From Halorhabdus utahensis DSM 12940 (GTDB lineage Archaea; Halobacteriota; Halobacteria; Halobacteriales; Haloarculaceae): a DNA stretch of 64,000 nucleotides. The stretch lies in contig NC_013158.1 in NCBI RefSeq assembly GCF_000023945.1, positions 1,984,001-2,048,000 on the forward strand, in the 5' to 3' direction. The translations under genes were made by a program, and so were the position numbers. This document shows, in pieces, positions 1-64,000 of this stretch. The number at the start of each line of letters is the position of its first letter. Within the stretch, counting starts at the first letter, position 1. The notes beneath the pieces were generated by a model. It saw only the letters and a program-made list of their open reading frames with translations. It made no database searches and was not told the origin of the DNA.

Positions 1-2
1 GT

Positions 3-269
3 GAACGCTCTCGGGAGATCGATCGGGCGGCGGTCGAGAATGCTGACCCGGATCGGGTGATCGTCCATCACTGCGGCGCGGCCGAACCGTCGACGCGGCC
101 GCTGGTCGAACGCGAATGGGACCTCGACGCCGAACTCCACGCGATCGACGACTCGTTGCTCAATCAGCCGAGTCCCCGGCTCCTCGACGGGATCGAGCGA
201 CTGGCGTCGATCGTCTCCGATGCCACTGTCAGTGATGTGAACGGGGTCGCAAGCGTGGCCAATCGCTGA
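3..269 (+). CDS. C-terminal part of an unidentified protein (cut by window start)
   Basis: The reading frame is open from base 3 and runs to TGA at 267-269, so the gene starts before the window. About 88 residues are visible. They are acidic and helical in character, with the stretches 'NADPDRVIVHHCGAAEP' and 'RLLDGIERLASIV', and the tail is poorly ordered (Ser/Val/Asp rich). An internal ATG at 57 would give a 70-residue protein, but the coding-like sequence upstream of it argues for a longer gene. I do not recognise the family and no function is proposed. Confidence 0.6.
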   Translation, partial: ERSREIDRAAVENADPDRVIVHHCGAAEPSTRPLVEREWDLDAELHAIDDSLLNQPSPRLLDGIERLASIVSDATVSDVNGVASVANR

Positions 270-720
270 GATCAATACCGGCTTCCTGCTGCCCTTTTGG
301 GCATCGTCGTGATCGAGCTGACACTCTCGTCCTTGACGCGACCGTTCCGTTCGGGCCGACAGTCCGGCTCTCCCCACGTTGGCGTTGAACTCGCTTGGCG
401 TGGCTCAGTGGCGGTCTGTCTGTTGATTATCTATCAGGGCCTTGCCATTCCCTCTCCCGATGCGGATACCGACGACCGTTTTGTGTTCGATCGAGATGGG
501 ACTTCATCGACTTTGGCTCGGTACGATTGCTGTCGTTTGCTTCGCTGACCGCGAGTCGACGAACCTCGGCAACGATATTCCACCGATGCAGGTCACCATC
601 CGACAGCCAGGTCGACATGTCTTGTCGATTTATTTACCTACCAATTGTATTGTCTTGGTGGCGATTTACCGGCATTATGATCCGCTTCTTGATTGTATGT
701 CTGTTCTGGACATCCGTTCT
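270..720. other. Non-coding spacer before the xylanase genes
   Basis: About 450 bases without a convincing gene. Several short open frames overlap here on both strands, but none has an acidic haloarchaeal composition or a recognisable motif. The sequence becomes AT-rich after about 620, leading into the promoter at 721-760. It may hold regulatory sites for the xylanase genes, but none could be defined by eye. Confidence 0.5.
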
Positions 721-775
721 AAATAGAATGATTTATATGCATGGAATTGCGGTATAGTTCTGTTGGTAAAACACA
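721..775 (+). promoter_or_regulatory. Promoter and conserved leader of xylanase gene 1
   Basis: A TATA-like 'atttatat' at 731-738 lies about 26 bases before the conserved stretch 'tctgttggtaaaacaca' (759-775) that abuts the ATG. The same box and the same leader recur before the second xylanase gene (2543-2597). No Shine-Dalgarno sequence is visible. Conservation of the short leader between the two copies suggests that transcription starts near 758-760 and that both genes are co-regulated. Confidence 0.6.
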
Positions 776-2350
776 ATGGGGCGACACAACATCGAAGACG
801 CGGCGGAGGAATCGAGCGATAACGACCGACTCGGCCAGTTCGATCGGCGGAGCTATCTGAAAGGAGCGGCCGCGACAGTGGCGACAGGACTCGGCGTCGG
901 ATCCATCGCGAGTCCCGCCGCTGCGATCACCGAGAACCAGACCGGGACTCACGACGGGTACTTCTACTCGTTCTGGACGAACGACCAGGGCTCGGTCGAA
1001 ATGACGCTTGAGTCCGGTGGTAGTTACAGTGTCGACTGGTCGGACACGGGTAACTTCGTCTGCGGCAAGGGCTGGCAGACCGGCTCGGACCGGGACATCG
1101 AGTATACTGCGAACTACAACCCGCAGGGCAACTCCTACCTGTGTCTCTACGGGTGGACGACGGACCCGCTGGTGGAGTACTATATCATCGAGGACTACGG
1201 CAGCTACAAGCCCGGAGACCAGTCCCAGGGGACTCACACCACTGACGGCTCCACGTACGAGATGTACACGTCCGAGCGAGTCGAGAAACCCTCGATCGAA
1301 GGGACGGCGACGTTCACGCAGTACTGGTCCATTCGACAGAACTCCCGGACGAGCGGCACCATCACCACCTCGAATCACTTCGACGCCTGGGAGAGCGCGG
1401 GCCTGAACATGGGGAGCCACGACTACCAGATCCTGGCCACTGAGGGCTACCAATCCAGCGGCAGTTCCAGCGTCACAGTCGGCAGTTCCGGCGGAGGCGG
1501 TGGCGGCGGAGGCGGTGGCGGCGGAGGCGGTGGCGGCGGTTCCGGCAGCCAGCAGCCCTACAACGGAACGCCGCACAGCATCCCCGGCACCATTCCGGCC
1601 GAGGAGTACGACCAGGGTGGCTCGGGCGTCGCCTACAGCGACAACACGTCCGAGAACGAGGGCGGTGCGATGCGCACCGGCGAAGGCGTCGACATCTCCT
1701 CGAACTCCGCGGGTTCGGGCTACTCGATCGGCTACATCGAGTCCGGCGAGTGGGTCGAGTACACCGTCGACGTCCAGCAATCCGGTGACTACACCCTCGA
1801 TGCGCTGGTCGCCTCTGACTCGGGCGGCGGTTCCTTCCACCTCGAAGTCAACGGACAGAACGTCTCCGGGAACGTCAGCTTCGGTGCGACCGGCGGCTGG
1901 GACTCCTGGGAGACGGTTTCGACCTCCGGGGTCTCACTCGACGCCGGACAGCAGGTGATCCGCGTTTCCATGGACGAGAGCTGGTGGGACCTCAACACCT
2001 TTGATCTCTCGCTTGACGGTGGCGGAGGCGGCGGTGGCGGTGGCGGCGGTGGCGGCGGTAATGGTGGCACTGGTGGCGGTGGCGGTACCAGCGGCGATCT
2101 CGTTGCGGAGATTGATCCGAACACCACCTCGGCCAGCACCGGCGACCTCGTGCAGTTCAACATCAACGACACCACGGGGTCAGGCAACTACATCTCCTCG
2201 CTGGAGTGGGATCTCGGCAACGGCGTCACCGGCAGTGGTTGGTACATCGACGAGCGCTACCAGTCCGTCGGCTCCTACACTGTCACGCTCACCGCAACCG
2301 ACAACGAGGGCCGGTCCACGACCGACGAGGTGACCGTCACGATCTCGTGA
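776..2350 (+). CDS. Secreted GH11 endo-1,4-beta-xylanase with CBM6 and PKD domains
   Basis: A 524-residue secreted xylan hydrolase. Residues 1-50 form a Tat signal with the twin-arginine motif 'DRRSYLKG' (23-30) and the 'SPAAA' cleavage region. The GH11 jelly-roll spans about 52-236. The catalytic nucleophile is Glu134 in '[17 protein letters not shown]' and the acid/base is Glu223 in '[13 protein letters not shown]', both in canonical GH11 context. A Gly-rich linker (about 239-256) leads to a CBM6-like carbohydrate-binding domain (about 265-408), a second Gly linker, and a C-terminal PKD domain (about 440-524). The ATG at 776 follows a promoter shared with the next gene, a tandem paralogue whose accessory module differs. 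GH11 enzymes are mainly bacterial and fungal, so lateral origin is likely. It acts outside the cell at high salt, exported already folded. Confidence 0.93.
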
Positions 2351-2542
2351 AAGCGACGATTCGAGCTGTATCGTCAACAAGAGGATCCCCTTTCGCGCTC
2401 ACGGCGAGCGAACGGGGACTGAAATATCAGCATAGATCACCTATTGCCGGTAGTCACCGTTGAAAGTCACCCTTTCGCCGGTGGTAATCTCTCGCTACTG
2501 ACTTGTATTTCTGCTTGTGTCCCCGAATTCGATATGACTCGA
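2351..2542. other. Spacer between the two xylanase genes
   Basis: About 190 bases without a credible gene. Short frames here are extensions of shadow frames. No clear terminator hairpin with a T-run was found after the first xylanase gene. Confidence 0.4.
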
Positions 2543-2597
2543 AAATAGAATGATTTATGTGGTTGGACTCGTGCTATATGTCTGTTGGTAAAACACA
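2543..2597 (+). promoter_or_regulatory. Promoter and leader of xylanase gene 2, a copy of the first
   Basis: Bases 2543-2557 repeat 'aaatagaatgattta' of 721-735 exactly. The leader 'tctgttggtaaaacacaatg' (2581-2600) matches 759-778 exactly and identity continues into the coding region. The sequence between box and leader differs but has nearly the same length (44-45 bases from box to ATG). The duplication therefore included the control region. Confidence 0.65.
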
Positions 2598-3833
2598 ATG
2601 GGGCGACATAACATCGAAGACGCGGCGGACGAATCGAGCGACAACGGCCGAATCGGCCGGTTCGATCGGCGGAGCTATCTGAAAGGAGCGGCCGCGACAG
2701 TGGCGACAGGACTCGGCATTGGATCCATCGCGAGTCCGGCCGCGGCCATCACCTCGAACCAGACTGGCAACGACAGCGGGTATTACTACTCCTTCTGGAC
2801 CAACGCCGAGGGCACAGTCGAGATGACGCTGGGAGACGGCGGCAATTACAGTGTCGACTGGTCGGACACAGGCAACTTCGTCTGTGGCAAAGGTTGGCAG
2901 ACGGGTGGCCGCCGTGACGTCGATTACACGGCCAACTACAACCCGTCGGGTAACTCTTACCTGTGTCTATACGGGTGGACGACGGACCCGCTGGTGGAGT
3001 ACTACATCATCGAGGATTACGGCAGCTACAAGCCGGGCGACTCCTATCAGGGGACCCATACTACCAACGGGTCGACCTACGAGATCTACACGTCCGAGCG
3101 GGTGAACAAGCCCTCGATCGAGGGCAATGCAACGTTCACGCAGTACTGGTCCGTTCGGCAGAACTCCCGGACGAGCGGGACGATCACGACCGGCAATCAT
3201 TTCGATGCCTGGGAGAACCACGGGCTGCCCATGGGCAACCACGACTACATGATCCTGGCCACCGAGGGTTACCAGAGCAGCGGCTCCTCGGAGGTCTGGG
3301 TCGGTGCCGACGGTAGCGGCGGTAGCGGCGGTGGCGGTGGTGGCGGTGGCGGAGGCGGCGGTTCCGGCGGAGGCGGCGGTGGTTCGAGTGGCTCCTCGAA
3401 TCCGCCGGCTAGCGGCACCTACAGCATCCAGAACGTCAACAGCGGGAAGGGCATGGACGTCGCCGGGCAGTCGACGTCGGACGGTGCGAACGTCCAGCAG
3501 TACAGCTACTGGGGCGGCGAGAACCAGCAGTGGAACGTCGAGGATACGGGCGGCGGGCAGTTCCGGATCCAGAACGTCAACAGCGGGAAAGTGCTCGACG
3601 TCGCCAACCAGTCCACCGAGGACGGTGCGAACGTCCATCAGTACTCGGACGGCGGCGGCGACAACCAGCGCTTCTACCTGAACGACCAGGGCGGCGGCCA
3701 GTATCATATCCAGCCAGTCCACAGCCAGAAGGCTGTCGAGATTACGAGTTCCTCGACATCGGATGGTGCGAACGTCCAGCAGTACGACTGGCACGGCGGT
3801 AACAACCAACTCTGGACGTTCGAGTCGGTCTAG
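2598..3833 (+). CDS. Secreted GH11 endo-1,4-beta-xylanase with ricin-type lectin domain
   Basis: A 411-residue paralogue of the preceding xylanase. The Tat signal (residues 1-50, 'DRRSYLKG') differs at only a few positions from gene 1. The GH11 domain spans about 52-236 with nucleophile Glu134 and acid/base Glu223 in the same contexts. After a long Gly/Ser linker the C-terminus is a ricin-B/CBM13-type beta-trefoil (about 275-411) with three repeats containing '[20 protein letters not shown]'-like units and the QxW-type signatures 'NQQWN', 'NQRFY' and 'NQLWT'. This module is unrelated to the CBM6-PKD tail of gene 1, so the two enzymes probably bind different parts of plant cell-wall polysaccharide. 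The start is fixed by identity with gene 1 across leader and signal. Confidence 0.93.
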
Positions 3834-3925
3834 TAGGGCTGTCGGGTAGATTATCGACCACTCATTTTTCGCTGTCGTCCACGCTTCGACAGCTGCTGGT
3901 CGAACACCGTTCCGTGAAAATCGTT

Positions 3926-4022
3926 GCCGGTGGGATTTGAAGCGAGTGAAGACGTTCCGGGATGCTCGCTCACTTCGTTCGCTGTGCTTCCGGGGCTGCG
4001 GCTCCCCGGTTCAATTCCCCAC
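3926..4022. repeat. T-arm-like inverted pair, degenerate tRNA-related element 1
   Basis: Bases 3926-3941 ('gccggtgggatttgaa') resemble the complement of a tRNA T-arm and acceptor end. Bases 4008-4022 ('ggttcaattccccac') resemble a T-arm in the forward direction. Between them lies 'cgctcacttcgttcgctg'-like sequence and a GC hairpin (3990-3995 with 4004-4009). No complete tRNA can be folded. It looks like debris of tRNA-targeted insertion. Confidence 0.4.
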
Positions 4023-4150
4023 GTCAAGTATACGACGAGCGAAGCGAGTCGTTTCACCGGACGCGAACGAAGTGAGCGTCCGGCTTTTGGATACTAAAGT
4101 TTTCGAGGAGTGGTTCGCGCCACGCACGAACCCGACGAGAAAAGTTTAGC

Positions 4151-4236
4151 GGGCCGGATGGGAATTGAACCGGAACCAGAGGTTCCTGCTCGCTACGCTG
4201 CGCGGGCTGCCACTGGTAGGGCTCAATTCCCACCGG
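4151..4236. repeat. Copy of the tRNA-Lys 3' end plus inverted T-arm, element 2
   Basis: Bases 4151-4172 are identical over 22 positions to 4281-4302, the region holding the 3' end of tRNA-Lys (core 'gatgggaattgaacc'). Bases 4218-4236 ('gggctcaattcccaccggc') are an inverted near-copy of the same arm. A duplicated tRNA 3' end is the classical product of integrase-mediated insertion (attL/attR). No integrase gene remains between the copies, which lie 130 bases apart. Confidence 0.5.
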
Positions 4237-4281
4237 CTTCGAACAGCATGCGCTCGCGAGATTGCGAGCGCCAGCGTGAAC

Positions 4282-4354
<73 letters not shown>

Positions 4355-4388
4355 TCACTCGCTCATGGGGGAGTTGCCGGCTAAGTCC

Positions 4389-5087
4389 TTACGGTTGCCG
4401 TCGGTCAGGCTCCTCGACCGCGTCGTAGTGATCGGCCAGTGCCGCGGCGATCAGCGACCCGGGCGATTCGTCCTCGAGCGAGGCCCGTCGCCGAAGTTCA
4501 CAATAGGCGTCGACCGGCAACCGGATCGTAAGCTCGCCGAGTGGATATCCGGCCTGACCGAGGACGACCGCCGGATCCGCCCCGTCAGTGATCTCACTCG
4601 CGAGCGTCCGAACCTCCCGGACAGTCAAGCCGTGATCGAGGATGGCAAACGCCAGCAGGAACCGGGACGTGCCACTGACGCGGGCGATGTGTTTGGCCGC
4701 CGTGGGGGCGATCTCTCCCTTTGCGACGTGGCGGCGGATCGACCGGGGTAAGTCGTGGACCCGGGACCACTTCCGGATGAACGAAACCGTCGTTTCGCCG
4801 CCGGCCCGTTCGGCGGCCGCCTTGTAGGAACCGACGCCCCGGACCAGCGCGGCACAGGCGGCCGCACCCCGGAGCATGTAGACGCTGTCCTCGTCACCGA
4901 CGGTATTCTCGGCGAACGCGCGGACGGTTGTTGCGGCCGCTTGAATGCTCTCGTCCTCGGTTGGATCGAACTCGACGGCGCGATCCGCATGTTCACCTGT
5001 CGCGTCTGGGTCACCCCGGATCACCGGCTGGCCGACCGGCGACTCCCGATCGGTGGGCATTTCCGGCCCCTGCGTCTCGTCACTCAT
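4389..5087 (-). CDS. Conserved haloarchaeal protein with ParB/KorB-like helix-turn-helix
   Basis: A 232-residue acidic protein, ATG at 5087. The middle part ('SFIRKWSRVHDLPRSIRRHV' to 'AKHIARVSG') resembles the helix-turn-helix and following helices of ParB/KorB-type proteins, with the typical order in which a specificity helix is followed by 'GEIAPTAAKHIARV'. The N-terminal 45 residues are low-complexity and acidic. No ParB nuclease box is visible, so chromosome partition is not implied. A DNA-binding role is inferred; the target is unknown. It lies beside tRNA-Lys on the same strand. Confidence 0.7.
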   Translation of the reverse strand: MSDETQGPEMPTDRESPVGQPVIRGDPDATGEHADRAVEFDPTEDESIQAAATTVRAFAENTVGDEDSVYMLRGAAACAALVRGVGSYKAAAERAGGETTVSFIRKWSRVHDLPRSIRRHVAKGEIAPTAAKHIARVSGTSRFLLAFAILDHGLTVREVRTLASEITDGADPAVVLGQAGYPLGELTIRLPVDAYCELRRRASLEDESPGSLIAAALADHYDAVEEPDRRQP

Positions 5088-5141
5088 TCATATGCTTGAG
5101 TGGGATCGTATAGCTAAAAACGTCTCGCCGCGGGGCAGCCT

Positions 5142-5258
5142 TCAATCGTCAGAGGCTGTCCGCTCTCGCTCCGCCGAAAGATGCTCCCAGACTTCCGCAC
5201 ACCCACATCCGTCTTCGACGTTGTCCAGATGGTCGGCTTCGCTATCGGTATCACTCAT
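5142..5258 (-). CDS. Small acidic protein with a CGC motif (38 residues)
   Basis: An ATG at 5258-5256 starts a 38-codon frame ending in TGA at 5144-5142. The protein begins 'MSDTDSEADHLDNVEDGCGC' and continues with 'AEVWEHLSAERE'. A strong Shine-Dalgarno GGAGGG (complement of 5267-5272) lies at a good distance before the ATG, and the composition is typically haloarchaeal. The Cys-Gly-Cys next to a Trp could bind a metal or react with thiols. It is too short for usual gene-finding cutoffs. Its stop lies about 55 bases upstream of the start of the ParB-like gene on the same strand. Function unknown. Confidence 0.72.
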   Translation of the reverse strand: MSDTDSEADHLDNVEDGCGCAEVWEHLSAERERTASDD

Positions 5259-5272
5259 TGCTCGATCCCTCC

Positions 5273-5826
5273 GCAGGAACGCGATGCCACGTTCGCTTTC
5301 CGACTGTCTGCCGTCTACTCATCACCCTTTTGTACCATTCACAACCGTATAAGGCCGCTCTCAGTGGTAATGCCTTCCCGAACTCCCGTTTGGCGGTGAT
5401 CCTTTCCCGTATCTATGAGGCGCTCCGCGTTCGTCAGTCTCCGTCGTGGTGGCTTCTCGACAGTCGGTGACATGCTCGAACGGAGCCACTCTCGATACGG
5501 TTCCGACCGGATTGGGAAGTGCAGTTGTTTCTGTCAGGGCTTCCCTGGCGCTTCTTGGGGGTTGCCACCGATCGGACAAATCGTCCCTGGGATTCGGTGC
5601 GTTCCCGTCCGAGTTGGCGCTCCTCTGTTTGAATCGAGGAGGCCGACCCTTCTCTCAGTAGATAATATGCAATATACTCCGGTTTCGATGAGAGCCAACG
5701 TGCTATCGCGGTCGGTTTTGCGCCCCACTCGACGGCATCCTGCCCGGCGAAGCGATCCCGAGGATGCCGTTCCAGTACATCAGCCGACAGGGCGATACGC
5801 TGCTGGAAGGGACGGTCTTCGACTGG
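5273..5826. other. Spacer with no convincing gene; possible gene remnant at its end
   Basis: Short frames on both strands here are Arg/Pro/Ser rich or otherwise unlike haloarchaeal proteins. One stretch, 5734-5844 on the plus strand, reads 'PGEAIPRMPFQYISRQGDTL' and ends 'EGTVFDWLAETG' before a stop. It looks protein-like but has no start or upstream extension (an in-frame stop lies at 5689) and it overlaps the 3' end of the LOG-family gene. It may be the tail of a lost gene. Confidence 0.4.
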
Positions 5827-6273
5827 CTAGCTGAGACGGGCTGACTCGACATACTCGACGGCGGCCTCCGGCGTCTCGACGGCTTCGACGCCCTCGATGT
5901 CGTGCGTATCCAGCCCCCCGACCGGCTTGCCGGCGTCGAGTGCCAGCGCGATCTCAGAAAGGGTGCCCGTCGACCCGTCGATCGCGATGGCGGCGTCGCC
6001 GTTACTCACGACCAGGGCGTTGCGTGCGTTGCCGAGCCCTGTGGCGATCGGCGTCTCGATGTACTCGTTGGCCATCTCGCGGTCCTCGCCGGGGAGAATC
6101 CCGATCGGATGGCCACCTGCTTCTTTCGCCCCGCGCGCGGCGGCTTCCATGACCCCACCGAGACCGCCACAGACGACCTCGTGATCGTGCTCGGCCAGCA
6201 ACCGACCGACTTCACGAGCCTGTTCGTACAGTTCGTCCCCAACCGTGCTCCCGCCGATGACGCTGACGCGCAT
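5827..6273 (-). CDS. LOG-family (TIGR00725-like) nucleotide-binding protein
   Basis: A 148-residue Rossmann-fold protein of the lysine decarboxylase-like (LOG) superfamily. It shows 'VIGGSTVG' near the N-terminus, the family signature 'VVCGGLGGVMEAAARGAKEAGG' in essence (given here over residues 33-54) and 'IDGSTGTLSEIALAL' further on, which corresponds to the PGGxGTxxE site with a Ser in place of Gly. Family members hydrolyse or bind nucleotide monophosphates. The ATG at 6273 is chosen because the family motif begins there; the frame stays open upstream but that extension is a shadow of the cupin gene. It diverges from the cupin gene across 99 bases. Confidence 0.85.
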   Translation of the reverse strand: MRVSVIGGSTVGDELYEQAREVGRLLAEHDHEVVCGGLGGVMEAAARGAKEAGGHPIGILPGEDREMANEYIETPIATGLGNARNALVVSNGDAAIAIDGSTGTLSEIALALDAGKPVGGLDTHDIEGVEAVETPEAAVEYVESARLS

Positions 6274-6372
6274 GGACGGAAACCCGGTTGGCTGGTCCGT
6301 AGCGGTATCGGTTTGACCACGCCCGAACATGTTTGCCGGCAGCCCCAAGCGTCGGCCGGTCGAACGGCCGGT

Positions 6373-6705
6373 ATGAGCGACGACCGACTCGCGGACCTCG
6401 CGGGATCGACACTCGAACTCGACGACCTCATCGACTACCAGGACGGGGCGATCGTCAGCCGGACGCTGGTCGACCGGGAGGCGGCGACGCTGACGATCTT
6501 CGCCTGTGACGAGGACCAGACGATCAGCGAGCACACCGCGCCCCACGAGGCACTCCTGCAGGTGCTGGACGGTACGGCTGAGGTCACGATCGACGGGACT
6601 GACTACGAACTGCAAGCGGGCGAGTCGATTGTCTTCCCCGCCGACACGCCCCACGCGGTCGCCGCCGAGGAGCGCTTCAAAATGCTGCTGACGATGATTC
6701 GGTAG
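6373..6705 (+). CDS. Cupin-domain protein
   Basis: A 110-residue single-domain cupin. The first cupin motif is 'ISEHTAPHEALLQVLDGTAE' and the second 'LQAGESIVFPADTPHAV', giving the usual His/Glu/His metal site. The domain covers nearly the whole protein. Members bind metal and act as small oxygenases, isomerases or ligand sensors; the substrate cannot be read from sequence. ATG at 6373 leaves 99 bases to the divergent LOG-family gene, enough for two promoters. Confidence 0.85.
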   Translation: MSDDRLADLAGSTLELDDLIDYQDGAIVSRTLVDREAATLTIFACDEDQTISEHTAPHEALLQVLDGTAEVTIDGTDYELQAGESIVFPADTPHAVAAEERFKMLLTMIR

Positions 6706-6735
6706 GCCGCTTCGCCGGCCAGCCACCGAACGACG

Positions 6736-7353
6736 TCAGGGGGCCCGAAAGACACGGATCGTGTCGCGGTTCGTCCGCTCGACGAGGAGCTGGGCGAGCC
6801 CCAGGTCCGAAAACACCGCCTTCCAGTCGCGGTGATAGAGCGGGAAATCGTCGTCGACGTGGCTGACGTCGACGGCGTCGGGTCCCCGATTTGGCCGGTT
6901 TCCCTCGTTCTCGGCGGTGATTAGCAGGTCGTCGGTGACTCGCGTCAGTTCCTCGAACACCCACGTGTCGTCGGGATGGACGTGCTGGAGCGTCTCGACG
7001 GAGTAGACGACATCGTAGGCGTCGTCGGGAAACTCCGGGAGGTGGTCCTCGATCGCGCCGCTGAGGAAGGTCCCGGTGTCGGCGAGTCGCGGGTACTCCT
7101 CGGCCATCACCTCGAAGGATTCGTCGTTGATGTCGATCCCGGCGAGGTCCTTGTAGCCGACGCCGAGTAAGTGGTCCAGGTGGCGACCCGAGCCACACCC
7201 GATCTCGAGGATGCTCGCGTCCTCGTTCGCGTAGTACTCGATGACGGTCGCGAGCGTCTCGCTCACCTCGTTCTCTCCGATCTGGGCGTAGTACTCCGGC
7301 GAATAGGCTCCGTCGCGTTCGGCCCAACTCCGGCGGTTGTCCTCCGGGTCCAT
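6736..7353 (-). CDS. Class I SAM-dependent methyltransferase
   Basis: A 205-residue methyltransferase. The SAM-binding motif I is 'ILEIGCGSGRHLDHLLG', followed by the acidic 'AGIDINDESFEVM' (motif II) and 'YDVVYSVETLQHVHPDD' (motif IV region). These place it with the UbiE/small-molecule type class I enzymes. The start ATG at 7353 ('MDPEDNRRSWAERDG') is preferred over one 32 codons upstream because the upstream part is hydrophobic and atypical. Substrate unknown. It converges on the cupin gene with 30 bases between stops. Confidence 0.8.
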   Translation of the reverse strand: MDPEDNRRSWAERDGAYSPEYYAQIGENEVSETLATVIEYYANEDASILEIGCGSGRHLDHLLGVGYKDLAGIDINDESFEVMAEEYPRLADTGTFLSGAIEDHLPEFPDDAYDVVYSVETLQHVHPDDTWVFEELTRVTDDLLITAENEGNRPNRGPDAVDVSHVDDDFPLYHRDWKAVFSDLGLAQLLVERTNRDTIRVFRAP

Positions 7354-7433
7354 GCGAGTTATGTCGGGGTAGGGAAGTGGGAGAGAAAAGGCCGACGAAC
7401 CGGCTGTGACGATACTGGCTGTCTCTTCGGGCG

Positions 7434-7751
7434 TTGGAATTCCCTGCACTCATAATGATACTTCAGAGTACGATCAGTCACGAGATCGACGTGGTGAGAA
7501 TTACGACGAGCGAGACGCTGATCGTCGGTGAGTGCACGTTCACGCAGGCTCCGCTCGGGTACGACGCGTTCTCGAAACTTCGGGATCATGTCGAGGAACC
7601 CCGATGGACGCCCGAAGACGGGGGCGATCGGGTCGAGACGTATGCGCTCTTTTCTCGGAGTGGGTTCACATTGGCAGTCGAAGAAGCCGCCGAGGAACGC
7701 GACGATCTCAAACTGTTCAGTGCCGGTGACGTCGTCGAAGCGCTCTCATGA
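7434..7751 (+). pseudogene. C-terminal remnant of an archaeal AAA ATPase (DUF234 domain)
   Basis: The frame reads 'EIDVVRITTSETLIVGECTF', then 'GYDAFSKLRDHVEEPRWTPE' and 'YALFSRSGFTLAVEEAAEER', ending in 'LFSAGDVVEALS'. This matches the C-terminal DUF234 (nuclease-like) domain that follows the ATPase domain in archaeal P-loop ATPases (Arch_ATPase family). In intact members about 350 further residues precede it, with Walker A and B motifs; none is present here. An in-frame ATG at 7455 could still express a 98-residue piece. The loss suggests a deletion next to the methyltransferase gene. The family assignment rests on remembered motif pattern only. Confidence 0.65.
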
Positions 7752-7940
7752 GTGGGTTTTGGGGGTGACTGTGCGGAAGAACTGCACAATCGTCACTGGT
7801 TCTTCGCTAACTGAGCGAAGCAACGGTCAGATTATCGATATTGTCACTGGTTTGCGTGCAAGATAGAGGGCGCAAGTTTAGCAATAGGTTGTTCGGTTTG
7901 CTGGTTGGAGTGGGTCTTCATTCTCTCGGGGTAGAGGCGT
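7752..7940. other. AT-richer spacer
   Basis: About 190 bases between the ATPase remnant and a convergent small gene. No gene, tRNA or clear terminator is seen. The local drop in GC fits decayed accessory DNA. Confidence 0.35.
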
Positions 7941-8270
7941 TCACATCAAAGACTTCCATTCGTGGCCGCAGTCATCACATCTCATGTTCGCATTTTTGAA
8001 CTCGTCACTCCATCCGAGTTCAGTGACGTCTTCAGACCCGCATTCTGGACATTCAGAGTACACAATAACTGAGCCACGTTCTGATCGGAGATATTTTTCG
8101 GTTGAAATCAGTGCCCTGAATAGAGCAATTCCTTTGCTAACTGTATACTCTGTATGAGTCACGGCTGTGCCTGACAACTCTGAAACAGATACTGCTGTGT
8201 CACTGTCTACGCCAAGACCTTGCGGAAAATATCGATCAACAGAGACACTCGTGTTGGACTCGACTCGCAT
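7941..8270 (-). CDS. Small hypothetical protein with C-terminal zinc ribbon
   Basis: A 109-residue protein. Its last third holds a zinc ribbon: Cys74-x2-Cys77 ('CPECGSEDV') and Cys98-x2-Cys101 ('CDDCGHEW'). The first two thirds show no known fold and are rich in Val, Ser and Thr. Base use is more AT-rich than in the core genes around it. Its 5' end overlaps the 3' end of the next upstream frame by 35 bases on the same strand, so both may be read from one message. Function unknown; nucleic-acid or protein binding is possible. Confidence 0.5.
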   Translation of the reverse strand: MRVESNTSVSVDRYFPQGLGVDSDTAVSVSELSGTAVTHTEYTVSKGIALFRALISTEKYLRSERGSVIVYSECPECGSEDVTELGWSDEFKNANMRCDDCGHEWKSLM

Positions 8271-8478
8271 TGACCAGCTCGTTATGAATCGCGGTGGCGA
8301 GATCGTGCATCGCCGTTACTTGGGCTTCAGTGGCAATCCCGAACCGATAGTAGGTCTTTGTCCGGTTCTGAGTCCACAGTTCGGCGAGGCACTCTCCAAA
8401 CACTTCGTCGTAGAGTCCGACCTCGGCACCCCGCTGGTACAGTCGCCGGTGACTGCTGATGACCTCGGAGGCCGCCAT
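8236..8478 (-). CDS. Small hypothetical protein (80 residues)
   Basis: The frame starts 'MAASEVISSHRRLYQRGAEV' and has a helical core containing 'LYDEVFGECLAELW' and 'YRFGIATEAQVTAMHDLATA'. The sequence is coherent and acidic enough to be a real haloarchaeal protein, and small proteins of this look recur in accessory regions. The last dozen residues ('NASRVQHECLC') look less natural, so the stop may have shifted. It overlaps the following zinc-ribbon gene. No function can be named. Confidence 0.5.
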   Translation of the reverse strand: MAASEVISSHRRLYQRGAEVGLYDEVFGECLAELWTQNRTKTYYRFGIATEAQVTAMHDLATAIHNELVNASRVQHECLC

Positions 8479-8574
8479 TGCACCATCGTGAATCAGGCGG
8501 AACTAAATCGTCCGTTCTATCGCGACGAACGACGACTCGATAACGGCGGGGCTTGAGAGGAAGCAGACTCCGAG

Positions 8575-9909
8575 CTACAGCGCTTCCTTGTACGCTTCAA
8601 GCGCCTCCTCGATGTCTGCCTCGGTGTGCGCCGCCGAGACGAACTGCGATTCGAACTGGTTCGGCGTCAGGAACACGCCCTGATCTTTCATCGCCGGCCA
8701 GAACAGCCGCTCCCAGCGCTCGGTCTCGGCCCGATCCACGTCCGCGCCGTTCTTCGGGCAGGCGTCGTAGCTCGGACAGGACTCGCGCTGGCGACAGCCC
8801 GACCCGCAGTGGTTCTCGCCGCTGGCCCCGTCGCGGGTGAAGATCACCTTGAACATCGAGTCCGACCCGACGACGGTGTACTCGGGGGCGCGATCCGCGA
8901 CGATGTCGGTCAGGCCCTCGCGCATTTGCGCTCCCAGCTCGTTGACCTGCTCCCAGACGTCGTTCTCGGCGGCGTACCGCAGCGTCTCCAGCCCGGCAGC
9001 CATCGTCACCGGGTGGCCCGAGAAGGTGCCCGACTGGAAGACGTCGCCGGCGGGCGTGAACGACTCTACGATCTCGCTTTTCCCACCGATCGCACCGACC
9101 GGGAACCCGCCGCCGACGATCTTCCCGAACGTGGTCACGTCGGGCTCGATGCCGAACTTGCCCTGGGCGCACTGCGGGCCGCCGACGCGGAAGCCCGTGA
9201 TCACCTCGTCGAAGATCAGGAGGGACCCGTAGTCGTCACAGAGGTCCCGGAGGGTCTCGTGATACCCCTCGACGGGATGGACGATGCCGTGATTGCCGAG
9301 GATCGGCTCGGTCAGGACGGCCGCGATCTCGTCGCCGTGGTTCTCGAAGACGCCCTCGACGTACTCGGGATCGTTGAACGGGACGGTGATCGTGTGCTCG
9401 GCGAAGCTCTCCGGGATGCCCGGACTCGACGGACTCGTGTGACAGCCCTCGCCCTCGACGAGGGTTGACTCCTGGGCGCCGTGGTAGGAGCCCTGCATGA
9501 TGACGATCTTGTCCCGTCCCGTATAGCCGCGAGCGAGGCGGACCGCCGAGACGGTCGCCTCGGTCCCCGAATTGACGAAGCGGACCATCTCGACGCTCGG
9601 GACGTGTCTGGCGACGAACTCCGCGAGTTCGACCTCGACCTCCGTCGGCGCGCCGTACATCGGGCCCTCGGCGGCGCGCTGCTGGATCGCCGACTGGACC
9701 TGTTCGGGCAGGTCGTGGCCCAGCAGGAGCGGGCCATAACCCATCACGAAGTCCAGGTAGCGGTTGCCGTCGGCGTCGATGACGTGACCGCCGTCGCCTT
9801 TCTCGACGAAGAAGGGGTACGGCTGGATCGCCCGCACGGAGGAGTTGACGCCGCCCGGGGCGACCGACAGCGCGCGATCGTACAGCTCGCGGGAGCGCTC
9901 GTGGTTCAT
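8575..9909 (-). CDS. hemL: Glutamate-1-semialdehyde 2,1-aminomutase
   Basis: A 444-residue PLP enzyme that converts glutamate-1-semialdehyde to 5-aminolevulinate, the first tetrapyrrole precursor of the C5 pathway. It shows the class III aminotransferase order: '[20 protein letters not shown]' (112-131), '[10 protein letters not shown]' with PLP-binding Asp234, and the Schiff-base lysine Lys263 in '[15 protein letters not shown]'. An extra loop near 358-380 carries five cysteines ('[17 protein letters not shown]'), suggesting a metal or Fe-S site in this lineage. The start '[20 protein letters not shown]' is the usual one for the family. Confidence 0.96.
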
Positions 9910-9981
9910 GGCCGGTCGTTGCCGCCGGGGAGAAAAGTAGGTGTGGATTCTGTGGGACGTGGCGACCCCTGGGCCGTCGGT

Positions 9982-10848
9982 TCAGATTGAACCGTCTGTC
10001 TCGTCACTCACCGGCCGGCTGTCGTACTCCCAGATCAACTCGAAGTACCGGCCCAGCCCGGCGACAAAGGAGCCGTTCTCGGTGACGGCGGCCTGTCGCA
10101 TCGACAGCGGGATGTCCTTTTCCTCGACCAGCATGATCGCCTCGCCGGTCTCGTAGTCCATACTGGGATCGACGATCGTGCCGCGCCAGGGCAGGGACTT
10201 CTCGCTGAATCGCAGTTCGATGTCCGGATAGTCCGCCTGGAGCGTCTCGATCACGTCGGCCTGGACGCCACGATTCTCCGCCGAGAGGTGGTCAGGATCG
10301 AGCAACAGAACCCGGATCGGGACATTGTTGTCGTAGGCAGTTTCGAACGCGGGACGAACTCCATCGAAGTACGCGAAACTCTTCGTGATGACGGCGATCT
10401 CCTCGTCGGCCGACCCGTAGAGTCGGCGGGTTTCGGTCTCGCTTGGCTCGCCGACGTCGACGACGTGAAACAGGTCCTCGGTGGGCGTGACGTCCTCGCT
10501 GGCGCGTTCGTAGACGGGGCCGAATTCCGCAACGAAGCGCTCGCGGAAGGAATCGATCTCTTCACGGGCCGACTCGAAGGACTGCCGGCGGTTCTCGACT
10601 GCGCGGTCGAGGATCGTCTCCGGATGTTTGGGCTCGTACTCCTTCGGTCGGCCCGGTATCTCCTTGACGTAGCCTTCGTTCGACAGCGTCTCGAGCACGT
10701 CGTAGATCCGGGCGCGCGGGATCCCCGTCGCCTCGGCCAGGTTCGGTGCGGTCGTCCGCCCGAGCGTGAGCAACTGCGTCAGCGCCGTCGACTCGTACTC
10801 CCGCAGATCCAGGGTCTCCTGGATCTCCCCCTCGGTATCATCTGTCAT
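9982..10848 (-). CDS. TrmB-family transcriptional regulator
   Basis: A 288-residue regulator. The N-terminal winged helix (about 15-75) contains 'LTLGRTTAPNLAEATGIPRA' and 'RIYDVLETLSNEGYVKEIPG', the typical TrmB DNA-binding pattern. A short coiled segment (about 80-110) follows, then a C-terminal domain with 'DEEIAVITKSFAYFDGVRPAF' in essence (near 148-170) and 'VPIRVLLLDPDHL', which resembles the phospholipase-D-like ligand domain of TrmB relatives. Members often respond to sugars, but the effector is unknown here. It stands alone between hemL and nreA on the same strand. Confidence 0.85.
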   Translation of the reverse strand: MTDDTEGEIQETLDLREYESTALTQLLTLGRTTAPNLAEATGIPRARIYDVLETLSNEGYVKEIPGRPKEYEPKHPETILDRAVENRRQSFESAREEIDSFRERFVAEFGPVYERASEDVTPTEDLFHVVDVGEPSETETRRLYGSADEEIAVITKSFAYFDGVRPAFETAYDNNVPIRVLLLDPDHLSAENRGVQADVIETLQADYPDIELRFSEKSLPWRGTIVDPSMDYETGEAIMLVEEKDIPLSMRQAAVTENGSFVAGLGRYFELIWEYDSRPVSDETDGSI

Positions 10849-10925
10849 TGCCCGTTCTTCGAGACGCCTGGCAAATAAGGGTAGGCCATCTCGCCGGGCG
10901 CACAGCCGATTGCCGGTGATCCGTC

Positions 10926-12206
10926 TCAGAAGTCCGACAGCGTCGCCTGGAGGCCGGCGACCATCTCGGACTTCCGACGGAGCGCAGTCAGCGACACCGG
11001 CAGTTGCTCGGTCACGCTGGTCACTGCATCGCGGAAACTCCCGGCCTCGCCGTATCGGCCCGAAAGCGCGTCGGGCAGACCCTCCGGATCCTCGAAGGCG
11101 TTGCGGACTCCTTCCCGGACCTGCCAGACGCCGACCGGGGCCCAGTAGTCATCGGTCACCTCCCGGAGCACGAGACACTTGGCCTGTCGATCGATGTCGA
11201 CGAGGTGTTCGAGGACGCCGAGTCGGGATGCGTAATAGGCCCCGGCGGTCTCCTCGACGTAGCTCGTCCGCCCTTCGTAGCCCTCGTGGGCGCTGGCGAG
11301 GTAGTGGGTCTCCCCGAGGGGATTCCAGACGCTCTCGGGGGCTTTCATCTCGACGAGCTCGAACTCCCAGTCGCCGGGCGTGAGGATGATCCAGTAGCGG
11401 TTGCCCATGTACTCGTTGTACCAGACCTGGGTCTCGTCGATGGTGTTCGCGTTGCGGATTTGGCCATGCAGATACTGCCCGACCGTGTCGTCGACGGCGG
11501 TGATCGACCACCGTGTCGGGACGAGTCGCCGGTTGGCTCCTTGCCCCAGCGCGCCCGCCGAGAGGATGGTGTTGACGTCGTAGACGTCGAAGCCCTTCCG
11601 GTAGAGATAGGTCATCGCGCCCTCGGCGCGCCAGTCGTCGTCTTCGAGGGTCTTCTCGACGGGACGGGGGACGTGGGGATTCTCGGCGAGTGTGGCTTCG
11701 GTCGCCCGTGCCCGCGGGCCCGTGGGCGTGGAGATGTCGTCAGTGGTCAGGTCGAAATCGGGCGTCCCGTCCAGCCCGATCTCGACGTCGACGGGCCGGT
11801 CGGCGATGGCGACTTCACGCTGGGTGCCGACGAACCCATCCCAGACGTCATTCACGTCCACCTTCGCCGAGCGCTGGGAGTTGAGCAGGCCCGTCCGACG
11901 CTGGAGGACGTCCTCGATCCCCAGGCCGTTGGCGTACCACTGGCCGCTGGTCGCAAAGTCCGTGGGGTCGCCCTCGTCGGCGACCGGCGAGAGCACGCCG
12001 GAGGAGACGTTCGGGTAGCCCGACCGCCCGACGAAGATCTCGGGCGCGGTCGAGCCAAAGAGCGCGTCACCCTGCAGGGTTTCTTCGAGCTGGCGCTCGA
12101 CGTCTTCGAGGTGATCGGTGATCGCGTAGGACTTCTCCTCGGCGAGGCGTCGCTTCTCGGCGGCCTCGTCGCGCTCGAATCCCTCGATGTAGTCCTCAAG
12201 CCGCAT
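10926..12206 (-). CDS. nreA: DNA repair protein NreA with PCNA-interacting tail
   Basis: A 426-residue protein of the archaeal Nre family (DUF650 followed by DUF651). Recognised by 'LFGSTAPEIFVGRSGYPNVS' in the N-terminal half and 'NRRLVPTRWSITAVDDTVG' in the middle. The C-terminus 'GLQATLSDF' fits the PIP box Q-x-x-hydrophobic-x-x-F that binds the PCNA sliding clamp. NreA acts with PCNA in repair of DNA damage, for example after mitomycin C. The start 'MRLEDYIEGF' at 12206 has a TATA-like 'ttcttaggg' about 30 bases upstream. The start lacks the N-terminal zinc-finger cysteines seen in some Nre proteins. Confidence 0.9.
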   Translation of the reverse strand: MRLEDYIEGFERDEAAEKRRLAEEKSYAITDHLEDVERQLEETLQGDALFGSTAPEIFVGRSGYPNVSSGVLSPVADEGDPTDFATSGQWYANGLGIEDVLQRRTGLLNSQRSAKVDVNDVWDGFVGTQREVAIADRPVDVEIGLDGTPDFDLTTDDISTPTGPRARATEATLAENPHVPRPVEKTLEDDDWRAEGAMTYLYRKGFDVYDVNTILSAGALGQGANRRLVPTRWSITAVDDTVGQYLHGQIRNANTIDETQVWYNEYMGNRYWIILTPGDWEFELVEMKAPESVWNPLGETHYLASAHEGYEGRTSYVEETAGAYYASRLGVLEHLVDIDRQAKCLVLREVTDDYWAPVGVWQVREGVRNAFEDPEGLPDALSGRYGEAGSFRDAVTSVTEQLPVSLTALRRKSEMVAGLQATLSDF

Positions 12207-12239
12207 CCCTTCGGAGTACGACGACGAGCCCTAAGAATC

Positions 12240-12659
12240 TACGGACCGCGCTCGAACGGAGGGCTCCCCTTTTGGGGGGACACTCTCGCACTGCCCGCTG
12301 TCAGCTTCGGGACTCGGGAGTCACGGCTTTCTGTCGGGACGTTCGACTGGCCGTGTCAGGACGCGCTGCTCTCGGATCTAATCAATGTTCCCGGTGAACC
12401 GATGAGGGGCGTTCGAATCCGTCGTGTATCCCACGGTCGAAACCGGATGGCGTTTGGAGGGCCGTATCCGTTCGGGGACGGGGCGGCGGACCGCCACAGT
12501 CAACGGGAATACACGGAGGACCGGCGATGTCAGAGGCACCGAGTCCTTGGTGGGCCGGTAGTCACCGGGAACCTCGCATCCCTACGTAGAGACCACTCTT
12601 ACTTATATACAGAACCAGACCTTCCGGTCCGGCAGGTCGGGAAAAGACTTAAATATGGA
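12240..12659 (-). other. 420-base gap with minus-strand promoter signals; possible non-coding RNA
   Basis: No credible protein frame lies between nreA and the M50 protease gene. On the minus strand there are two good TATA-like boxes, 'tatataag' (complement of 12602-12609) and 'atatttaag' (near 12646-12654). They stand 370-440 bases before nreA, which has its own box near 12236. A transcript from them would therefore be a long leader or an independent RNA. I could not match it to SRP RNA or RNase P RNA, as the diagnostic loops are missing. Confidence 0.35.
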
Positions 12660-14420
12660 TCAGGTTAGCAACTGTGGGCCGAACAGCATCAGCATGAGGC
12701 TTCCGAACATCACCAGCCCGACCGAGACAGTCACGGTCCGAACTGCCCAGCGTTTGTTCACGGGCGTCCGGGCGACGATCGACTCCGTCCCTGTCCGGAG
12801 TAAATGACCCCCGTCCAGAGGGAACAGCGGGATCAGATTGAAGACGGCGAGATTGAGATTGACCCATGCGGTCCAGAACAGCAGGTTCGCGACGACGAAC
12901 ACCCCGCCACCGAGACCGGCGAGCGGCCCCGTGACCGTATAGAAGTCGGTGATCGGGCCGAGAAAGCCCGCGAAGTTGAACGTGAGTCCGGGGGCTGCCA
13001 CGCTCGCCAGGGGGAGTGTGATCAGCAGGATGATCTGCTGACCCAGCGGGATGTCCAGATCACCGTTGCCGCCGAGGATACCGAGATATGTTTCGGCGGG
13101 ATAGGACTGGATACCGAAGTCGTTGACGACGATCCCGCTGATCCCGGGCTGGATGCCGACGACTCCGAGAAACCCCGTCCCGTCGCGCGGGTTCTCCTCG
13201 AGCGTGACACTGTACGTCCGGCGCTCGCCGTCGACGTACGCTTCGATGTCGACCGTCTCGCCAGGGTCGGTCCCCTCGAGTGCGTCGAGCAGCTGTGACT
13301 GTCCGATGATCCGCGTTCCGTCGAAGCGCGTTATGACGACTGACTCGCCGGCCGGCCCGCCGTCGTCGGCGAACGGCCCGCCCTCGGCGACGCGGCTGAC
13401 GTACGCGCCGATCGGCCCGGTCGTCTGATTTCCGTCGGCCGTTTCGAGTGTGGCGACCGTCCGGTTCTCGACGGCATCGACCAGCCCGCTGACCGTGTGG
13501 ACGGCCGTTCCGTTGACACTCGTGATCGTGTCACCGCGATCGATCCCGAGCGGCCCGTCGAGGACGGCCACGGTGACGAACACCGATCGCTGGATGCGTT
13601 TCGTTTCGTCCTCGTGGAGAGACACCGCGACGGTCCGCCCGTCGGCGTCCCCGAGTGCGTCACGTAGCGTCGACTGGTTGGTCACCTCGGTCCCGTTGAT
13701 CCCCGTGATGACGTCACCTTCCCCGAGGGACGCGTCGGCGGCCGGTGATCCAGGGAGTGCACCGCCGACAGCGACGCCGCCGACGGCCTGGATCGACCCC
13801 GCGACCGGGCCAAAGAGCAGGAGGAAGGCGAGTGCCGTGATCACGAAGTTGTTGGTGACTCCCGCCGCGAACATTCGCGTTTGCGCGCCGCGATCGGCTT
13901 TCGCCCGGCTTTCCTCGTCGGGTTCGACGAACGCCCCCAGCGGGATGATCGTAAAGAGGGCAACGCCCATCGAGTCGATGTCGATGTCCTCGACCCGGCA
14001 GAGCAGGCCGTGGCCCCCCTCGTGGACGATCATCCCGACGAGCAGTCCGAAGATGATCTCCGGCGCGGCCGCAAGCGGGAGGAAGTCGTTGAGGCCGGGG
14101 ATGACCAGGGCGTTTTTCGGCTCCTGGATCGGATTCGCTTCCGGTTGCTGGAGACTCGAGATCCCCGAGAACAGGACTGTCAGGAACATCCCGGCGAGGA
14201 TGAATAGCCCGAACCCGACGCCGATGTTCCCGAAGGCCCGCCAGAATCGCTTCGGCCGGGCGAGCCAATCGAGTGCGGCCCGTCCACGCTTGGTATGGAG
14301 CGTCGTGATGGGCCCGGAGACTTTCAGGAACGCGGGCAGATACCCCCGGCGATCGAGCGCCGTCGCCCCCAGAGAGTACGCGAGAACGCCCGCGAGAACC
14401 AACGTGAGCGTATCGACCAT
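12660..14420 (-). CDS. Site-2 protease family (M50) metalloprotease with PDZ domains
   Basis: A polytopic membrane zinc protease of 586 residues (603 if the ATG at 14471 is used). The zinc motif HEGGH is at 133-137 and the second motif 'NLIPLFPLDGGH' lies near the C-terminus, between transmembrane helices. Between them, soluble PDZ-like repeats carry 'LPGSPAADASLGEGDVITGI' and two further 'GITxVNGT'-like loops, so the order is TM, HExxH, PDZ, TM, DG. Such enzymes cleave substrates within membranes. The start 'MVDTLTLVLAGVLAYSLG' is chosen because it opens directly into the first helix. It follows lysS on the same strand by about 115 bases. Confidence 0.9.
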   Translation of the reverse strand: MVDTLTLVLAGVLAYSLGATALDRRGYLPAFLKVSGPITTLHTKRGRAALDWLARPKRFWRAFGNIGVGFGLFILAGMFLTVLFSGISSLQQPEANPIQEPKNALVIPGLNDFLPLAAAPEIIFGLLVGMIVHEGGHGLLCRVEDIDIDSMGVALFTIIPLGAFVEPDEESRAKADRGAQTRMFAAGVTNNFVITALAFLLLFGPVAGSIQAVGGVAVGGALPGSPAADASLGEGDVITGINGTEVTNQSTLRDALGDADGRTVAVSLHEDETKRIQRSVFVTVAVLDGPLGIDRGDTITSVNGTAVHTVSGLVDAVENRTVATLETADGNQTTGPIGAYVSRVAEGGPFADDGGPAGESVVITRFDGTRIIGQSQLLDALEGTDPGETVDIEAYVDGERRTYSVTLEENPRDGTGFLGVVGIQPGISGIVVNDFGIQSYPAETYLGILGGNGDLDIPLGQQIILLITLPLASVAAPGLTFNFAGFLGPITDFYTVTGPLAGLGGGVFVVANLLFWTAWVNLNLAVFNLIPLFPLDGGHLLRTGTESIVARTPVNKRWAVRTVTVSVGLVMFGSLMLMLFGPQLLT

Positions 14421-14535
14421 TGTCAGTAGGAATGACCGCTCCTGCAAAGAGGATTGCGTTACCGTACCCATCTCCGCAGCGATTCCGGGCGTGGTGAGCG
14501 CGAGACGTGGCCGAGCGTGTCGGTTCGATCGGCGG

Positions 14536-16176
14536 TTACCGCTCGCGCCGTAACCGTCCGACGACGAACTCCTGGTCGAGTTTCGCGAGGAACGGCCCGA
14601 GCTTCGGTCCTTCCGTCAGGTCGAACAACAGTCGATAGCCGGCGGCGAAAAAGTCGCTCACGTCGAGGTCGTACGCCTCGGCGAGTTCGTAGATCTCCGC
14701 CTGGATCGCCTCGCCGTCGGCTCCCGTCGCAACGAAGTCGGCGAGGTCGTCGAGGGCGGCCGCCGTCTCGGCGTCGAAGTCCACGTCGGGCATCTCCTCG
14801 CGCTTGAGGTCGTAGTTGAACGCGTTGTCCGTCCGCCGCGCCCAGGCGCGGGCACGATCAACTCGCTCGAGCGCTTCCTCGACCGCCCACTCAGGGGCGT
14901 CTTCGGGGATGTGGCCCTCGCGGCGGGCGATCTCCTCCCGGAGGGCGGGGTCGTCGGTCATTCCGAGCACCGCGGCGAAGGTGTAGGGGATGCGAATCCG
15001 CTCCTCGCGCGGTTCGTCGACCGCGATGGGATAGACGCGCTCGGCGCGTTCGCGATCTTCTTCGTCGGCGTCCTGTCTGCCGAAATAGACCGCTTCGAGC
15101 CGATCGAACTCGTCGACGAGCTGGTCGAGGTGGGCGATTGAGAAGTCCCGCTGCTTGCGGGGATCCTTACAGAAGAAGTACCGGAGGACGGCCGGCTCGA
15201 CGAGTTCGAGCACCTCGGCGGCGGTAACGACGTTCCCCGCGGACGAGGAGAGTGCCTCGCCGTCGAGGGTAAACCATTCGTAGACCATCGGCACCGGGGG
15301 CTCGACCTCGAAGACGTTCCGGGCGACGTCGACGCCGGAGGGCCAGGATCCCTCGGCGTGATCCTTCCCGAATGGCTCGAAGTCCACACCGAGGACGTCC
15401 CACTGGGCCGGCCATTCGAAGCGCCAGGGGAGTTTGCCCTCCCGGAGACTCACCTCGCCCTCGTGACCACAGCCCTCGATGGTCTCCTCGCCGACCGTCA
15501 CGTCCCGACACTCGTAGGCGACCGTCCCGTCGGCCGGCTCGACGTCGGTGATCCCGTCGGTCAGGATGCCACAGGACGCACATTCGACCTGAAACGGGAC
15601 GTACTCGTCGTCGACGCTCGCCTGATAGTCTTTGAGAACTTCGCGCGCGCGATCCTGGTTTCGAAGGACGTGTCGCGTTAGCTTCTCGAACTCGCCGTCT
15701 GCGTATAGCTCGGTGTTCGAGACGACGTCGATCGGGACGTCGAGCAGTTCCGCGCTCCGTGCGAGAAGCGTCGTGAAGTGTGCCCCATAGGAGTCACAGC
15801 ACCCGAAGGGGTCCGGGATCGACGTGTAGGGCTTGCCCAGGTTCCGCCCGAGTGCGCCCGCGTCGACCTCGCCAAGCCCGACGATGTTCCACTCCAGGTC
15901 GGCCAACTGTCTGGGAATCTTCCGGAGGCGATCCCTGTCGTCGCTGGTGAACACCTGCCGGACTTCGTGGTCGCGCTCCCGCAACACCTCGGCGACGACG
16001 TACCCGCGGACGATCTCGTTCAAGTGACCGATGTGTGGCACGCCCGACGGCGAGACGCCACCCTTGATGACGATCGGTTCCTCGGGGTCGCGCGCCTCGA
16101 TCGCGTCGGCGACCGCATCGGCCCAGAAAGTCGCCGTCCCGTCCTCGATTGTCGCATAAGGATTGTCTTCGGTCAT
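14536..16176 (-). CDS. lysS: Lysyl-tRNA synthetase, class I
   Basis: A 546-residue class I LysRS, the archaeal type unrelated to bacterial class II enzymes. The HIGH motif is exact at 48-51 ('PSGVPHIGHLNE') and the KMSKS equivalent is 'LSSSAGNV' (309-316). A zinc-binding insertion with 'CASCGILTD' and 'YECRD...GCGHEG' lies at about 199-239. The C-terminal helix bundle recognises the tRNA-Lys anticodon. The start 'MTEDNPYATIEDGTATFWAD' is the usual one. It charges tRNA-Lys, a gene for which is at 4282-4354 in this window. Confidence 0.96.
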   Translation of the reverse strand: MTEDNPYATIEDGTATFWADAVADAIEARDPEEPIVIKGGVSPSGVPHIGHLNEIVRGYVVAEVLRERDHEVRQVFTSDDRDRLRKIPRQLADLEWNIVGLGEVDAGALGRNLGKPYTSIPDPFGCCDSYGAHFTTLLARSAELLDVPIDVVSNTELYADGEFEKLTRHVLRNQDRAREVLKDYQASVDDEYVPFQVECASCGILTDGITDVEPADGTVAYECRDVTVGEETIEGCGHEGEVSLREGKLPWRFEWPAQWDVLGVDFEPFGKDHAEGSWPSGVDVARNVFEVEPPVPMVYEWFTLDGEALSSSAGNVVTAAEVLELVEPAVLRYFFCKDPRKQRDFSIAHLDQLVDEFDRLEAVYFGRQDADEEDRERAERVYPIAVDEPREERIRIPYTFAAVLGMTDDPALREEIARREGHIPEDAPEWAVEEALERVDRARAWARRTDNAFNYDLKREEMPDVDFDAETAAALDDLADFVATGADGEAIQAEIYELAEAYDLDVSDFFAAGYRLLFDLTEGPKLGPFLAKLDQEFVVGRLRRER

Positions 16177-16230
16177 TCTCTGTCGGCCTCCCCATCCGCT
16201 ACGTATACAGTGTCTATCATCGTATACGCC

Positions 16231-16923
16231 TCACTCCACGTCGTTCGGAACGATCTCGGTCCCGTCGTGGGCGTCGTCTTCGACCGCATCGAGCACGCGT
16301 TGGGGGTCGCTGCCGTCGAGGACGATCGCCCTGATGCCCGAGCGCTCGATGAGTTTCGCCGCAAGGAGATCGACTGGCGCGTTGGACCCGGCGTTCATCT
16401 CGATGTCGGCGATCACGTCGACGAGTTCGCCGACGGTCAGCGTCTCGAACCTCGTGGCGTCGGGGTCGACGGCTGGATCGGCGTCGAAGACGCCCGGGAC
16501 ACTCGTCGCGTACACCAGTAGGTCGGCGTTCACGTACTCGGCGAAGGCGGCGCTGACGGCGTCCGTCGTCTGCCCGGCGACGGTGCCACCCAGGACCGGA
16601 ATGTCGCCGCGACGGAGTGCTTCCCGGCCTTCCTCGTAGGTCGCTGCCGGTTCGGGCGCGGCCCGTTCGCCGAGTGCTGCGATCAACAGCCGTGCGTTCA
16701 ATCGCGTCACGGCGATCCCGATGTGATCGAGTTCCATCTCGTTGGCATCGAGTGCCCGTGCTGTCTCGATGTATTCCCGTGCGACGCTGCCCCCGCCGGT
16801 GACGACGCCGATATCGTGGCCGGCGGCGTCGAGTTCCCCGAGCACCCCGGCGTAGCCCGCCACGCGATCCGCGTCCAGGTCCGGCGCGAGCACGCTTCCG
16901 CCGATCGAGACGACGATTTTCAT
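16231..16923 (-). CDS. pyrH: UMP kinase (uridylate kinase), archaeal type
   Basis: A 230-residue amino-acid-kinase-fold enzyme that phosphorylates UMP to UDP. It shows 'MKIVVSIGGSVLAPDLD' at the N-terminus, the glycine loop 'VVTGGGSVAREYI', 'IPVLGGTVAGQTTDAVSAAF' and 'NADLLVYATSVPGVFDADP'. Length fits the archaeal form, slightly shorter than bacterial PyrH. The ATG at 16923 is chosen because the kinase fold begins at the first residue; eight codons upstream another ATG is possible. A TATA-like 'cttaagag' lies about 30 bases upstream. It diverges from the DUF7123-type gene. Confidence 0.93.
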   Translation of the reverse strand: MKIVVSIGGSVLAPDLDADRVAGYAGVLGELDAAGHDIGVVTGGGSVAREYIETARALDANEMELDHIGIAVTRLNARLLIAALGERAAPEPAATYEEGREALRRGDIPVLGGTVAGQTTDAVSAAFAEYVNADLLVYATSVPGVFDADPAVDPDATRFETLTVGELVDVIADIEMNAGSNAPVDLLAAKLIERSGIRAIVLDGSDPQRVLDAVEDDAHDGTEIVPNDVE

Positions 16924-17040
16924 TGCATCGCCGTAACTCCGATTCACTCTTAAGCGTTATCAAGCACGTCCCACCAGTCACGTCGCGCGAGATGTCCTGG
17001 GGCCGGTTGCCGGTCGAAACTACTCTGGTTTCGACGTCAG

Positions 17041-17207
17041 CGCGGCCGAACACACACGGTATATATCTCTAGATAACTATTGAAAGAAACTTCTATAAAA
17101 CTCTATAAAACGTCTCATGGGTTCTAAAAAGATTATAAAACGTCTCCTCCGACCCTCAAAACGGCTGAAACGGCTCAAAGTTACCCGAATGTTCGCCCCT
17201 TTATATG
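17041..17207. promoter_or_regulatory. AT-rich divergent control region with repeated TATAAAACGTCTC
   Basis: The 13-mer 'tataaaacgtctc' occurs at 17104-17116 and 17134-17146, exactly 30 bases apart. 'ctataaaac' occurs once more at 17093-17101, and a pair of 'aaacggct' units follows at about 17158-17176. 'tatatat' stands near 17060. The box 'tttatatg' at 17200-17207 is well placed to drive the gene at 17244. The repeats lie between divergent pyrH and that gene, and could be binding sites for a regulator. Confidence 0.55.
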
Positions 17208-17243
17208 TAGCTGTAGTCGATACACAAGATCGAAGTGATTCAC

Positions 17244-17501
17244 ATGAGCGCCAAAGCAACGCCCTCCCCGGAACGCGAGGAGTCGACTGCCAGTAAGGAA
17301 CAGCGGCTACGCGCGTTCTTGAAGCGCAAAGCCAGCGACGGCGAGATGTATTTCAAGAGCAAGTTCATCGCCGACGAGGTCAATCTCTCGCCCAAGGAGA
17401 TCGGTGCACTCATGGTCAAACTGAGCGAGTCGGCCCCGGACCTCGACGTCGAGAAGTGGTCGTATACGAGCGCGACCACCTGGCGCGTCGAAGCAGCCTG
17501 A
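17244..17501 (+). CDS. Small winged-helix-like protein (DUF7123 type)
   Basis: An 85-residue conserved haloarchaeal protein. It contains 'EQRLRAFLKRKASDGEMYFK', 'SKFIADEVNLSPKEIGALMV' and ends 'KWSYTSATTWRVEAA', a pattern I associate with the haloarchaeal DUF7123 family. Helix content and spacing fit a small winged helix, so DNA binding is likely. The ATG at 17244 ('MSAKATPS') is preferred over one three codons upstream. It has a TATA box at 17200-17207 and an unusual AT-rich repeat region before it, which suggests strong or controlled expression. Confidence 0.8.
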   Translation: MSAKATPSPEREESTASKEQRLRAFLKRKASDGEMYFKSKFIADEVNLSPKEIGALMVKLSESAPDLDVEKWSYTSATTWRVEAA

Positions 17502-17592
17502 CTCACCGCTGTCGGTCCCTGACGCCCGCCCGTTGGTCCCCAATCGCCAGGGCGTCGGTATTTTACGTCACCAACTCTTCAGAGCGACGTAG

Positions 17593-18729
17593 ATGTCACC
17601 CGACGAACCGGCCAACAGCCCCCCGAGCGTCGGGGCGTTGACGTCGGTATTTCACGTCTACCGGGTCGAACGTGACGACGACGAGATCCGGTACATCGGC
17701 GAGCCACTCATCTCACCGGGAAACCTATCGACTGAAGTCGGCCCGCTGTTCGCCCGGCGGGGATACGATGTCTCGGTGACGCGGCGTCACGGCGACGGCG
17801 GACCCGCCCCATATGCCCTGGTCGCCGAGCCCGAATCGGTCGGGATCGACGGCATTCCATGGGGCAACATCGTGATGCTCGTTCTCACTGTCGCCACGAC
17901 GCTGTACGCGGGCACGTGGTGGTATTACATTGATATCGCCGGTGACCCGCTCAATCTGCTCCGGGCCTGGCCCTTTACCGCCGCTGTGCTCGGTGTGCTT
18001 GCGACCCACGAACTCGGCCACTACGTGATGAGTCGCTACCACGGTGTCGACGCGAGCCTCCCGTATTTCATTCCGGTTCCGCCGCCGATCGGGACGATGG
18101 GGGCGATCATCCGGATGCGCGGGCAGATCCCGTCCCGGAAGGCGCTGTTCGATATCGGCGTCGCCGGCCCGCTGGCCGGACTCGCCGCGACGATTGCCGT
18201 GACGGTGGTCGGTCTCCATCTCGATCCGATCGCCGTCCCGGAGCAGGCGCTCCAGGCGGCCGACGAGGGCGCATCGATCAAGTTCAACGACCCATTGTTG
18301 CTCACGCTGCTGGCCGATCTGGTGGGGCAGCCGACGGACTACCCCCGCGGACTGGCCGTCAATCCGGTCGTTTTCGGTGGGTGGGTCGGGATGTTCGTGA
18401 CCTTCCTCAATCTGATCCCGGTCGGCCAACTCGACGGCGGGCACATCCTCCGGGCCGCGCTTGGCCAGCGCCAGGAGACGGTCGCCGCCGCAGTCCCCGG
18501 CGTCCTCTTCGCGATGGCTGGCGGACTGTACTTCCTCACGGAGTACACCCAGTCGACGATCCTGTGGGGGATCTGGGGCGTGATAGCCCTGGTCATGGTC
18601 CAGGCCGGGTCGGCGACCCCGCTTCGCGAGGGGTCGATCGGGATGAAGCGCCTCGCACTCGCCGGGCTCACCTTCGTGCTCGGGGCACTGTGTTTCATGC
18701 CCGTGCCGATCGAGATCGTCGTCCCGTAA
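17593..18729 (+). CDS. Site-2 protease family (M50) membrane metalloprotease, no PDZ
   Basis: A 378-residue membrane zinc protease. The zinc site HELGH is at 139-143 ('LATHELGHYVMSRYHGV') and the second motif 'NLIPVGQLDGGH' at 273-284. 'PYFIPVPPPIGTMGAIIRMR' at about 157-175 is typical of plant EGY-like and archaeal S2P proteins. The first 80 residues are soluble. At least six hydrophobic segments follow. It differs from the PDZ-bearing protease at 12660-14420 and belongs to another subfamily. Substrates are unknown. It starts with ATG at 17593, 92 bases after the DUF7123-type gene. Confidence 0.9.
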   Translation: MSPDEPANSPPSVGALTSVFHVYRVERDDDEIRYIGEPLISPGNLSTEVGPLFARRGYDVSVTRRHGDGGPAPYALVAEPESVGIDGIPWGNIVMLVLTVATTLYAGTWWYYIDIAGDPLNLLRAWPFTAAVLGVLATHELGHYVMSRYHGVDASLPYFIPVPPPIGTMGAIIRMRGQIPSRKALFDIGVAGPLAGLAATIAVTVVGLHLDPIAVPEQALQAADEGASIKFNDPLLLTLLADLVGQPTDYPRGLAVNPVVFGGWVGMFVTFLNLIPVGQLDGGHILRAALGQRQETVAAAVPGVLFAMAGGLYFLTEYTQSTILWGIWGVIALVMVQAGSATPLREGSIGMKRLALAGLTFVLGALCFMPVPIEIVVP

Positions 18730-18811
18730 CCAGCCGCTGCGTTCTCACCCGGGGCCTGAGGCGAACGCGATACGCTTTTCGGGCAGTGCGAAGTAGCTGC
18801 AGGCAGTACCC

Positions 18812-19735
18812 GTGGTTTCGCTCCCAGAACCGATCGCGTCGTTCGTTCGGTGGCTCCCCAGCGAGTTCTCGACGGCGAGCGTGCTCAAACGCGAACTCAA
18901 GGCCCGGCTCGTCCGGCCGTTCGTCCGCCAGGACTACGAGACGATCTCCTACGGTGAACGCGACTGGGATACACTCGTGGTCCTCGACGCCTGTCGGTAC
19001 GACGTCTTCGCGGCGAACAACCCCTTTACCGTGCCGGCCGAGCGTGTCAACTCGAACGCGAGTCACACCAGTGACTTCCTCTCGGCGAACTTCGCTGGCG
19101 ACCACCCCGACACGGTCTACGTGACTGCGAGCCCGCAAGTGGCCAATCACGGCGGCGACTTCGCCCACGTCGAACACGTCTGGCGAGACGGCTGGGACGA
19201 GGCAACCGACACGGTCCTGCCCGAGACGATGACCGACCGCGCACTCGAAGTCGCCCAGACGCACCCGGAGAAACGGCTTATCGTCCACTACATGCAACCC
19301 CATTACCCCTTCATCGGTGAGGCGGGGGCGGATCTTGCCGCGCAGGGATCGTTCCTCGACGGGCGGGCGGATCGGGCCTATCCCTCGGTCTGGGAGCGTC
19401 TCGACGCCGGGGCAGCCGACGAGGCCCAGGTCTGGGACGCCTACGAGGAGAACCTTCGGATCGCACTCCCCGAAGTACAGCGACTCGTCGAGGCACTCGA
19501 CGGCAAGACCGTCGTCACCAGCGACCACGGCAACCTCTTCGGCGAGCGCGTCTCGCCGCTGCCGATCGACATATACGGCCATCCCCCCGGGATCGCTGAC
19601 GAAGAACTCACTGCCGTCCCCTGGGTCGAACTCCCCTTCGAGCAGCGACGGGAGATCCGCAAGACTGAGACACGATCGGCCACCACCGACGATGGCGATG
19701 TCGAAGAACGCTTAGAGTCGCTGGGTTACGTCTGA
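18812..19735 (+). CDS. Alkaline phosphatase superfamily (sulfatase-like) hydrolase
   Basis: A 307-residue protein with the alkaline-phosphatase fold core. 'DWDTLVVLDACRYDVF' gives the first metal-binding Asp, 'LIVHYMQPHYPF' a middle strand, and 'KTVVTSDHGNLFGERV' the C-terminal Asp-His metal pair. A paralogue at 31302-32171 shares all three. No signal peptide is seen, so it may act in the cytoplasm or on membrane-linked substrates. The GTG at 18812 is used because an in-frame stop lies six codons upstream (18794). The family often sits near surface-glycan genes in haloarchaea; the substrate here is unknown. Confidence 0.82.
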   Translation: MVSLPEPIASFVRWLPSEFSTASVLKRELKARLVRPFVRQDYETISYGERDWDTLVVLDACRYDVFAANNPFTVPAERVNSNASHTSDFLSANFAGDHPDTVYVTASPQVANHGGDFAHVEHVWRDGWDEATDTVLPETMTDRALEVAQTHPEKRLIVHYMQPHYPFIGEAGADLAAQGSFLDGRADRAYPSVWERLDAGAADEAQVWDAYEENLRIALPEVQRLVEALDGKTVVTSDHGNLFGERVSPLPIDIYGHPPGIADEELTAVPWVELPFEQRREIRKTETRSATTDDGDVEERLESLGYV

Positions 19736-19755
19736 GCGGTGTCCGTTCGCCTCGC

Positions 19756-20634
19756 TCACGCTGATTCGCCGTGCGTGTATCCGCGATCGGGAAGCGGTTC
19801 GCCGTCGAGCGTGATTTCGCCCTCAGCCGTTACTCGGCCGATCGACGAGATTTCCGTCGGTGACGCCTCACGAGCGGCGTCGAGTTTTTCCTCCGGGATC
19901 GTACACACGAGCTCGAAGTCCTCGCCGAAGGAGACGGCCAGCTCCTGGCGTTCGTCCGGATCGGCGACCTCGGAAAGTGCCTCGGCGATCGGGAGCGGCG
20001 ACTCGACGGCGAAGCCGACGTCGCTCGCCTCGGCAAGCTGGTGGAGCGATCGCGCGAGTCCGTCGCTGGAATCCATCATCGCGCTCGCGTATGCGGCGAG
20101 TGCGCGTCCGGCGGCCACCCGGGGCTCGAATCGGAAGAGATCGTTCGCTCGTTCGTACTCGCCCGCCTCGAAGAAGCCGAGGGCGGCCGCACTCCGCCCG
20201 AGCGTCCCGGTGACACAGACGATATCGCCGGGGGACGCACCCGAGCGCAATACGGGATCGTCGGCTCGCCCGACCGCCGCTGTCGCCACCGTCAACTCGT
20301 CGTGTTCGTCCAGGTCGCCCCCGACGTAGGCCCCGTCGACCGCCGCGCAGACGTCGCGCGCGCCGTCGACGAACGCCGTGATCTCCTCGCCGTCGAACGT
20401 CGGCGCGCCGTAGACTGCGACCGCCGCCGTCGGCTCGCCGCCCATGGCGGCGACGTCCGATAGTGACGCGCCGACGGCCCGCCACCCGGCGGTGTAACGG
20501 GTCGTCCCCGGCGGGAAGTCCGTCGACTCGTGGAGCATGTCGATCGTGACGACGAGTCCGTCGACGACTGCCGCGTCGTCGCCTGCGGGATCCAGATGCT
20601 CGGCAATCAGCCCCAGTGCGCTCCGCTCGTCCAT
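19756..20634 (-). CDS. thiL: Thiamine-monophosphate kinase
   Basis: A 292-residue ThiL that phosphorylates thiamine monophosphate to the diphosphate cofactor. It shows the AIR synthase-like fold: 'DPAGDDAAVVDGLVVTIDML' (Mg-ATP acidic cluster), 'GWRAVGASLSDVAAMGGEP', 'VGGDLDEHDELTV' and 'MMDSSDGLARSLHQLAEAS'. The ATG at 20634 ('MDERSALGLIAEHLDP') matches the family start. One at 20757 would add 41 Pro/Gly-rich residues and leave only 11 bases to the divergent gene, so it is less likely. A TATA-like 'tatta' lies about 30 bases before the chosen start. Confidence 0.92.
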   Translation of the reverse strand: MDERSALGLIAEHLDPAGDDAAVVDGLVVTIDMLHESTDFPPGTTRYTAGWRAVGASLSDVAAMGGEPTAAVAVYGAPTFDGEEITAFVDGARDVCAAVDGAYVGGDLDEHDELTVATAAVGRADDPVLRSGASPGDIVCVTGTLGRSAAALGFFEAGEYERANDLFRFEPRVAAGRALAAYASAMMDSSDGLARSLHQLAEASDVGFAVESPLPIAEALSEVADPDERQELAVSFGEDFELVCTIPEEKLDAAREASPTEISSIGRVTAEGEITLDGEPLPDRGYTHGESA

Positions 20635-20768
20635 GGACGGCGTTCGGTCCCGTTCGTAATACGCCCGGCGATCGGTCGCGATGGGTGGGTCGCCGCCTGT
20701 CCCGGGCTGAACCGGTCCGCCACCCGGTTCCGGTGGGTTCAAATCGCCCCCACTCATGAGTCGCTTCC

Positions 20769-21794
20769 ATGGACGGCGATCGGAAGACGACCCTTGCCGG
20801 GTTCGCCGGCGCGCTCGCCGTACTCGGGTTGCTGTTCTGGGCCGTCGGCATCGACGCCTTGGTCGGCCATCTCTCGCGTGCCCGTCTCCCGCTCGTTCTC
20901 GCTGTCGTGACGATGACCGTCGTCTGGCTGTCCTGTTGGGGGATGTCCCTGCACACGGTCCTTGGCGCACTCGATTCGCCGGTCCCGGCTCACACGGCGA
21001 TCCTAGTGTTCTCCTCGGCTGTCTTCTCGAACGCGATCACGCCGTTCGGGCAGGCCGGTGGCGAACCGGTCGCGGCGTTGCTCGTCTCGGAGGCCGCCGA
21101 CAGCGAGTACGAGACCGGCCTGGCCGCGATCGCGAGCGTCGATACGCTGCACTTCGTGCCCTCGATCGGCCTCGCGACTGTCGGACTGGGGACGTTCGCC
21201 GTCGAGTCAGTCAACCTCGACCAGAATCTCTATTTTGCGGCGGCTGCGGTCGGATTGCTCGCGGCAACTTTCCTCGGTGCGGCACTCCTTGGCTGGCAGT
21301 ATCGCTACGAGATCGAACGCGTCGTCGTCGGGGTGTTGACGCCGGTCATCCGTCGTGTGAGTGGGGTGCTCCCCCGCGTAGAACCGCCCGAAGGGAATGT
21401 CATCGAGGATCGTATCGAGGGATTTTTCACGGCGATCGACCGGGTTGCGGGCAGTCGCCGAACGATCTTGCTTGCCTCGCTGTACTCGACGGCGGGGTGG
21501 CTCTCGCTGTCGACGGCGCTGTGGCTGTCGTTGGCCTCGCTCGGCCACGTCGTTCCGTTCGTCGCCATGCTGGTCGTCGTCCCGGTCGCCTCGATCGCGG
21601 CGATCACGCCACTCCCCGGCGGGCTCGGCGGGATCGAGGCCGCATTTATTGCCCTGATCGTCTCGACGACGGGGCTCGCCGCGTCGGTCGCCGGGGCGGG
21701 CGTCGTCATCTACCGGCTCTCGACGTACTGGCTCACGCTGTTCATCGGGGGCACGACAGCAGCGATTCTGGGCGAACGGTATCGATCCTCGTAA
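20769..21794 (+). CDS. Flippase-like / LPG-synthase TM-domain membrane protein (UPF0104 family)
   Basis: A 341-residue protein with about eight transmembrane helices. The family signature regions are visible: 'FSNAITPFGQAGGEPVAALL' in the first half and 'ITPLPGGLGGIEAAFIALIV' in the second, with 'TYWLTLFIGG' near the end. This matches the lysylphosphatidylglycerol synthase TM region / UPF0104 (YbhN, AglD-type) family. Members move or transfer lipid-linked groups. A role in cell-envelope lipid or glycolipid handling is inferred. It diverges from thiL across 134 bases. Confidence 0.85.
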   Translation: MDGDRKTTLAGFAGALAVLGLLFWAVGIDALVGHLSRARLPLVLAVVTMTVVWLSCWGMSLHTVLGALDSPVPAHTAILVFSSAVFSNAITPFGQAGGEPVAALLVSEAADSEYETGLAAIASVDTLHFVPSIGLATVGLGTFAVESVNLDQNLYFAAAAVGLLAATFLGAALLGWQYRYEIERVVVGVLTPVIRRVSGVLPRVEPPEGNVIEDRIEGFFTAIDRVAGSRRTILLASLYSTAGWLSLSTALWLSLASLGHVVPFVAMLVVVPVASIAAITPLPGGLGGIEAAFIALIVSTTGLAASVAGAGVVIYRLSTYWLTLFIGGTTAAILGERYRSS

Positions 21795-21887
21795 CGTCGG
21801 AACTCCCATTTGGGCGTGTGAACGCGCCCCAGACGTGGTTTCCGGACAACGATGCGCTTAAATGACGCCACGGGGAAGGATACGTCA

Positions 21888-22349
21888 ATGACGACGCTCT
21901 ACGATGTCCCGGCCGAGGACCTCATCGAGGCCGTGGCCGAACAACTCGCCGAGGATAGTGCGATCGAAGCGCCCGAATGGCTCACCTTCACCACCACCGG
22001 CACCGGCCGCGAACTCGCCCCCGAGCAGGAGGACTTCTGGGAGACCCGCGCCGCGAGCCTGCTCCGGAAGGTCGCCGTCGACAGCCCGGTCGGCGTCGGC
22101 ACGCTCGCGACCGCCTACGGCGGAACCAAACAGGGGACCAACCGCTACCAGGTCCGTCCGAAACACCAGGCCGACGGGAGCCGCAACATCATCCGGACGG
22201 CGCTCCAGCAACTCGAAGACGCGGGCTACGTCTCGACCGCCGAGGGCGAGGGCCGACGGATCACTGCCGACGGACAGGCTCTCCTTGACGAGACGGCCGA
22301 GGAGGTTATCGAGGACCTCGACCGACCGGAACTCGAACGCTACGCCTAG
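21888..22349 (+). CDS. rps19e: 30S ribosomal protein S19e
   Basis: A 153-residue ribosomal protein found only in archaea and eukaryotes. 'MTTLYDVPAEDLIEAVAEQL' starts the protein, and 'FWETRAASLLRKVAVDSP' and 'VGVGTLATAYGGTKQGTNRY' are the conserved core, with the winged-helix end 'RTALQQLEDAGYVSTAEGEG'. The ATG at 21888 follows a TATA-like 'cttaaatg' (21858-21865) with a leader of only a few bases. It begins a cluster with the PDCD5-like gene and a PP-loop ATPase, an order common in haloarchaea. Confidence 0.95.
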   Translation: MTTLYDVPAEDLIEAVAEQLAEDSAIEAPEWLTFTTTGTGRELAPEQEDFWETRAASLLRKVAVDSPVGVGTLATAYGGTKQGTNRYQVRPKHQADGSRNIIRTALQQLEDAGYVSTAEGEGRRITADGQALLDETAEEVIEDLDRPELERYA

Positions 22350-22438
22350 GGTTCCCTGGGACCCTCACAGCCCGATCGTGACATCGATCGCGGAGTAGCG
22401 AAATCGTTTTCCCCCCGACTCGACAAGTATCTACAACC

Positions 22439-22789
22439 ATGAGTGGCGAGCCATCCGACGACGAACTCGAACAGCTTCGCGAGGAGCGAATGGAGCAGCT
22501 TCGCGACCAGGCCCAACAGGAGGGTGGCGGCAACCCCCGTGAAGCGGCCCAACAGCGCGCCGATGCCCAGAAGAAGGCCGTCCTGCGCCAGCACCTGACT
22601 GACGACGCCCGCAAGAGACTCAACACCCTCAAGATGTCGAAACCGGACGTCGCCGAGCAGGTCGAAAGTCAACTCGTCGCCATCGCACAGAGTGGCCGTA
22701 TCCAGGGCAAGATCGACGACGAAAAGATGGAAGAACTCCTCCGGGAACTGACGCCTGACTCCAAGAGCTTCGACATCAAGCGCCGGTAG
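22439..22789 (+). CDS. PDCD5-family DNA-binding protein
   Basis: A 116-residue helical protein of the PDCD5 / TFAR19 family. The acidic N-terminus is followed by the core '[20 protein letters not shown]' and '[20 protein letters not shown]', then a basic end 'SKSFDIKRR'. Archaeal members bind DNA weakly and are encoded beside S19e, as here. The stop TAG (22787-22789) directly touches the ATG of the next gene, so the two are translationally coupled. Confidence 0.93.
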
Positions 22790-23383
22790 ATGCCCCTCGG
22801 GCTCTCGTTCAGCGGCGGGAAGGACTCCGCGCTCGCGGCGTTGCTCGCCGACTCCTTCTTCGACGTCACGCTCGTGACTGCCACCTTCGGCGTGACCGAC
22901 GCCGCCGAGAACGCCCGCGAGGCCGCCGACGCGCTCGGATTTGCCCACGAGACCATCGAACTCGACCGCGCCGTCGCCGAGGGCGCAATCGAGCGGATGG
23001 TCGACGATGGCTATCCACGCAACGGCATCCAGCAGGTCCACGAGGCGACCCTGGAGGCGGTCGCCGAGGCCGGCTTCGATGTCGTCGGCGACGGGACGCG
23101 GCGGGACGACCGCGCGCCGGCGGTATCGCGATCCGTTGCGCAGAGTCTCGAAGACCGTCACGGCGTCCAGTACGTCGCGCCACTCGCCGGCTACGGTCGA
23201 GAGACGATCGACGATCTGGCTGGTGAGTTGCTCCGGATCGAGACTGGGCCGAGCGAGCGACTGGCGAAGGGCGACTACGAGCACGAGCTCAGAGCCGTGC
23301 TGGCGGATGTATATGGGGAGAGCGCTATTGACGATATTTTCCCCGAGCACGTCCAGTCGGTCGTGCGTGGACGGCGGGAGTGA
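22790..23383 (+). CDS. PP-loop (adenine nucleotide alpha-hydrolase fold) ATP pyrophosphatase
   Basis: A 197-residue protein with the PP-loop 'LSFSGGKDSALAALL' at its N-terminus, the hallmark of ATP pyrophosphatases that adenylate a substrate. Later 'DVVGDGTRRDDRAP' and 'GRETIDDLAG' resemble parts of the archaeal DUF7411-type asparagine synthase/alpha-hydrolase family. It begins immediately after the stop of the PDCD5-like gene. A role in tRNA or diphthamide-like modification is possible but unproven. It is shorter than ThiI or NadE and lacks extra domains. Confidence 0.8.
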   Translation: MPLGLSFSGGKDSALAALLADSFFDVTLVTATFGVTDAAENAREAADALGFAHETIELDRAVAEGAIERMVDDGYPRNGIQQVHEATLEAVAEAGFDVVGDGTRRDDRAPAVSRSVAQSLEDRHGVQYVAPLAGYGRETIDDLAGELLRIETGPSERLAKGDYEHELRAVLADVYGESAIDDIFPEHVQSVVRGRRE

Positions 23384-23490
23384 GTCGATTCAGTGGATGT
23401 CCACACCGCAACCATACTGAGGTAATTGCGCAGTCCGTTTGCGTCCCATTCTCCGTTGGTCTTATTGACCTGTTTCAGGTAGTGGCCAGT

Positions 23491-24144
23491 ATGCTGTTCC
23501 CCGAGGAGATTGAGACGGAACGTCTCCGTTTGCGACGGCTCTGTCACGAGACGGTCGACGTCTTCGAATACCATACGTTGTGTTCTGCTCATGAGCCAGC
23601 GATCGAGGAAGTGACCGCGTACCTTCCATGGGACCCTCACGAGACTGTCAAGGAAACAGCCGATTATCTCGATGAACTCGAAGCCAAGTGGGACAACGGA
23701 ACGCGGGCGGAGTACATCATTCGTCCGAAAGAGGGGGAGGCAGGCGCGGGTAAAATCGTGGGTTCGGGGGGCCTCATCGTCGATTGGGAGACACAAACCG
23801 GAAAGCCGGCGATCTGGCTCCGCAAGCAGTTCTGGGGCAACGGCTATGCCGGCGAACGAGCGGAGGCGATGCTTGAACTGGCTTTCGAGCGTCTGGATCT
23901 CGATCTCGTCGCAATCCCCGTGCAGGACGGCAACGACAGGTCCCGGGCGGCGGTCGAGAAGTACCTCTCCACGTACGGCGGGCAGTACGACGGCCTCATC
24001 CGCAACTCGACAGTCCGACCTGACGGGACGATAATCGACCACCACCGATACACAGTTACCCAACAGCAGTATCAGGAGCACCACTCGAAGGCTGATTCGT
24101 CTGTATCGCTTGGATCTTCGAACCGAGCCCAGCGGGAGCCCTGA
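23491..24144 (+). CDS. GNAT-family acetyltransferase (RimJ/RimL-like)
   Basis: A 217-residue acyltransferase. 'IETERLRLRRL' at the start and 'ADYLDELEAKWDNGTRAEYI' are typical of the RimJ/RimL GNAT branch. The acetyl-CoA pyrophosphate loop is 'RKQFWGNGYAGERAEAML', close to the Q/R-x-x-G-x-G/A motif, and 'VQDGNDRSRAAVEKYLSTYG' is the following N-x-x-S-x-x-x-x-E element. The last 25 residues are low-complexity. The ATG at 23491 is chosen because the family fold begins there. The substrate is unknown. Confidence 0.85.
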   Translation: MLFPEEIETERLRLRRLCHETVDVFEYHTLCSAHEPAIEEVTAYLPWDPHETVKETADYLDELEAKWDNGTRAEYIIRPKEGEAGAGKIVGSGGLIVDWETQTGKPAIWLRKQFWGNGYAGERAEAMLELAFERLDLDLVAIPVQDGNDRSRAAVEKYLSTYGGQYDGLIRNSTVRPDGTIIDHHRYTVTQQQYQEHHSKADSSVSLGSSNRAQREP

Positions 24145-24322
24145 GCGTCCGAGCGCCGGACTGATGATTTGGAACGCTCACTAAACCGAATCCTCATCTG
24201 AACACTATTTTTCGGACGCGGCCACGAAGCGGTATACACGCTCGTGCCTGATGCAGGCAGCTGTAATGACATGGATGGCGCGTCACAACATCTATTGCGG
24301 TGGGGGTAGAAATGAGAGTAGG

Positions 24323-24733
24323 ATGGCCGCAAACAACGACAAAGTCCAGTTCCGGGGGGAGACCGAGAAGGCGGCCTCGAAAGTCGTCGATCAGATCCGT
24401 CTCGGCGGCATCAACGTCAGTGAACTGGCCCGAGAAGGCCTCAAGGAGAAGCTCCGAGAAACGCTGTCGGACGAAGAAAAGATCGAAATCCACCGCCGAT
24501 ACGAGCAGGGCGAAATCTCCGAGGAGGTGGCGGAGATGTTGATCGGGGACGGCATCGCGGAAATCGAGCGGGAGGCGGCCGTCTTCGAGGACGCGATGGA
24601 ACTAGACACGAGTACGTCTGAAACATTTGCGTCCAGCGGCGACGCAGATAACGAAGATCGCCCTGAATTCGAAGGCCAGCCGATGTTCAAGGGCGATTTC
24701 CACGGTGAGTACGAAGGCGATACAGATGGGTGA
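24323..24733 (+). CDS. Hypothetical acidic protein with ribbon-helix-helix-like N-terminus
   Basis: A 136-residue protein. 'KVQFRGETEKAASKVVDQIR' followed by 'LGGINVSELAREGLKEKLRE' has the strand-helix-helix pattern of ribbon-helix-helix regulators. A helical middle ('EEKIEIHRRYEQGEISEEVA') and an acidic, flexible tail of about 40 residues follow. It could be a regulator or an antitoxin without a toxin partner: the next gene is hisS. The ATG at 24323 is chosen because the coherent sequence begins there. Its end overlaps the AT-rich promoter region of hisS. Confidence 0.6.
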   Translation: MAANNDKVQFRGETEKAASKVVDQIRLGGINVSELAREGLKEKLRETLSDEEKIEIHRRYEQGEISEEVAEMLIGDGIAEIEREAAVFEDAMELDTSTSETFASSGDADNEDRPEFEGQPMFKGDFHGEYEGDTDG

Positions 24734-24741
24734 TGACGACC

Positions 24742-24780
24742 GTATTTAAGCAAATATCAATATTTGACTATATTCTTCGA
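24742..24780 (+). promoter_or_regulatory. hisS promoter with an AT-rich palindrome
   Basis: Bases 24751-24766 form an inverted repeat, 'caaatat' and 'atatttg' around 'ca'. TATA-like stretches 'tatttaag' (24743-24750) and 'ctatattc' (24768-24775) flank it. Transcription from the second box would start near 24800, leaving a leader of about 30 bases. The palindrome could be an operator. Confidence 0.45.
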
Positions 24781-24828
24781 CGCGACCGGAAGGAAGGGTT
24801 CAAACGCCCGCTGGCCGAACGCAGGGGT

Positions 24829-26133
24829 ATGTACGACGGTATCAAAGGGTTTCGCGACTTCTATCCCGCGGAGATGGCGGCCCACCGTGAGGTCATCGAT
24901 ACGGTCGAGGACACCGCCGCCCGCTACGGCTTCCGCGAGATCGCGACGCCCGCTTTGGAGGAGACCCGCATGTACGTCGAGAAGAGCGGCGAGGAGATCG
25001 TCGAGGACCTCTACAGCTTCGAGGACCAGGGCGGTCGCGACGTGGCGCTGACGCCCGAACTCACGCCCACCGTCGCCCGGATGGTCGTCGAGAAACAGCA
25101 GGCGCTCTCGAAACCGATCAAGTGGTACTCCACCCGCCCGTTCTGGCGCTACGAAGAGCCCCAGCAGGGCCGTTTCCGGGAGTTCTACCAGACCAACGTC
25201 GACATCTTCGGCAGCGAGGAACCCGAGGCCGACGCCGAAATTCTGGCCTTCGCCGCCGACGCGCTGACGAACCTCGGGCTGGACGCCGACGATTTCGACT
25301 TCCGTGTCTCCCACCGTGACATTCTGGGCGGTCTCCTGGAGGCCTTCGACGCCGACGTGGACCAGCGGGCCGCGATCCGGGCCGTCGACAAGAGCGCGAA
25401 GATCGAGGAAGCGGAGTACTACGATCTCCTGACGGAGTCCGGGCTCTCCTACGACCAGGCCGAACAGTTCGACGCCCTGCTCGCGACCGACGACCTCGAC
25501 GAGTTGACCGACTTCGCGGGCACAGATCGCGTCGCCGACGCCGTCGAGAATCTCGAAGCCGTCCTTGCGGCCGCCGAGGACTTCGGCGTCCGGGAGTACA
25601 CGACGATCTCCCTGGAGACGGCCCGTGGACTCGATTACTACACGGGCGTCGTCTTCGAGTGTTTCGACTCCGTGGGCGAGGTCTCGCGGGCGGTCTTCGG
25701 CGGCGGCCGCTACGACGACCTCATCGAGAGCTTCGGCGGCCAGCCGACGCCCGCGGTCGGCGTCGCGCCGGGCGTGATGAACTCGACGCTGCCCCTCTTG
25801 CTTCAGCGGGCGGGCGTCTGGCCCGAGGAGGAACTCTCAACGGACTACTACGTCCTGCAGGTCGGCGACACCCGCTCGGTCGCGTCGCGGATCGCTCGCG
25901 AGCTCCGGGAACGCGGCCACGTCGTCGAGACCGACGTCTCCGATCGATCCTTCGGCGGACAACTCGACTACGCCGACTCGATCAACGCCGAGACGGCGAT
26001 CATCGTCGGCGAGCGCGACCTCGAAAACGACGAGATCACGATCAAGGACATGGCCTCGGGCGACCAGGTTCAGGTGCCCGTCGCGGACTTCCCGGGCGAC
26101 CACGACCGGCCGACGTACGACGATCTCGCCTGA
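24829..26133 (+). CDS. hisS: Histidyl-tRNA synthetase
   Basis: A 434-residue class II synthetase that charges tRNA-His. It shows 'GIKGFRDFYPAEMAAHREVI' at the start, motif 2 'FWRYEEPQQGRFREFYQTNV', the histidine A box 'ETARGLDYYTGVVFECFDS' and motif 3 region 'VFGGGRYDDLIESFGGQPTP'. The C-terminal anticodon domain runs from about residue 340. The ATG at 24829 ('MYDGIKGFRDF') is the family start; the frame is open upstream but that part is basic and unlike the protein. A palindromic AT-rich promoter precedes it. Confidence 0.96.
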   Translation: MYDGIKGFRDFYPAEMAAHREVIDTVEDTAARYGFREIATPALEETRMYVEKSGEEIVEDLYSFEDQGGRDVALTPELTPTVARMVVEKQQALSKPIKWYSTRPFWRYEEPQQGRFREFYQTNVDIFGSEEPEADAEILAFAADALTNLGLDADDFDFRVSHRDILGGLLEAFDADVDQRAAIRAVDKSAKIEEAEYYDLLTESGLSYDQAEQFDALLATDDLDELTDFAGTDRVADAVENLEAVLAAAEDFGVREYTTISLETARGLDYYTGVVFECFDSVGEVSRAVFGGGRYDDLIESFGGQPTPAVGVAPGVMNSTLPLLLQRAGVWPEEELSTDYYVLQVGDTRSVASRIARELRERGHVVETDVSDRSFGGQLDYADSINAETAIIVGERDLENDEITIKDMASGDQVQVPVADFPGDHDRPTYDDLA

Positions 26134-26204
26134 GCTGTTGTCATCTACTGAGGTCCGTTCGCTGACGAACACTTCTTTGGGTGTCGATACCATAGATCGC
26201 GTCG

Positions 26205-27464
26205 ATGGCGGTCGAACTCCGTCCGGCGACGGCGCTGCTCGTCCTGGGAGCCGTGCTCCTGGCCGGATCGTTGGGCTCGTTCGTCGTGACCGAGGCCGTC
26301 GGCGAGTCCGCTGTCGACCCGACGTACCTCTCGCTGGAAGACACCGATCGACAGCTGTGGTCGTATACGAGCACGGGCTACTCTTTCGATCGGGCAACGC
26401 TCGCGCTGAACGCACTCGTCTACGGCGATCCGTCGGCCGTCCGCGGGCAGTTCCTCGGGCGGGACATGGCTGACTGGAACGTCACGGACGAACCGACGGA
26501 GCCGATCGCCGCGGATCCGACCGCTGCCGAGGCGACAGATCCGGCGGTCCAGTGGGATCTCACGACCGGCTCGAACCGGTATGTCTACCTGGCCGATGCG
26601 GGCGGTGACGGGACGGCCGGCGAGTGGCTCACGGTGGACTACCAGGTCCACGACGGCACCTACCTCGGGAGTCGTCACCACATCCGGGCGTATACGGCTC
26701 CCGACGGCGACGGCGAGTGGACGGCGATGCAGGCCCACCACGAACACTGGGACTGGTTCATGGGCAGACACGTCGTCACGAGCGTCGAGAAGTCACAGTC
26801 CCATCTCGAACGCGAACTCGTCGCCGGGTCGAGTGCGCCCGAGATCCGGCGGATACCCGTTGGAGGGGACCAGTCTGACTTCGATCGCTGGTTGACGATC
26901 GTCGACCTCCGTGAACTGGGTGTGACAGCAGGGTCTCTCCTCCCGGTTGCTCTCCTGTTTGCCGTGTCCGGACGCTTCCAGACCGGAACCCGGCGGCTTC
27001 GCGAGCGGCTCCCGACAGATGACGCGCGGATGCTCGTCCTCGCCGCCGGCATCGTGGCGGTGACGCTTTCGGTCCGAGTGCTCGGCATCCAACTCGAGCG
27101 CGCGCTCGACGTTGCGCCGAAGACGATCGCCTTTGGACTCTATCCCGTTCTCTTCGTCGGCCTTCCGACCGTGACGTACCTGCTTGCCCGACAGCTCGAT
27201 CGCCCGCGGGCCTTTGCCGGCGCGTCACTCGGGTTCGTGGCCGCAGTCCTGATCAATTACTCGTATCTGGGGGTTTCACACCTCTCGCTCACGATGCTCG
27301 TCTATCGCGGTGCGCTGGCGGTCGCGCTGGGGCTGATCGCCGCCGGGAGTTCACGCGACGAACGCCGTGATCCCGAGCAGGTGAGTCACGTCCGACTCGG
27401 CGTCTTACTGTGGCTCGTGGCGACGCTGCTGCCACTGCTGCGTCACACGCCACTGCCGGTCTGA
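26205..27464 (+). CDS. Haloarchaeal membrane protein of unknown function
   Basis: A 419-residue protein. One N-terminal transmembrane segment (about 7-28, 'TALLVLGAVLLAGSLGSFVV') is followed by a large outside domain of about 200 residues containing 'NRYVYLADAGGDGTAGEWLT' and 'QAHHEHWDWFMGRHVVTSVE'. From about residue 238 come six or more hydrophobic helices. The His-rich stretch 'AHHEHWDWFMGRHV' could bind metal. No enzyme family is recognised. It converges on a small membrane-protein gene, the two stops being adjacent. Confidence 0.75.
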   Translation: MAVELRPATALLVLGAVLLAGSLGSFVVTEAVGESAVDPTYLSLEDTDRQLWSYTSTGYSFDRATLALNALVYGDPSAVRGQFLGRDMADWNVTDEPTEPIAADPTAAEATDPAVQWDLTTGSNRYVYLADAGGDGTAGEWLTVDYQVHDGTYLGSRHHIRAYTAPDGDGEWTAMQAHHEHWDWFMGRHVVTSVEKSQSHLERELVAGSSAPEIRRIPVGGDQSDFDRWLTIVDLRELGVTAGSLLPVALLFAVSGRFQTGTRRLRERLPTDDARMLVLAAGIVAVTLSVRVLGIQLERALDVAPKTIAFGLYPVLFVGLPTVTYLLARQLDRPRAFAGASLGFVAAVLINYSYLGVSHLSLTMLVYRGALAVALGLIAAGSSRDERRDPEQVSHVRLGVLLWLVATLLPLLRHTPLPV

Positions 27465-27716
27465 TCAATCGGGGCTCCGATACGGTCGCTCCCACGCCGG
27501 GGTGAGTTTCGCGTAGACGGCGATGCCGACGAACAGCACGAGGTAATGTGCCCACTGTGGGAGCGTTAGCCAGCGAAACACGGCCGCCGAGGCGACGATC
27601 CACGACAGCAACACGGCCGCGTCGACGAACAACTGATCGCGGTTGTGGCCCAGATACGCGAGCAGTCGACGCGATCGCGACTCGATTCTCGGTCGGTCGG
27701 TGTCAGTCACTGGCAC
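27465..27716 (-). CDS. Small membrane protein (83 residues)
   Basis: A basic N-terminal segment ('RIESRSRRLLAYLGHNRDQL') is followed by two hydrophobic helices ('FVDAAVLLSWIVASAAVFRW' and 'YLVLFVGIAVYAKL') and a short polar end. The composition and length fit a haloarchaeal small membrane protein. Its stop abuts that of the convergent gene, and its start lies 28 bases after the end of the HAD phosphatase gene on the same strand. Function unknown. Confidence 0.7.
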   Translation of the reverse strand: MPVTDTDRPRIESRSRRLLAYLGHNRDQLFVDAAVLLSWIVASAAVFRWLTLPQWAHYLVLFVGIAVYAKLTPAWERPYRSPD

Positions 27717-27744
27717 CCAATACGCACTGCCGGCCCAAAATCCT

Positions 27745-28413
27745 TCACCTCGATTCGGGCGTCGACTCCGCGTCTACCGCTGCTCCGTCGGGACACTCCC
27801 AGGCCTCGTTTTCGATCGTCTCGACCGCCTCGGCGAGCGTCCGCTCGCGGCGATCGAGATGGACGTAGCCCATGCCGGTCCGGGCGGCGAACTCGCGGTC
27901 GCTGTCGCGGTCGCCGACGTAGACGTACTCGCCCTCACCCAGTGCGTCGGCGACCGGGTCGAACATCGCCGGATCGGGCTTGAGTCGGTCGAGTGCTTCC
28001 CGTGATTGCCCGCGACCGACAGCCACGTCGAACGCCCCGTCGTAGCCCGTGGTTTCGAGGAACGCCTCGACGACTTCCTGGGGGGAGTTACTCACGCAGA
28101 ACAGCGTTTCGTCGGTCACCCGCTCGATGGCGTCGAGGTCCTCGAAGGGCATGAGTTCGCCGGACTGGATGGCTGTGATCTTCCCCTCAGTGTAGTTGCG
28201 GGTTCGTGCCGCCCACAGGCGGTCCGGTTCGACGTCGAACTCGGTAGCGACGGCTTCGAGGTCAGCCAGCGCGTCGGGGTAGAGCTTTCGTCGGTTGGAC
28301 TCAGTGGGTTCGATGTCGAGTTCGGCCAGGGCGTTGTCGAGTCCGCGGTCGAGCCACGCGAGGTCGGCTGCCGAATCCAGGAGGACGCCGTCGAGGTCGA
28401 AACCGACGTTCAT
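27745..28413 (-). CDS. HAD-superfamily phosphatase (phosphoglycolate phosphatase-like)
   Basis: A 222-residue HAD hydrolase. Motif I is 'VGFDLDGVLLDS' with nucleophile Asp6 and acid/base Asp8, motif II is 'FCVSNSPQEVV', motif III is the Lys of 'DRLKPDPAMFDPV', and motif IV is 'YVYVGDRDSDREFA'. A helical cap lies between motifs I and II, as in Gph-like enzymes. The substrate is a small phosphate ester that cannot be named. The start 'MNVGFDLDGVL' leaves no room for a shorter frame. Confidence 0.88.
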   Translation of the reverse strand: MNVGFDLDGVLLDSAADLAWLDRGLDNALAELDIEPTESNRRKLYPDALADLEAVATEFDVEPDRLWAARTRNYTEGKITAIQSGELMPFEDLDAIERVTDETLFCVSNSPQEVVEAFLETTGYDGAFDVAVGRGQSREALDRLKPDPAMFDPVADALGEGEYVYVGDRDSDREFAARTGMGYVHLDRRERTLAEAVETIENEAWECPDGAAVDAESTPESR

Positions 28414-28518
28414 CGTTTGGTTGTCCGTTCGTCGAAGCGAAATATTCCTCGGAATCCGAACGTGGCCGAACGAAATGTCTGTCAGAAATTATTTCAACGG
28501 GCACGATCTTTGGGGGAG

Positions 28519-29922
28519 ATGAAACAGCTGATGGTCCCCACACGAAGACAATATCTACAGACGATCGCAGGGCTCGGAGTGACTACAATCGGTTCGAACA
28601 CCGCCTCCGATGGGACAGCGGACACTACTGGGGAGGACTGGGGGCAGCTCGGATACGACAACGGGAACACGGGCCACGCTCGCGGGCATACAGGACCGAC
28701 CGAACGCGCCGGCGTGGCTTGGCGGGCCGATATCGAGGGGCACTACTACGAGTCGGCCCCGGCGGTCGTCGACGGGACGGTCTACGTCGGCAGCGCCGAT
28801 GGACAGATGTACGCCCTCGATGCTGCGGACGGCTCCCAGGAATGGACATTCCAGACCGAACTGAACATCTATTCCTCGCCCACAGTCGCGGATGGGGTCG
28901 TCTATTTCGGAAGTACTGACGGGAATGTCTACGCTGTCGACGCGACGGACGGCACCGAAGTCTGGACGTTTGAAACCCCATATAGTGTCCGCTGTTCGCC
29001 AGTCCTCGCCGATGGGACGCTCTTTATCGGCAGCAAGTACCGGCTGCTGTACGCTATCGACGCCGCCAGCGGTGTCGAGCAGTGGGCGTACGGAACGGGA
29101 ACGAGAGCTGGACCGTCCGGGTCACCGGCCGTCCGCAACGGGACTGTCTACGTCGCCAGCGATTATCGCCTCTATGCGATCAATGCCGAAGACGGCACAC
29201 GCCGATGGGAGTTCGAACCAGAGGGCGGAATCCATGCGTCGTCGCCGGCAGTCGCCGACGGGATCGTCTATATCGGTGGCGACAGGGGCGCCGTCTATGC
29301 GATCGATGCCGACGATGGCACGGAGCAGTGGACGTTCCAGACGGGCGAGGAGCGAACCTACCGGACGGGCAGATGGATCTGGTCGTCGCCGGCCGTCACG
29401 GACGGGACGGTGTACGTCGGTTCGGGGGACAAACACGTCTACGCGATCGATGCGAGCGACGGTCACGAGGAGTGGTCCTACCGGACGGGGAGAACCGTCA
29501 ATACGGCACCGGCCGTCGCGGACGACACTGTCTACGTCGGGAACGTCGAGTCGACGCTGTATGCCCTTGACGGGACTGACGGGACGGAACGCTGGACTCT
29601 CGGGTCGATTGATATTCACTATTCCTCGCCGGTCGTTGCCGATGGCAGCGTCTACATCGGAAGCCCCGATGGACACGTCTACGCGCTCGATGAGGATTCT
29701 GGTGGTGGTTCCATCGCCGTCGATGGGGTCGACGTTCCGCTCCCTGCCGCAGGAGGGCTGGCAGCGCTCTCTGGTGCGTTCGGGTACGCTGCCTATCGAA
29801 AGGTCTCGGCAGACGACGATCGAACTGATTCGACAGACGACCATTCGGCTGACGACGAGATTGACCAGATCGAAGCCGGTGTCGAAACCTCGAAGGCTCC
29901 CACTGTCGACCTTAGTCCGTGA
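28519..29922 (+). CDS. Tat-exported PQQ-like beta-propeller repeat protein with C-terminal anchor
   Basis: A 467-residue surface protein. The Tat motif is 'TRRQYLQTIAGLGV' (8-21). Residues of about 60-395 are made of eight or so repeats of the type 'PAVVDGTVYVGSADGQMYAL-DAADG-W', the PQQ/WD-like blade signature (quoted in parts). A hydrophobic stretch near 405-425 ('LPAAGGLAALSGAFGYAAY') and a charged tail indicate a membrane anchor. No PQQ-enzyme active site is apparent, so binding or scaffold work is likelier than catalysis. The ATG at 28519 has GGGGGAG just upstream. A truA fragment begins at its stop codon. Confidence 0.87.
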   Translation: MKQLMVPTRRQYLQTIAGLGVTTIGSNTASDGTADTTGEDWGQLGYDNGNTGHARGHTGPTERAGVAWRADIEGHYYESAPAVVDGTVYVGSADGQMYALDAADGSQEWTFQTELNIYSSPTVADGVVYFGSTDGNVYAVDATDGTEVWTFETPYSVRCSPVLADGTLFIGSKYRLLYAIDAASGVEQWAYGTGTRAGPSGSPAVRNGTVYVASDYRLYAINAEDGTRRWEFEPEGGIHASSPAVADGIVYIGGDRGAVYAIDADDGTEQWTFQTGEERTYRTGRWIWSSPAVTDGTVYVGSGDKHVYAIDASDGHEEWSYRTGRTVNTAPAVADDTVYVGNVESTLYALDGTDGTERWTLGSIDIHYSSPVVADGSVYIGSPDGHVYALDEDSGGGSIAVDGVDVPLPAAGGLAALSGAFGYAAYRKVSADDDRTDSTDDHSADDEIDQIEAGVETSKAPTVDLSP

Positions 29923-30044
29923 GTGATCGATCGAGACGCGCCTTCCGGATCGCACACGACGGTCGCCCCGGGTATCGCTTCTCGGGCCAACTCGACGTGG
30001 CGACGGTTTCGGATACGATCATCGACGTTCTTCGGGAATGCTAG
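29919..30044 (+). pseudogene. 5' fragment of a truA (tRNA pseudouridine synthase) copy
   Basis: A GTG at 29919 overlaps the stop of the beta-propeller gene and starts a frame with 'RRAFRIAHDGRP' and 'LDVATVSDTIIDVLRE' before a TAG at 30042-30044. The intact truA at 40052-40879 begins 'VTDVSRRAFRIAYDGRP' and continues 'DVATVSDAILDALRE', so the first 40 codons align almost residue by residue. Homology continues weakly after the stop ('ctcctcgaagaacgtcccg' against 'gtcctcgaagacggtgac'), with small deletions. The catalytic Asp region is missing. It is a decayed partial duplication or the scar of a lost paralogue. Confidence 0.75.
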
Positions 30045-30143
30045 CTCCTCGAAGAACGTCCCGTGGGTTGTCTCAACCGACAGCGACGGCAAACACTGCA
30101 AGTACGCCTTCCGGATGCTCGAACACGTCCGGGATGGCGGCTG

Positions 30144-31256
30144 CTATCGCTGTAGCGCCCGATCCACGTATTCGCCGATCGCCGATTTGAACTGCTCGCG
30201 AGTGAATCGATCGCGAGCGAGCGACGGGCGGTCGTCGGTGCTGATCGCGGTGTTGATCCGGTCGACAGCAGACTCCACGGAGTCGAACAACCGGTCGGCC
30301 CGGCCGTCGAGAATCTCTCGCTGGCCGCCGCCATCGGGTGCGAACGTGACCATCCCCGCCGAGACGTACTCGGCGACGGACATCCCGAAGTGTTCGTCCG
30401 GTTTGAGATTCAGCCCGTAGCGGTGGGTTCGAAGCAGGTTTTCGAGTCGCTCGCGCGGGACGTCACGCTCGAAGACGACGTGTGACCGCTGGTCTGCCGC
30501 CGCCGCTACCTTCTCAGCATATTCTCGATAGGAACGCGGTGCGGACCCGACGATGTGAAGGTGGATATCGTGGCCGCGGTTACGGAGCCGGTCGACGACG
30601 GTGATCGCATCCAGGACCCGTTTGTCGGGCGCGATCCGCCCGACGACGACGATCCCCTGCTCGCGGTCGTCCCACTCAAGACCGCCGTCTATGGCGTCGA
30701 CCGGGGGGTGCAGGACGTCGGGTCGAACGCCGTAGATGTCCTCGACAACGTCGGCCGTCCACGCCGAGTTTGCCAGCAGCGTCGCGTCCTGCAGATCATC
30801 CCGTTCAGGGCCGGCAAGTCGGCCCCAGAGCGGATTCAGCCGACCGGGGTCGGCGTCCTCGCGTTCCCGCAGATGAAACTGCGGATAGTGGATGTACTGG
30901 ACGGACGGCCCCGAAAAGGCGAACTCGTTTGCGGTACTCACCGCCAGGTCGAACGCGGCCGCGTGTCGTCGGAAGTGTCGCTCGACGAGCACGCTTCGGA
31001 CGGCCAATTGTGGCCCGATCTTCGGCGCGAGTCGGCCGAGAGTGCTCGCGAGCAGCCCATTGGCCGGTGGCGTCCGTACTGCGAGCCCGTCGAGGTCCGC
31101 GTCGAAGCGATCCGCCAGCACGTCAGGATCGGTCTCACTGAGGGTGAACAGCGTGACCTCGTGGTCAGTAAGCAGTGCTTCACAGGTCGCCAGACACACC
31201 GCGTCCGCGCCCCCCTGGAAATCGAGCGTGTTGTGAACCACAGCGACCTGCACCAT
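30144..31256 (-). CDS. Glycosyltransferase family 4
   Basis: A 370-residue GT-B glycosyltransferase. The N-terminal half opens with 'VAVVHNTLDFQGGADAVCLA', the acceptor-domain glycine loop. The C-terminal half shows 'GIVVVGRIAPDKRVLDAI' and 'YGLNLKPDEHFGMSVAEYVS', where 'EHFGMSVAE' is the donor-binding E-x7-E signature of GT4. It retains the anomeric configuration and uses an NDP-sugar; the sugar is unknown. It is cytoplasmic or membrane-peripheral. The next gene on the same strand encodes an AlkP-fold hydrolase, which suggests a surface-glycan pair. Confidence 0.9.
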   Translation of the reverse strand: MVQVAVVHNTLDFQGGADAVCLATCEALLTDHEVTLFTLSETDPDVLADRFDADLDGLAVRTPPANGLLASTLGRLAPKIGPQLAVRSVLVERHFRRHAAAFDLAVSTANEFAFSGPSVQYIHYPQFHLREREDADPGRLNPLWGRLAGPERDDLQDATLLANSAWTADVVEDIYGVRPDVLHPPVDAIDGGLEWDDREQGIVVVGRIAPDKRVLDAITVVDRLRNRGHDIHLHIVGSAPRSYREYAEKVAAAADQRSHVVFERDVPRERLENLLRTHRYGLNLKPDEHFGMSVAEYVSAGMVTFAPDGGGQREILDGRADRLFDSVESAVDRINTAISTDDRPSLARDRFTREQFKSAIGEYVDRALQR

Positions 31257-31301
31257 AGGGGGCGTTCGCCCCGGAGAGGAATATACTGCCGGCTCCGTCC
31301 G

Positions 31302-32171
31302 TCACCGGTAGCCGAGTGCGTCGAGACGTGCCCTGTCGTCCTCGGCACCGTAGACGCGACTCACTGGGAGCGGTTCCGGCGGCGATAGCTTCGGCGAGTA
31401 CGTCTCCCTCCCGCCGCCCGTCGTCTCGGCCCACGGGACAGTCAGGACTGCCGGGACCGGCAGGTGCATCGGATGGCCGTACAGCCCCCACTCGCCGAAG
31501 AGATTGGCGTGATCCGCGGTGATCGCGACGCGACCGGTGACATTCTCGGCGAGAATCGCGACCTCCTCGAGGACGTGTCTGAGATTGGCCTCGTAGGCGT
31601 CCCACACCCGATCGCTCGAAATCTCGCCGCGCCGGAGGGCGACCCAGGGGTTCGCGGGGTTGCTGTGGTCGCTGTTTCGAACCATGCCGTCGTCCGCCGA
31701 AAGCGGGTCCGGGACGAACGGATGGTGGGGCTGCATGTAGTGGACGACCAGCCGATGGGGGTCACGCTCGCGGGCCATCGTGATCGCCCGGTCGGTGACG
31801 GCCCGAGCGGGGACCGTTCCCTGGTCCTCGTCCCAGGCGTACTTCCAGACTTCGTCCAGGGCGGCGAAGGCGTCGGCCTCGACGTAGCGGTCGGTCCAGG
31901 TGTTGCCAGTCACCATCATGGTCCGGGCCGTTTCCGGATGCCCTGGAAACGTGTTTTCGAGCCACTCCGAGGACGAACTCCCGACTGATCGCATCGACTC
32001 GACATCCTCGATCAGGTCCGTTTCGAGGGCGACCGATCGGAGGACATCGACCCGGCAGGCGTCGAGCACGACGAGCACGTCCCACTCTCGATCGAGGACG
32101 TTCGTCCCCCTATCGAGTCGCTTGCCGATCGCCTGCAAGGCCCGGAGGTACGCGGTTCCGAGCCGACCCAT
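31302..32171 (-). CDS. Alkaline phosphatase superfamily (sulfatase-like) hydrolase, paralogue 2
   Basis: A 289-residue relative of the protein at 18812-19735. It shares 'EWDVLVVLDACRVDVL' (metal Asp), 'RLVVHYMQPHHPFVPDPL' and 'GRVAITADHANLFGEWGLYG' (Asp-His metal pair), and the closing 'DRARLDALGYR' parallels 'LESLGYV' of the other. The ATG at 32171 ('MGRLGTAYLRALQAIG') is used; upstream codons in frame are Ser/Pro/Ala/Arg rich and overlap the divergent gene. It precedes a GT4 gene by 45 bases in the direction of transcription. The substrate may be a phospho- or sulfo-sugar of the envelope, as inference. Confidence 0.82.
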   Translation of the reverse strand: MGRLGTAYLRALQAIGKRLDRGTNVLDREWDVLVVLDACRVDVLRSVALETDLIEDVESMRSVGSSSSEWLENTFPGHPETARTMMVTGNTWTDRYVEADAFAALDEVWKYAWDEDQGTVPARAVTDRAITMARERDPHRLVVHYMQPHHPFVPDPLSADDGMVRNSDHSNPANPWVALRRGEISSDRVWDAYEANLRHVLEEVAILAENVTGRVAITADHANLFGEWGLYGHPMHLPVPAVLTVPWAETTGGGRETYSPKLSPPEPLPVSRVYGAEDDRARLDALGYR

Positions 32172-32295
32172 GCCCGGTTCTGTCACGGTCGTGGTTCGTT
32201 CCAGGCGGACAAAACGGCATCGCCCCGCCTTGGGTGGGCCGCGGAACGATCCCCTCCGCCGGGACGCATTAGTACGTCCCGCCCGGGGTAGGTCC

Positions 32296-34269
32296 ATGGA
32301 CTGTCTGTTCGTAGGTGCCGGCGCGATCGCCGACGAGTACGCCGCCGGCCTGGCGTCGACGTCGCTCTCCCTTGCCGGGGTCTGTGATCTCGACGCCGAA
32401 TGCGCGGAAGGGCTCGCTGCGGAGCACGACTGCCCGGCGTTCACTGATCTGGAAACAGCACTGGCATCCGTCGACGCGCCAGTGGTGGTGAACCTGACGA
32501 CCCACGCGGCCCACGCCGAGGTGACCCGGACGGCGCTTTCGGCGGATCGACACGTCTACTCCCAGAAACCGCTCGCGCTCGACGCCGAGACCGCCGGCGA
32601 GCTACTGGAGATGGCCCGTGAGCGCGATCGCGCACTCGGTGTCGCGCCGGAGAACCCTGACGCCCCGTCACAGCGCCGGGCTGCCCGCGTCCTGGCCAGC
32701 GGACGGCCGGGTCCCGTGCAACTGGGTTACGCCCACGCCCACGTCGGCCGCGTGACTGACTGGCACGACCGGCCCGACTCGTTTCTTTCGATCGGGCCGC
32801 TGTACGACGGTGGCGTCTACCCGCTGACGCTGCTCGTCTCGTGGTTCGGCCCGGTCGAAACAGTCCGCGTCGCCGACGCCCTCGACATCTGGCCCGAGCG
32901 CGAGTCGAAACGGCCCTCGACACCCAGCCACATCGAGGCGACGCTCGCCTTCGAATCAGGACCAACCGTCCGGCTGACGGCCAGTTTCTACGCGCCCCAC
33001 CGGAGTCGAGAGTTCTACGGCCTCGAAGTGCACGGCGACGACGGATCGCTGTATCTCGAGGGCACTGGCGCGATGGAGACCGCCGTCGATGATGTTCAGT
33101 TCGGTCGCGTCGGTCGCGAGTACACCGCCGTGCCGCTCCAATCACCCACGTCGTCGGTCGAATACGCCGACGCTGTCGAGCGACTCGCTGACAGCGTCAC
33201 CGCGGGAACGCCTTCCCGGGAGACTGGTCGACGGGGTGCCCACGTCGTCGCCGTCTGCAACGCCATCGAGGTTGCTGCTGCCAACGGCGAACCGATCGAC
33301 GTGCCGGCCTATGGGACCACAGCCGATCCACTGCCTGCGACAGCTGTTCGGCCGGAGACTGCGGACGAGCGTTCGACCGGCAGTGACGGGATTCGACTCC
33401 CGCCGGTCGGCTTTGGCTGTTCGCGGTACCGTGACGGCGAGTACGTCGACCGCCGGGACTCCATCGCCACGGCGCTGGACGCGGGCTATCGCTTCCTCGA
33501 CAGCGCTGAACTCTACGGCAACGAACATCGGATCGGCGAGTTGCTCGCGGCCCCGGGCGCGCCGGACCGGGAAGCCGTCTTCGTCCTCGGGAAGGTCTGG
33601 CGGACGAACCACTGTCGCGAGCACATGATCGAGGCCGCCGAGGGGAGTCTCGCGGAACTCGGTCTCGACGCCTTCGACAGCTACGGCCTCCACTGGCCCG
33701 ACGCCTGGGCACACCGCGGGTCGCTCGACCGACTGGCGGAGTTGCCGGTGGAAAAACAGGAGGCCCGCTCCTTCCCCGAAACCGACGACGGCGATATCGA
33801 GACGGCCGACATCTCGCTCGAAACGGCCTGGGAGAACCTCGAAGCTGTTTACGACCAGGGACTCGCCCGGACGCTTTCTGTCTCGAACGTCACCCGATCA
33901 CAACTGGAGACGATCCTCGAAACCGGGCGTGTTCGACCCGAAATCGTCCAGATCGAGCGCCATCCCTACCAGCCACAGAATGAGCTCGTCTCGTTCTGTC
34001 AGGAGCGCGGTATCCGGGTGGTCGCCCACTCCCCACTGTCCGCCCCCGGCCTGCTGGACGAGCCGATACTCGCAGAGATTGGCGAAGAACACGGCCTCTC
34101 GCCGGCCGAGGTCGTCATCGCCTGGAACGTCTCGGAAACCGTCGTGCCGATCCCGTCGAGCACGACGCCGGCCCACATCGTTTCGAACCTGGCCGCAGCC
34201 CGAAAACGCCTTGCGCCCGCGGAGAGCGAGCGGATCGACGCACTTCGCGATCCCGATTTCGAGCGGTAG
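32296..34269 (+). CDS. Fusion of Gfo/Idh/MocA oxidoreductase and aldo/keto reductase
   Basis: A 657-residue two-domain oxidoreductase. Residues 1 to about 345 are a Gfo/Idh/MocA NAD(P) dehydrogenase: Rossmann start 'MDCLFVGAGAIADEY' and the catalytic-lysine motif as 'SQKPLAL' (Lys91, with Gln for the usual Glu). Residues about 365-657 are an aldo/keto reductase barrel with the full tetrad Asp402, Tyr407, Lys433 and His466, and the NADP-binding 'VVPIPSSTTPAHI' near the end. The join is a short disordered linker with no stop or frameshift. Such fusions are rare; channelling of a sugar between two oxidation states is inferred. ATG at 32296 diverges from the AlkP gene. Confidence 0.9.
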   Translation: MDCLFVGAGAIADEYAAGLASTSLSLAGVCDLDAECAEGLAAEHDCPAFTDLETALASVDAPVVVNLTTHAAHAEVTRTALSADRHVYSQKPLALDAETAGELLEMARERDRALGVAPENPDAPSQRRAARVLASGRPGPVQLGYAHAHVGRVTDWHDRPDSFLSIGPLYDGGVYPLTLLVSWFGPVETVRVADALDIWPERESKRPSTPSHIEATLAFESGPTVRLTASFYAPHRSREFYGLEVHGDDGSLYLEGTGAMETAVDDVQFGRVGREYTAVPLQSPTSSVEYADAVERLADSVTAGTPSRETGRRGAHVVAVCNAIEVAAANGEPIDVPAYGTTADPLPATAVRPETADERSTGSDGIRLPPVGFGCSRYRDGEYVDRRDSIATALDAGYRFLDSAELYGNEHRIGELLAAPGAPDREAVFVLGKVWRTNHCREHMIEAAEGSLAELGLDAFDSYGLHWPDAWAHRGSLDRLAELPVEKQEARSFPETDDGDIETADISLETAWENLEAVYDQGLARTLSVSNVTRSQLETILETGRVRPEIVQIERHPYQPQNELVSFCQERGIRVVAHSPLSAPGLLDEPILAEIGEEHGLSPAEVVIAWNVSETVVPIPSSTTPAHIVSNLAAARKRLAPAESERIDALRDPDFER

Positions 34270-34362
34270 GGTGGGACAAACCGCTTTCCTGGCTCGCCCG
34301 CCGATGCGGTAACGTGGGCCGCGGGCACCACGATTATGTACTCCTTTGCCGATATGTGTGGT

Positions 34363-34749
34363 ATGGCAACAACTACACAGTCAGGCGTGCAACTCAGAAC
34401 GGAGTCGCTTGGCGGCCTTCACTGGATCGGCATCCTCGCGGCACTGGTCAGTGCCGGGGTCCATCTCTTGCTCGGCGTCAGGATGGCTCCCTCGGGGATG
34501 GGAATCAGCTTCATCCTTGCAGGCCTCGGGTTTCTGGGCGCGATCGTCCTCATCCTGATCGACTATCGCCGTCGGGCGGTCTACGCCGTCGGGATCCCGT
34601 TCGTCCTCGCCCAGATCGGCCTGTGGCTGCTCATCAACTTCGTCAACGGCTCGAAGTCCTTCCCGGCCGATATCGGGACGCTCGGGGCGGTCGATAAGGT
34701 CGCACAGCTTGTGCTGGTCGGCATCCTCGTCGCACTGTTGCGATCCTGA
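34363..34749 (+). CDS. Small multispan membrane protein (DUF7475-like)
   Basis: A 128-residue protein with four predicted hydrophobic helices ('WIGILAALVSAGVHLLLGV', 'GISFILAGLGFLGAIVLILI', 'AVYAVGIPFVLAQIGLWLLI', 'VAQLVLVGILVALL'). The pattern of a His in the first helix and 'DYRRRAVY' between helices two and three recurs in a haloarchaeal family I associate with DUF7475. The ATG at 34363 ('MATTTQSGVQ') is chosen over one nine codons upstream. A weak TATA-like 'gattatgta' lies about 30 bases before. Function unknown. Confidence 0.72.
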   Translation: MATTTQSGVQLRTESLGGLHWIGILAALVSAGVHLLLGVRMAPSGMGISFILAGLGFLGAIVLILIDYRRRAVYAVGIPFVLAQIGLWLLINFVNGSKSFPADIGTLGAVDKVAQLVLVGILVALLRS

Positions 34750-34918
34750 TTCTTCCCCGTCAACTCCCAGGAAGGGGGCGATATGGGTCACAACTTTAGG
34801 GTGGTCCGGCCCTATTGCCGAGACGACTCCTGTATGAACCCGCCGACGGTGCCCCAGCTGAACGCGAGTGCTCGGTGTCCCGCCACAAAGAGCCCTCGCC
34901 TGGAGCCTGGAGGGGCGC

Positions 34919-35692
34919 ATGACTGACCGACCGCCCGAGAAGTCGGCATCTGTCGGGCTAGAAGTGGGGCTGCCCCTCGTCGGTGCGCTCGCAATCGGCG
35001 TCGTCCTTCGGGGGCTATATCCGCCCGGCGGGATCGACACCCGGCTGCTGGACCCGGCCGTCGTCGCCGGGCTCTGCCTGGGCGGCCAGCTATGGTATGT
35101 CAGCCATCGCCTCGTCCCGGCTCGCACTGCTGGCGAGCCCCTCGCCCGGCTGTTCGGGCTGGCCAATTCGCTCACCCTCCTTCGTGGCGCGCTGTATGCA
35201 GTCGTGGCCGGATTCGTCGTCGTGCCCCCTGATACGCCACTCGTCTGGATCCCAGCGCTGGCCTATGGAAGCGGTGTCGTCCTCGACAAATTGGACGGGA
35301 CCGTTGCTCGTACGCTCGGTCAGGAGACAACACTGGGGGAGCGACTCGATATGACGTTCGATACGTTCGGCTTCGTCGCCGCGCCGGTGGTCGCTGTCGT
35401 CTGGGGGCGACTTCCGGTCTGGTATCTCTCGCTCTCGGCTGCCAGGTACGTCTATCGCGCCGGCTTAGCGTGGCGAACGCGCCGTGACCGGCCGGTGTTC
35501 GACCCACCTGACAGCAACGTCGGCAAGTACCTGGCCGGCGTCCAGATGGTGTTTCTCACCGCGGCGCTCGCGCCGGCTGTGCCGGGACACCTTGTCTGGA
35601 CCGCGGCCCCGCTCGTCCTCGCCCCGTCGCTTGCTGTCTTCGCCCGTGATTTCCTGGTTGTGACTGGTCGGCTTTCGGGCCAGGAGCGCTGA
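34919..35692 (+). CDS. CDP-alcohol phosphatidyltransferase
   Basis: A 257-residue integral membrane enzyme that transfers a phospho-group from a CDP-lipid or CDP-alcohol to an alcohol. The family motif D-G-x2-A-R-x8-G-x3-D-x3-D is present as 'DGTVARTLGQETTLGERLDM' followed by TFD (about 124-146). Six or so hydrophobic helices surround it. A good Shine-Dalgarno 'ggagg' lies eight bases before the ATG at 34919. The neighbours downstream are membrane hydrolase and PAP2 genes, which supports a lipid-head-group role. Confidence 0.9.
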   Translation: MTDRPPEKSASVGLEVGLPLVGALAIGVVLRGLYPPGGIDTRLLDPAVVAGLCLGGQLWYVSHRLVPARTAGEPLARLFGLANSLTLLRGALYAVVAGFVVVPPDTPLVWIPALAYGSGVVLDKLDGTVARTLGQETTLGERLDMTFDTFGFVAAPVVAVVWGRLPVWYLSLSAARYVYRAGLAWRTRRDRPVFDPPDSNVGKYLAGVQMVFLTAALAPAVPGHLVWTAAPLVLAPSLAVFARDFLVVTGRLSGQER

Positions 35693-35718
35693 AGTGCGTC
35701 CAGACCCTCTGTGCTGAC

Positions 35719-36192
35719 GTGCTCTTTCCGACGCATCTCCTGGTGGCCGCCCTGCTTTCACGGGCGTCCCGTCTGTCGATGCCGTGGCTGGTGGTCGGCG
35801 CGGCGGCTCCCGACGTCATCGACAAACCACTCGGCATGGTCGGGGTCGTCGAGCTGTATCACTCGGTCGGCCACTCGGTGTTGCTATTCGCCATCGTCGT
35901 GCCTGTCGCGGTGTCGAGTGCTGCCGGTCTGGGGGTCGCGGTCGGCTGGGCATCACATCTCGTTGCCGATGGTCTGCACGTCGTCGTCAACGGCCGTCCA
36001 GATGCCCTCCTGTCGCTGGGCTGGCCGGTCGTGACGCCGCCCGACCCGCTGGCGATCCCGCCAGGGGCATTTTTCGGATACTATGTCGGATCGGCGTCGT
36101 TCTTCCTCGAAGTCGGCCTCTGGGTGCTCGGGGGCGTCGCCGTACTATCGGGATCGCGGGCCGTCTCACGTGTTCGTGGCGACGGGCTGTGA
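35719..36192 (+). CDS. Membrane-bound metal-dependent hydrolase (YdjM/DUF457-like)
   Basis: A 157-residue membrane protein. 'MLFPTHLLVAALLSRASRLS' at the start, 'AAAPDVIDKPLGMVGVVELY', 'HSVGHSVLLFAIVVPV' and 'GWASHLVADGLHVV' supply the ordered His and Asp residues of the DUF457/YdjM metal-dependent hydrolase family. It has about four helices. It starts with GTG at 35719, 26 bases after the phosphatidyltransferase gene, so the two are probably co-transcribed. The substrate is unknown. Confidence 0.8.
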   Translation: MLFPTHLLVAALLSRASRLSMPWLVVGAAAPDVIDKPLGMVGVVELYHSVGHSVLLFAIVVPVAVSSAAGLGVAVGWASHLVADGLHVVVNGRPDALLSLGWPVVTPPDPLAIPPGAFFGYYVGSASFFLEVGLWVLGGVAVLSGSRAVSRVRGDGL

Positions 36193-36255
36193 CATGGCTC
36201 CGGTCACCTCGGCCGGAGAGTCCATGTACGCCCAGCCAGTAGGCACGGCAAGCGT

Positions 36256-36825
36256 ATGGAACAGCTACTTAGCGATCTCATCCAGTGGATCGTGGCGTTC
36301 GACACCGCTGCCGTCGATGTCCTCCTCGACCTTCGAAGCCCGCTGCTCACCAAATTCATGAACTCGATAACCGGGCTCGGATCGGTGGCGGCCGGACTGG
36401 TCTTTCTCGGCCTGGTCTATCTCGCCGAGTGGCGCGAGGAGTTTCGACTCATGTTCGTCGCCATGGCGCTCAGCGGAGTGATCGTCATTACGCTGATGTT
36501 CACCGTTCAGCGCCCCTATCCACCAAACCCAGTCTGTCTGACCGACGGCTCCGGAACGGTCGTCCACTCGTTCCCGTCGGGTCATGCAGCTGCCGCTGCA
36601 ATCTACGCGACGGTCGCCCATCGATCCGAGACGATCCCGTTTCGAATCACTGCGATCCTGGCGACGGCGCTCGCGTTTTCACGATTTTATCTCGGAACAC
36701 ATTACCTCTCGGACACATTGGTCGGCGTCTTCATCGGGATCGGAACCGTGCTGATCGCCGAGCGACTCATCGAGTCCGGTCGCCTTTCTCCCCTCTTCAG
36801 CCGTCTGTCAGCTACCCACGGCTGA
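36256..36825 (+). CDS. PAP2-family membrane phosphatase
   Basis: A 189-residue lipid-phosphatase-like protein. The three-part PAP2 signature is present: 'VQRPYPPNP' (from K-x6-R-P, with the Lys weakly conserved), 'FPSGHAAAAAIYA' with the catalytic His, and 'SRFYLGTHYLSDTLVG' with the second His and Asp. Hydrophobic segments alternate with these motifs. It would dephosphorylate a lipid or isoprenoid phosphate on the outer face of the membrane. Its last residues 'SATHG' are encoded by an IS605-type hairpin at 36815-36834, so the natural C-terminus may have been altered. Confidence 0.9.
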   Translation: MEQLLSDLIQWIVAFDTAAVDVLLDLRSPLLTKFMNSITGLGSVAAGLVFLGLVYLAEWREEFRLMFVAMALSGVIVITLMFTVQRPYPPNPVCLTDGSGTVVHSFPSGHAAAAAIYATVAHRSETIPFRITAILATALAFSRFYLGTHYLSDTLVGVFIGIGTVLIAERLIESGRLSPLFSRLSATHG

Positions 36826-36834
36826 AGCCGTGGG
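36815..36834. repeat. Hairpin typical of IS200/IS605-type element ends (solo remnant)
   Basis: 'cccacggc' and 'gccgtggg' form a perfect 8-base stem around 'tgaa', and 'cttccgcgct' follows. This hairpin and the sequence after it resemble the right end of haloarchaeal IS200/IS605 and IS1341-type (tnpB-bearing) elements. No tnpA or tnpB frame is nearby. The stop codon of the PAP2 gene lies in the loop. Confidence 0.5.
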
Positions 36835-36900
36835 CTTCCGCGCTGTTACCGCTGTGAGCCGCCCGCGCGTTCCGGGGGAGAAATCACAGCAGTCCGAACA

Positions 36901-37707
36901 ATGATTACCGACCCGCTCGTACACTACCCAGTGACGACAGCAACCCAGGTCGCGCTCATACAGATCGACGACTACGGTCCCTGGACTGTCACGCCCGAGC
37001 CACGGCGTGAGATGGATCTGCAGTACTTGCAGGCGTCGCTGTTCGCTGACTTCGCTGCGTTCGTGGACGGGGCTGGCGGGTACGCCTTCTATGGGCGATT
37101 CGACAACATGTACGCCGTCGGCAACGAGATCGATCCGGCGGACTTCGAGCGGTTTCAGCGCCGGGTCCGAAACCGGTATCCAGTCACTGTGAGCATCGGC
37201 GTCGGGCTGGCCGAGTCGCCCGTCGAGGCGCTGGGCGAGGCAAGCGAACGCCTCCAGGCGGCGGGCAGCGCCCAGGACGGCAATCGCCGCGAGGCACTCG
37301 TCATCGGTGACGACGAACCGGCTGATACCGGAATGGTGACTGTTGGTCACTTCGACGTCGTCGACGTGACCGGATCGCTGACGGATCGTGAGAACGCCAT
37401 TGACGTGTCGCTTGCAATCAGACGAGCCACGCTCGAACTGGCAACGTATCTCCGGACCGAGTACGACAGTCTCGCCCACTTCGTCGGCGGCGACAACATC
37501 ATCGCCATCTGTCCCGACATCCCCCCGCAGGCGTTCGACAACGCGATCGAACACGTCCGTGTGGAGACGGACATCGAACTCCAGGTCGGCATCGGCCGCG
37601 GCCCGACCGCCCAGGCCGCCGGTGAGCAAGCCAAAGAAGCACTCGAACAGTGTCGAGCGACCGGGGCTCGAATACACGGCGACGGGCAACTCCCGGCGGA
37701 CGACTGA
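36901..37707 (+). CDS. arfA: GTP cyclohydrolase III (archaeal riboflavin/F420 entry enzyme)
   Basis: A 268-residue enzyme that turns GTP into the formylamino-pyrimidine intermediate (FAPy), the first archaeal step toward riboflavin and the deazaflavin F420. Diagnostic stretches are 'TQVALIQIDDYGPWTVTPEP', 'REMDLQYLQASLFADFAAFV', 'YGRFDNMYAVGN' and the second half 'LAHFVGGDNIIAICPDIPPQ'. Two related GGDEF-like halves make up the protein. The last base of its stop is the first base of the next gene's ATG (TGATG), so translation is coupled. A bacterial-type RibBA with another GTP cyclohydrolase lies at 62713-63951. Confidence 0.93.
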   Translation: MITDPLVHYPVTTATQVALIQIDDYGPWTVTPEPRREMDLQYLQASLFADFAAFVDGAGGYAFYGRFDNMYAVGNEIDPADFERFQRRVRNRYPVTVSIGVGLAESPVEALGEASERLQAAGSAQDGNRREALVIGDDEPADTGMVTVGHFDVVDVTGSLTDRENAIDVSLAIRRATLELATYLRTEYDSLAHFVGGDNIIAICPDIPPQAFDNAIEHVRVETDIELQVGIGRGPTAQAAGEQAKEALEQCRATGARIHGDGQLPADD

Positions 37708-38717
37708 TGACGGGCGAGTCGCTGTACTTCACCGGTCCCGAAGCGCTCGACCTGCGCGAACGATCGGTCGAGGTCTCGGCCGATGAGGTGCTCGTCGAGA
37801 CGCACGTCTCGGCCATCAGTCCCGGGACAGAACTGCTTATCTATCACGGCGAGGCCCCGCGTGATCTCCCGGCCGACGAAACCCTCGACGCGCTGGATGG
37901 CGACCTCTCGTATCCGTTGCGATACGGCTACGCCGCCGTCGGCGAGGTGATCGAGACCGGATCGGCCGTTGATCCGTCCTGGCAGGGTCGAGAGGTCTTC
38001 GGCTTCAACCCACACGAAACCCGATTCAGCGCCGAGCCCTCGACCCTCATTCCGGTCCCTGACGGGACTGTTGCCGAGGAGATGGTCATGTATCCGACCG
38101 TCGAGACGGCGACGACGCTCGTCCTCGATGGCGGGCCGCGAGTCGGCGAGCGGGTGGTCGTCTTCGGTGCCGGCGCGATCGGGCTGTGTGTGATCGGGTT
38201 ACTGGCGTCGTTTCCGCTGTCGGAACTGGTTGTCGTCGACCCGCTTTCGGCGCGCCGCGAACGTGCCCGGCAACTGGGTGCCGATACGACCCTGGCACCG
38301 GATGACCTGACGGCAAATCGCTGGGACGATGCGGCTGGGCCGGACGGCGCCGACCTGGTGTATGAACTCTCGGGTACCCCGTCGGCACTGGACGACGCCC
38401 TCGCGGTTGCGGGCTACGATAGTCGGATCGTCGTCGGCTCCTGGTACGGCACCAAGTCACCGACACTCGACCTCGGCGGGGATTTCCACCGCGACCGCGT
38501 CTCGATCGAGTCCAGCCAGGTGAGTACGATCGACCCGGATCGTCGCGGCCGCTGGTCGTTCGATCGCCGCACCGAAGTCACACTCGACAATCTGGCGTCG
38601 CTCCCGGTCGAATCCCTGGTCACGCACCGGATCCCGTTCGAAGAGGCCCCCGACGCGTACCGACTCCTCGACGACCAGCCCGAAGACGCCCTACAGGTCC
38701 TGCTGACGTACCACTGA
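37707..38717 (+). CDS. MDR-family dehydrogenase lacking zinc ligands (BchC-like)
   Basis: A 336-residue medium-chain dehydrogenase/reductase. The Rossmann motif is 'VVVFGAGAIGLCVIGLL'. The N-terminal catalytic domain reads 'VETHVSAISPGTELLIYHGE', so the usual G-x-C-x-S/T-D catalytic-zinc cysteine is replaced by 'SPGTE', and the four-Cys structural zinc lobe is absent. This 'SPGTE' pattern is shared with BchC-like proteins. It is therefore likely a zinc-independent NAD(P) oxidoreductase. The substrate is unknown. It overlaps arfA by one base and is followed after 20 bases by a PTPS-fold gene. Confidence 0.85.
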   Translation: MTGESLYFTGPEALDLRERSVEVSADEVLVETHVSAISPGTELLIYHGEAPRDLPADETLDALDGDLSYPLRYGYAAVGEVIETGSAVDPSWQGREVFGFNPHETRFSAEPSTLIPVPDGTVAEEMVMYPTVETATTLVLDGGPRVGERVVVFGAGAIGLCVIGLLASFPLSELVVVDPLSARRERARQLGADTTLAPDDLTANRWDDAAGPDGADLVYELSGTPSALDDALAVAGYDSRIVVGSWYGTKSPTLDLGGDFHRDRVSIESSQVSTIDPDRRGRWSFDRRTEVTLDNLASLPVESLVTHRIPFEEAPDAYRLLDDQPEDALQVLLTYH

Positions 38718-38737
38718 CAGGGCACAGTCACAGACAA

Positions 38738-39160
38738 ATGACCGAACCATCGAACGAACCCAATCCAATGACATCCCACACCTACGAACTGACGGTCACA
38801 CGCGAATTCGTCGCACAGCACTTCCTCACCGTCCCCGATCCGGGGCCGGAAGGCGTTCCCCACAGCCACCACTTTACCGTCGAAGTTCGCTTTGGCGGCC
38901 CCGAACTCGGCGAGTACGGCTATCTCGTCGATATCGACGACGTCGAGGCCATCCTCGATGATCTCGAAGACCGCTATCGCGATGCGCTTCTCAACGATCT
39001 TCCCGAATTCGAGGGGCTGAATCCGAGCGTCGAGCACTTCGCCCGCCTGTTCGGCGACCGCGTGGCAGACGCCCTGGCGAATCCAAACCTGGAACACCTT
39101 CAGATCCGGCTCTGGGAAGACGACGTTTCCTGGGCGAGTCACGCACGCGATCTCGAATGA
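38738..39160 (+). CDS. 6-pyruvoyltetrahydropterin synthase (PTPS) fold protein, Cys-less
   Basis: A 140-residue (130 if the ATG at 38768 is used) T-fold protein. Zinc ligands are His28 in 'FVAQHFL' and His42/His44 in 'VPHSHHFTVEV'. 'GYLVDIDDVEAILDDLEDRY' and 'NPSVEHFARLF' are the other family elements. The catalytic cysteine expected four residues before the HxH pair in QueD/PTPS is missing, and Glu38 stands in its place. That resembles the Glu-type PTPS-III variants described in folate-related reactions, so it is not a standard QueD. It overlaps the next gene by four bases (ATGA). Confidence 0.82.
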   Translation: MTEPSNEPNPMTSHTYELTVTREFVAQHFLTVPDPGPEGVPHSHHFTVEVRFGGPELGEYGYLVDIDDVEAILDDLEDRYRDALLNDLPEFEGLNPSVEHFARLFGDRVADALANPNLEHLQIRLWEDDVSWASHARDLE

Positions 39161-40008
39161 ACCACACCGAGACCCGGTATCTCGAAGCCAAGCGGTCGCT
39201 CGACGATTGCGCTCGCTCGCCTCGTGTTCGCGATCGGCTGCTGTCGGCACTCGCCTCCGAGCCCCAGATCCTCGATATCGGCTGTGGCACGGGGACGACG
39301 GTGCCACGGCTGATCGAGTGGGGCATCGATACCGCCACCTACCGGGGTGTCGACGGCGACGCTGGCGTGATCGAGTTCGCGCGCGCTGTCCGGCCTGCCG
39401 AGCTCCGGCGCATCGGCCGCAGCGTCACCCACGAAGAGCGTGGGTTCACTGTCGCGGATCTCTCGGTCGCCTACGAGACCGGCGACGCGCTCGCGGCACT
39501 CGAGGCCGCCGAGGCTGTCGATCTGATTGTCGCCCAGGCCTTCGCCGATCTGGTTCCGATTCCCGAGTTGCTGGCCGGGATCGAATCGGCACTGGCCCCG
39601 GGTGGCCTCGCGTATCTCCCGATCACCTTCGACGGCGGGACGATATTCCAGCCCGACCATCCCGCAGACGAAGCCGTCGAAGCGGCCTATCACGACGCGA
39701 TCGACGCCGAGCCCGGCCGGGACGTCCACGCCGGTCGGCACCTGGCCGACGCCTGTCGCCGTGCGGACGGCGATCTGCTCGCGATGGCCGCATCGGACTG
39801 GGTCCTTCGTCCTCGCGACGGGTCCTATTCCGCCGATGAAGCCTATTTCCTTGGGTGTATTCTCGACTTCGTCGAGACCGCACTTTCGGACGCGGATGTG
39901 ACACAGTCTGCGGACTGGATAGCCACCCGCCGGGAACAACTGGCTGCCGGCGAATTGACCTACGTCGCCCACCAGTACGATCTTCTGTATCGGGCCGCGG
40001 AGACCTGA
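39157..40008 (+). CDS. Class I SAM-dependent methyltransferase
   Basis: A 283-residue methyltransferase. The SAM loop is 'ILDIGCGTGTTVPRLIEW', followed by 'YRGVDGDAGVIEFARAV' (acidic ribose-binding residue) and 'DLIVAQAFADLVPIPELLAG'. The C-terminal 100 residues carry a separate helical region with 'YFLGCILDFVETALSDADV'. It overlaps the PTPS-fold gene by four bases (ATGA), a strong sign that its product works in the same pathway. Substrate unknown; a pterin- or flavin-like compound is possible by context. Confidence 0.82.
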   Translation: MNHTETRYLEAKRSLDDCARSPRVRDRLLSALASEPQILDIGCGTGTTVPRLIEWGIDTATYRGVDGDAGVIEFARAVRPAELRRIGRSVTHEERGFTVADLSVAYETGDALAALEAAEAVDLIVAQAFADLVPIPELLAGIESALAPGGLAYLPITFDGGTIFQPDHPADEAVEAAYHDAIDAEPGRDVHAGRHLADACRRADGDLLAMAASDWVLRPRDGSYSADEAYFLGCILDFVETALSDADVTQSADWIATRREQLAAGELTYVAHQYDLLYRAAET

Positions 40009-40051
40009 CTGCCGTCGAAAGGGCGAAGGCCCGCGCCGTCGAATTTGGCCC

Positions 40052-40879
40052 GTGACCGACGTTTCGAGACGGGCGTTTCGAATCGCCTACGACGGCCGCC
40101 CGTTCCACGGGTTCCAGCGCCAGCCCGACGTGGCGACTGTTTCTGACGCGATCCTCGACGCGCTCCGGGAGCTGGATGTCCTCGAAGACGGTGACAACGT
40201 CCCGCCCGGCTATGCCGCCGCCGGACGCACGGACGCCGGCGTCTCGGCACTCGCCCAGACCGTCGCCTTTGATTGCCCGGACTGGCTCTCGCCCGCGGCG
40301 CTCAATAGCGAACTCCCGGCCGACGTCCGGGCCTGGGCGAGCGCCGACGTGCCCGCCGAGTTTCACGCGACTCACGACGCCGTCGCCCGCGAGTACACGT
40401 ATCACCTTCACGCCCCGGACGCATCGGTGTCGCGGGCAGGGGATGCCCTCGACGCCCTCGCCGGCGAGCACGATTTTCACAACTTCACGCCCGACGACAC
40501 CGGGACCGTGCGCGATCTCACTGGCGAGGCACGGAGTGAGGGTGACTTTCTGGTCGTGACTCTCCGCGCCGACGGGTTCCCCCGACAGTTCGTCCGGCGG
40601 GCCGTCACCGTCATCGACGCCCTCGCGAGTGGTGTGGCCGAACTCGACCGGATCGAGCAACTGCTCGGGGACGACCCGGTCGAGGGGCCCGCGGGCGTCG
40701 CGCCGGCTGCCCCCGAAGCGCTGGTCCTGACTGCTGTCGAGTACCCGGGTCTCTCCTTCGAACGCGACGAGTCAGCACTCGCGAGTGCGCGTGCAATCTT
40801 CGAAACGAAAGCGATCGATCACCGGACGAACGCCCGGGTCGCCTCGAGGATCGCCGACGGGATCGATCAGGAAGAGTGA
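40052..40879 (+). CDS. truA: tRNA pseudouridine(38-40) synthase TruA
   Basis: A 275-residue TruA that isomerises uridines of the tRNA anticodon stem. 'RRAFRIAYDGRPFHGFQRQP' at the start and 'AAGRTDAGVSALAQTVAFD' with catalytic Asp61 are diagnostic; 'FHATHDAVAREYTYHL' and 'FPRQFVRRAVTVIDALASG' follow. It starts with GTG at 40052. A truncated copy of its first 40 codons lies at 29919-30044. It is the last gene of the same-strand run that starts near 34.4 kb. Confidence 0.95.
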   Translation: MTDVSRRAFRIAYDGRPFHGFQRQPDVATVSDAILDALRELDVLEDGDNVPPGYAAAGRTDAGVSALAQTVAFDCPDWLSPAALNSELPADVRAWASADVPAEFHATHDAVAREYTYHLHAPDASVSRAGDALDALAGEHDFHNFTPDDTGTVRDLTGEARSEGDFLVVTLRADGFPRQFVRRAVTVIDALASGVAELDRIEQLLGDDPVEGPAGVAPAAPEALVLTAVEYPGLSFERDESALASARAIFETKAIDHRTNARVASRIADGIDQEE

Positions 40880-40888
40880 CGGACCGGT

Positions 40889-41437
40889 TTACTCCATCGC
40901 GTCGGCGGTGACCAGCGTGTCGCCTTCGAGGTAGTGCTCGATGTGGTGGGCGTCCTCCTCGACGGTGACGATGTTCTCGCGGATGATCTCCGCCGTGGTC
41001 GGGTCGCCGAGGTTGTCGAACAGCTCGACGTGCTCCCGGAGGGTCTCGATGATGTCGCCGTACATCTCCAGATCGTTTTCGAGAGAGGTCCGGATGTCGT
41101 AGACGTTCTCGTCTTCCGGTTCGACGGGGGACTCGGCCTCCAGCGTCGCGCCGCTGGCGTGGGGCACCCCACCCAGTGCCTGGACGCGCTCGGCGAGTTC
41201 GTCGGCGAAGGCCTCGGCGTTCTCGGCCGCGTCGCCAAGGAACAGATGGAGGTCCCGGAACTCCGCGCCCTCGACGTTCCAGTGGTGCTTTCGAAGCTGG
41301 TGATAGAGGACGTACGTCGCTGCCAGGTCCGTGTTCAGTGCGTCGACGATCTCCTCGGCGCGATCCGCGTCCATTCGCAGTCCGTCGGATCCTTCGACCT
41401 CGCCTGCCGTCTTGAGTACGTGCTCGCTCTGGCTCAT
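40889..41437 (-). CDS. dpsA: Dps-type ferritin (DNA protection during starvation)
   Basis: A 182-residue Dps protein, the same length I recall for Halobacterium DpsA. The di-iron site between subunits is visible: 'YHQLRKHHWNVEGAEFRDLH' and 'LHLFLGDAAENAEAFADELA' with the ordered His, Asp and Glu. It stores iron and detoxifies peroxide as a 12-mer. The ATG at 41437 ('MSQSEHVLKT') is used. A strong TATA-like 'tttaagta' lies 26 bases before it, with a leader of only a few bases, as in highly expressed haloarchaeal genes. It converges on truA. Confidence 0.94.
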   Translation of the reverse strand: MSQSEHVLKTAGEVEGSDGLRMDADRAEEIVDALNTDLAATYVLYHQLRKHHWNVEGAEFRDLHLFLGDAAENAEAFADELAERVQALGGVPHASGATLEAESPVEPEDENVYDIRTSLENDLEMYGDIIETLREHVELFDNLGDPTTAEIIRENIVTVEEDAHHIEHYLEGDTLVTADAME

Positions 41438-41629
41438 ACACGACAACGTACTGGTGGGAACTACTTAAAGGTTCCCGAACACGCAATCATATTTTTCTAA
41501 ATGACGACTTTCCTTTTCTACTCTGTGTATTTTTATTCGGAATATGTATTCCTCCTGTGTCGAACACGCTGTCCCCACGGCGGGTTTTGTGGCTACCCCC
41601 CTGAAACGCCGACGGGCAAACTCAGTGCA

Positions 41630-41642
41630 GAAGACATATATA
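41630..41642 (+). promoter_or_regulatory. TATA box of the Tat-lipoprotein gene
   Basis: 'gaagacatatataac' carries 'tatata' at 41636-41641, about 27 bases before the ATG at 41665. A start of transcription close to the ATG would make the message nearly leaderless. Confidence 0.5.
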
Positions 41643-41664
41643 ACTGAAAGATCAGAACGGACTC

Positions 41665-42174
41665 ATGCCTTCCCGACGAACACTGCTCGCTTCTATCGGG
41701 GCCGGTGTTCCGCTCGCTTTCGCAGGGTGTCTGCTTGACGACGGCCGCGTCGAAGCCTACGTCCAGTTCAAAAGCATCGGGGGCGTCACCGAGTCGGATG
41801 GCCGACGGGAGAACGTCGACATCCTCAGTGTGGATGCGAGCTACGAACCCAATGTCGCCCCACCGGATGTTCATCTTCACGATGCATGGGCCGACCGGTT
41901 CCCGGAACCCCGTATGCCGGTCGTTTCTGACGACCTTCACACGGATCTCACCGACCAGTTCGATTCCGTGCGCTACGTGGTTGGGACGACCAGCCCGGAA
42001 TGGGGTGACGACGAACCGGTCGGCAGTTTCAACGTCGCGACGACGCGGGAGAACTTCAACCGGGTCCAGGTCCATACAGCGATCACAGCCTCTTCAGACG
42101 GGACGTACCTCACGATCCACTCTGTCGACGGGCTGTGGGAGTTCGGTTCGACCGAGGCACCGACTCCCGACTGA
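41665..42174 (+). CDS. Tat-exported lipoprotein of unknown function
   Basis: A 169-residue protein. It starts 'MPSRRTLLASIGAGVPLAFA' with twin arginines at 4-5, followed by the lipobox 'AFAGC' (Cys22), the haloarchaeal pattern for Tat lipoproteins anchored on the outer face. The mature part has no known domain. 'VHLHDAWADRFPEPRMPVVS' and 'GSFNVATTRENFNRVQVHTA' are its most regular stretches and may form strands. A TATA box stands at about 41636. It diverges from dpsA. Confidence 0.82.
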   Translation: MPSRRTLLASIGAGVPLAFAGCLLDDGRVEAYVQFKSIGGVTESDGRRENVDILSVDASYEPNVAPPDVHLHDAWADRFPEPRMPVVSDDLHTDLTDQFDSVRYVVGTTSPEWGDDEPVGSFNVATTRENFNRVQVHTAITASSDGTYLTIHSVDGLWEFGSTEAPTPD

Positions 42175-42279
42175 GGAGGGCCCGCTGCTTGCGATCGGAA
42201 GCGCTGGCCCGGCTATTGGGCCAAATGTCCAGAAACACAGCCTGTAACCGGCGGACAGAAACGCGACGCGAACTGTGGA

Positions 42280-43725
42280 CTACCGGTTTTCCTTGTACGC
42301 GCTGACGAGGTCCTGCATCGACGCCTGGGCGTCGCCAAACAGCATGCTCGTGTTGTCCTTGGCGAACAGCGGATTGGGAATGCCAGCGAAGCCGGAACTC
42401 AGACTGCGCTTGTTGACCACGACGGTCCCGGCATCCCAGACTTCAAGGACGGGCATGCCCGCGATCGGGCTGTCCTCGTCCTCGTTGGCCGAGGGGTTAA
42501 CCACGTCGTTGGCCCCGGTGACGATCACCAGGTCGGTCTGGGAGAATTTCGGGTTGACCACATCAAGTTCCCGCATCTTGTCGTAGGGCACGTCAGCTTC
42601 TGCCAGCAGCGCGTTCATGTGGCCGGGCATCCGGCCCGCGACGGGATGGATGCCGAACTCCACGTCGACGCCGTCCTCCTCTAAGAGTTCGGCGAGTTCC
42701 GCGACGGCGTGCTGGGCCTGGGCGACCGCCATGCCGTAGCCCGGCACGACGACGACCCGCTCGGCGACTTCGAGCAGCATTTCGACCTCCTCGGGCGAGG
42801 TCTCGGTGATGTTACCCTCGTAGATATCCTCGACGTCTTCGCCGCTGTCGCCGCCCATGGACCCGAAGAGCACGTCCAGTAGCGGGCGGTTCATCGACTC
42901 ACACATGATGAACGTGAGGATGAGGCCGGCCGCGCCGACCAGGGTCCCCGCGACGATCAGCGCCGTGTTGTTCAGGACGAAGCCGGTCGTCGCCGCCGCG
43001 AGTCCGGACATCGAGTTCAGGAGGGCGATCACGACCGGCATGTCCGCGCCGCCGATCGGGTACACCAGGATGATGCCGAACAGCGAGGCACCGGCCACCA
43101 GCACCCAGTAGGACGGGAGCCACGCCGACAGCGGCTCGCCGCCCAGCGGCCCCGTCTGGACCACCAGGAACGCCCCCGCCACGACGGCACCGACGAGGAA
43201 GAGTCCCTGGAGTACCTGCCCGGCGGTCCCGCTGATGGGCGGGTCGCCGACCAGCCCGTGGAGCTTCCCGGCGGCGACGAGGCTGCCGAACAGCGTCGCC
43301 GAGCCGATGATGCCCGCGATCGCCGCCGAGACTGTCAGATCAGCCGTCAGCGTGGCGGTCGTCGCCGGGTCGACCGTATCGATCAGTTCGGCCCCGGCGA
43401 CCACTGCCGAGGCCCCGCCGCCGAACCCGTTGAACAGCCCGACCAACTGTGGCATCTCCGTGGTCTCGACGCTGACGGCGAGCCAGACGCCGATCGAGCC
43501 GCCGATCAGGAGCGCTGCGGCCAGCAACAGCGGCGAGAGGATCTCGAAGTAAAGCACCGTCGCCAGGACGGCCAGAACCATTCCACCCGAGGAGAGCTTG
43601 TTCCCCCGTTCGGCCGTCCGCGGGTGGGTCATGTCCCGCAGCCCCTGGATGAACAGGATCGCCGCGGCCAGATATGCAAGCTCGATCGCCGCCGGCGGGA
43701 GGCTCCCGAGCACGCCGTCGGCCAT
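42280..43725 (-). CDS. pntB: NAD(P) transhydrogenase subunit beta
   Basis: A 481-residue subunit of the proton-translocating nicotinamide nucleotide transhydrogenase. The first 290 residues form about eight membrane helices; the C-terminal soluble domain III (about 310-481) binds NADP(H) with 'RVVVVPGYGMAVAQAQHAVA', 'FGIHPVAGRMPGHMNALLAE' and 'VIVTGANDVVNPSANEDEDS'. It exchanges hydride between NADH and NADP+ driven by the proton gradient. The stop of the preceding gene (43726) directly touches its start, so the subunits are translated together. Confidence 0.95.
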   Translation of the reverse strand: MADGVLGSLPPAAIELAYLAAAILFIQGLRDMTHPRTAERGNKLSSGGMVLAVLATVLYFEILSPLLLAAALLIGGSIGVWLAVSVETTEMPQLVGLFNGFGGGASAVVAGAELIDTVDPATTATLTADLTVSAAIAGIIGSATLFGSLVAAGKLHGLVGDPPISGTAGQVLQGLFLVGAVVAGAFLVVQTGPLGGEPLSAWLPSYWVLVAGASLFGIILVYPIGGADMPVVIALLNSMSGLAAATTGFVLNNTALIVAGTLVGAAGLILTFIMCESMNRPLLDVLFGSMGGDSGEDVEDIYEGNITETSPEEVEMLLEVAERVVVVPGYGMAVAQAQHAVAELAELLEEDGVDVEFGIHPVAGRMPGHMNALLAEADVPYDKMRELDVVNPKFSQTDLVIVTGANDVVNPSANEDEDSPIAGMPVLEVWDAGTVVVNKRSLSSGFAGIPNPLFAKDNTSMLFGDAQASMQDLVSAYKENR

Positions 43726-44007
43726 CTAGCGTCCACCCCGGTTGAACTCGGCGAGCATGAAGTGGCTCACGAGGTAGCCGCCGACGACGTTGATCGTCGC
43801 CATCACGACCGCCAGAAAGCCCAGGACTGTTGCCAGCGTTGTCTCGCCAGACCCGGCGACCAGGACCGAACCCAGCAACGTGATCCCCGAGATGGCGTTC
43901 GCGCCGGACATCAGCGGGGTGTGGAGGTTCGTCGGGATCTGGGTGATGATCTCGTAGCCCAGAAAGGCCGCGAGCACGAACAGCGTGAGGTTGGTGACGA
44001 GACTCAT
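43726..44007 (-). CDS. NAD(P) transhydrogenase subunit alpha, membrane part
   Basis: A 93-residue protein with three to four helices: 'LTLFVLAAFLGYEIITQIP', 'TPLMSGANAISGITLLGSVL' and 'LATVLGFLAVVMATINVVGG', ending 'SHFMLAEFNRGGR'. This is the alpha-2 (PntA C-terminal) membrane domain, here a separate gene. It sits between pntB and the soluble alpha gene on the same strand with no gap to pntB. Confidence 0.93.
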   Translation of the reverse strand: MSLVTNLTLFVLAAFLGYEIITQIPTNLHTPLMSGANAISGITLLGSVLVAGSGETTLATVLGFLAVVMATINVVGGYLVSHFMLAEFNRGGR

Positions 44008-44049
44008 GGCTCTCCCCTCCTTGTGTGGGCTGTCCCGCCGCGGGGTGAC

Positions 44050-45297
44050 TTACACATCGTTCCCTCCGTCCGTCGGTGCGTCCTGTGTCTCTGCATTCGT
44101 GTCGTCACCGTGCTCGTCGTCCGCGTTAGTGGCTCCCTCCTCGCCATCCATCGAATCGTCCCCGTCGGACTCGTCCTCGTGGGGGGCTCTGACCGTCCCG
44201 TCGTGGGTGAGCAGCGTCGCGTCGACGATCTCGTCGTCGATGTCGATCGTCAACTCGCCCTCCTCGACCAGAAGCTCGAAGAGATTCCGGAGATTGTTGG
44301 CGTACAGCTCACTCGCCGTCCGGGGCAGCGTCGAGGGCAGGTTCGTCGGCCCAAAGACCGTGACCCCTTCGTACTCGACTCGTTCGTCGGGTTGGGTGAC
44401 ATCGCAGTTACCGCCGCCGTCGGCTGCGAGGTCGACGACGACCGAGCCGTGATCCATTGCGGCGACGGCGTCTTCCGTGACGAGTCGGGGGGCCGGTCCA
44501 CCCGGGACCGCCGCCGTCGTGATGACGACGTCGGCCTCGGCGACGACCTCGGCGAGTTGGGCGCGCTGTTTCCGGTAGAACGCCTCGTCCATCTCCTGGG
44601 CGTGGCCCTCCTCGTCGGCGGCGTCGTCGGCGTGAACATCGAGTTCCACGAAGTCGGCCCCGACGCTCTCGATCTCCTCGGCGGCTTCGGGCCGGATATC
44701 GTAGGCCCGGACAGACGCCCCGAGTCGGTCGGCGGTGGTGATCGCCTGGAGGCCGGCGACGCCTGCGCCGATCACGAAGACATCGGCGGGCTGGACGGTT
44801 CCCGCCGCGGTCATCTGCATCGGCACGAGCTTGTCGAGTTCGCTTGCGGCCTGCACCATCGCTTTGTAGCCCGCGAGGTTGGCCATCGACGACAGCGCGT
44901 CCATGCTCTGGGCGCGGCTGATCCGCGGGATGAGTTCGAGGGCGAACGCGCTAACCTGCCGTTCGGCCAGAGTCTCCAGAACCTCGTCCGAGACGTCGTA
45001 GGGGCCAAGCAGGCCGATGACGGTCTGGCCCTCGCTGTAGACCCCGGCATCGCTGCCTTCGATAGCGCCGAGTGCTTCCACCTCGAAAATGACTTCGGCA
45101 CCGTCGAACACCGCGTCCCGGTCGCCGAGGACATCACAGCCCGCGTCGTCGTAGTCTTCGTCCGCGAACCCGGCGGTTTCGCCCGCTCCCGCCTCGATGA
45201 GGACCTCGTGGCCGTCTTCGACGAGATCTTCAGCCACTGACGGGACCACTGCGACGCGCGTCTCATTGCCGGACGCGGTCGGGACGCCCACGATCAT
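44050..45297 (-). CDS. pntA: NAD(P) transhydrogenase subunit alpha, soluble NAD-binding part
   Basis: A 415-residue domain I subunit, related to alanine dehydrogenase. 'MIVGVPTASGNETRVAVVPS' opens it; the NAD site is 'VFVIGAGVAGLQAITTADRL', with 'SVRAYDIRPEAAEEIESVGA' and 'DVVITTAAVPGGPAPRLVTE' following. The last 45 residues are Asp/Glu/Gly rich and disordered. The ATG at 45297 is the family start; upstream codons in frame are basic and not part of the protein. Together with the two following genes it forms a complete split transhydrogenase. A TATA-like box is not obvious. Confidence 0.94.
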   Translation of the reverse strand: MIVGVPTASGNETRVAVVPSVAEDLVEDGHEVLIEAGAGETAGFADEDYDDAGCDVLGDRDAVFDGAEVIFEVEALGAIEGSDAGVYSEGQTVIGLLGPYDVSDEVLETLAERQVSAFALELIPRISRAQSMDALSSMANLAGYKAMVQAASELDKLVPMQMTAAGTVQPADVFVIGAGVAGLQAITTADRLGASVRAYDIRPEAAEEIESVGADFVELDVHADDAADEEGHAQEMDEAFYRKQRAQLAEVVAEADVVITTAAVPGGPAPRLVTEDAVAAMDHGSVVVDLAADGGGNCDVTQPDERVEYEGVTVFGPTNLPSTLPRTASELYANNLRNLFELLVEEGELTIDIDDEIVDATLLTHDGTVRAPHEDESDGDDSMDGEEGATNADDEHGDDTNAETQDAPTDGGNDV

Positions 45298-45506
45298 CGG
45301 TATGTGGACGACCCCCGCTGTAGTCGAGTTCTCGATACAACTGCGTTCGTGTGTACGGACCGATACATAGCGTGATGGCGTCCCATAGCGTAGTCGGTAG
45401 TGGAGCCACTGGCTTTGCGGTATTATGGCTTTCGCAAAAAATACGCCAACCGAAACAGGGAGTTTCAAATTCCGAACCGGAAACCGCCTGCCTGCGCGAC
45501 GATCGC

Positions 45507-46166
45507 TCACTCGATGCGTTTGCCCGCCGCTAAATACTCCTCGAGCAGCGACGGGAACGACCGCCCCCGCAGGTACCGCAGGCCGAAGTCCTCCGCCCAG
45601 TTGATGATACCAGTGTCTTCGGTGACGACGCCCGCTTCGAGTTCGCGGGCGAGGATCAGCAAATCGAAGTCCTCCCTGGAGTCGAGCACGCCCTGCCGGA
45701 GCGCCCGTCGGTACTCGTCCCGGAGATCCGAGATGACCTGGTCGACCTCGCTCATGTGTTCGTTGTCGGTCGCCGGGTCGTCGCGGGACTGCTCGGCCTT
45801 GCGGACGGCCTTTTCGGAGACCCGGAGGCCGCGGTTGACGCGTTCGCTCATCTCGTCGATGAAGCCGTAGACGATTTCGGCCGGAATCATGAGTTCGTAC
45901 TGGGCCGGGCTCTTCGTGATGACCCAGGTGTTGAGTTTCGCGATCGTCTCATCGCTGACGTCCCGATCTTCGAGCATCGTCGTCAGCTCGTCGTTGATCG
46001 ACGGCGGCATGTAACACGAGATGTTGTGTTCGAGCTTCGCCTCCGCGACGAGGTCGAGCAGGCGACCGACCGCTTCCTCGATCTCCTCGTCGTCCTCTCG
46101 GATCTCCGGGGTGATGAACACCGACGTGTCGAGGACGAATCGCTGTTTCAGCGGACGTTCGGCCAT
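45507..46166 (-). CDS. RNA ligase partner protein (PIN-like nuclease fold)
   Basis: A 219-residue protein with a PIN-like fold: '[20 protein letters not shown]' (first acidic Asp), '[20 protein letters not shown]' and '[20 protein letters not shown]' followed by '[16 protein letters not shown]' (Asp cluster). This matches the archaeal family named RNA ligase partner, usually encoded beside an ATP-dependent RNA ligase. No RNA ligase is found next to it here, so the pair is split. RNA cleavage or end processing is likely. ATG at 46166 starts the conserved part. Confidence 0.85.
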
Positions 46167-46301
46167 AGTGGGACGTTCACATCCTGCCCCCAAATGTGCT
46201 CCGGCGAGGGGTACTGTCCCGACAACTGGCAACGGCGAAGCGATCATGGCCGTCGATCCCAGACAGCGTACCTTTTTGACTCAGGTCCCCGTAGTTCCAC
46301 T

Positions 46302-46694
46302 ATGCACTGTCCGGACTGTGACACCCGGATGCTCGCGTTCGCCGTCCCGGCCGACTTGCGGGACTATCTCCCGGGAGAGCAACCCGGTGCGGCGATCTGT
46401 CCCCGGTGTCTCCAGCTCAGGCCGGCCACCGACCCGCCCGAGGCGGTCCCCGATTTCCGGCAGATAGACGATTCCTTCCCGGCCCAGTCAGCGGCTGCGA
46501 TCCCGATGGCTCTCGTCGTCGGCCTGCTCTCGTCGCTCGCGATTCACCGCCAGGAGATCTCCGCCCTGCTCGAACGCGTCGAACACGCGGGTGTCGACCC
46601 GCTGCTCGTCGTCGACCGGCTATCGGTCGCCGACGGCGTCGAGACCGAGATCGATCTCGAGGGACGACGCAGACAACTCGAACAACTGCTGTGA
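46302..46694 (+). CDS. Small zinc-finger protein (DUF6276-like)
   Basis: A 130-residue conserved haloarchaeal protein. The N-terminus has 'MHCPDCDTRMLAFAVP' and 'AAICPRCLQLRPATDPP', giving two CxxC pairs that form a zinc ribbon. The rest is helical: 'AAIPMALVVGLLSSLAIHRQ' and 'ISALLERVEHAGVDPLLVVD'. I associate the pattern with DUF6276. A TATA-like 'cctttttg' lies about 30 bases before the ATG. It diverges from the PIN-like gene. Function unknown. Confidence 0.75.
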   Translation: MHCPDCDTRMLAFAVPADLRDYLPGEQPGAAICPRCLQLRPATDPPEAVPDFRQIDDSFPAQSAAAIPMALVVGLLSSLAIHRQEISALLERVEHAGVDPLLVVDRLSVADGVETEIDLEGRRRQLEQLL

Positions 46695-46918
46695 GGCGCC
46701 CGGACACCCAATCAGTTGGGTAGCCTGCATAATTGCCCTCCGGTCCTCCCATGTATTGCGGACAATACGACGCGTCCGCACCGAACCCCCGAGACGCCAT
46801 TCGACGATCGATCCCCAATCCAACTGGCGTTGTGTCGACGCCGTGTCGGCACGCCCCCCTGGGCCGACACGGTATCCACTTCACGTCGACACGTTCTCGC
46901 ACCACACCGAACGGACGA

Positions 46919-48172
46919 TCAGACGCCCGTCGAGTACCGCAGAATGCCGGCGACGCCGCCGAAGGCCGTCAGCAACTGCTCGCCCTTCTCGAAGTCAGTC
47001 GAGACGAAGACCGTCTCTGTCCCCCGCTGTTCGGCGATCCCGATCAGATGCTCGATAGCGTCCTCGCGCTCGCCGGTCTCGACGGTTTCGCTGCAGGTCG
47101 AACAGGTGTGTTCCGGCGTCTCGGCGCTCCGATCGACGAGTTCGTGTTCCTCGTGGTCGTTCGCACACTCGTAGGTGACGGCGTCCTTCCGGAGGTCCTC
47201 GCTGATGAGGAGTTGCTCGACCGACCCCATCATGAGGTTCTGGCGGGTCTGGTCGAACCCGTAGGTCGCCAGATCGCCGTCGTGGAGTTCCTTGAAAAAG
47301 CGCTCCATGACCTGCTTGTCCTGGAGCATCTCGCGTTCGGCCAGGACCTCCTCGGCGGCGTCGACGAGGTCGTGAAGGCCCGACTCGTCGGTGTAGGCGA
47401 CGTCGAACTTCCCCAGGACCATGTCCCCGATCTCGTGATGGAGGTAATCGCCGTCTAAGAACTCGTCTTTCGTCGGCGAGGGGCCGCCTACGAGAATCCC
47501 GTCGAGGTCGTGTCGCTCGGGAACGAACAGGTCGTTGGCCATGCCGGCGACTTCTTGATAGAAGTTGTCGATCGCCTCCAGCCGCAACCGGGCGAAGCGC
47601 TGTGCGGACTGGCCACCTTTGCGCTGTTTGCCCGGCACGAGCGAGGAGGCGGACTTCACCGGATCGACACGCTTGCCCCGGAGCCACCCGACGTTGGCCT
47701 CTCGCCGGTCGAGGACGATCAGGCCGAACAGCCCCTTGTCTTCGAGCATACCCTCCAGTGGTTCGAGCAGGAAATCCGAGTCACAGTGGTATCTGAAGGA
47801 CTGGACGGGCTGGGGTGGGCTCTCCAGGACGCGAGTGATCATGTCCGTCCGGCCACCGCCGGTGTCGACGGCCCCGGAGAACAGCACGAGACCGTTCTCC
47901 GGCGGCTTGTTGTCGTAATACCGGAGCCGGTCCTTGATCGACTTCAGGGCGTCTTGGACGTTCGTCCGGGTGTCCTTTGACTTGATGTTGCTGGCTTCAC
48001 TGTGTTCCTGGGTCACGTGAGCCACGACGTCGCTGATCTGGGTGTCGTCGGGGACGTAGATCGTCACCAGCTGTGTGCCGGACCCGTCAAAGTCTTCGAG
48101 TTCCTCGATCACCTTCCGGAACTCGTACTTCTGGCGGTCTGTCTGCCCCTCATGTCCTTCCTGGCTACTCAT
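46919..48172 (-). CDS. prf1: Peptide chain release factor 1, archaeal/eukaryal type
   Basis: A 417-residue aRF1 that reads all three stop codons and releases the peptide. The stop-recognition motif NIKS is at 62-65 ('EASNIKSKDTRTNV') and the catalytic GGQ at 186-188 ('KQRKGGQSAQRFARLR'). The C-terminal domain (from about 270) has a mini-domain with 'YECANDHEEHELVDRS' and 'HTCSTCSETVETGE', four Cys/His ligands for zinc. The start 'MSSQEGHEGQTDRQ' is usual for haloarchaea. No gene lies in the 220 bases downstream. Confidence 0.95.
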   Translation of the reverse strand: MSSQEGHEGQTDRQKYEFRKVIEELEDFDGSGTQLVTIYVPDDTQISDVVAHVTQEHSEASNIKSKDTRTNVQDALKSIKDRLRYYDNKPPENGLVLFSGAVDTGGGRTDMITRVLESPPQPVQSFRYHCDSDFLLEPLEGMLEDKGLFGLIVLDRREANVGWLRGKRVDPVKSASSLVPGKQRKGGQSAQRFARLRLEAIDNFYQEVAGMANDLFVPERHDLDGILVGGPSPTKDEFLDGDYLHHEIGDMVLGKFDVAYTDESGLHDLVDAAEEVLAEREMLQDKQVMERFFKELHDGDLATYGFDQTRQNLMMGSVEQLLISEDLRKDAVTYECANDHEEHELVDRSAETPEHTCSTCSETVETGEREDAIEHLIGIAEQRGTETVFVSTDFEKGEQLLTAFGGVAGILRYSTGV

Positions 48173-48394
48173 TGGGAGTCTCTAGTCGGATCACCGGTAA
48201 GTATGCTTTGACCGCCTCCGTCAGCCACTTGCGAGCACGTCTCAGCGGGAACCCGGGATGCCCCTCACAGCGGGTACCTGTGTGTCCCCTTTCAGTGGGC
48301 ATTCGTGCGTGTCGTTTCGGTGTCTGGTGTAAACTGAGGGATCGTCCGCCGGAAGACGGAGCATATCAATTTCGTGGGAGCTACACGGACGCGG

Positions 48395-48410
48395 GGCTTT
48401 ATATACTTCC
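48395..48410 (+). promoter_or_regulatory. TATA box of minD
   Basis: 'gctttatatacttccc' holds 'tttatata' about 28-35 bases before the ATG at 48434, the standard haloarchaeal distance for a leaderless or short-leader message. Confidence 0.55.
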
Positions 48411-48433
48411 CTCGTGATTATCAAGCCAAGCGA

Positions 48434-49252
48434 ATGACGGGGCACGTCTTCACTGTCGCAGGCGGCAAGGGTGGGGTCGGGAAGACGACGACGGCCGTCA
48501 ACGTCGGTGTCGCACTCGAGGACGCCGGCTACGACGTCGTCGTCGTCGACGCCGACCTCGGCATGGCGAACCTCGCGGCGATGGTCGACGTCGAGTACGA
48601 CAGCAGCCTCCACGAGGTCCTCGCCGAGCGCGCCGCTGTCAGCGACACTCTGACCGAAGCACCAGGTGGATTAACGGTCGTTCCCGGCGAGCAGAGCCTT
48701 GAGGCCTTCGCCGACGCCGATCCCGCGAAACTCCGGAAGGTCATCAAGACGCTGAGCAACGCCTACGACGTGGTGTTGATCGACACCGGCGCGGGATTGA
48801 GCCACGAGGCGACAGTTCCACTGGGGTTGTCCGACAGCGTTCTGCTGGTCACGACGCCCGACACCGTCGCGGTCGGCGACGCGAACAAGACCGCCGGGCT
48901 GGCCGAGCGTGTCGACGGCGAGGTCATCGGGTCGATCCTGACGCGAGCGACCGGCCCGGAGGACGTCGAACTCGTCGCCGAGGATCTCGGCGCGGACCTA
49001 CTCGCCATCGTCCCCGAAGACTCCGAGGCGACGACCGACGAACCGCTGGTACTCAACTCCCCCGATAGCCCCGCCGCGGAGGCCTACCGGCGGCTCGGTG
49101 AGATACTTGAGGACATCCTCATCGGCGAACCTGCCAGGTCGATCGACGAACAGGACACCGTCTGGTTCCCGAGCGAGGACGAAGCGGCCGACGAGGAGGA
49201 AGCGGACGAGGACGAGGAATCCGGCGGCGTCTTCGGCGTCTTCGGTCGCTGA
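48434..49252 (+). CDS. minD: MinD/ParA-family ATPase
   Basis: A 272-residue ATPase with the deviant Walker A 'GGKGGVGKTTT' (Lys12 and Lys17), 'VVVDADLGMANLAAMVDVEY' (switch I) and 'VVLIDTGAGLSHEATVPLGL' (Walker B/switch II). The tail of about 50 residues is extremely acidic ('DEAADEEEADEDEESGG') and ends 'VFGVFGR', which could be a short amphipathic membrane-targeting end. Haloarchaeal MinD homologues position surface structures and chemotaxis arrays rather than the division ring. No MinE is seen. Confidence 0.88.
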   Translation: MTGHVFTVAGGKGGVGKTTTAVNVGVALEDAGYDVVVVDADLGMANLAAMVDVEYDSSLHEVLAERAAVSDTLTEAPGGLTVVPGEQSLEAFADADPAKLRKVIKTLSNAYDVVLIDTGAGLSHEATVPLGLSDSVLLVTTPDTVAVGDANKTAGLAERVDGEVIGSILTRATGPEDVELVAEDLGADLLAIVPEDSEATTDEPLVLNSPDSPAAEAYRRLGEILEDILIGEPARSIDEQDTVWFPSEDEAADEEEADEDEESGGVFGVFGR

Positions 49253-49291
49253 GGATCGGTTTCACTCTGCTCCGACTGTTCTACCGGCCGC

Positions 49292-51043
49292 CTACATCGA
49301 GTTCGGTGCCTCAACGCCGAGCGCGTCGAGTGCGTTGGCGACCGTGGTCCGCGCCGCGGCCACCAGCGCCAGCCGCGCCGCCCGTGTCTCCGGGTCGGCG
49401 TCGAGCACGGGACATTCTCGGTAGAAGGTGTTGAACGCTTCGGCGATGTCGCGGGTGTACGTCGCGACGACGTGTGGCCGGAGCTCCTCGGCCGCCTGCT
49501 CGATCACGCCGGGGAACCGCGCGATCGCACGGAGCAAGTCGCGTTCCGCCTCAGTGGTCAGCGTCGCCGCACTCACCGTCTCGGGCACCTCGTAGCCGGC
49601 ATCTTTCCCCTCGTCGATGATGCCACAGCAGCGGGCGTGGACATACTGGACGTAGGGCGCCGACTGGGCCTCGAAGTCCAGCGCCCGGTCCCACTCGAAG
49701 GTGATGCCCTTCGTGGGCTGTTTGGCAACGACATCGTACCGGACGGCCCCGATCCCGACCTGGTGGGCGATCCGCTCGACGTCCGCCCCGTCGAGGTCGT
49801 CGCTCCGCTGGCGGTCCTCGAGGCGGTCCTCGACCTCCTCGCGGGCGCGGTCGATCGCCTCGTCGAGCAAGTCGTCCAGATCGACGCCGGTTCCCTCACG
49901 GGTACTCATGCCGCCCTCGGGCAGGTTGACCCACGAGTAGAAGACCTGCTGGAGGCGGTCGGTGTCGTGGCCCAGCAGATCCAGCGTCGAAGAGAGCTGA
50001 TCGGCCTGGAGTTTGTGATCCTCGCCGAGCACCGTCACCGCCCGGTCGAAGTTATCGAACTTCCACTCGTGGTGGGCGAGATCCCGCGTGGTGTACAGCG
50101 AGGTCCCGTCCGACCGGAGGAAGACGAGGTTCTTCTCGAAGTCCGGCAGGTCGAGTTGCCAGGCATCCTCCTCGAAGACGGCGGCGTCGAGTTCCTTGAG
50201 GCGATCGACGAGGTCGTCGGTCGACCCGTCGCGCATGAACCGCGTCTCCTTGACGAACTCGTCGAACTCGGCGGGCAGCCGTCCGAGGGTCTCGCGCATC
50301 CCGCCCAGAACCGTATCGACGACCTCGCTCACGCGCTCGTAGGTCTCCTCGTCGCCCTCCTCTAAGCCCTGGAGGATCGCCCCGATCTCGTCCTCGGCGG
50401 CTTCCTGCTCCGACTCGCTGGCTTCCTCAAGGTAATCGTTAGCCGCCCGGTAGTACCGCACCATCTCGTACTCGGGGGACTCACGCTCGGGTTCGGGGAG
50501 GTCGCTTTCGTCGAAAGTCTCGTAGGCCCAGGTGAAGACCGCGATCTGGCGGCCGGCGTCGTTGACGTAGTAGTGGCGTTCGACGTCGTTGCCGGCGTAT
50601 TCCAGCACGCGAGCCAGTGCGTCCCCCACGATGGGGTTGCGCGCCCGGCCGACGTGGACCGGGCCGGTCGGGTTGGCGCTGGTGTGCTCGACGACGACAG
50701 AGTCGCCGGTGTCTTCGAGCGTGCCGTAGTCCGCTGCCTGGGCGGCTTCGAGCGTCCCTTCGAAGTAGCGATCGCTCGGCAGGAAGTTGACGTAGGGGCC
50801 CTGGGTCTGGACGCTTCCCACGTAGTCGTACTCGGCTGGGTCGATCTCGCTCGCGATGTCGGCGGCGATCTTCGGTGGCGGTGCGCCCGCCACGTCGGCG
50901 AGTCGATAGGCAGCGCTGGACGCCAGGACGGCCGGGACGTCTTCCGGGGGGCGTTCGATCCCCAGATCGTCACTCGGCAGGTCGAGCGCCGAGAGCGCCT
51001 CGGACAGTGCGACCTCGACCTCGTCGCGGAATGTCAGGAACAT
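49292..51043 (-). CDS. argS: Arginyl-tRNA synthetase
   Basis: A 583-residue class I synthetase. The HIGH equivalent is '[20 protein letters not shown]', and the KMSKS equivalent '[20 protein letters not shown]' lies in the second half, followed by the DALR anticodon-binding domain near '[20 protein letters not shown]'. The N-terminal Add-1 domain covers about the first 100 residues. The ATG at 51043 ('[13 protein letters not shown]') is used instead of the GTG two codons upstream. It converges on minD with 40 bases between stops. Confidence 0.96.
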
Positions 51044-51204
51044 ACCCACGGTATTCCACCGGCGACCATAGGGATTACGAGATGGCGAGGCGAACGCTTC
51101 CGGATCCCGGAGGGTACGGCGTTCATCGGAACGAACGACACTTCGAGTGACCTGTTCGATCGTAGTCTGTGGGTTATATACCGCTGGCCCAGCAATCTCG
51201 GGCC

Positions 51205-52239
51205 ATGCAGACGGCAGTCCTCACTGAAGATCTCGAGTTCGAGTTCGAGGAGCGCGAGCGACCGACGCCGGCGAGCGACGAGGTGCTCGTCGAGATGACC
51301 GACGTCGGGATCTGCAAGTCCGACGTCCACTACTGGGAGCACGGCAAGATCGGCGAGTACGTCGTCGAGGACCCGCTCCTGCTTGGCCACGAGAGCGCGG
51401 GCGTCATTGCCGCGGTCGGCGACGACGTCGAGGGACTCGATATCGGCGACCGCGTCGCACTCGAACCGGGCATCGTCTGTGGCACGTGCGAGCACTGTCG
51501 TCGCGGCGAGTACAACCTCTGTCCGAACGTCGACTTCATGGCCACGCCGCCCTTTGACGGCGCGTTCGCGGAGTACGTCGTCTGGCCGGCCAATCTCGCA
51601 CACGTCCTCCCCGACAGTGTCTCCCAGGTCGAGGGCGCGCTGTGTGAACCCTTCGCGGTCGGTCTCCACGCGACCCGTCGCGGGAGCGTCGGCCATGGCG
51701 ATACCGTCGCAATCTTGGGCGGCGGGACCGTCGGCTCGGTCACGATGGAGGCCGCCAGGGCCGCAGGCGCGACGGACATCATCGTCGCGGACATCGTCGA
51801 CAGCAAGCTTGAACGTGCGGAGGAACACGGCGCGGACGCGACGGTCAACGTTCGCGAGGGTGACTTCGCCGCGACGGTCGATGAGTACACCGACGGCCGG
51901 GGAGCCGACGTGGTCTTCGAGGCGACGGATTCCGAACCCGATGTCGAAGCGCTGATTGACGCGGCCCGCCGCGGTGGAACGGTCGTCATGATCGGTCTCG
52001 CCGACGAGGCGACCGTCGAGGTCGACGCCTTAGAGATCATCACCAACGAACTCGACGTGCTGGGTTCGTTCCGGGACGCCAACCGCTACGGCCCGGCGAT
52101 CGACCTGCTGGCCGAGGGTGCCGCCGACATCGAGTGGATCGCCGACTTCACCGAGCCGCTTGCCAACGTCAAGGAAGCCTTCGAGCGCGCCCACGATGAC
52201 GACGATGCGATCAAGGGCATGATCTCGATCGGGGAGTAG
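51205..52239 (+). CDS. Zinc-dependent polyol (sorbitol/xylitol-type) dehydrogenase
   Basis: A 344-residue MDR dehydrogenase. Catalytic zinc ligands are Cys37, His62 and Glu63 ('[20 protein letters not shown]', '[11 protein letters not shown]') and the structural zinc has Cys92, Cys95, Cys98 and Cys106. '[16 protein letters not shown]' is diagnostic of sorbitol/xylitol dehydrogenases, as is '[18 protein letters not shown]'. It would oxidise a polyol with NAD to a ketose. In an organism with xylanases, xylitol or a related pentitol is a reasonable but unproven substrate. TATA-like 'ttatatac' lies about 28 bases before the ATG at 51205. Confidence 0.88.
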
Positions 52240-52367
52240 TAGGCTGCTGTTGACGAGCAGAACCGGGTTTGCCACCAGTGACGAGCTCGAAAACTGGATC
52301 AGCATACTTCTGGTCAGCGACTTCATGCGACCGCAAGTTGAAGTTGCAGAGCGTCCAAAGAGTCAGT

Positions 52368-52598
52368 ATGGGAATCGTTCGAGACCCCGACCACAGTGAT
52401 GGCACGCCGACGGTCGAGGGAACAGGGATCCGGGTGAAGGATATCGCCTCGGCGTACGAACACAGCGGCTACGATCCGGACGAGATCACGCAACTGTACC
52501 CCGATCTCGCGCTCGCAGATGTCCATCGAGCACTGGCGTACTATTACGACCACATCGAGGACTTCCGATCGCCGTCTTCGGAGCAAGCGACCGCATGA
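52368..52598 (+). CDS. DUF433 (VapB-like) antitoxin
   Basis: A 76-residue protein of the DUF433 family: 'TPTVEGTGIRVKDIASAYEH' and 'DEITQLYPDLALADVHRALA' are the family core, ending 'YYYDHIEDFR'. DUF433 proteins pair with DUF5615 PIN-like toxins encoded just downstream. Here the last base triplet overlaps an ATG (ATGA) of the expected toxin gene, but that frame ends after 13 codons. The antitoxin is therefore an orphan in this position. The ATG at 52368 begins the conserved part. Confidence 0.85.
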   Translation: MGIVRDPDHSDGTPTVEGTGIRVKDIASAYEHSGYDPDEITQLYPDLALADVHRALAYYYDHIEDFRSPSSEQATA

Positions 52599-52636
52599 CT
52601 CGGCCGTTGTATTGCGACGAGTGTATGTGGGTGTGA
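52595..52636 (+). pseudogene. Truncated DUF5615-type toxin start (13 codons)
   Basis: The frame 'MTRPLYCDECMWV' starts with an ATG that overlaps the stop of the DUF433 antitoxin (ATGA, 52595-52598) and ends in TGA at 52634-52636. DUF5615 toxins start with a strand of the type 'M-x3-L/F-x-C-D-E-x-V/W', where the Asp is catalytic, so this looks like the toxin's first strand. The following 160 bases keep no toxin-like frame. Confidence 0.5.
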
Positions 52637-52719
52637 CGGTTTCTGAAGCTTGCCTTTCGACGGGGTAGACGGTCGATGACACAGAACAGATCATTTGAAT
52701 TCACTTCTCGAAAGTCACA

Positions 52720-52740
52720 AAGTGCGTATATTTCAAGTAG
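52720..52740 (+). promoter_or_regulatory. Probable TATA box for the 37-residue gene
   Basis: 'gcgtatatttcaag' carries 'tatattt' at 52728-52734. A start near 52758 would give a leader of about 55 bases that ends with the Shine-Dalgarno at 52802-52806. Confidence 0.4.
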
Positions 52741-52814
52741 ACCAACCCGGTTTGCTCTAGTAGGCGATCGTACTATCGGGTAGAGTACCACGTCGCCTGT
52801 TGGAGGAGACAACC

Positions 52815-52928
52815 ATGGACAAAAATGAACCAGAGAAGCGAGCCGACAAGGGGCCAGATGCTGCCTATCGGAAGCGTGTTCGGGACCTGATTTCGAAGCA
52901 CAAAGACACCCTCGACCTTCTCGAGTGA
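52815..52928 (+). CDS. Small charged protein (37 residues)
   Basis: An ATG at 52815 with a strong Shine-Dalgarno 'ggagg' (52802-52806) eight bases before it opens a 37-codon frame ending TGA at 52926-52928. The protein begins 'MDKNEPEKRADKGPDAAYRK' and continues 'RVRDLISKHKDTLDLLE', so a disordered charged start is followed by an amphipathic helix. This is a coherent small protein below usual length cutoffs. It lies 52 bases before the TYW1 gene on the same strand. Function unknown. Confidence 0.7.
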   Translation: MDKNEPEKRADKGPDAAYRKRVRDLISKHKDTLDLLE

Positions 52929-52980
52929 GAATCCCCGCGATCCGTGTTCTTTTGGTGTTCTGTGAGATAACCAGTGCGTA

Positions 52981-53973
52981 ATGAGCGACGACACTCGCCA
53001 GGTCACCGATCCCGACTACCACAGCGAGGGCCACACCGCGGCCCAGACCTGCGGGTGGACTGACAACGCCCTCCGGGGGGAAGGCCGCTGTTATAAGTAC
53101 GCCTTCTACGGAATTCGCTCGCACCAATGTATCCAGATGACGCCGGTCGTCCGGTGCAACGAGCGGTGTGTCTTCTGCTGGCGCGATCACGCCGGCCACA
53201 CCTACGAACTCGACGATGTCGAGTGGGACGACCCGGAGGCAGTCGTCGACGCCTCGATCGACCTCCAGCGCAAGCTCCTCTCGGGCTATGGCGGCAACGA
53301 CGACGTCCCGCGCGAGCGCTTCGAGGAGGCCATGGAACCCCGTCACGTTGCAATTTCCCTCGACGGCGAGCCCACCTTGTACCCCCACCTGCCCGAACTC
53401 ATCGAGGCCTTTCACGATCGCGGGATCACGACCTTCCTCGTCTCGAACGGAACGGACCCGGAGATGCTCGCGGAGTGTGATCCCACCCAGCTGTACGTCT
53501 CCGTCGACGCCGCCGACCGCCGGACGTTCGACGACGTCGTCAAAGCTGTCGAGGACGACGCCTGGGATCGCCTGATCGACACGCTGGACGTCCTCGCCGC
53601 GAAGGACGACACCCGGACGGTCCTCCGGACGACGCTGATCGACGGCTACAACATGGCCCGGCCAGCGTGGTACGCCGCGGTGGCCGATCGCGCGGACGTC
53701 GACTTCTACGAGTTGAAGGCCTACATGCACGTCGGCCACTCCCGCGGGCGGCTGGATCGGTCGTCGATGCCCGACCACGACGATGTCCTGTCCTTCACCG
53801 AGGCTGTCGGCGAGTTCCTGCCCGCCCACGACGTCATCAAGGAGTCGGCGGACTCCCGGGTCGCGATGCTCGCCCGCGAGGAAGACACCTGGGTCGAGAA
53901 ACTCGCGCCCGACAGCGACTTCTGGGAGGAGGGGACGACGACTGGCTGGACGCCGAAGGGCGGTCGGTCGTGA
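52981..53973 (+). CDS. taw1: 4-demethylwyosine synthase (TYW1, radical SAM)
   Basis: A 330-residue radical SAM enzyme that builds the tricyclic wyosine base at position 37 of tRNA-Phe, using pyruvate. The SAM cluster motif is Cys59-x3-Cys63-x2-Cys66 ('CNERCVFCW'), and three more cysteines at 24, 37 and 50 match the second Fe-S cluster known from archaeal TYW1. 'HVAISLDGEPTLYPHLPELI' and 'FYELKAYMHVGHSRGRL' are further family elements. There is no flavodoxin domain, as in archaea generally. It starts with ATG at 52981. Confidence 0.94.
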   Translation: MSDDTRQVTDPDYHSEGHTAAQTCGWTDNALRGEGRCYKYAFYGIRSHQCIQMTPVVRCNERCVFCWRDHAGHTYELDDVEWDDPEAVVDASIDLQRKLLSGYGGNDDVPRERFEEAMEPRHVAISLDGEPTLYPHLPELIEAFHDRGITTFLVSNGTDPEMLAECDPTQLYVSVDAADRRTFDDVVKAVEDDAWDRLIDTLDVLAAKDDTRTVLRTTLIDGYNMARPAWYAAVADRADVDFYELKAYMHVGHSRGRLDRSSMPDHDDVLSFTEAVGEFLPAHDVIKESADSRVAMLAREEDTWVEKLAPDSDFWEEGTTTGWTPKGGRS

Positions 53974-54084
53974 GATCAATCTAGCGGGAATCTCGACTCA
54001 GAAAGGTTACAGACTCCTGAACTACGAAAATCGGCGTCCTCATAGGGAAAAGTTTTCATCAAATAACCGTACAGAAATCGTCAT

Positions 54085-54102
54085 AAATTACCTCGGTAAT
54101 TT
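54085..54102. promoter_or_regulatory. Perfect palindrome before the AT-rich gene
   Basis: 'aaattacc' (54085-54092) and 'ggtaattt' (54095-54102) form a perfect inverted repeat around 'tc'. It lies directly before the GTG and about 50 bases before the ATG of the following gene, where an operator would be expected. Confidence 0.45.
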
Positions 54103-54104
54103 GA

Positions 54105-54476
54105 GTGGTCAAAGCATTGAAGGTGGATAGAAACAAACTTGAAATAGATATGGATCTTCCTGATCTTCCTTATGATAATATTCATAAATTCTTGAGTACC
54201 ATTGGTTTCATCCTTATTCTTGCAGCGCTGTTCGTAGAACCCGTTTATCTCGATAGTCCTGAAATCCTATCCGTTGGAGCTGTTGCAATGATACTCGGCC
54301 TTCTCGGCTGGGGTATTGAACTGTTAAAACTCCCGTATGTCAAAGAACTGAACCAGAAAGGGAACTTGTCTTACAAGGAAAAGAGAAATGGACGACGATG
54401 GAGTAAAATATTGCGGGGGCTCCGTTTCGTTCTCCCAATTACGTTTATAATCATATCTGCAATGATACTCTTATAG
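54105..54476 (+). CDS. AT-rich small membrane protein, probably foreign
   Basis: A frame of 123 codons from GTG at 54105, or 108 from ATG at 54150 ('MDLPDLPYDNIHKFLST'). It has three hydrophobic segments ('IGFILILAALFVEPVYL', 'ILSVGAVAMILGLLGWGIEL' and 'FVLPITFIIISAMILL') and a basic loop ('KGNLSYKEKRNGRRWSKIL'). Codon use and GC content (about 40%) are very unlike the GC-rich genes around it, and the protein is not acidic. It sits in an AT-rich island of about 600 bases. Function unknown; recent acquisition from a virus or plasmid is likely. Confidence 0.6.
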   Translation: MVKALKVDRNKLEIDMDLPDLPYDNIHKFLSTIGFILILAALFVEPVYLDSPEILSVGAVAMILGLLGWGIELLKLPYVKELNQKGNLSYKEKRNGRRWSKILRGLRFVLPITFIIISAMILL

Positions 54477-54746
54477 TACAAATATCTCAAGAGACCTTGA
54501 TCTCACGCGGTTCGGTTTATTATCTTAAACATATAAATACTGATGAATAAAACTAGACCTGCCGAATTTTGAATCAAAAGGATCCATCCGGGTTATGTGC
54601 CCGATATCTCGCACGGCAGTCCTGACTGCCCTCGGAAAAGGGCGTGCGAATACAGGACTCCTTTCCCGATCCCTCCAAAACCGTCCGTGGGAACGCCCCT
54701 GCCGCTCCCGGTGTGTTTATCCGTGATCCCGTCCAATCCGGCGGCG
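54477..54746. other. AT-rich then GC-rich spacer before rbkR
   Basis: The first 120 bases continue the AT-rich island, with runs such as 'tcttaaacatataaatactg'. From about 54600 the composition returns to normal. No gene was found. The upstream extension of the next frame from 54597 is read as non-coding because its residues are Pro/Arg/Cys rich. Confidence 0.4.
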
Positions 54747-55448
54747 ATGGCAGACCTCCCGGACGAGTCGATCGGATACGCCGAACTGGCGACGCTGAAA
54801 CTGCTGGCGCTGGCCGGCGCGGTCGACGGCGACGCCAAGATCACCGGCTCCGGCCTCGCGTCGAAACTCGACGCCTCCACCCAGACCGCCTCGCGCCGCC
54901 TCCAGCGCCTGGAGGACGCCGATCTGGTCGCCCGGGAGATCGTCAGCGACGGCCAGTGGGTCCGGGTCACCGACGACGGCGAGCGCCTCCTCCAGGAGGA
55001 GTACGCCGAGTACCAGCGCATCTTCGAGCACGGCATCGGCGTGACGCTCGCCGGCGCGGTCGAGAGCGGCATGGGCGAGGGACGGCACTACGTCTCGCTG
55101 TCGGGGTATCATAGACAGTTCGTCGACAAACTCGGCTACGAGCCATATCCTGGCACCTTCAACCTCACGCTGGACGACCGCAGCGCCCGTGCCCGGGCGC
55201 GGATGAACGCCCTCGACCCGGTCGTCATCGAGGGCTGGGCGGACGGCGACCGGACCTACGGCCCGGCGTACTGTTATCCGATCACCCTCGAGAGCGACGC
55301 CGCGACGTACGAGGGTGCCCATGTCGTCTCGCCCGAGCGGACCCACTACGACGACGCCGAACTGGAGATCATCGCCCCCGACCAACTCAGGACGGAACTC
55401 GGCGTCGAGGACGGCGATGTCGTGACGGTCCACGTTCACGAGCGGTGA
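54747..55448 (+). CDS. rbkR: Archaeal riboflavin kinase with N-terminal winged helix (RbkR type)
   Basis: A 233-residue protein. Residues about 8-85 form a MarR-like winged helix ('[20 protein letters not shown]', '[20 protein letters not shown]'). From about 95 it is the CTP-dependent riboflavin kinase fold (DUF120): '[20 protein letters not shown]', '[20 protein letters not shown]' and '[13 protein letters not shown]'. Archaeal proteins with this order are known as RbkR, which both make FMN and repress riboflavin genes. The start '[18 protein letters not shown]' gives a complete winged helix. Rib genes in this window (arfA, ribBA, ribH) are candidate targets. Confidence 0.92.
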
Positions 55449-55511
55449 TCGGCCGGCCCTGAGCCACACGAACCGTGAACACTCTTAACGGAGGGGTGCT
55501 TTTGCGCGAGT

Positions 55512-56435
55512 ATGAGTTTCGAGGACATGGACGTCGGGACGATCTGGATGGACGGTGAATTCGTCGACTGGGAGGACGCACAGGTGCACGTCCTCACGCA
55601 CGGACTCCACTACGGGACGGGCGTCTTCGAGGGCGTCCGGAGCTACGACACCGACAACGGCGCGGCGATCTTCCGGTGGGAAGACCACCTCGATCGGCTC
55701 TATCAGTCGGCCAAACCCTACGGGATGGAGATCCCCTTCAACCGCGAGGAACTCACCGAGGCCACGCTCGAACTCATCGAGCGCGAGGACCTGCCGTCGT
55801 GTTACATCCGCCCGATCGCCTTCTACGGCTACGACATGCTCGGGCTGAACCCCGGTGACGCCCCCGTGAAGGTCGCCATCGCCGTCTGGCCGTGGGGCGC
55901 GTACCTGGGTGAAGAGGCACTCGAAGAGGGCGTCGACGTGGCGATTTCCTCCTGGCGGAAGTTCGCGTCCAGCCAGATCCCGACCAACGCAAAGACCACC
56001 GGGCCGTACGTCAACAGCGTGCTGGCGAGCTTAGAGGCCGAGGAGAACGGCTACACCGAGGCGATCCTCCTCAACAAGGAGGGGCAGGTCGCCGAGGGGC
56101 CGGGGGAGAATCTCTTCCTCGTCCGGGATGGCGAGATTCACACGCCGGGCCTCGCCGAGTCGAACCTCGACGGCATCACGCGCCAGACGGTGATCGACCT
56201 CGCCGAGGAGCGGGGCTATACGGTCCACGCTGACGCGACCATCTCGCGTGGCGAACTCTACACCGCCGACGAATTGTTCTTCTCGGGGACGGCGGCGGAG
56301 GTCACGCCGATCCGGAGCGTCGACGACACCGAGATCGGCCTGGGCACGAAAGGCCCGGTCACTGACGAGATCCAGCAGGCGTTCTTCGACGTCGTCGAGT
56401 CCGGCGAGCGCGAGGAGTGGTTCACGTACGTTTGA
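55512..56435 (+). CDS. ilvE: Branched-chain amino acid aminotransferase
   Basis: A 307-residue class IV PLP aminotransferase that makes the last step of Val, Leu and Ile synthesis. It shows 'HVLTHGLHYGTGVFEGVRSY' (N-terminal domain), the PLP lysine in 'IPTNAKTTGPYVNSVLASLE' and 'VAEGPGENLFLVRDGEIHTP'. 'LFFSGTAAEVTPIRSVDD' is the phosphate-binding loop. Length and start are as usual for archaeal IlvE. It follows rbkR by 63 bases; a TATA-like 'ctcttaac' (55481-55488) suggests its own promoter. Confidence 0.95.
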   Translation: MSFEDMDVGTIWMDGEFVDWEDAQVHVLTHGLHYGTGVFEGVRSYDTDNGAAIFRWEDHLDRLYQSAKPYGMEIPFNREELTEATLELIEREDLPSCYIRPIAFYGYDMLGLNPGDAPVKVAIAVWPWGAYLGEEALEEGVDVAISSWRKFASSQIPTNAKTTGPYVNSVLASLEAEENGYTEAILLNKEGQVAEGPGENLFLVRDGEIHTPGLAESNLDGITRQTVIDLAEERGYTVHADATISRGELYTADELFFSGTAAEVTPIRSVDDTEIGLGTKGPVTDEIQQAFFDVVESGEREEWFTYV

Positions 56436-56458
56436 ATTACGGAGGCAGGACGCGCACG

Positions 56459-57085
56459 TCAGTCGGCGTCGCGCTCTCCGTCGGGACTCCCGCCAACTTC
56501 ACTGACGACATCTTCGACGTCGACCTGAATCGATTTTTCGTCGCTCTCGCCGAAGCCGGCACTGAGAATCCGGGTCAGTGCGTCCTCGACGCGCTCGTCG
56601 ATCTCCGTATAGCGGTCGGGTTCGACTTCGACGACGAACCCCGTCGTGATGTTCGGTGCGGTCGGGAGAAACAGCACGTCCCGTCCGTCTTCGGTGGTTT
56701 TGCCGGTCAGAAACGCGGTCATCCGCATCCCGTCCCAGGTCTCGAGCTTGACCGGTGCCTGGAGTTCGTCGGTGCCCGAGAGCGCAGTTTCGGCTGCCAT
56801 CTTCGAGGCGTTGTAGACGACGCGCAGCCCCGGCAGCTGGTTCATGAGATCGTCGATCGCGTCCTCGACGATCGAGCCGACGGCGGTCCGCATCAGATAC
56901 CCGACGGCGAACACCAGCAGGATGAACACGACGATCGTCAACCCGACCCGAAGCGGTGCGGGTTCGACCGGCAGTGGAATCCCCTCCAGGCGGTTGTACA
57001 GCCACAGGAGGACCATCACGGTGACCAAAAGCGGCGTGATGACGATCAGTCCGCTGGCGAAATCGCGCTTCCACGTCGAGGCCAT
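56459..57085 (-). CDS. DUF502 membrane protein
   Basis: A 208-residue protein. Two transmembrane helices lie at about 10-30 ('FASGLIVITPLLVTVMVLLW') and 46-68 ('VGLTIVVFILLVFAVGYLMR'). The soluble part carries the DUF502 signature 'LPGLRVVYNASKMAAETALS' and 'DVLFLPTAPNITTGFVVEVE'. The family occurs in bacteria, archaea and plants with no firmly known function. It converges on ilvE with 23 bases between stops. Confidence 0.9.
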   Translation of the reverse strand: MASTWKRDFASGLIVITPLLVTVMVLLWLYNRLEGIPLPVEPAPLRVGLTIVVFILLVFAVGYLMRTAVGSIVEDAIDDLMNQLPGLRVVYNASKMAAETALSGTDELQAPVKLETWDGMRMTAFLTGKTTEDGRDVLFLPTAPNITTGFVVEVEPDRYTEIDERVEDALTRILSAGFGESDEKSIQVDVEDVVSEVGGSPDGERDAD

Positions 57086-57184
57086 TGTGGATATCCTGTT
57101 ACGGGTCCGTAATGAGACTTCCTGTTATGCGCTACTGTTCGTCTCACCGGAATACATACGGCGTCGGGGCGTGTGCGTCGGAGC

Positions 57185-57679
57185 ATGATCCGTGCCCGCG
57201 ACGTGATGACCGAGGACGTCGAGACGGTCGCCCCTGACGACGAGATCAGCGAAGTCCTCACCCGACTGGCCCGTGCGGACTTCAACGGGTTTCCGGTCGT
57301 CGAGGACGGGGCCGTCGTCGGCGTCGTCACCGAGGAGGACCTCGTCGACATGTTCCAGCCCTCGAACCGAGTGCTGTGGATTCCGATCGGCTTTCCGCCG
57401 TTCCTGGAGAGTCGGACTTACGGCTTCGACCTCTCGTGGGACGACCTCGATGTCGGGATCGACATGGTCAAAAGCGCCCGCAAGCCGATCAGCACTGTCA
57501 TGACCGAGGACGTGGTGACTGTCGATCCCGATGCTGATCTGGACGAACTCCTCGGACTGCTGGCCGACACGTCCCGGAACATCAACCGGCTACCCGTTCT
57601 CGACGACGGCCAGTTGGTCGGGATCGTCACGCGTCAGGATCTCCTGACGGCCCTTGACGACGAACGAAACGAGCGCTGA
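57185..57679 (+). CDS. CBS-domain pair protein
   Basis: A 164-residue protein of two CBS repeats. The first starts 'RARDVMTEDVETVAPDDEIS' and ends 'VVGVVTEEDLVDMF'; the second starts 'ISTVMTEDVVTVDPDADLDE' and ends 'LVGIVTRQDLLTALDD'. A 40-residue insert ('WIPIGFPPFLESRTYGFDLS') separates the motifs of the pair. CBS pairs bind AMP, ATP or SAM and regulate other proteins; the partner is not identified. The ATG at 57185 is four codons into the longest frame. Confidence 0.88.
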   Translation: MIRARDVMTEDVETVAPDDEISEVLTRLARADFNGFPVVEDGAVVGVVTEEDLVDMFQPSNRVLWIPIGFPPFLESRTYGFDLSWDDLDVGIDMVKSARKPISTVMTEDVVTVDPDADLDELLGLLADTSRNINRLPVLDDGQLVGIVTRQDLLTALDDERNER

Positions 57680-57716
57680 AAGGGATCGTCCCGTCGAGCG
57701 AGATGGAAACCAGTAG

Positions 57717-58655
57717 GTGCCCCAGGATCGAACGCCGACTGTGCGCTATCGAAACGCCACCGCGTTTCTTGCTCTCGGCGCGATCTGGGGGAGCGCGTTC
57801 GTCGCGATCAAGGCCGGCCTGTCGGCGTTCCCGCCGGTTCTGTTCGCCGCACTCCGCTACGATGTCGCCGGCGTCATCGTGCTAGGCTACGCCGCGGTCG
57901 TCACTGACCCGCTGCCCGAGAGCCGTCGCGACCTGGCGGCGATCATCGTCGGGTCGACTCTCCTCATCGCGGGATATCACGCCCTGCTGTTCGTCGGCGA
58001 ACTCGAAACCACGAGCGCGACCGCAGCGGTCATCGTGAGTCTCTCGCCGGTACTGACGGCCGGGTTCGCCCGGCTTGCCCTCCCGGGGGACCGTCTTTCG
58101 GTTGCCGGCGTCGCCGGACTCGCCCTGGGGTTCGCTGGCGTCGTCGTCATCGCCCAGCCTGATCCCGCTCGACTCCTCTCCAGTGACGTCATCGGGCCGC
58201 TGCTCGTCTTTGGCGCTGCGTGCGCCTTTGCCCTGGGAAGTGTGCTCACCCGCTGGCTCGACGCTGAACTGTCGATCGAAGCCATGGAAGGGTGGTCGAT
58301 GGTCGGCGGAGCCGTGCTGATGCACGTCCTCAGTCTCGCGCTCGGGGAGTCACCGGCCGCAGTCGAGTGGACGCCGACTGCCCTGCTTTCGCTCGGCTAT
58401 CTCTCGCTGGTCGCGAGTGCGCTGGGCTTTCTTCTCTATTTCGCCCTGCTGGATCGACTCGGCCCGGTCGAGATCAACCTCGTCTCCTACGTTGCGCCCG
58501 TCTTCGCCGCGCTGACTGGCTTTCTCCTGCTGGGGGAACGCATCGACGTCGCGACGGCTTCCGGGTTCGTCGTCATTCTGGTTGGATTTGTCCTGCTAAA
58601 ACGGGATGCGATCCGTGAGACGTATGTCGGTTGGCTGGCGGAAGCGCAACCGTAG
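57717..58655 (+). CDS. EamA/DMT-family transporter
   Basis: A 312-residue membrane protein with ten hydrophobic helices in two EamA repeats. The first repeat opens with 'ALGAIWGSAFVAIKAGLSAF', typical of RhaT/YdcZ-like exporters, and the second ends 'VAPVFAALTGFLLLGERIDV'. Members of the drug/metabolite transporter superfamily export amino acids, sugars or other metabolites; the substrate cannot be told. It starts with GTG at 57717. Confidence 0.88.
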   Translation: MPQDRTPTVRYRNATAFLALGAIWGSAFVAIKAGLSAFPPVLFAALRYDVAGVIVLGYAAVVTDPLPESRRDLAAIIVGSTLLIAGYHALLFVGELETTSATAAVIVSLSPVLTAGFARLALPGDRLSVAGVAGLALGFAGVVVIAQPDPARLLSSDVIGPLLVFGAACAFALGSVLTRWLDAELSIEAMEGWSMVGGAVLMHVLSLALGESPAAVEWTPTALLSLGYLSLVASALGFLLYFALLDRLGPVEINLVSYVAPVFAALTGFLLLGERIDVATASGFVVILVGFVLLKRDAIRETYVGWLAEAQP

Positions 58656-58661
58656 TGGTCG

Positions 58662-58904
58662 CTATTCGCGGCCGTAGGTGTGGCCGACGTACAACGTGAA
58701 GACGTTGAGCGCGAGCAGCGCGAGGAACGCGGCCAGCGTCGTCCACTCGCGCAGTCCGGACAAAAGGAGGGGAACCTGGACGAACGGGAGGGCGATCGAC
58801 GCCCAGAACGCGACCCCCTGGACGGGTTCGAGGAGGTGACGCTGGACTGACTGTGCTTCGGTCGGCGGCGTGTGGTCGGCGAGTGAGGGATTCGAGTTTG
58901 ACAT
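58662..58904 (-). CDS. Small two-helix membrane protein (80 residues)
   Basis: A polar N-terminus ('MSNSNPSLADHTPPTEAQS') is followed by two hydrophobic segments ('GVAFWASIALPFVQVPLLLS' and 'TLAAFLALLALNVFTLYVGH') and the short end 'TYGRE'. The ATG at 58904 is chosen because the next in-frame codon upstream that could start adds only 'MKHATVSP'. It converges on the EamA transporter with six bases between stops. Function unknown. Confidence 0.7.
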   Translation of the reverse strand: MSNSNPSLADHTPPTEAQSVQRHLLEPVQGVAFWASIALPFVQVPLLLSGLREWTTLAAFLALLALNVFTLYVGHTYGRE

Positions 58905-59142
58905 CGGGGACACCGTCGCGTGTTTCACTCATTGAGCGATATCCCCATATAACCCGGCGAGCCTTCGGGTCGTTTCAGCTCGTTTTACTCCCTCTACTGA
59001 GGAACTATTGACATTTTATGACGGGCTGAAACTGCCGGAGACGTTTTACAATGCACTCTCGTTCCGTAACATCTGAATGGCGAACAGCCGTCCCACAGCG
59101 GAGCGAAGCAGATCAGCCCCGCTGTGAGCGGGGGCAACCAGA
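58905..59142. other. Spacer with a GC hairpin
   Basis: No gene. Bases 59116-59135 contain 'gccccgct' and 'agcggggg' around 'gtg', a strong hairpin just after the 3' end of the minus-strand DtxR-type gene; it could mark its terminator, although no T-run follows on that strand. Confidence 0.4.
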
Positions 59143-59622
59143 TCACGCGGAGCCGACAGTGAGCTGGGCACACTCATCGGGCTCCGTCGCCCGGCACGTC
59201 CGGTCGCAGGGATGGTCGATCCGTTCGGCCAACCGGTTGAGGCCGGCGTCGGGGAATTCGAACCCGATGCGGTAGGCGGTCTCGACGTCGATATCGAGTG
59301 CGAGTTCGCGTTCGAAAAACTGTTCGGTGACGCACCGTCGCCACAGCAGATGGCGGGCGAGCACCTCTCCTTTGCCCGTCAGCGTCGTCCCCTTGTAGTG
59401 TTCGTGATCGACGAGATCGCCGTCGCCGAACTTCTCGACCATCTCGGTGACGCTGGCGCGGCTGACGTTCAGACGGTCCGCGAGATCACCGGTGGCGACC
59501 TGTTCGCGATCGGCCAGCGAACACCGCAACAGGCCACAGAGGTACTTGCCGCCGGTTCGCGTGACTGACCGCGAGAGCGCCGTGAGCGATACGTCCGTCG
59601 GGTCCATTCGATCCTGTGTCAT
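59143..59622 (-). CDS. DtxR-family metal-dependent regulator, short form
   Basis: A 159-residue regulator. The winged helix is 'EQVATGDLADRLNVSRASVT' with 'EMVEKFGDGDLVDHEHYKGT', and the metal-binding dimerisation domain shows 'RHLLWRRCVTEQFFERELAL' and 'AERIDHPCDRTCRATEPDEC'. The tail is Cys-rich (three Cys in about 12 residues), which is unusual and could bind Fe or Zn. There is no SH3-like third domain, in contrast to the longer DtxR protein at 60491-61189. It lies downstream of the Mn transporter gene on the same strand, separated by 173 bases. Confidence 0.85.
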   Translation of the reverse strand: MTQDRMDPTDVSLTALSRSVTRTGGKYLCGLLRCSLADREQVATGDLADRLNVSRASVTEMVEKFGDGDLVDHEHYKGTTLTGKGEVLARHLLWRRCVTEQFFERELALDIDVETAYRIGFEFPDAGLNRLAERIDHPCDRTCRATEPDECAQLTVGSA

Positions 59623-59683
59623 GTGTCTCCCCTCACCGCCACTGCTTGTCCGCTCGATCGCTTTGCTTTCCGTCTCCGAGCAC

Positions 59684-59695
59684 GTAACGTGTTAC
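59684..59695. promoter_or_regulatory. Short palindrome upstream of the short DtxR gene
   Basis: 'gtaac' and 'gttac' around 'gt' form a 12-base palindrome about 60 bases upstream of the ATG at 59622. It could be an operator but is short enough to be chance. Confidence 0.25.
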
Positions 59696-59795
59696 TACGA
59701 AAGACGGATGCATAACGCTTCTGGGGAACGCCACCTGGCGAGAATCGGACACATCATCGAAACGATTCGATCTCACTCCCTGGCACGCCGACGGA

Positions 59796-60494
59796 TCAGA
59801 CTGCCGCCAGCACGACCGAGGAGATCGTCGTGATGATCTCTTCCCATAGGGAGAAGCCGGCCACGATCTTCAGGACGTTGTCCGCGGCGAAAAAGCCAAA
59901 CAGCGCCGCCCCGCCGAAGTGCGCCTTCCGGAGATTGACCATGTGGGAAAACCGGTGGAAGAAGTAGGCGTTCAGCAGGCTGATCGGGATGATCGCCAGC
60001 ATCTCGCCGACCCAGATCGCCGAGGTCGCGCCGTAGTCGGCCGCCAGGCCGATGGTCACGAGCTGGGTTTTGTCGCCGAACTCGCCGGCGGCCATCATCG
60101 CGAAGATCGGAAGCCACCCCCCGAGCAGTGCCGGCACCTCGTAGCCGAACACCGACACGTCGAGCGTCCCGACCGACTCCGTGACGCCACCGTCTGTCTT
60201 GGTCGTCGAGTCGTTCGGTTCGGGGGCCGATCGGATCATGAGCACCGCGAAGAGGACGAACAGTCCGGCTGTGAATGCCGTGAGATAGATCTCCGGGAGC
60301 GCGTTCTGGAGGGCGTTCCCGAAGCCGATCTCCAGGGCCGTCCACCCGGCGAAGGCGGTCCCCGCCGCCGAGACCACGACGAGGGGATGGTACCGCGTCG
60401 AGAGCCCGGCGATGATGAACTGGACCTTCTCGCCCGGCAACACCGCTAGTTGCATACCGAAGGCGACGACGAGAATCTCCAGGTACTCTGTCAC
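59796..60494 (-). CDS. TMEM165/GDT1-family (UPF0016) cation transporter
   Basis: A 232-residue membrane protein with about seven helices. The second family motif E-x-G-D-K-T is exact in 'AAGEFGDKTQLVTIGLAADY'. The first copy is degenerate: 'LAVLPGEKVQFIIAGLSTRY' lacks the Asp. Family members export Mn2+ or Ca2+. The start ATG overlaps the end of the DtxR/MntR-type gene by four bases (60491-60494), so the regulator and the transporter are coupled, which favours Mn2+ as the substrate. Confidence 0.88.
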   Translation of the reverse strand: MTEYLEILVVAFGMQLAVLPGEKVQFIIAGLSTRYHPLVVVSAAGTAFAGWTALEIGFGNALQNALPEIYLTAFTAGLFVLFAVLMIRSAPEPNDSTTKTDGGVTESVGTLDVSVFGYEVPALLGGWLPIFAMMAAGEFGDKTQLVTIGLAADYGATSAIWVGEMLAIIPISLLNAYFFHRFSHMVNLRKAHFGGAALFGFFAADNVLKIVAGFSLWEEIITTISSVVLAAV

Positions 60495-61189
60495 AGCCCG
60501 GGCACCTCCTCGGGGACGGCATCGCTCTCTTCAGCAGGTGTCTCGACGTAAACGGACTCGGCCACGGCCGCCGAGAGGTGCTGAGTCCCCTCCTCGTGTT
60601 CGAGGACGTAGACGTCGACGGGGGTGACGTCGGTCACCGTCACCTTTCGCCCGGGAACGATCCCGCTGTCGGCCAGGTACTGCAGCGTCTCCTCGTCGCG
60701 ATCCCGGACGGTCGCGACGACGATCCGTTCACCTGATTCACACGACGAAAGCGGGCGCGTGTCGGCGTCGGCCGGCGGTTCGAGGTCGACGCCAGGGATC
60801 GGCTCGCCGTGTGGATCGACCGGCGGATGCCCCAGCAAGTCGGCGATGCGCTCCTCGAAGGACTCGCTGATGTGGTGTTCCAACCGCTCGGCCTCGTCGT
60901 GGACTTCCCCCCACTCGTAATCGAGGTGCTCGACGAGGTAGGCTTCCAGAAGCCGGTGGTGGCGCACTGTTTCGAGCGCGATCCGGCGGCCGTGTTCGGT
61001 CAACTCGACGCCGCTGTATTTCTCACGCTCGATCAACTCCTCGTCGGCTAGCTTTTCGAGCATCCGCGTGGCCGTCGGTGCGGTCACGTCTAGGGCGTCG
61101 GCGATGGCCGACGTCCCGACGGGCGCGCCCTCCTCGCGCTCGAGCCGATAGATCACCTTGAGATAATCCTCCATGACGTCCGTCTGCAT
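60491..61189 (-). CDS. DtxR/MntR/SirR-family metal-dependent repressor
   Basis: A 232-residue regulator of the long DtxR type. The winged helix is 'GTSAIADALDVTAPTATRML' with 'KLADEELIEREKYSGVELTE', the dimer and metal domain 'ETVRHHRLLEAYLVEHLDYE' and 'AERLEHHISESFEERIADLL', and a C-terminal SH3/FeoA-like domain (about 150-225). It would repress in the presence of Mn2+ or Fe2+. It overlaps the TMEM165-type gene by four bases. An inverted repeat at 61195-61216 just before the start is the likely operator. Confidence 0.9.
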   Translation of the reverse strand: MQTDVMEDYLKVIYRLEREEGAPVGTSAIADALDVTAPTATRMLEKLADEELIEREKYSGVELTEHGRRIALETVRHHRLLEAYLVEHLDYEWGEVHDEAERLEHHISESFEERIADLLGHPPVDPHGEPIPGVDLEPPADADTRPLSSCESGERIVVATVRDRDEETLQYLADSGIVPGRKVTVTDVTPVDVYVLEHEEGTQHLSAAVAESVYVETPAEESDAVPEEVPGL

Positions 61190-61194
61190 TGGTG

Positions 61195-61224
61195 GTTTGA
61201 TTTAGCCGTATCAAACTATTAAGG
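61195..61224 (-). promoter_or_regulatory. TATA box and probable DtxR-type operator
   Basis: 'gtttgat' (61195-61201) and 'atcaaac' (61210-61216) form a perfect 7-base inverted repeat with an 8-base spacer. On the minus strand the TATA-like 'cttaatag' (61217-61224) lies directly upstream, so the repeat covers the transcription start of the DtxR gene, where bound repressor would block initiation. The layout fits autoregulation of the regulator-transporter operon. Confidence 0.65.
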
Positions 61225-61265
61225 CTGGCGGAGGAAACTTCTGTGTTCGGCAATAGAAATGGCGT

Positions 61266-62084
61266 TCAACGCGCTCCCGGGATCCCGTTTCGATCCCGGA
61301 ACGTCTCGCCCGACAGATCGAAACACATGGCTGGTTTCCGGGTCAGTGCGACGGGATCGGCGTCGGGTGCACGCAGGTCCCACTCGTCGGCGATCCCCTC
61401 GCGGAGGTAATATCCGACGCGCTCGTTGCCCGGTTTGACGTATCGCTCGCTGAGGCGGATCGGGTCGCGTTCGAACAGGCCGCCGGGTTCCCGCCCTTCG
61501 ACGATGGCGACGTACTTGTCCTCGGCACCGACTCGGTCGTAGTAGAGTTCGCCGCCGTCGGCCCGCTTGGCGTGGGCGTTTTCGGGATGGTCGGCGAGGA
61601 GATCCCGTTTCTCCGCCGGGGAGCGTCCGGCGGTCGTGACGACCGATTCGGCGGTGAAATACCCGATCAGGTATCGGTGTGGATGCCCCCCGGGCGGCGC
61701 GAGTCCGGCGTAGAACCCGACGACATCGCCGGGATCCAGCGCTTCGAGCAGCCGCACGTATCCCTGTCGCTGATCGGCGCTGCCGCGGTGTTCGCCGTAG
61801 GTGAGCGCGTCGAAGTTCGGATCCCGATGGAGCGGCCAACCGGCGATCCGTTCGGGGTCGGTGACCCACTCTTCCTCACGGCCCGGAGCCGGCCGGATCT
61901 TCGAGAGGAGATCTGCGGCGACGCCGCCGTTCCGAAGCGGCCAGGTCCCGAACGTCTCGGATTCGTCGGTTTCGGGCGTTTTCTCCGGGATCGGGACGTA
62001 CTCGAAGGTCCCGTCGTCGTACAGCGGGAGGTTCCGCCCGACATTGGATTGATCCGCGCCGACGCCTGCGAGGACGACTGTCAT
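61266..62084 (-). CDS. Possible Nmad3 (nucleotide-modification-associated) protein
   Basis: A 272-residue protein. It starts 'MTVVLAGVGADQSNVGRNLP' and continues 'DDGTFEYVPIPEKTPETDES'. Later come 'DALTYGEHRGSADQRQ', 'LDPGDVVGFYAGLAPPGGHP' and 'YLIGYFTAE'. The opening pattern (Asp-Ser-Asn near the start, then a loop with 'DGTFEYVPIPE') resembles the Nmad3 family, proposed to work in DNA base modification. The resemblance is by eye only. No phage, restriction or modification genes are adjacent, so a housekeeping role is also possible. Confidence 0.5.
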   Translation of the reverse strand: MTVVLAGVGADQSNVGRNLPLYDDGTFEYVPIPEKTPETDESETFGTWPLRNGGVAADLLSKIRPAPGREEEWVTDPERIAGWPLHRDPNFDALTYGEHRGSADQRQGYVRLLEALDPGDVVGFYAGLAPPGGHPHRYLIGYFTAESVVTTAGRSPAEKRDLLADHPENAHAKRADGGELYYDRVGAEDKYVAIVEGREPGGLFERDPIRLSERYVKPGNERVGYYLREGIADEWDLRAPDADPVALTRKPAMCFDLSGETFRDRNGIPGAR

Positions 62085-62184
62085 CACTCCCGGTAGGGGA
62101 TCCCCGGGGAAAAGGCATTGCCGTGGATGGGGCTATCGGGAACTCCTCTTGGCGGGCGGACTCCACCCTGAAAGCGTCGTCCGC

Positions 62185-62661
62185 TTAGAACTCGTCGAGG
62201 AGGTTCGCCATCTCGATGGCACTTTCGGCGGCCTCGCTCCCCTTGTTCCCCTGCTTGACGCCCGCGCGATTGATCGCCTGCTCGGTCGTGTCCGTCGTGA
62301 GTACACCGAACGAGATCGGAACGTCGGTGTCGAGAGTCGCCTTCGCGACCCCCTTGGTTGCCTCGTTGGAGACGTACTCGAAGTGCGGAGTTTCGCCGCG
62401 GATGACCGCGCCGAGTGCGATCACGGCGTCGTAGTCGCCGCTTTCGGCCATACGTTTGGCCATCAGGGGGATCTCGAACGAGCCGGGAACGCGGGCGACA
62501 TCGATGTCGTCCTCGCTGGCCCCGTGACGGGTCAGCGTATCGAGCGCGCCGTCGAGAAGTTTGCCGGTGATGAGGTCGTTGAATCGGCTGACGACGATGC
62601 CGACGGTCAGTCCACTCGCGTCCAGTTCGCCTTCGAGTTCGGTGACGTCGTAGTCTGTCAT
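62185..62661 (-). CDS. ribH: 6,7-dimethyl-8-ribityllumazine synthase
   Basis: A 158-residue lumazine synthase that joins the dihydroxybutanone phosphate to the ribityl-pyrimidine. It shows '[20 protein letters not shown]', '[20 protein letters not shown]', '[20 protein letters not shown]' and '[20 protein letters not shown]' followed by '[18 protein letters not shown]'. The last pattern is that of bacterial-type RibH, which forms 60-mers. It follows ribBA by 51 bases on the same strand, completing a bacterial-type rib operon. Confidence 0.95.
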
Positions 62662-62712
62662 GGGTGAAAGAGTGTTGTGTCGGGTGGTAAGTGTGGCGTT
62701 GCGCGATCGTCT

Positions 62713-63951
62713 TCAGTCGGAGTTGAACACGTCGAGTTGATGGTCGAGCTTTTCGGCTTTGGTCGCGAGATAGGCCTCGTTCTCGGGGTTGGGTTCGATC
62801 TCCAGGGAGTCGATTTCGACGTCGAACTCGAACCGTTCGAGCGCGGCGGCCTTCCGCGGGTTGTTCGTCAGCAGACGCACGCGATCCAGCCCGATGTCCC
62901 TGAGCATCTGGGCGGCCGCGTCGAAGCGTCGCTCGTCGGGTTCGAACCCGAGTTCGACGTTGGCCTCGACGGTGTCGTAGCCGTGCTCCTGTAACTCGTA
63001 GGCCTTGAGTTTGTTGAGCAGGCCGATCCCGCGTCCCTCCTGATCGAGGTACAGCAGGACGCCACCCTCGTCGCTGATGCGTTGCATGGTCTCTTCGAGC
63101 TGGAACCCGCAGTCACACTTCAGGGAGTGCAAGGCGTCGCCGGTCAGACACTTCGAGTGGATCCGGACCAGCGGCCGGTCGGTCTCGGGATCGACGTCGT
63201 CGAGGTTGACCAGCGCGACGTGGGTCTCGCCGCGGTAGTCGTACCCGTACATGTCGAAGGTACCGAACGCCGTCGGCAGCCGGGTGTCGACTTCCCGGGA
63301 GACGAGCGTCTCGGTCAGGTGGCGATACTCGAGGACATCGGCAACGGTTACGATCGGCAACTCGTGTTCGTCGGCGAATTCCAGCAGCCGATCCTCCCGG
63401 GCCATCGTGCCGTCGTCGTCGACGACCTCGCAGATCACGCCGCCGGGCCGGTAGCCGGCGATTCGGGCGAGGTCGACCGCCGCTTCGGTGTGACCCTCGC
63501 GGTCGAGCACGCCGTCGGCTTTGGCCTCCAGGGGGAAGATGTGTCCTGGTTTGTCGAGATCTGCCGGTTCGGTCTCGGGATCGACCAGCGCCTGGACCGT
63601 CTCGGCGCGATCGTACGCCGAGATGCCCGTCCCCGTCGAGGCGGCGTCGACCGAGACGGTGAAGCGGGTACTCATCTCCTCGGTGTTCTCGGAGGCGGGG
63701 ACCATCTGTTCGAGGCCCAGATCGTCCGTGATTTCGGGGCTGACAGGCGCACAGACCAGTCCACGGCCGTGCTTGAGCATGAAATTCATCTGCTCGGGGG
63801 TGATCGCCTCCGCGGGCACGTACAGGTCGCCCTCGTCCTCGCGACTCTGCTCGTCGACCAACAGGATCATCTCGCCGTCCTCGATGGCGTCGATCGCCGT
63901 CTCGATGTCGTCGAAGCGCGAGCGATCCCGGTCCGATTCGATGACTGTCAT
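62713..63951 (-). CDS. ribBA: Bifunctional DHBP synthase / GTP cyclohydrolase II
   Basis: A 412-residue two-domain enzyme. The first 205 residues are RibB (ribulose-5-phosphate to dihydroxybutanone phosphate): 'DEQSREDEGDLYVPAEAI' (34-51) and 'HGRGLVCAP' (61-69). The second half is GTP cyclohydrolase II with zinc ligands Cys268, Cys279 and Cys281 and the GTP-binding 'YLDQEGRGIGLLNKLKAYEL' (301-320). Both active sites look intact. The protein is of bacterial type. It gives this archaeon a second GTP cyclohydrolase for riboflavin besides ArfA. Its ATG overlaps the stop of the preceding gene (ATGA). Confidence 0.95.
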   Translation of the reverse strand: MTVIESDRDRSRFDDIETAIDAIEDGEMILLVDEQSREDEGDLYVPAEAITPEQMNFMLKHGRGLVCAPVSPEITDDLGLEQMVPASENTEEMSTRFTVSVDAASTGTGISAYDRAETVQALVDPETEPADLDKPGHIFPLEAKADGVLDREGHTEAAVDLARIAGYRPGGVICEVVDDDGTMAREDRLLEFADEHELPIVTVADVLEYRHLTETLVSREVDTRLPTAFGTFDMYGYDYRGETHVALVNLDDVDPETDRPLVRIHSKCLTGDALHSLKCDCGFQLEETMQRISDEGGVLLYLDQEGRGIGLLNKLKAYELQEHGYDTVEANVELGFEPDERRFDAAAQMLRDIGLDRVRLLTNNPRKAAALERFEFDVEIDSLEIEPNPENEAYLATKAEKLDHQLDVFNSD

Positions 63952-64000
63952 TGGTTGAGTGCTTCGAGTTTGCTCATGAGGTCCGTCTCGCCGTCTGCCT
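63948..64000 (-). CDS. C-terminal end of the gene before ribBA (cut by window end), probably riboflavin synthase
   Basis: The minus-strand frame ending in TGA at 63950-63948 reads 'ADGETDLMSKLEALNQ' at its visible end. It overlaps the ribBA start by four bases (ATGA). In bacterial rib operons the gene before ribBA is riboflavin synthase (ribE), and the short tail is compatible with it, but too few residues are visible to identify the product. Confidence 0.5.
   Translation of the reverse strand, partial: ADGETDLMSKLEALNQ

Follow-up and report, generated by a model that had tools for sequence, protein, structure and literature searches.

Four consecutive genes of Halorhabdus utahensis, which encode a GTP cyclohydrolase III (ArfA), a zinc-less MDR dehydrogenase, a PTPS-fold protein and a SAM-dependent methyltransferase, are best explained as the core of a GTP-based biosynthesis leading to neither riboflavin nor F420, a reading to which we assign a probability of about 0.6. 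That a dedicated GTP-derived pathway exists, distinct from those of riboflavin, F420 and archaeosine, is in our view highly probable. The metabolite indicated by these genes would occur in over half of the haloarchaea sampled, as well as in many Streptomyces, and is undescribed as far as our literature search found. If true, such a pathway would give a purpose both to a Streptomyces GTP cyclohydrolase II (GCH II) paralogue reported to stop at AFRPP (2-amino-5-formylamino-6-ribosylaminopyrimidinone 5'-phosphate) and to a PTPS-like protein of haloarchaea, possibly the one for which a role in F420 synthesis had been suspected.

The window, namely the whole stretch of 64,000 nucleotides that was analysed, carries the four genes at the end of a larger block, together with two bacterial-type flavin genes:

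30028..40013, no strand, whole block of about 10 kb, missing as one unit at the syntenic place in the congener G088
30144..31256, minus strand, GT4 glycosyltransferase inside the block (Glycos_transf_1, 1.7e-15)
31302..32180, minus strand, 292-aa protein with 73% identity to a homologue adjoining MDR-PTPS in other haloarchaea
32293..34269, plus strand, Gfo/Idh/MocA oxidoreductase fused to an aldo/keto reductase, in 14/40 haloarchaeal PTPS loci
34336..34749, plus strand, DUF7475 small membrane protein, in 25/40 of these loci
34868..35692, plus strand, CDP-alcohol phosphotransferase (CDP-OH_P_transf, 1.7e-18), with a homologue in the Streptomyces cluster
35719..36192, plus strand, 157-aa membrane protein, a conserved neighbour (8/40 loci) without a match in the Pfam search
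36256..36825, plus strand, PAP2-family phosphatase, in 4/40 loci
36901..37707, plus strand, arfA2, GTP cyclohydrolase III (GCH_III, 8.6e-87; GTP cyclohydrolase IIa, 7.9e-110)
37707..38717, plus strand, zinc-less MDR dehydrogenase, NAD(P)-binding (ADH_zinc_N, 1.7e-13)
38738..39160, plus strand, PTPS/T-fold protein (PTPS, 1e-26)
39157..40008, plus strand, class I SAM-dependent methyltransferase (Methyltransf_25, 2.4e-8)
62185..62661, minus strand, bacterial-type RibH (lumazine synthase) adjoining RibBA (1.2e-60; other haloarchaea, 1e-30 to 1e-37)
62713..63951, minus strand, bacterial-type RibBA (PF00925)

The arfA and MDR genes overlap by a single base, the ATG of the latter lying at 37707, a gap of 20 bases separates the MDR stop at 38717 from the PTPS start at 38738, and the PTPS and methyltransferase genes overlap by four bases (39157-39160). 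This is exactly the order and spacing given in the earlier note, and the lipid head-group enzymes that it placed upstream are found there, by family profiles, as the CDP-alcohol phosphotransferase and PAP2 genes. Its four-gene unit is supported as real, conserved, functional and inclusive of arfA, but it belongs to a larger one, whose recurring members, in archaea and Streptomyces alike, include a GT4 glycosyltransferase and a CDP-alcohol phosphotransferase. The GT4 of the window is a probable stand-in for the one found elsewhere between the PTPS and methyltransferase genes. The 292-aa protein, without a match in the Pfam search, presumably resembles alkaline-phosphatase/sulfatase-type proteins. 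A partial truA-like repeat flanks the block (29881-30055 against 40014-40188, 71%).

Among 194 haloarchaeal genomes, 112 encode both MDR and PTPS, 2 only PTPS, none only MDR and 80 neither, the MDR being present in 112 of the 114 PTPS-bearing genomes. The CDP-alcohol phosphotransferase is encoded in 27 of 40 haloarchaeal PTPS loci. The arfA gene is near-universal (189/194) and lies near the cluster in about a third of the PTPS genomes; of the 40 examined loci, 16 have it. This proximity exceeds chance, at least 39 genomes counted among 117, which are not independent of each other, having arfA within 10 kb of the cluster against about 0.7 expected. Scattering in relatives, named beforehand as a sign against the proposal, concerns only part of the set: MDR, PTPS, GT4 and methyltransferase genes are not scattered, whereas arfA is linked to them in only some of the genomes.

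The window arfA, the only one of the H. utahensis genome, aligns along its full length with MJ GCH III (2QV6) and keeps the motifs RFDN, GGDN and GSAQD. The ArfA identity first proposed is confirmed by domain and active-site motifs, which place the protein in the GTP cyclohydrolase III family and from which conversion of GTP to AFRPP is predicted. Judging from the arfA tree, this gene belongs to a dedicated paralogue clade tied to the cluster, with 12 copies, 11 of them cluster-linked (SH-aLRT 100). Of the 76 columns invariant in housekeeping copies, 46 are unchanged in all dedicated copies, and substitutions occur at the other columns. The cluster label needs at least four changes on starred branches of the tree, arfA having joined the cluster several times. 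A second arfA copy lies inside the cluster in several genomes, and the arfA copies of G085 and G109 have neighbourhoods without MDR or PTPS.

Homologous clusters also exist in Streptomyces, at loci of the SCO6650/SCO6655 type. They share with the haloarchaeal ones the MDR-PTPS-GT4-methyltransferase core, the CDP-alcohol phosphotransferase and a GTP enzyme that would form AFRPP or the diaminopyrimidine. Of 64 full-length loci, 63 contain the whole set of CDP-alcohol phosphotransferase, MDR, PTPS, GT4, methyltransferase, LPG_synthase_TM, creatininase and GCH II, in a single order, and the phosphotransferase and GCH II are present in 79 and 73 of 80 loci, respectively. These loci differ from the haloarchaeal ones by a GCH II (Tyr105Met) instead of ArfA, by the creatininase and the LPG-type membrane protein inside the cluster, and by a PTPS devoid of the third zinc histidine. 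In the GCH II encoded by the cluster, Tyr105 is replaced by Met (73/73 loci), and the non-cluster GCH II copies of eight Streptomyces genomes have Tyr there (18/18). In the work of Spoonamore in 2006, this Tyr to Met exchange in SCO6655, which we take to be the GCH II of the cluster locus, reportedly halts the reaction at AFRPP, the product of ArfA. The Streptomyces PTPS orthologue lacks both the third zinc histidine and the Glu (63/63); as a zinc ligand kept in haloarchaea is missing, the chemistry may differ between the two. No paper on SCO6650 was found, and as far as the literature search could find, the locus has no known product and no earlier tie to archaea. In the non-haloarchaeal archaeon G211, a methyltransferase-GCH II-MDR-PTPS-GT4 cluster carries a GCH II that keeps Tyr at the Tyr105 position. 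AFRPP may therefore not be the branch metabolite, and the deformylated diaminopyrimidine may be.

Could the cluster instead be an accessory of riboflavin or F420 synthesis, with arfA in its usual role and the PTPS ('PTPS-IV') helping to make deazaflavin? Both pathways begin with ArfA, a table of PMC8305020 gives riboflavin auxotrophy for the deletion of HVO_1284 (arfA) in Haloferax volcanii, and Zallot 2016 (PMC5041015) cites unpublished work involving PTPS-IV in F420. PTPS-IV is possibly the same archaeal group as the window protein, but an F420 role is at odds with the distribution of the cluster PTPS. PTPS is not found wherever F420 genes are: it is missing, as is the MDR, from the 80 genomes counted above, and CofH, ArfC and RibH are present in 16 of 16 haloarchaeal genomes tested, eight of them PTPS-less. 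The cluster shares with the archaeal ArfA-ArfB-ArfC and CofG/H route its first enzyme and probably its first intermediate, but contains no ArfC, RibH, RibB or CofG/H, and its ArfA is of a separate clade.

The genus Halorhabdus adds a further argument. RibBA is encoded in 5 of 194 haloarchaeal genomes, all of this genus and representing all five of its genomes, and by its predicted activity can supply flavin precursors without ArfA. Neither arfA nor MDR nor PTPS was found in the four congeners of H. utahensis, which keep ArfC, CofH and RibH; with RibBA at hand in H. utahensis as well, its arfA is probably dispensable for flavins and retained only with the cluster. Its survival there despite RibBA, the second arfA copies within the cluster of several genomes and the extra GCH II of the Streptomyces cluster all make the accessory role unlikely, and we disfavour F420, riboflavin and archaeosine roles. 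The earlier note had suggested a modified pterin or deazaflavin from a pathway not yet described. The pathway is probably undescribed and a pterin-type product is possible, whereas the deazaflavin is not supported, given the RibBA route and the PTPS-less genomes tested, all of which keep CofH and ArfC.

We also consider it improbable that arfA adjoins by chance, or for regulatory reasons only, a glycolipid or cell-surface set (GT4, CDP-alcohol phosphotransferase, MDR, PTPS, methyltransferase) using no GTP-derived pyrimidines. The restriction of arfA to 16 of 40 loci, while GT4 and the phosphotransferase recur, would fit such a set, as would the weak match of the window PTPS-fold protein to TIGR03112, a PTPS-related domain model. 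It would leave unexplained the dedicated arfA clade with its several separate linkages, the survival of arfA in Halorhabdus only with the cluster, and the unrelated GTP-opening enzyme of the Streptomyces and G211 clusters.

The PTPS-fold protein had been described as having Glu instead of the catalytic Cys, and the alignment bears this out, with Glu38 at the QueD Cys27 position in 51/51 haloarchaeal sequences. The remainder of the triad, on which the earlier note was silent, is also lost (QueD Asp70 to Arg in 45/53, His71 to Asp in 52/53). The protein retains all three zinc histidines as well as the Glu that anchors the pterin; with the T-fold, these place the protein in the COG0720 superfamily beside QueD and PTPS-I, -II and -III. 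Its motif ExxxHSH is neither the CxxxHGH of PTPS-I/QueD nor the ExxHGH that defines PTPS-III (folate; PMC5041015), and PTPS-III membership was rejected, the Glu lying one residue further away. In the AlphaFold model (pLDDT 91), the best structural match, as well as the nearest solved structure, is SCO6650 (3D7J), and a common branch and the shared MDR-PTPS-GT4-methyltransferase neighbourhood assign the protein to the SCO6650 subfamily. In a tree of long branches and short sequences, the cluster PTPS from every lineage separate together from QueD (97/95.6 support).

The kept zinc histidines and the Glu invariant in haloarchaea would also suit an AFRPP deformylase replacing ArfB through the zinc site and Glu38, rather than a later enzyme, and GTP cyclohydrolase I, another T-fold enzyme, removes the same formyl carbon. 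Such a role has a low probability, given the Streptomyces orthologue without the third His and Glu, the creatininase of its cluster, and the creatininases found in 194/194 haloarchaea, a ubiquity that by itself makes their distribution uninformative on a replacement of ArfB. A role as the genome's QueD (preQ0/archaeosine) is rejected as extremely improbable: the protein is the only PF01242 match of H. utahensis, but its triad is replaced, its score of 43.4 bits falls under the 89.25-bit equivalog cut-off, its branch is separate, and many other haloarchaea have a distinct QueD in addition, the congeners having neither protein.

The two remaining enzymes agree with their first description. The MDR motifs SxGTE (SPGTE in the window, as noted earlier), YGY, SWYG and SSQVS are invariant, and the zinc-ligand motifs are missing in 13/13 aligned sequences, the Cys before G-T being replaced and GHE reading YGY. 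An assignment as a zinc-dependent alcohol dehydrogenase, an enzyme with catalytic and structural zinc ligands, was rejected. The methyltransferase has the Rossmann-like fold and glycine-rich SAM loop of class I enzymes, and fold comparison gave general class I matches only.

In the GTP-based biosynthesis that we favour, ArfA2 would open GTP to AFRPP; haloarchaea without a cluster-linked arfA would have to use the universal one. AFRPP would then be deformylated to 2,5-diaminopyrimidine by a creatininase-family formamidase of the ArfB/BrbF type, a family with such an activity (PMC9478397). This enzyme would be encoded outside the cluster in haloarchaea and inside it in Streptomyces. The PTPS-fold protein might bind the diaminopyrimidine, then rearrange and close it to a dihydroneopterin-type phosphate, a doubtful step proposed by analogy with GTP cyclohydrolase I, a T-fold relative that performs a rearrangement and ring closure in its later steps. 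From their families, the MDR would oxidise or reduce a side-chain alcohol, GT4 would add a sugar and the methyltransferase a methyl group, and the CDP-alcohol phosphotransferase may couple the product to a lipid or another alcohol through a phosphodiester. Our leading, though tentative, candidate for the product is a pteridine or diaminopyrimidine that is glycosylated, methylated and possibly lipid-linked. With slightly less than an even chance, archaea and actinobacteria would share a pathway whose product, a GTP-derived cofactor or a pteridine glycoconjugate linked to the membrane, is undescribed, with a new PTPS-fold reaction and at least three different first-step enzymes, namely GCH III, GCH II (Tyr105Met) and GCH II (Tyr). 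No paper on phosphohalopterin was found in the literature search. Charged pterins from halobacteria were reported long ago and offer a lead to the product, not evidence for it.

The most economical reading of the arfA cluster is that its gene set consumes a GTP-derived pyrimidine, since three lineages carry different GTP ring-opening enzymes in the same gene set and since arfA is kept in the window without an evident flavin need. The window spans 1,984,001-2,048,000 of a complete haloarchaeal genome of 3,116,795 bases. The four genes, whose family assignments are secure, matched exactly on checking the order and spacing described in an earlier note:

36901-37707, (+), arfA, GTP cyclohydrolase III, predicted to give the formylated pyrimidine AFRPP
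37707-38717, (+), MDR, a zinc-less dehydrogenase
38738-39160, (+), PTPS, a T-fold protein
39157-40008, (+), MTase, a SAM methyltransferase

The earlier proposal that Glu replaces the catalytic Cys of the PTPS was confirmed, and beyond that the entire catalytic triad is gone. Aligned with E. coli QueD, Cys27 is replaced by Glu in 51/51 haloarchaeal sequences, Asp70 by Arg in 45/53 and His71 by Asp in 52/53; the three zinc histidines (16, 31, 33) remain, as does the anchoring Glu110. The predicted structure of the window protein (pLDDT 91) finds its best PDB match in SCO6650 (3D7J), the homologue of Streptomyces coelicolor, with QueD ranking behind, and SCO6650 is also top in a sequence search with the window PTPS alone as query. 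In the MDR, the SxGTE, YGY, SWYG and SSQVS motifs are invariant. Upstream, at 32293-34269, a Gfo/Idh/MocA oxidoreductase and an aldo/keto reductase are fused as one protein, which adjoins the cluster in several haloarchaeal families.

A search of 194 haloarchaeal genomes gave 117 PTPS matches, three of them weak (E 6e-5 to 7e-4) and discounted, and 112 MDR matches, every one within the PTPS set. Both genes thus co-occur in 112 genomes, with PTPS alone in 2, MDR alone in none and neither in 80; arfA is found in 189. Across 40 neighbourhoods, the recurrent genes are PTPS (40), MDR (38), MTase (34), GT4 and CDP-alcohol phosphotransferase (27 each), DUF7475 (25), arfA (16) and a second GT4 type (9). 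By a hand count from listed coordinates that ignores the relatedness of genomes, at least 39 genomes have arfA no more than about 10 kb from PTPS or MDR, against about 0.7 expected from random placement. One genome with PTPS and MDR (G044) has no arfA match at 1e-20, possibly through an assembly gap, and two others (G085, G109; loci L207, L208, L210) have two arfA copies, no PTPS or MDR, and no cluster genes in the fetched neighbourhoods. G038 carries a second PTPS (locus L053) that appears to be broken; its neighbours are Gfo-AKR, DUF7475 and CDP-alcohol phosphotransferase genes, and the group may be a duplicated cluster in decay.

In a tree of 42 arfA copies, the window gene falls in a clade of 12, of which 11 stand beside the cluster, split from the housekeeping clade with an SH-aLRT of 100. 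Linkage to the cluster was gained or lost repeatedly: the tree shows 6 changes, of which starred branches force at least 4, where shuffled labels give a mean of 14.3. Some genomes hold both a housekeeping and a cluster arfA, and the dedicated copies keep 46 of the 76 columns invariant across housekeeping copies and the methanogen enzyme.

Bacterial-type RibBA occurs in 5 of the 194 haloarchaea, all five Halorhabdus, and in the window it adjoins ribH in a stretch spanning 62185-63951:

62713-63951, (-), RibBA (PF00925)

RibA gives the deformylated pyrimidine directly, so ArfA should be dispensable for flavins in Halorhabdus. The single arfA of the window genome is located in the cluster; arfA was lost in all four congeners, where MDR and PTPS are likewise absent and ArfC, RibH and CofH are retained. 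The bacterial-type ribBA-ribH pair, which all five genomes share and which is unique among the 194, has replaced the opening steps of archaeal riboflavin synthesis, with arfA lost in four of the five. The possession of RibBA, and congeners that dropped arfA yet keep ArfC and RibH, argue against a riboflavin role for the cluster. Deletion of arfA in Haloferax volcanii causes riboflavin auxotrophy (PMC8305020), as is expected wherever that arfA also supplies flavins. In one congener (G088), 30028-40013 is missing as one unit between conserved flanks, and in another (G078) the missing stretch is 28417-40010; either a gain in the window genome or a loss in the congeners would account for the difference. 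A diverged, partial truA-like repeat (29881-30055 and 40014-40188, 71% identity) lies on both sides of the 10-kb block and is perhaps a trace of how it came in.

With SCO6650 as query, 80 Streptomyces loci were recovered, 73 of which share one gene order. Among 64 full-length loci, 63 carry a divergent CDP-alcohol phosphotransferase, MDR (about 35% identical to that of the window), PTPS, GT4, MTase, an LPG_synthase_TM protein, a creatininase on the opposite strand and GTP cyclohydrolase II (GCH II). The position of E. coli Tyr105 is Met in the cluster GCH II of 73/73 loci; in eight genomes searched whole, Met stands in 8/8 cluster enzymes and Tyr in 18/18 other copies. Spoonamore and others (2006), a study cited in PMC3509567, reportedly found that the Tyr to Met change makes SCO6655, a GCH II of S. 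coelicolor, stop at the formylated intermediate, which is the product of ArfA. This intermediate, AFRPP, is deformylated by the creatininase-family BrbF (PMC9478397). In a non-haloarchaeal archaeon of the same phylum (G211), MTase, GCH II, MDR, PTPS and GT4 are consecutive; its GCH II keeps Tyr and its PTPS has ExxxHSH as in haloarchaea. MDR and PTPS are also adjacent in three further compared genomes (G266, G282, G301).

Judging from their families, the PTPS-fold enzyme would act on the pyrimidine, perhaps closing the ring to a dihydropterin, and the MDR would carry out a redox step; the product may then be glycosylated and methylated, and the CDP-alcohol phosphotransferase would perhaps add a phosphodiester link. 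Because the Streptomyces PTPS is without the third zinc histidine, whereas the haloarchaeal protein keeps all three, a rearrangement that does not depend on zinc fits the two groups more readily than zinc hydrolysis does. The enzyme families, and GTP-derived biosynthetic clusters as such, are already known. Our literature search found no description of the pathway or its product, and no earlier connection between the archaeal and Streptomyces loci; there is a fair chance that the product represents a new class of compound.

A role in F420 synthesis is disfavoured by the occurrence of CofH in all genomes tested, PTPS present or absent, although 'PTPS-IV', possibly the same group, has been stated, as unpublished, to act in that synthesis (PMC5041015), which counts against this rejection. 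An archaeosine role is set aside on account of the missing catalytic residues, the QueD that many haloarchaea have as a separate protein and the separate tree branch. In the PTPS tree, a branch with support 97/95.6 separates the cluster-type proteins of all these lineages from QueD, a split to be read with caution given the long branches. A few haloarchaea, among them G130 and G127 (loci L238 and L241), hold a distinct QueD-like group, the third, which branches away from the QueD common in these archaea.
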